Below, piece by piece: positions 1 through 12,096 of a DNA stretch of 12,096 nt. This stretch comes from a bacterium UBA3756 (GTDB taxonomy: Bacteria > Bacteroidota > Bacteroidia > Bacteroidales > Bacteroidaceae): positions 1-12,096 of the forward strand of contig DFGG01000122.1 in NCBI GenBank assembly GCA_002371695.1, given 5' to 3'. Made by a program: the position numbers and the translations under genes. The notes beneath the pieces are model-generated. The model had not been told where the DNA came from. It ran no database searches and was given only the letters and a program-made list of their open reading frames with translations. Each line of letters opens with the position of its first letter. Within the stretch, counting starts at the first letter, position 1.

Positions 1-2225
1 GCAATCAGACCGTAGGTAGACTGCAGGGGGTTGCCTGTCTCCACAAGGTTCTCGAAGGCCTTAGGCTCCTCGGCCTGCTCCTTGATCTCGTTCTTGTTGA
101 AGTTGAACATACCGCCCACGTTGAGGGTCAGCTGACCGAAGGTCTTGGTATAGTCGAGGGAAATCTCAAAGCCCTTGCCATTCACCTTACCGGCATTCGT
201 ATAAGGAGCCTCGAAACCGATCAGTGCGGTATAGGCACCGGCACCCGATACCCAGATGTCCTTACGATTCTGCAGGTAGAAGTCGAGCTGGGCATTCAGA
301 CCACCGAAGAGGGTGGCATCGATACCCACATTAAACTTCTGCGCCTTCTCGTTGGTGGGATTCATAGCTGCAATCTGTCCGATGGTTGTCGGAGTATAGC
401 TCACCTCGTAACCTGAACCGAAGGGGTAGTTGGCCACGCCGTGGGATACATCCTGATAGTATGACTGTGTGTAGTACGACCACACGTTGTCGCCGGGCAG
501 ATAGTCGGCATTGATAATACCGAAGCTGGCGCGGAGCTTGAGGAAGTTGACCACGGAGTTGTCCTTCAGGAAGTTCTCATTGGAGAGTACCCAGGCAGCC
601 GATACGGTAGGCGAAAGCTTCCACTTGGTGCCGGGGGCCAGACGGTTGCTACCGGAATAGACCAGTGCCAGCTCAGCGATATAGCGGTTGTCGTAGCCAT
701 AGTGTCCGAGGAACGAGGCGTTCTGGCGGTAGACAGTGTATCCTGTCCTACCCGTGGTGTTCTGATACTCATAGTCCCACTTCAGCTGTCCGTAGACATA
801 ATGCTTCTCTGCGAAGGTACGGTCGAAGTTGAAGCCGGCAGCGAAGATCAGGCGGCGGGCCCAATCGAGCGTGGCGGCATTCTTACTCATCGTACCCGGT
901 GTACCAGCACTCCAGTACTCACCCTTCGAGCCCACACCGGCAGCAGGATAGTTACCGTATGTATAGGTCATCGAGTGGTCCTCATAGAGCGTAGAATAAG
1001 TATCATAACCCAGACGGGCGGTGAAGCTCAGGCCGGGGAGCCATGACTTCAGGTCCTGATTCAGGGTCATGTCGGCAAACAGTGCACGCTCGTGCAGTTT
1101 GTAATAGGCTGCACCCGATGACTGAGCCACAGGGTTGTTGATACCCGAGTGGGTAGACGTACCGCCCCACTCATTGTTCTCATTCTTGATGGGGAAGGCA
1201 CTGGCGGGGATGCTGTACACCATATCCCACAGGTCGGCCTTGGCACTGGCGTCAGTGCTACCGGTGGAAACGGGGCCTCCGGGGCGCGACATCTCACTCA
1301 GGATGCCGAGCATATTGACCTTCAGCATCGTTGTCTCGGTCAGGTCGATATCGAGGTTGGTACGCAGGTTGGCACGCACGTACTTGTCCTGAGTGGAATA
1401 ACCCTCGTTATCGGAGAAGTTCTTGATGAATCCCTTGTCCGACAGCAGGTTAAGCGTCGTATAGTATCGGAAGCGCTCACCGCCACCACTGAACTCAACG
1501 GCCAGCTTGTTGTTGACACCGTTCTTGCGGAAGGTCTCGTCTACCCAGTTCACGTTGGGATACTGATAGGGATACTGACCGCTCTGGAAGGCATTGATCT
1601 CTTCCTGTGTGAAGCGGGGAGCCGCCCCCTCGTTGGCCAGGGCCTCATTGGTAGCGCTGGCGAAGGTGGCACCATTGACGAACTTCGGACGGTTCGACTG
1701 GAAGTTGAACAGGTGGTCGTAGGTGACACGGATGTCACGGCTGTTATACTGTCCGCGCTTGGTGGTGATCAAGATGGCACCGTTGGCACCCTTGTAGCCA
1801 TAGAGAGCCACAGCGGCGGCATCCTTCAGGATCGACACATGATCGACCTCCTCAGGGCTGACAATACTGATGTCGCGCTCTACACCGTCGACCAGAATCA
1901 GCGGCGTGCTGGTGCTCAGACTCTGCAGGCCACGTACATAGAACGTGGGATTCTGCTCAAAATAGGTTCCCGTTCCCTGCAGCGACACCAGACCGTTACC
2001 CTGACCAAGAATCGAGTTGCCGATGTTCTTGGCAGAGCGCTTGTTGACATCCCTGCTGGTAATGACAGAGACAGCTGCCGTGGACTGTGCACGGGAGAAG
2101 TCCTTGTTGGCGCCTACCTCGATGACCTGGTCAACGAAGTCGATGCCGGTGCTGTCCTGCTGTGCCGCTGCCGGCAGGCTGATGCCTGCGAGCAGTGATA
2201 GCACAAATATATCTTTTTTCTTCAT
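1..2225 (-). CDS. Second SusC/RagA-like TonB-dependent outer membrane transporter, no N-terminal regulatory domain (3' end outside window)
   Basis: TonB-dependent outer-membrane transporter of the SusC/RagA family, expected to import glycan fragments together with a SusD-type lipoprotein. The first 741 codons are visible with no stop; the end lies beyond the left edge. Residues 1-22 are a signal peptide (MKKKD, then a hydrophobic run ending PAAAQ). A TonB-box-like stretch (VIEVG) at about 34-38 follows at once, then a plug domain to about residue 158 with the family motifs LILVDGVERD (109-118) and KGANGAILITTKRG (145-158). The rest is beta-barrel sequence rich in Tyr, Asn and Gly. The roughly 80-residue carboxypeptidase-D-like domain found in the neighbouring SusC is missing, although the signal peptide and the susD stop 46 bp upstream leave no room for a longer start. 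It is probably co-transcribed with susC-susD, and a partner susD would be expected past the left edge. The family call is firm; the substrate is unknown. Confidence 0.93.
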   Translation of the reverse strand, partial: MKKKDIFVLSLLAGISLPAAAQQDSTGIDFVDQVIEVGANKDFSRAQSTAAVSVITSRDVNKRSAKNIGNSILGQGNGLVSLQGTGTYFEQNPTFYVRGLQSLSTSTPLILVDGVERDISIVSPEEVDHVSILKDAAAVALYGYKGANGAILITTKRGQYNSRDIRVTYDHLFNFQSNRPKFVNGATFASATNEALANEGAAPRFTQEEINAFQSGQYPYQYPNVNWVDETFRKNGVNNKLAVEFSGGGERFRYYTTLNLLSDKGFIKNFSDNEGYSTQDKYVRANLRTNLDIDLTETTMLKVNMLGILSEMSRPGGPVSTGSTDASAKADLWDMVYSIPASAFPIKNENNEWGGTSTHSGINNPVAQSSGAAYYKLHERALFADMTLNQDLKSWLPGLSFTARLGYDTYSTLYEDHSMTYTYGNYPAAGVGSKGEYWSAGTPGTMSKNAATLDWARRLIFAAGFNFDRTFAEKHYVYGQLKWDYEYQNTTGRTGYTVYRQNASFLGHYGYDNRYIAELALVYSGSNRLAPGTKWKLSPTVSAAWVLSNENFLKDNSVVNFLKLRASFGIINADYLPGDNVWSYYTQSYYQDVSHGVANYPFGSGYEVSYTPTTIGQIAAMNPTNEKAQKFNVGIDATLFGGLNAQLDFYLQNRKDIWVSGAGAYTALIGFEAPYTNAGKVNGKGFEISLDYTKTFGQLTLNVGGMFNFNKNEIKEQAEEPKAFENLVETGNPLQSTYGLI

Positions 2226-2231
2226 AATCTT

Positions 2232-2263
2232 TTCAATTTTTCAATTCTTCAATCTTTTAATCT
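2232..2263. repeat. Four tandem 8-bp repeat units before the second susC
   Basis: On the plus strand the units are TTCAATTT, TTCAATTC, TTCAATCT and TTTAATCT, with exact 8-bp spacing. They fill nearly all of the 46-bp gap between the susD stop and the ATG of the second susC. On the coding strand this gives an A-rich leader with repeated ATTGAA, immediately in front of a start that has no Shine-Dalgarno sequence. A- and U-rich leaders commonly stand in for Shine-Dalgarno sequences in Bacteroidetes. Whether the unit number varies between strains is not visible here. Confidence 0.75.
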
Positions 2264-2271
2264 TAAAAGAA

Positions 2272-4344
2272 TTACCATCCGGGATTCTGCACAAGACCGT
2301 AGCCCTTGTTGATCTCCGTAATCGGCAGCGGGAAGAGGAACCACTTGAGCACCTCCTTGTCGGTAGGACTATAATCCCAAAGCACGCGGCTGCGGTTCTG
2401 CAGTTCGAAGGTGCTGAACTCGAAGCGGTTGGGCTCGGCTACGCCATTGGGCTTGTCGGCACCGATATAGGCACGGATGTTGTGCTCCCAGTTCTGACCA
2501 ATCTGAATCAGACGGTAGGTGAGCAGACCATGCAGTTTCTTGGTCATCCAGTCGCCGCGCTTGTAGCGGATCATGTCATAGTAGCGGTTATTGCTCATAC
2601 CCAACTCACAGGCACGCTCGCGGAGAATCTCCTCGATGACGTCGGCCTTGTTGTTCATGTCGGGCTTCACAGCAGCCTTCGACTTGCTGATGCTGACCTT
2701 CAGTCCCTTCATACCGACACGTGCACGCACCTCGTCGACATACTTCAGGGCCTCGTTCAGCTGGTCACACTGTGCCAGACACTCGGCATACATCAGGAGC
2801 ATCTCGTCGTAGCTGAGGTAAACCCACTGAGTGAACTTACCATAGTACTCAGTACCGAGATAGTACTTGATGGTACCATAACCAGTCGGGAAGCGCTGTG
2901 TATCCTGCTCCACGATGCGGCCTGTCTCATCGGCCACCTGGAAGCCTTCATGATAGCCACCGACCCAGAGCTCATAGAGTTCGCCCTCGGAGACACCCGA
3001 CGTCCAGTTCAGACGCTCAGACTGACCATTGACGATAGCGTTCTCATACAGACGCGGGTCACGGCTGGCCACACGCTGCACAGCACCGCCACGACCTTTC
3101 TTATACTCAAAGAAGAGCTTACCCTTCTCGCCATTGATATTGCCTGCGGCCATATCACCTTCCCAATCGAACGGTGTACCATCGCTCCAACCGAACATAT
3201 CAACATACTCCTGAGTAGGACCGTAAGAGTGACGATACGGACCATCGCTAGCAAAGCCAGGACCTACGAAGGTAGGCCAAGAGTAGGAAGCGGCCTTACT
3301 GGTAGCACCAGCAACACGCGTGCAGTGCAGAATCTCACGGCTGCCCTGCTGCACATAACCCATGCGGTAAGCCTGGCGATAGGCATCGGGGGTAGAGGCC
3401 GTAGCCTGGTTCAGCTGGTAGTAGTTGCCATTGGCAGCATTAGCGGCCATGAAGTCCTGACAAGCCTGAAGGGCACGCTGCCAGCGCTCCTGCTTGAAGC
3501 CGCCATGCCATACGATGCTGTCCTTCTCTGCCTCTGAAGTACCACCATAATAGCCCTGGTCGGCATTGTAAAGCGGTGAAGCATTGAACAGGAGTATCTT
3601 AGCCTTCAGTGCCATGGCACCTGCTGCTGTCCAACGACCGGTGTTGTTGGTGGCGTCGGTATCGATAGTATTGCCATTGTAAGCCCAACGCAGATCAGGA
3701 ATGGCCTCGTCGAGCAGACCAACCATGAAGTTGGCTGTATTCTCGGCCGTGGCACGACGCGTGTTAAGGCTACCCTCTGTACCAGTGTAAGTGTGATCAA
3801 CGATAGGCAGACCACCATACACAGAATAGAGGTCGAAATAGCGTGCGGCGATGATACACTTGGCCTGAGCCACCATGTTCTTCTTCTCGGCATCAGTCAG
3901 GCCGGGCACACGGTCGATATTCTCAATCAGCAGCCAGCAGTGGTGAACAGCCTCCCACACCTTGTCGTTGTTATACGAGATAGCTGCTTCATCGTTGGCT
4001 GTCAGCGCATTAGAGTAATACTTGGTGTATGCCTGAGAGCCACTGAAGTGCTGATGATAGCAATCGGTAAAAGCATCGAGCTTAGAGTTCCAGTAACTCT
4101 GGCTCCAGGGCGAACCTGTGGGGTTCTTAAACGGAAGACCGTAGTATTGCAGCACGTAGCAACCTACGAGGAACTGCTTGGTGTATTCGGCACTGTTGAA
4201 CACGGTGTCGAGTGTTACAGTTCCACCTGGAGCCTTCTCAATAAAGGCATCACCGAACTTCACGTCGTCGGTGCATGCCGTGAACGCCATATTGCCTACG
4301 GCAAGGGCCACGGCTCCAGCAACTATTTTATGATGTAATTTCAT
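2272..4344 (-). CDS. SusD/RagB family outer-membrane glycan-binding lipoprotein
   Basis: Surface lipoprotein expected to cap the SusC barrel and capture oligosaccharides for import. It is 690 residues, somewhat longer than common family members (about 500-600). The signal peptide ends in a lipobox (FTAC, Cys24). The acidic residues right after the cysteine (TDD) resemble the Bacteroidetes surface-export signal. Family features include the ARDPRLYEN-type stretch (here SRDPRLYENAIVNG, mid-protein), a TPR-like helix with LNEALKYVDEVRARVGM at about 527-545, ILRERACELG at about 573-582, and the typical ending FPLPITEINKG...VQNPGW. It starts 28 bp after the susC stop across a very AT-rich gap with no terminator, so it is translated from the same transcript. 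AAAAAGG lies about 10 nt before the ATG and is the only weak ribosome-binding candidate. Glycan specificity cannot be read from the sequence. Confidence 0.96.
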   Translation of the reverse strand: MKLHHKIVAGAVALAVGNMAFTACTDDVKFGDAFIEKAPGGTVTLDTVFNSAEYTKQFLVGCYVLQYYGLPFKNPTGSPWSQSYWNSKLDAFTDCYHQHFSGSQAYTKYYSNALTANDEAAISYNNDKVWEAVHHCWLLIENIDRVPGLTDAEKKNMVAQAKCIIAARYFDLYSVYGGLPIVDHTYTGTEGSLNTRRATAENTANFMVGLLDEAIPDLRWAYNGNTIDTDATNNTGRWTAAGAMALKAKILLFNASPLYNADQGYYGGTSEAEKDSIVWHGGFKQERWQRALQACQDFMAANAANGNYYQLNQATASTPDAYRQAYRMGYVQQGSREILHCTRVAGATSKAASYSWPTFVGPGFASDGPYRHSYGPTQEYVDMFGWSDGTPFDWEGDMAAGNINGEKGKLFFEYKKGRGGAVQRVASRDPRLYENAIVNGQSERLNWTSGVSEGELYELWVGGYHEGFQVADETGRIVEQDTQRFPTGYGTIKYYLGTEYYGKFTQWVYLSYDEMLLMYAECLAQCDQLNEALKYVDEVRARVGMKGLKVSISKSKAAVKPDMNNKADVIEEILRERACELGMSNNRYYDMIRYKRGDWMTKKLHGLLTYRLIQIGQNWEHNIRAYIGADKPNGVAEPNRFEFSTFELQNRSRVLWDYSPTDKEVLKWFLFPLPITEINKGYGLVQNPGW

Positions 4345-4372
4345 AATTGTATACCTTTTTATATATTATATA

Positions 4373-7300
4373 TTAGAATCCAAGCTTGATACTTGCAGTA
4401 TAAGTACGCTGCAGAGGATATGATGGTGTGGAGCTGGCACGAGCCTCAGGGTCACCGAACTTATACGGGGTGATGGTGAAGAGGTTGTAACCGCTCAGGG
4501 CGAGCTGCAGCTGGTTCAGACCAATCTTCTTCATGAAGGGGAACTTGAAGTCGTAGGCAATCTGAATGGTCTTCAGACGCAGATACTTGGCATCCTTCTC
4601 GAACAGGGTTGAGTTAGTATAGTTCTGAAGGGCGTTGGTCCAGGTAGCACGCGGATACTCGGCATTCGGATCAGGATTCGCGGATGTCCAAGTGTTGTCG
4701 AGGTGATACTGCAGCAGACCACCGTTATTCTCGGTGTTACGGTTGTGGAACGGACGCATGAAGACGTCGCCCAACACACGGCTCACAGCCCATGCACCGG
4801 TAAACTGTGCACTGAAGGAGATATTCTTGTAATACAGAGCGAGATTCAGACCTGCGATATATTGCGGGTCGTCGGTATAGCCGTAGTCACGGCTCTGGTC
4901 GTTACCGTCGATCTTGCCGTCCTTGTCGAGGTCGACATAGACACAGTCACCAGGCTTCAGATTCGACACGAGCTGAGTGGGGAACGGCGTACCGAACTCC
5001 TTCTCATAGTCGGCCTCAGCACCCTCATAATAGAACTTCCAGAACTTATACTGTGAGCGGGCGCCGATACGGTGGCCGGCAGTATACATATAGTCGTTCT
5101 TCTGAGGAGCCTGACGGTCCTCGATGATCTCGTTCTGGTTGTGCGAGAGGTTCACCTTCACAGAATAGCGGAAATCGGAACCTATCTTATCCTGCCAGTT
5201 GACCGACACCTCCCAACCGTGGCTGTCCACGATACCGAAGTTGGCGTATGGGGGTGTAAAGCCGATGAACGACGGGATGCGGCGGTCGATAGCCAGAATG
5301 TTGGTACGATGCTCCTTATAGTAGTCGAACACCGTGCGCAGACGGTCGTCGAAGAAGTTCATGTCGAAACCGTAGTCCTGCTTGAAGGCCTTCTCCCATG
5401 TTACCTCGGGATTGTTCTTACTGGCCTCGTATGCACCCTTGGTAGCTGTACCGTTCTCAACACCGAACAGGTAGGCGTAAGCCACTGCGTAGTCGGAGTT
5501 ACTTTCGCGGAAACCGCGCTCCCAAAGAGCCGTCTGGTTCACATTGTACGGGTCGGCCATATACATGAATCGGCTACCACCGATCTTATCGTTACCCACG
5601 AGACCCCACGATGCACGGAGCTTGAGGAAGCTGACCACTTTCTTGATAGGTTTGAAGAAAGGCTCGTCGCTGACCACCCAACCTACAGAACCAGCAGGGA
5701 ACGAACCGAAGCGCTTGCCAGGGGCGAAGTTCTCGGAACCATTGTAACCGAAGTTGAACTCTGCCATATAGCGGTTGTTCCAGTCATAAGTCACACGGGC
5801 TACCAGACCAACGTACGTACGTGGAATATCAGAATAGGTACCGCTGATGTAGTACTCCTTACTCTGGTTGTAAAGAGCCAGGGCGGTGATAGTGTGCATG
5901 CCAAACGAACGGTTATAGTTCAGCGAACCCTCAGCATACCAGTTACGGGCCTTGCCACTCTGTCCGTTGCTGTAGGTGGGCTCTGTATCATCACCAGACA
6001 TACGGTAGAGAATCTGGTTGCCATCCTCGTAATAAACCGGGGTATAGGTAGCTGCAGAGTTCAGGATTTCCTTCTGCACCGAGTAGGCACTGTTGTAAGA
6101 ACCTTTAAGCTTGATAGACAGACCCTTGGTGATGAAGTCAAGCTTCTGGTCGAGTACCAGGTCCATCTGCAACTTATTGTTATTATTATGGTAAGCACCA
6201 GGCTGTGTCATGGCGTAAGCCATCGGGGTGCCACCCGTAAAGGGCAGGATGGCCGTTGGATTATCCTTGTCGATGGAGATATTGTCGGAAGTAGCATTGC
6301 TGTTGACAATATACTTGCCATCCACAAAGCCAGGACTGCTGAACGGGGTAGCCCAGTAGACCTCCTTCACCAGCTGGTCGGAGCTCTGACCGGAGTGGGG
6401 ACGAGCCTGCTGGTCCACCTTACCAGAGATGTTGAAGCTCAGCAAGGTGGTCTTAGTCACGTTCAGGTCGAGATTCGAACGATAGTTGAAACGCTTGTAG
6501 CTATAGCCGAAGTCGTAAGGACGGTCGAACTCCTTGAAGAGACCATCCTGTGTGAACATACCTGCAGAGATAAAGTACTTCACGGTCTTGTTACCACCAG
6601 AGATATTCACGTTGTGCTGCTGCTGCAGGGTCACATCCTTCATGATATAGTCAGACCAGTTCATGCTCGGGAAGCGGATAGGATCGCTGCCGTCCTTAAA
6701 TTTCTGGATGACCTTGTCGGAGAACTCTGTCGATGTTCCATCGTTGTTATGCATGGCATTGTGGAACATGGCGTAGTCGTAAGAAGAAGCCATCTTAACC
6801 ATACTCGTAGGCGTCAAGGCTGAGAAGGAGACATTGAAAGAAATCTTTGCCTTACCCTCTGCACCGCGCTTGGTGGTAATCAGCACTACGCCGTTAGCAC
6901 CACGCACACCGAACACAGCCGTTGCGGAGGCATCCTTCAGAACGGTGACGCTCTCAATTTCGTTGGGGTCGATATCCCACATTTCACGCTCTACACCGTC
7001 GACCTGAATCAGAGGCGAGGAGTCACCCCATGTTCCCTGACCACGGACGAAGATCTGAGCAGCGTCCTTACCAGGCTCACCAGAAGTCTGCACAGTGGTC
7101 ACACCCGAGAGCTGACCTGCGAGCACGTTGTTCACAGAAGACACTGGCGTACGGGTCAGTTCCTCTGACTTCACCGACGACAGAGCACCGGTGACGGTCA
7201 CCTTCTTCTGCACACCGTAAGCCACAACCTCAACGCCCTGCAGCATGGTGGACTCCTCCTCGAGGGTTACCTTCATGCCGTTGGCGGCCTTGACGATTTT

Positions 7301-7600
7301 CTCCTTGTAGCCGACGAACGAGATTTTCAACTGCGTGCCAGGCTTTACCTTAAGGGTAAAGTTACCGTCAAAGTCGGTCACTGTACCAGTAGTAGTCTGG
7401 GCTCCGACGACGAGGACGCTAGCACCGATAACTGCCTCACCCGTGTTGTCAACCACCGTACCGGAAACACTCTCCGCTTGCTGCACGTTCTGCACGGCTG
7501 CATGCACAGGGTTCATCCCGGTAGAGGGCACCAACAACATTGCCGACACAAGGGCGGCAAAAGGTAGGGCCTTACCTTTGATAAACTTCAAATTATTCAT
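4373..7600 (-). CDS. SusC/RagA family TonB-linked outer membrane transporter (full length)
   Basis: TonB-dependent outer-membrane transporter of a polysaccharide utilization locus, working with the adjacent SusD. It is 1075 residues, normal for the family. Domains in order: signal peptide (1 to about 35, ending HAA); a carboxypeptidase-D-regulatory-like beta domain at about 45-117 (SGTVVDNTGEAVIGASVLV, FDGNFTLKV, SFVGYKEK); a TonB-box-like segment (GVEVVAYG, 122-129); a plug at about 135-246 with SPLIQVDGVERE and RGANGVVLITTKRG; and a beta-barrel ending in the aromatic-terminated strand ASIKLGF. The ATG was chosen because it gives the signal peptide and lies about 60 nt downstream of a TAnnTTTG promoter element. 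No Shine-Dalgarno sequence is visible. It is the first gene of a susC-susD-susC operon. The gap before it holds the terminator of the lyase-like gene and two inverted repeats, suggesting independent, inducible control. Confidence 0.97.
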   Translation of the reverse strand: MNNLKFIKGKALPFAALVSAMLLVPSTGMNPVHAAVQNVQQAESVSGTVVDNTGEAVIGASVLVVGAQTTTGTVTDFDGNFTLKVKPGTQLKISFVGYKEKIVKAANGMKVTLEEESTMLQGVEVVAYGVQKKVTVTGALSSVKSEELTRTPVSSVNNVLAGQLSGVTTVQTSGEPGKDAAQIFVRGQGTWGDSSPLIQVDGVEREMWDIDPNEIESVTVLKDASATAVFGVRGANGVVLITTKRGAEGKAKISFNVSFSALTPTSMVKMASSYDYAMFHNAMHNNDGTSTEFSDKVIQKFKDGSDPIRFPSMNWSDYIMKDVTLQQQHNVNISGGNKTVKYFISAGMFTQDGLFKEFDRPYDFGYSYKRFNYRSNLDLNVTKTTLLSFNISGKVDQQARPHSGQSSDQLVKEVYWATPFSSPGFVDGKYIVNSNATSDNISIDKDNPTAILPFTGGTPMAYAMTQPGAYHNNNNKLQMDLVLDQKLDFITKGLSIKLKGSYNSAYSVQKEILNSAATYTPVYYEDGNQILYRMSGDDTEPTYSNGQSGKARNWYAEGSLNYNRSFGMHTITALALYNQSKEYYISGTYSDIPRTYVGLVARVTYDWNNRYMAEFNFGYNGSENFAPGKRFGSFPAGSVGWVVSDEPFFKPIKKVVSFLKLRASWGLVGNDKIGGSRFMYMADPYNVNQTALWERGFRESNSDYAVAYAYLFGVENGTATKGAYEASKNNPEVTWEKAFKQDYGFDMNFFDDRLRTVFDYYKEHRTNILAIDRRIPSFIGFTPPYANFGIVDSHGWEVSVNWQDKIGSDFRYSVKVNLSHNQNEIIEDRQAPQKNDYMYTAGHRIGARSQYKFWKFYYEGAEADYEKEFGTPFPTQLVSNLKPGDCVYVDLDKDGKIDGNDQSRDYGYTDDPQYIAGLNLALYYKNISFSAQFTGAWAVSRVLGDVFMRPFHNRNTENNGGLLQYHLDNTWTSANPDPNAEYPRATWTNALQNYTNSTLFEKDAKYLRLKTIQIAYDFKFPFMKKIGLNQLQLALSGYNLFTITPYKFGDPEARASSTPSYPLQRTYTASIKLGF

Positions 7601-7666
7601 ACATTTGTTATTAATAGTTATATAATTGTAAGCACACTAAGTCGCTTGACAAAGTAGTTTCGGTTG

Positions 7667-7674
7667 CAAAAATA
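7667..7674 (-). promoter_or_regulatory. Predicted promoter -7 element of the susC operon
   Basis: Read on the minus strand this is TATTTTTG, an exact match to the Bacteroidetes -7 consensus TAnnTTTG. It lies about 67 nt before the susC ATG, so the leader would be about 60 nt. No clear TTG/TTTG -33 element sits about 20 nt upstream; that position is occupied by an inverted repeat. A good -7 with a poor -33 would fit an activator-dependent promoter, as is usual for PUL operons, but that is inference. Confidence 0.6.
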
Positions 7675-7677
7675 CAA

Positions 7678-7697
7678 ATAATATTTGGAAATATTAT
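7678..7697. promoter_or_regulatory. Perfect 9-bp inverted repeat overlapping the susC promoter
   Basis: The arms ATAATATTT and AAATATTAT are exact reverse complements separated by two bases (GG). The element lies directly upstream of the predicted -7 box, over the position where a -33 element would be. It could be an operator for a dimeric regulator. The DNA is AT-rich, which raises the chance of a coincidental repeat. Confidence 0.45.
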
Positions 7698-7709
7698 AAA
7701 AAGGAAACT

Positions 7710-7734
7710 AAATTTGATGATTTAAATCAAATTT
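7710..7734. promoter_or_regulatory. AT-rich inverted repeat upstream of the susC promoter
   Basis: The arms AAATTTG (7710-7716) and CAAATTT (7728-7734) flank a spacer that contains most of the perfect palindrome GATTTAAATC (7719-7728). The element centres about 60 bp upstream of the predicted transcription start, a usual place for an activator site. No regulator gene is present in the window to pair it with. Confidence 0.4.
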
Positions 7735-7749
7735 TATAGTTAAAATAGC

Positions 7750-7773
7750 AAAAAGGAGGGCAAACGGCCCTCC
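7750..7773 (-). terminator. Intrinsic terminator of the lyase-like gene
   Basis: Read on the minus strand, GGAGGGC-type arms (7755-7761 with 7767-7773) form a perfect 7-bp GC-rich stem with a 5-nt loop, followed by a run of five T. It starts 11 nt after the stop codon of the lyase-like gene, and separates that gene from the susC operon. Confidence 0.85.
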
Positions 7774-7784
7774 CCTTTGCGCTT

Positions 7785-10700
7785 TTAAGGCAGAACTTCG
7801 AGCATGTATATGGCATCGAGACTCCACAGCGCTGCATTGTTGGTGCTGATGCCATCCAACTCGTCGAGTGGTGCCGGAACTTCCGGTGGCAACAACTGCC
7901 GGGCCTTGTCGGAGAGGAAGAGATCGTTGTCGGCCTGTCCCCAGAGGGCTTGCCATGTATTCTTGGCCCGAGCGGCATCACGGTCGAGCCAGGCGGCGTA
8001 TGCTTCCAGACGACGTACGGGGAATGTGCTGCCCTGAACTTCGAAAGCCATCTGCTTATAGCGACGGGCAAAATCGGCCCAACATTCATTGAACTTTCTT
8101 GCGTCCCTTTGGTAGCAAGCGTCCTTCGGCCGAGCGGGACTTTGGACATTGAACATTAATTCGTTCATCAATTCAAAGCCTCCCATGATGGTCAGCAGAT
8201 GGTTGGTCTTACGAAGGTTGGGGTCGCCATCATAGCTGAGCCGCCCTGTTGCAGGGTCATAGCCCTTGGCAAGGTTGCCGGTAAAGATACCGTCAGGCAA
8301 TTCTGCTATAGACTCCATACCCGCTACAATCTTGTCACGGTATTTCGTAGTACCAAAGCGTTCCCATTCCGTCATCCAGTTACCAGCATACGCTAACCAA
8401 TCCGGACCGACACGCAGACGAGCTGGTGCACTGCAAGGGTATTTGCTAATAGGCTCTGCCAAGCGCATAGGATCGAGATGATAGAGGAGCGTGTCCGCAT
8501 CTGTCTGTTCGCGCATCAGATCTCCCGTCCGCTCGTCTGTTGTCAAATAATAGTAAAATCTGTCAAAGGCAGCCTGACTGATACGGGCCTCCTTAGCGCC
8601 ACATCCCCAATGGGTCACGTTATGACGACTGCCAAGGGGGGCAAAAGGCCCTATATGATAGGTATCCACCTCACTGCAGTGACGGGTCATCGCCTCAGCC
8701 ATCTGCCAGATGTCGCTTCGCCCGGTACGAAGGAAATTGTACCAGAGCCACATCGGCGTGGCCAGTTCGGTATTATCCCAGGCAAAACCGCCCACATCGT
8801 AACGCCACTCATGGCGCTCGGGGTCGTAGGCGTGCATCATATCACCATAGTTCCAGAAGCCGTACCACTTGTTTTGCTCGATGGCTTTCTGGTAGAAATC
8901 AATGTATTGTGACAGGCGGGCCTCCACCTTTCCCGACTTCGGCAACGACCAGATACCAAAAGCACGCTTCTCATAGAGATATTCCGGTGTGGGCAACAGA
9001 CGGGCATCGCTCATCACGCTGCTGGCCGCAGTCGAGAAGTCAGCCTTACCGTGATAGCCGTCAGAGGGCAATATCCACAGGATGTTGGTACGGGCTATAC
9101 CGTATGGACTGCTCATTCCCTTCTGTACGTCCTCATAGCTGGCTATCAGGTCGTGAGCGATGGTGTCGTAGTGGCAGAGGTTCATCTCCTCAGCCTCCGG
9201 ACTCCATAGCCACATCGTCAGTTCCGCCTCATCGCTACGTGCCTTATCCACCTGAATAGTAGAGGGATACGACTGCCAAAAATCCTTCAAGCCGACTCCC
9301 AAGCCTCCACTGACATCACCCACAAATGCATAGCCGGGGGCACGTCCACCAGTGAAGGTACCTATCCACGGACTCACATCGGTGGCCCGTTTGCGGATGG
9401 AGAAGGAGTTATCAGTTAGCTGCGACAGACGGTAGCCGTCCCACTGTGCCCAATGGTCGAGCAAATGCTGATTCTGTTTGTTAAACTCCTTGTATGCAGG
9501 AACCCGCTGACCAGCCATCTGCTCAGCCTGCAGGTTGCGACGATTACCCTTTTCACCGATACGGAGGTCACGACGGCCATCAAGGGGCTGGACTGGCTCT
9601 GACCAGACGCCTCCATCCTCCGTAGCAAAGGCGATGTGGCGATTATATACCTCGTCGCGCATCGGCACTTTGAAGCGTACGCCGAGCGATGTTATCATAT
9701 CCCGTTTCTCGTCACCATCATATAAAAAGGTATGCGCGAGGCGAATCTGTTCGCTGCCGGCATAGAAATAGAGACGCACCGTAAACGGCAACCACTCCCT
9801 TCCTGTGGCGGAACGGTGTGAGCCCTCCACCTTCACGACGGTCCGTACCATTCCTGAACGCTCCACCGACATGGAACGAATGACAGACAGGAAATCGCCT
9901 TCGGCAGTGGAGGCAACAAGACAGGCCTGCCCCCCTACCCGCTTACCATCGAGGCAAAGGCTATCAATCAGACAATTGCCACTTTTCGAAAGATAGGCCT
10001 TCAGGCGACCAGTATTGATGACAAGCTGCCCGGCACCATCATCGATGACGAGTCCACCAGCCACCTTTTGTTTCTTGGGCTTCTGCTGTACCTTCACCTG
10101 CTTTGCATCTGCGGGAACGACGGCCGACAATCCTGCCCACTTCACGCTCCCGTCGGGCCAAGAAGCCGTCACCCAGGCATCTGTAGGAATACCCTCGGAG
10201 AGTGTCAGCTGCGACACATCCTTGAGTTCTCCCTGGGCGAAAGGCACACCGAACTCTATGGGGAGATTCCCGGATAATCCGGAACAACGGGATTCCCCAG
10301 AAAAAACAGGAACCGCGCCAATCCAATGCAATGGCACACCCGACGTCTTGTACGAGAGTACCGGCGTGTCGTAAGATTTGAAGTTCGTAATCCTCGTCCT
10401 TGAGAGCGTGGTGCGGAAACCAAACCAACCTTCCTCCAAAGGCTCAGGGTCGAGATAGTCGACGATACACTCGCCATCGACAAAGATACGGGTATGTCCC
10501 TGTTTGCTCTCTATCTTCCAGTGATACCAGTGATTCGCCTTCAGCAGATGCGCAGCATCCGTATATTCTTTCAGGATGGCAGGACGTTTCTGGGCATTCT
10601 CCACCCCAGCCTCGTCGCCATTGTACCGGCGGAAGCGGGTGGTAGTGTTATGGTTACCACCAAAACCGAGATAATACATCTGTAGTGTGTAACAGCGCAC

Positions 10701-11054
10701 AAAGATACCACTTCGCCAAGCAGCCCGAGCCCACAGGTCCTTGGCTTGCGGATCGCTGGCCAGCCAGAAGCAGTTCATGTCGCTCAGACGGTCACCAGGC
10801 TGTCCTTCGTCCACCACCTGGGCATCATATTCGACTGTCATCCCGGCCTTCATTTTCTCCTTGCGCCAGAGGGTCAACCCCTTGGGAGACAACAGTTCGC
10901 AGGTATCACCATGGAACGTGACACGATAGTCGGGAGCCTCCGACTCCACACGCCAATACTTACCAAACTGTTTCTTGTTCAAGCCCGACTCTGCAGCCCC
11001 AGCCCCTATCACGAAACAAGCCAGCATGCTCAATATGAAAAGTCTTTTCCTCAT
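7785..11054 (-). CDS. Secreted DUF6250 + PcRGLX/YetA-like protein, putative exo-rhamnogalacturonan lyase (PL26-like)
   Basis: Probable secreted enzyme releasing disaccharides from rhamnogalacturonan by beta-elimination, as described for PL26 (Penicillium PcRGLX); Bacillus YetA is in the same superfamily. It is 1089 residues. Signal peptide 1-21 (MRKRLFILSM, then hydrophobic to AGAA). Residues about 30-230 look like a DUF6250-type beta-jelly-roll (NHWYHWKIESKQGHTRIFVDG, GWFGFRT). Residues about 260-310 match the first PcRGLX domain (LPIEFGVPFAQGEL, ASWPDGSVKWAGL). A beta-rich middle runs to about 640 (HTFLYDGDEKRD). An alpha/alpha-toroid-like part covers about 690-1089 (HEWRYDVGGFAWDNTEL, VTHWGCGAKEARISQ, FYYYLTTDERTGD). 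An in-frame ATG at 11120 was rejected because it lies upstream of the consensus promoter and would precede the signal peptide with 22 unrelated residues. It appears monocistronic. Family recognition is fairly firm; lyase activity and substrate are inferred. Confidence 0.82.
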   Translation of the reverse strand: MRKRLFILSMLACFVIGAGAAESGLNKKQFGKYWRVESEAPDYRVTFHGDTCELLSPKGLTLWRKEKMKAGMTVEYDAQVVDEGQPGDRLSDMNCFWLASDPQAKDLWARAAWRSGIFVRCYTLQMYYLGFGGNHNTTTRFRRYNGDEAGVENAQKRPAILKEYTDAAHLLKANHWYHWKIESKQGHTRIFVDGECIVDYLDPEPLEEGWFGFRTTLSRTRITNFKSYDTPVLSYKTSGVPLHWIGAVPVFSGESRCSGLSGNLPIEFGVPFAQGELKDVSQLTLSEGIPTDAWVTASWPDGSVKWAGLSAVVPADAKQVKVQQKPKKQKVAGGLVIDDGAGQLVINTGRLKAYLSKSGNCLIDSLCLDGKRVGGQACLVASTAEGDFLSVIRSMSVERSGMVRTVVKVEGSHRSATGREWLPFTVRLYFYAGSEQIRLAHTFLYDGDEKRDMITSLGVRFKVPMRDEVYNRHIAFATEDGGVWSEPVQPLDGRRDLRIGEKGNRRNLQAEQMAGQRVPAYKEFNKQNQHLLDHWAQWDGYRLSQLTDNSFSIRKRATDVSPWIGTFTGGRAPGYAFVGDVSGGLGVGLKDFWQSYPSTIQVDKARSDEAELTMWLWSPEAEEMNLCHYDTIAHDLIASYEDVQKGMSSPYGIARTNILWILPSDGYHGKADFSTAASSVMSDARLLPTPEYLYEKRAFGIWSLPKSGKVEARLSQYIDFYQKAIEQNKWYGFWNYGDMMHAYDPERHEWRYDVGGFAWDNTELATPMWLWYNFLRTGRSDIWQMAEAMTRHCSEVDTYHIGPFAPLGSRHNVTHWGCGAKEARISQAAFDRFYYYLTTDERTGDLMREQTDADTLLYHLDPMRLAEPISKYPCSAPARLRVGPDWLAYAGNWMTEWERFGTTKYRDKIVAGMESIAELPDGIFTGNLAKGYDPATGRLSYDGDPNLRKTNHLLTIMGGFELMNELMFNVQSPARPKDACYQRDARKFNECWADFARRYKQMAFEVQGSTFPVRRLEAYAAWLDRDAARAKNTWQALWGQADNDLFLSDKARQLLPPEVPAPLDELDGISTNNAALWSLDAIYMLEVLP

Positions 11055-11081
11055 TTTTGTCTTGTTTTTAGTAGTTTGCTG

Positions 11082-11113
11082 CAAAGGTAAGCATTTTCCA
11101 CTGAACCGCCAAA
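11082..11113 (-). promoter_or_regulatory. Bacteroidetes-type promoter of the lyase-like gene
   Basis: On the minus strand the -7 element is TACCTTTG (11089-11082), an exact TAnnTTTG match, and TTTG at 11113-11110 serves as -33, with a 20-nt spacer. Transcription would start near 11075, giving a leader of about 20 nt before the ATG at 11054. No Shine-Dalgarno sequence follows. Its position rules against translation from the upstream ATG at 11120. Confidence 0.78.
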
Positions 11114-11124
11114 CAATCATAAAG

Positions 11125-11155
11125 AAAAAGTGATGAGCCTCGACTCACCACTTTT
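11125..11155 (-). terminator. Intrinsic terminator of the 33-residue gene
   Basis: A 12-bp stem (11144-11155 with 11126-11137, one G-U pair) with a 6-nt loop is followed on the minus strand by TTTTTCTTT. It starts 11 nt after the small gene's stop codon and ends about 12 nt before the next promoter. The A-rich 5' arm means it could also work on the opposite strand. Confidence 0.85.
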
Positions 11156-11166
11156 ACCTCTTTCTC

Positions 11167-11268
11167 TCAATTGTACCAAATAGATGTGTTCAGTTTGGGT
11201 TCGAAACTGTCGACACGTTTTCGGTCGATCTTCACTTCTTGCTCTGAGTTCTTGTTCTTAGTTGACAT
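11167..11268 (-). CDS. 33-residue small protein of unknown function
   Basis: Not recognised as any family. The open frame is ATG to TGA, 33 residues. It is hydrophilic and lysine/glutamate-rich in the first half (7 basic and 5 acidic residues in all) and ends in an aromatic tail, SIWYN. It has no signal peptide, membrane segment or cysteine. The case for a real gene is its signals: an exact TAnnTTTG promoter 32-39 nt upstream, the perfect Shine-Dalgarno AGGAGGT (11281-11275) with 6 nt to the ATG, and a strong intrinsic terminator right after the stop. It forms a closed transcription unit of about 170 nt between the GH2-like gene and the lyase-like gene. Alternatives are a short regulatory RNA that happens to contain a frame, or a peptide precursor. 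No maturation enzyme is nearby in the window. Confidence 0.7.
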   Translation of the reverse strand: MSTKNKNSEQEVKIDRKRVDSFEPKLNTSIWYN

Positions 11269-11274
11269 AAGCGT

Positions 11275-11281
11275 ACCTCCT
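11275..11281 (-). promoter_or_regulatory. Perfect Shine-Dalgarno sequence of the 33-residue gene
   Basis: AGGAGGT on the minus strand, 6 nt before the ATG at 11268. None of the four other starts in the window has a comparable site, and strong Shine-Dalgarno sequences are rare in Bacteroidetes. It fixes the start codon and suggests deliberate, possibly strong, translation. Confidence 0.8.
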
Positions 11282-11299
11282 ATAGTTAGTTTGACACCA

Positions 11300-11332
11300 C
11301 AAATATAAGGAAAAATGTGATACGTTAGTCAA
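11300..11332 (-). promoter_or_regulatory. Bacteroidetes-type promoter of the 33-residue gene
   Basis: On the minus strand the -7 element is TATATTTG (11307-11300), an exact TAnnTTTG match. TTG at 11332-11330 (within TTGAC) is a -33 candidate with a 22-nt spacer, slightly longer than usual. Transcription would start near 11293, about 25 nt before the ATG. Confidence 0.72.
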
Positions 11333-11340
11333 TCCGTTGC

Positions 11341-11360
11341 CTTATTTAATACTTATTTAA
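11341..11360. repeat. Two AT-rich 9-bp direct repeats upstream of the small-gene promoter
   Basis: CTTATTTAA occurs at 11341-11349 and 11352-11360, an 11-bp period close to one helical turn. It lies just upstream of the -33 candidate of the small gene and within 40 bp of the stop of the preceding gene. It may be an activator or UP-type element, or simply AT-rich sequence. Otherwise 11333-11400 shows no convincing terminator for the upstream gene. Confidence 0.4.
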
Positions 11361-11400
11361 CATTTTTCGGTACTTTCTTGCAATAATATTCACAATAGTT

Positions 11401-12096
11401 TCACTTTACTGACTCCAGGAACTCTACTTCCACGATGCGCAGCTCATTCTTTGTCTCGCCCCCGTTCTTAGCCTTGAAGAGGTCGAGCTCACCAGCAGCA
11501 GGCTCTGCCACCTCGACGATACCACCGAAGGCATCCTTGTCCTTTCCAGCTCCTTTCAGACGTATTGTGATCTCGCTGGTCTTCACTGGTTTTGTCGGTT
11601 TCAGATGCACATAGCCCAAGCTGCGAGGTGTCTCACCACTCCAGATGAGCTGCTTGCCAGCATATATCTCAAGGGGATAACTGCGCAGACGCCAGCCTGT
11701 AAGTTTCATGCAGATATCACTGACGAGAGCTTTCTTTGCCAACTTATAGGTGATCCAGGCCGTAGAGAGCCTGCCGTCATTCTTCCATTCGGAGAGTTCG
11801 TTATCGTCGTAGCTATTTGAAGCATAATCGGAGTCGAAGCCGGCTTTGGAACCGACGATGTCGACTCCCACCGAACGGGCGGTGAAGGAGGGTGCCAACG
11901 GCGTTTCGCCCCTGTCGAGCCTGCCCTTTAGCAATAGCTGTGGCAGATATTCCATTTCCGCTGACGCGCCACCCTGTAGCCTTTCACTTTTCACTTTCAG
12001 ATAGGCAGGCTTCAATCCCTCCGCGTAAGCAGAAAGTGTGATTTCCCCTGCAGTAGTGGTGGTCCGAACCAGTACACGGTTGACACCGCACTCCAC
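11401..12096 (-). CDS. C-terminal part of a probable GH2-type glycoside hydrolase with discoidin-like domain (5' end outside window)
   Basis: Only the last 231 residues plus stop are present; the frame is open to the right edge. The first visible codon, GTG, is an internal valine and not a start. Residues 1 to about 38 (GVNRVLVRTT...GEITLSAYAEGLKPAYL) resemble the final Ig-like domain of large family 2 glycoside hydrolases of PULs. Residues about 85-230 look like an F5/8 type C (discoidin) fold: SNSYDDNELSEWKNDG, AWITYKLAKKALVSDICMKL, YPLEIYAGKQLIWSG, and a final strand ELRIVEVEFLESV. Such domains bind carbohydrate or pack against the enzyme. The catalytic part is not visible, so GH2 is an inference from the C-terminal pattern and the PUL setting; other multidomain hydrolases are possible. 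It lies on the same strand and upstream of the small gene, 132 bp away, with no clear terminator. Confidence 0.6.
   Translation of the reverse strand: MECGVNRVLVRTTTTAGEITLSAYAEGLKPAYLKVKSERLQGGASAEMEYLPQLLLKGRLDRGETPLAPSFTARSVGVDIVGSKAGFDSDYASNSYDDNELSEWKNDGRLSTAWITYKLAKKALVSDICMKLTGWRLRSYPLEIYAGKQLIWSGETPRSLGYVHLKPTKPVKTSEITIRLKGAGKDKDAFGGIVEVAEPAAGELDLFKAKNGGETKNELRIVEVEFLESVK

Follow-up and report, generated by a model that had tools for sequence, protein, structure and literature searches.

The window, i.e. the whole stretch of 12,096 nucleotides that was analysed (contig DFGG01000122.1 of assembly GCA_002371695.1), contains a 33-codon gene whose product ends in the residues S-I-W-Y-N. 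We refer to this gene and its close relatives as family A of the SIWY genes. The gene, its signals and its downstream neighbour are arranged as follows.

11307-11300, minus strand: promoter box TAnnTTTG, here TATATTTG, 39 nt 5' of the ATG, read from the sequence
11291-11285, minus strand: AACTAAC in the short 5' UTR, read from the sequence
11281-11275, minus strand: Shine-Dalgarno (SD) sequence AGGAGGT, read from the sequence, with predicted pairing to the anti-SD
11268..11167, minus strand: 33-codon SIWY gene (family A), ATG to TGA with the stop included; translation MSTKNKNSEQEVKIDRKRVDSFEPKLNTSIWYN, 33 aa
11268-11266, minus strand: ATG of the window gene, read from the sequence
11184..11170, minus strand: codons of the S-I-W-Y-N tail, where the family A proteins are most conserved
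11155-11126, minus strand: intrinsic terminator hairpin of the unit, 13 pairs followed by a T-rich tail
11089-11082, minus strand: box TACCTTTG of the next gene, whose sequence indicates a separate transcription unit
11054 (probable ATG), minus strand: PcRGLX-like enzyme gene, the downstream neighbour, assigned by Pfam

An earlier note on this DNA had described a closed 33-residue unit with an exact TAnnTTTG box (which we take to be the Bacteroidota -7 box), an SD, an ATG-to-TGA frame and its own terminator, and all of these could be read in the sequence. The unit is compact, as that note stated, and it measures about 182 bp from box to terminator instead of the 210 bp given there. Within 10900-11500, one terminator-like hairpin was found against 0.4 expected from shuffling. 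The leader is short, its box lying so close to the ATG that there is no space for the two hairpins seen in a sister family (see below). The polysaccharide utilization locus (PUL) surroundings were likewise recognized, since the window contains, besides the PcRGLX-like enzyme gene, two TonB-dependent (SusC-like) genes and one SusD gene identified with Pfam.

Homologues in relatives were already recovered with the single window sequence. In a profile search of 398 genomes of the genus, strong matches (E <= 6e-5) numbered 34 in 33 genomes, 8 of which had supplied the 8 rows of this first profile (A1); family A is thus carried by a minority of the genus. At E <= 0.5 the tally was 98, the surplus being mostly short fragments. 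A larger profile of 38 members, including three sister-type rows, matched 131 database proteins at E <= 0.1, and among the 120 of these that were listed, 115 had SIWY[NTSD] as their C-terminal end (T in 51, N in 30, S in 24 and D in 10); P0095, P0105, P0107, P0110 and P0118 did not. Names, where given among the listed matches, were 'hypothetical'. One relative came from Xylanibacter ruminicola, and the named records with the gene were Prevotella sp. ne3005 and three Prevotella/Prevotellaceae assemblies with RUG numbers, RUG presumably standing for the rumen. Among 344 order-level genomes, more than a weak fragment was found in G001 only, which itself belongs to the same genus.

Searching genome contigs for the exact pattern gave five stretches, four of them with the gene, and two of these four (L051 and L052) seem identical to contigs G400:C35 and G052:C90. 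The fifth stretch, L049 from a Pseudomonadales MAG, contained no SIWY frame and was rejected. Weak 10-residue matches within a 53-residue frame occurred in many genomes; the examples that were read had neither a stop after the motif nor a family-like start, and these matches were not counted. With respect to a phage origin, one exact pattern gave 0 matches against viral contigs. The earlier note had placed the peptide outside known families, and our searches agree with it: there was no convincing match for the window peptide in Pfam or for 38 family members in NCBIfam and PHROGs. A literature search, which included five motifs entered as letters, returned no listing that describes the family, and this family of about 33 residues is apparently undescribed so far. 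Its predicted fold was uninformative (mean pLDDT 64.4).

The frame itself is under selection as protein. For 33 distinct 33-codon coding sequences, the summed dN/dS was 0.34 over 56 non-independent pairs with at least 60% identity, which indicates purifying selection in the comparison of synonymous and nonsynonymous changes that the earlier note had suggested. In these sequences, which were located through the SIWY codons themselves, the Ser codon was TCT in 20, TCC in 5, TCG in 5 and TCA in 3, the Ile codon ATT in 15, ATA in 11 and ATC in 7, and the Tyr codon TAC in 20 and TAT in 13. Furthermore, no internal stop was present in the 34 matches of E <= 6e-5. Codons 2-3 behaved differently, being almost invariant (TCA in 20/20 Ser, ACT in 24/30 Thr), which suggests that the start of the gene is constrained at the nucleotide level. 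Judged by this comparative record, together with the homologues in the genus, the window frame is a real protein-coding gene of a Prevotella-specific small-protein family, as had been supposed.

A short regulatory RNA had been named as the main alternative, and the same data bear on it. A regulatory or dual-function RNA whose frame carries little weight would account for the compact promoter-to-terminator unit and for codons 2-3 being nearly fixed at the nucleotide level. We nevertheless consider this explanation improbable, because purifying selection acts on the frame, whose C-terminal codons vary synonymously. In addition to the intact frames, positions 11110-11320 of the window folded no better than shuffled sequences (z -0.35), and no Rfam match was found in the window.

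Next to the coding sequence, the surroundings of the gene recur across family A. We fetched 41 units, representing 40 distinct coding sequences; L103-L105 proved to be of the sister type, and L052 is the same contig as L076. The units were found by their SIWY codons, which all 36 loci of the main fetch contained. A TAnnTTTG box was present in 34 of the 41 units, with 39 nt to the ATG as the commonest spacing, against 8/348 control windows, and a strict hairpin with a T tract followed in 25/41 units against 6/820 shuffles, beginning, where found, a median of 7 nt past the stop. AACTAA was present in the 5' UTR of 16 of the 41. With box and terminator, the family A gene thus looks like an independent transcription unit.

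What lies beyond this unit varies. The downstream gene pointed in the same direction in 19 loci and in the opposite direction in 17 (36 loci), and the upstream gene in the same direction in 15 and the opposite in 20 (35 loci), with every ORF of 90 codons or more counted mechanically as a gene and the redundant L048, L051, L074 and L085 omitted. Pfam analysis of 58 chosen flanking proteins revealed no common family, the most frequent among the 25 of 105 families listed being GDSL lipases with at most 4. Because both neighbours and orientation vary, we propose that the family A gene acts in trans. One arrangement that recurs concerns TerC, whose gene lies downstream in six loci, all with a TSIWYN tail; two of the six were among the 58 neighbours. 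In L076, L081, L082, L092, L098 and L048, the family A gene is immediately 5' of a gene for a TerC/Alx-like membrane protein.

This arrangement, together with conserved residues immediately 5' of the stop and a terminator so close behind it, is what might be expected of a cis-acting leader peptide or attenuator, in which a ribosome on the SIWY codons and stop would govern the terminator and the following gene. Such a mechanism needs a constant co-directional gene, and instead the next gene is opposite in 17/36 loci, and that of the window has its own promoter box. We regard a cis-acting leader as highly improbable.

The suggestion in the earlier note that the peptide modulates an enzyme or transporter of the surrounding pectin PUL draws on the SusC/SusD locus and the adjacent PcRGLX-like enzyme. 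An orthologue of this enzyme was present in 37 of 200 genus genomes, and when 15 of its loci were fetched, a SIWY frame was found in the flank of G001 only, where the enzyme is 98% identical; of the other 14 loci, L243, L244 and L251 end less than 200 nt from the start of the enzyme, leaving 11 informative. Other family A members adjoin unrelated genes, and in the window a separate TACCTTTG box serves the enzyme gene, beyond the terminator of the small gene. The expected recurrence beside PULs and the link to this one were thus not borne out, and there is very little chance that the peptide is a PUL modulator. Because neighbours differ and PcRGLX orthologues mostly lack the SIWY frame, the PUL location of the window gene looks incidental.

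The most unusual property of the unit is its SD. The earlier note had listed a perfect SD among the ordinary expression signals; AGGAGGT is indeed present, and it is anomalous in Prevotella. GGAGG was found 4-22 nt 5' of the ATG in 31/41 family A units, compared with 5/325 neighbouring genes when their first ATG was used and 7/325 when an ATG at any of their first 40 codons was allowed. The predicted pairing of the window SD with 5'-ACCUCCUU-3' was -11.5 kcal/mol. Median predicted values were -9.5 kcal/mol for family A, -10.2 for the sister family and 0.3 for the 325 neighbouring genes, and pairing of -8 kcal/mol or stronger was predicted for 31/41 family A units, 53/59 sister units and 7/325 neighbours (13/325 with their best ATG), all energies having been computed with an 8-nt anti-SD only and not the full 16S tail.

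Ten of the 41 units lack GGAGG, L050 owing to the start chosen. Five of these (L087, L089, L091, L095 and L107) constitute the KKPMPSIWY subclade, and because its five units are without GGAGG, the SD seems to be dispensable there.

According to PMC9976891, few genes of Bacteroidia have an SD, their ribosomes are reported to sequester the anti-SD in a pocket of bS21, bS18 and bS6, and strong SDs are kept on rpsU or, in Bacteroidales, on rpsR. Our calculations for Prevotella gave median pairing of -11.3 kcal/mol for rpsR and 0.6 kcal/mol for rpsU. A strong SD was present in 8/8 rpsR genes with an intact start (L229-L231, L233-L237) and in 0/10 rpsU genes (L219-L228). Like rpsR (bS18) in Bacteroidales and rpsU (bS21) in Flavobacteriales, the SIWY genes have a strong, normally spaced SD although their lineage otherwise avoids SDs, and the duplex energy of the Prevotella rpsR SD equals that of the window gene. 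As in the SD-controlled set of the rpsR/rpsU type, the SDs of family A are far stronger than the genome background. The SIWY genes differ from rpsR and rpsU in that they do not encode ribosomal proteins and stand alone as units, and regulation through their SD is putative. Furthermore, the extended pairing below -13 kcal/mol associated with rpsU autoregulation in PMC9976891 is stronger than that of the SIWY genes, for which the window value is -11.5 and the family A minimum -12.6 kcal/mol.

Previous work (PMC3155529) reported that P. bryantii does not use the SD; in a reporter, an SD that was added, removed or lengthened caused no appreciable change according to the authors, and its full removal left 0.45 +/- 0.37 of wild type expression. 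If this result is general, the SD of family A would be inert in normal growth. Conservation of the SD probably means that the gene is selected for regulated translation, although for ordinary growth the data from P. bryantii argue against this.

Weak matches led to a sister family, D, with the motif YELDN[VI]YN...S[SP][IV]WYN, which shares the C-terminus and the SD with family A. Family D comprised 126 proteins at E <= 0.1; 120 of them were listed, and 104 of the 119 listed proteins that were absent from the first list end in S[IV]WY[NTSD], as do 23 of 105 further proteins. Some members retain the N-terminal half without SIWY. In L190 and L192, which are intermediates, the SVWY/SIWY tail is kept and the ELDN motif is eroded. 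When the two profiles were compared, with no D rows in that of family A, the last 10 columns alone matched (probability 92.7), and the common tail may reflect descent or convergence. At E <= 0.01, family D was found in 94 of the 398 genomes of the genus, a few of which, those with the weakest matches, may be fortuitous. When 125 of the genus genomes were searched with a variant profile, 27 matched, nearly all of them already known D genomes. In 334 order-level genomes, family D appeared only as weak fragments, in 4 of them. Both families occurred together in G008 only, whereas independence predicts about 8 such genomes (33 x 94 / 398); that A and D avoid the same genome is suggestive only, clades not being independent. 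No convincing match was found in Pfam (48 D members), NCBIfam (20 members) or PDB (D profile), and the predicted fold was again uninformative (mean pLDDT 62.7).

Several D loci have recurrent neighbours. In one clade (L179, L181, L182, L184, L186 and L187), the D-type gene lies 0.7-1.1 kb 5' of a 96-aa rpmA (bL27)-like gene, with a bL21-like (rplU) gene in between in five of the six, these identities having been assigned by eye. An mnmA-like gene, also identified by eye, is 5' of the D-type gene in L195 and L198. L191 of G008 has the same two downstream genes as these two loci next to a degenerate D-type gene, and the family A copy of G008 is elsewhere.

Terminators of D units were weaker (14/59 within 100 nt, against 2/590 shuffles), and many D leaders contain a structure that the window gene lacks. 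Of 59 D units left after redundancy was removed from the 70 collected, 26, some of them close kin, have two hairpins with complementary loops within the 95 nt 5' of the ATG, before the SD. The same kissing-loop score was reached by 24/1770 shuffles, 7/312 neighbouring genes and 1/40 family A units. The loop pairs change in step, as in GUCUC:GAGAC, GGCUCC:GGAGCC, UGCCGCA:UGCGGCA, UGUCGC:GCGACA and GUGCUCC:GGAGCAC, evidence that comes from a custom scan rather than a formal covariation count; some D starts were placed at an inner Met, and a MAFFT alignment of the leaders did not respect the hairpins. These leaders were found at L174-L177, L181-L183, L186-L188, L193, L194, L196, L197, L199, L203-L207, L211, L213, L158, L163, L164 and L168. 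Purine and guanidine-II riboswitches are leaders with kissing hairpins, which the D 5' UTR, often having two hairpins with complementary loops, resembles. Unlike them, the D leaders that were compared showed no Rfam counterpart (with Rfam 15, ten D loci gave no match at gathering scores and one leader gave a chance match only), and the window gene has no such leader. From its sequence features, the D leader is a candidate for a new cis-regulatory RNA of Prevotella.

The best rival to a free-acting small protein is a precursor that gives rise to a modified or secreted peptide. Its leader would precede a short core at the C-terminus, SIWY[NTS], and enzymes encoded elsewhere would mature it into a signal or a cofactor. 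PqqA and MftA are short precursors of RiPPs or cofactors with a conserved C-terminus, and the SIWY peptides share with them their size and conserved C-terminal aromatic residues. In family A the last residues are conserved behind a variable stretch, and type D keeps the N-terminal YELDN[VI]Y[NQ] while its C-terminus varies in some genomes, which resembles a leader and a core. The main weakness of this model is that there is no recurrent enzyme: in contrast to PqqA and MftA, the SIWY genes have no recurrent adjacent maturase, SPASM link or family match. The flanking proteins described above yielded no recurrent maturase or exporter, and there was no convincing NCBIfam match for sets of 38 and 20 members. 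A SPASM-domain protein is encoded directly 5' of the family A gene in L084 (G397:C9:24013-24177), the sole such case seen. Of 14 carriers whose genomes are at least 90% complete, nine have a SPASM radical-SAM protein (PF13186) at E <= 0.001 and five do not; it was present in 11/14 genomes without family A, and hence was not enriched. Four of the latter (G004, G020, G045 and G062) carry family D, so that the contrast is unclean and the real argument lies in the five carriers without SPASM. We therefore judge a precursor peptide to be unlikely.

We favor, tentatively and at somewhat less than even confidence, a stand-alone, SD-gated small protein that would act in trans by docking its C-terminal SIWY[NTS] on a putative partner. 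A fixed tail on a variable, charged and apparently unstructured remainder suggests a docking peptide, a free-standing gene suggests action in trans, and the conserved SD suggests that production is tied to the state of the ribosome. The free-standing gene would encode a small soluble protein. The anti-SD is normally hidden in Bacteroidota ribosomes, and a conserved SD may favor translation on ribosomes with an exposed 16S 3' tail, as has been shown for rpsU in Flavobacterium and is conceivable for rpsR. The peptide might then be a flexible charged arm that docks through its C-terminal aromatic tail, and its putative partner would be widespread in Prevotella and might be the translation machinery. 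Several results count against this proposal: our searches found no partner for the SIWY tail, only a minority of the genus carries the family, 10 of the 41 units are without GGAGG, and the predicted folds are uninformative. MciZ, SgrT and Sda are free-standing small proteins of other phyla that work through a short segment; the SIWY proteins would share with them a single gene, a small peptide and action in trans, and they differ in phylum and in having a partner that is putative.

In a more speculative and, in our estimation, doubtful extension of the docking proposal, the SIWY genes of Prevotella would, next to ribosomal protein genes, be expressed specifically by ribosomes whose anti-SD is exposed. 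The small protein would arise only while the bS21/bS18 pocket stands open, with the kissing-loop leader of family D tuning access to the SD and the SIWY tail feeding back on translation.

Genus-specific small-protein families are common, accounting for about 52.6 of 96.7 million families in PMC11364881. A new small-protein family alone is thus of modest interest, which the conserved SD and the leader raise. Regardless of mechanism, the SIWY proteins form a coherent family of small proteins that share a conserved C-terminal tail, and there is a structured RNA leader for which Rfam 15 gave no match. If the exposed-anti-SD proposal is true, Prevotella, an abundant rumen and gut genus, would use SD-anti-SD pairing beyond the autoregulation of ribosomal proteins, and a 33-codon gene with a 7-nt site would provide a handle on why Bacteroidota keep an anti-SD that they hardly use.
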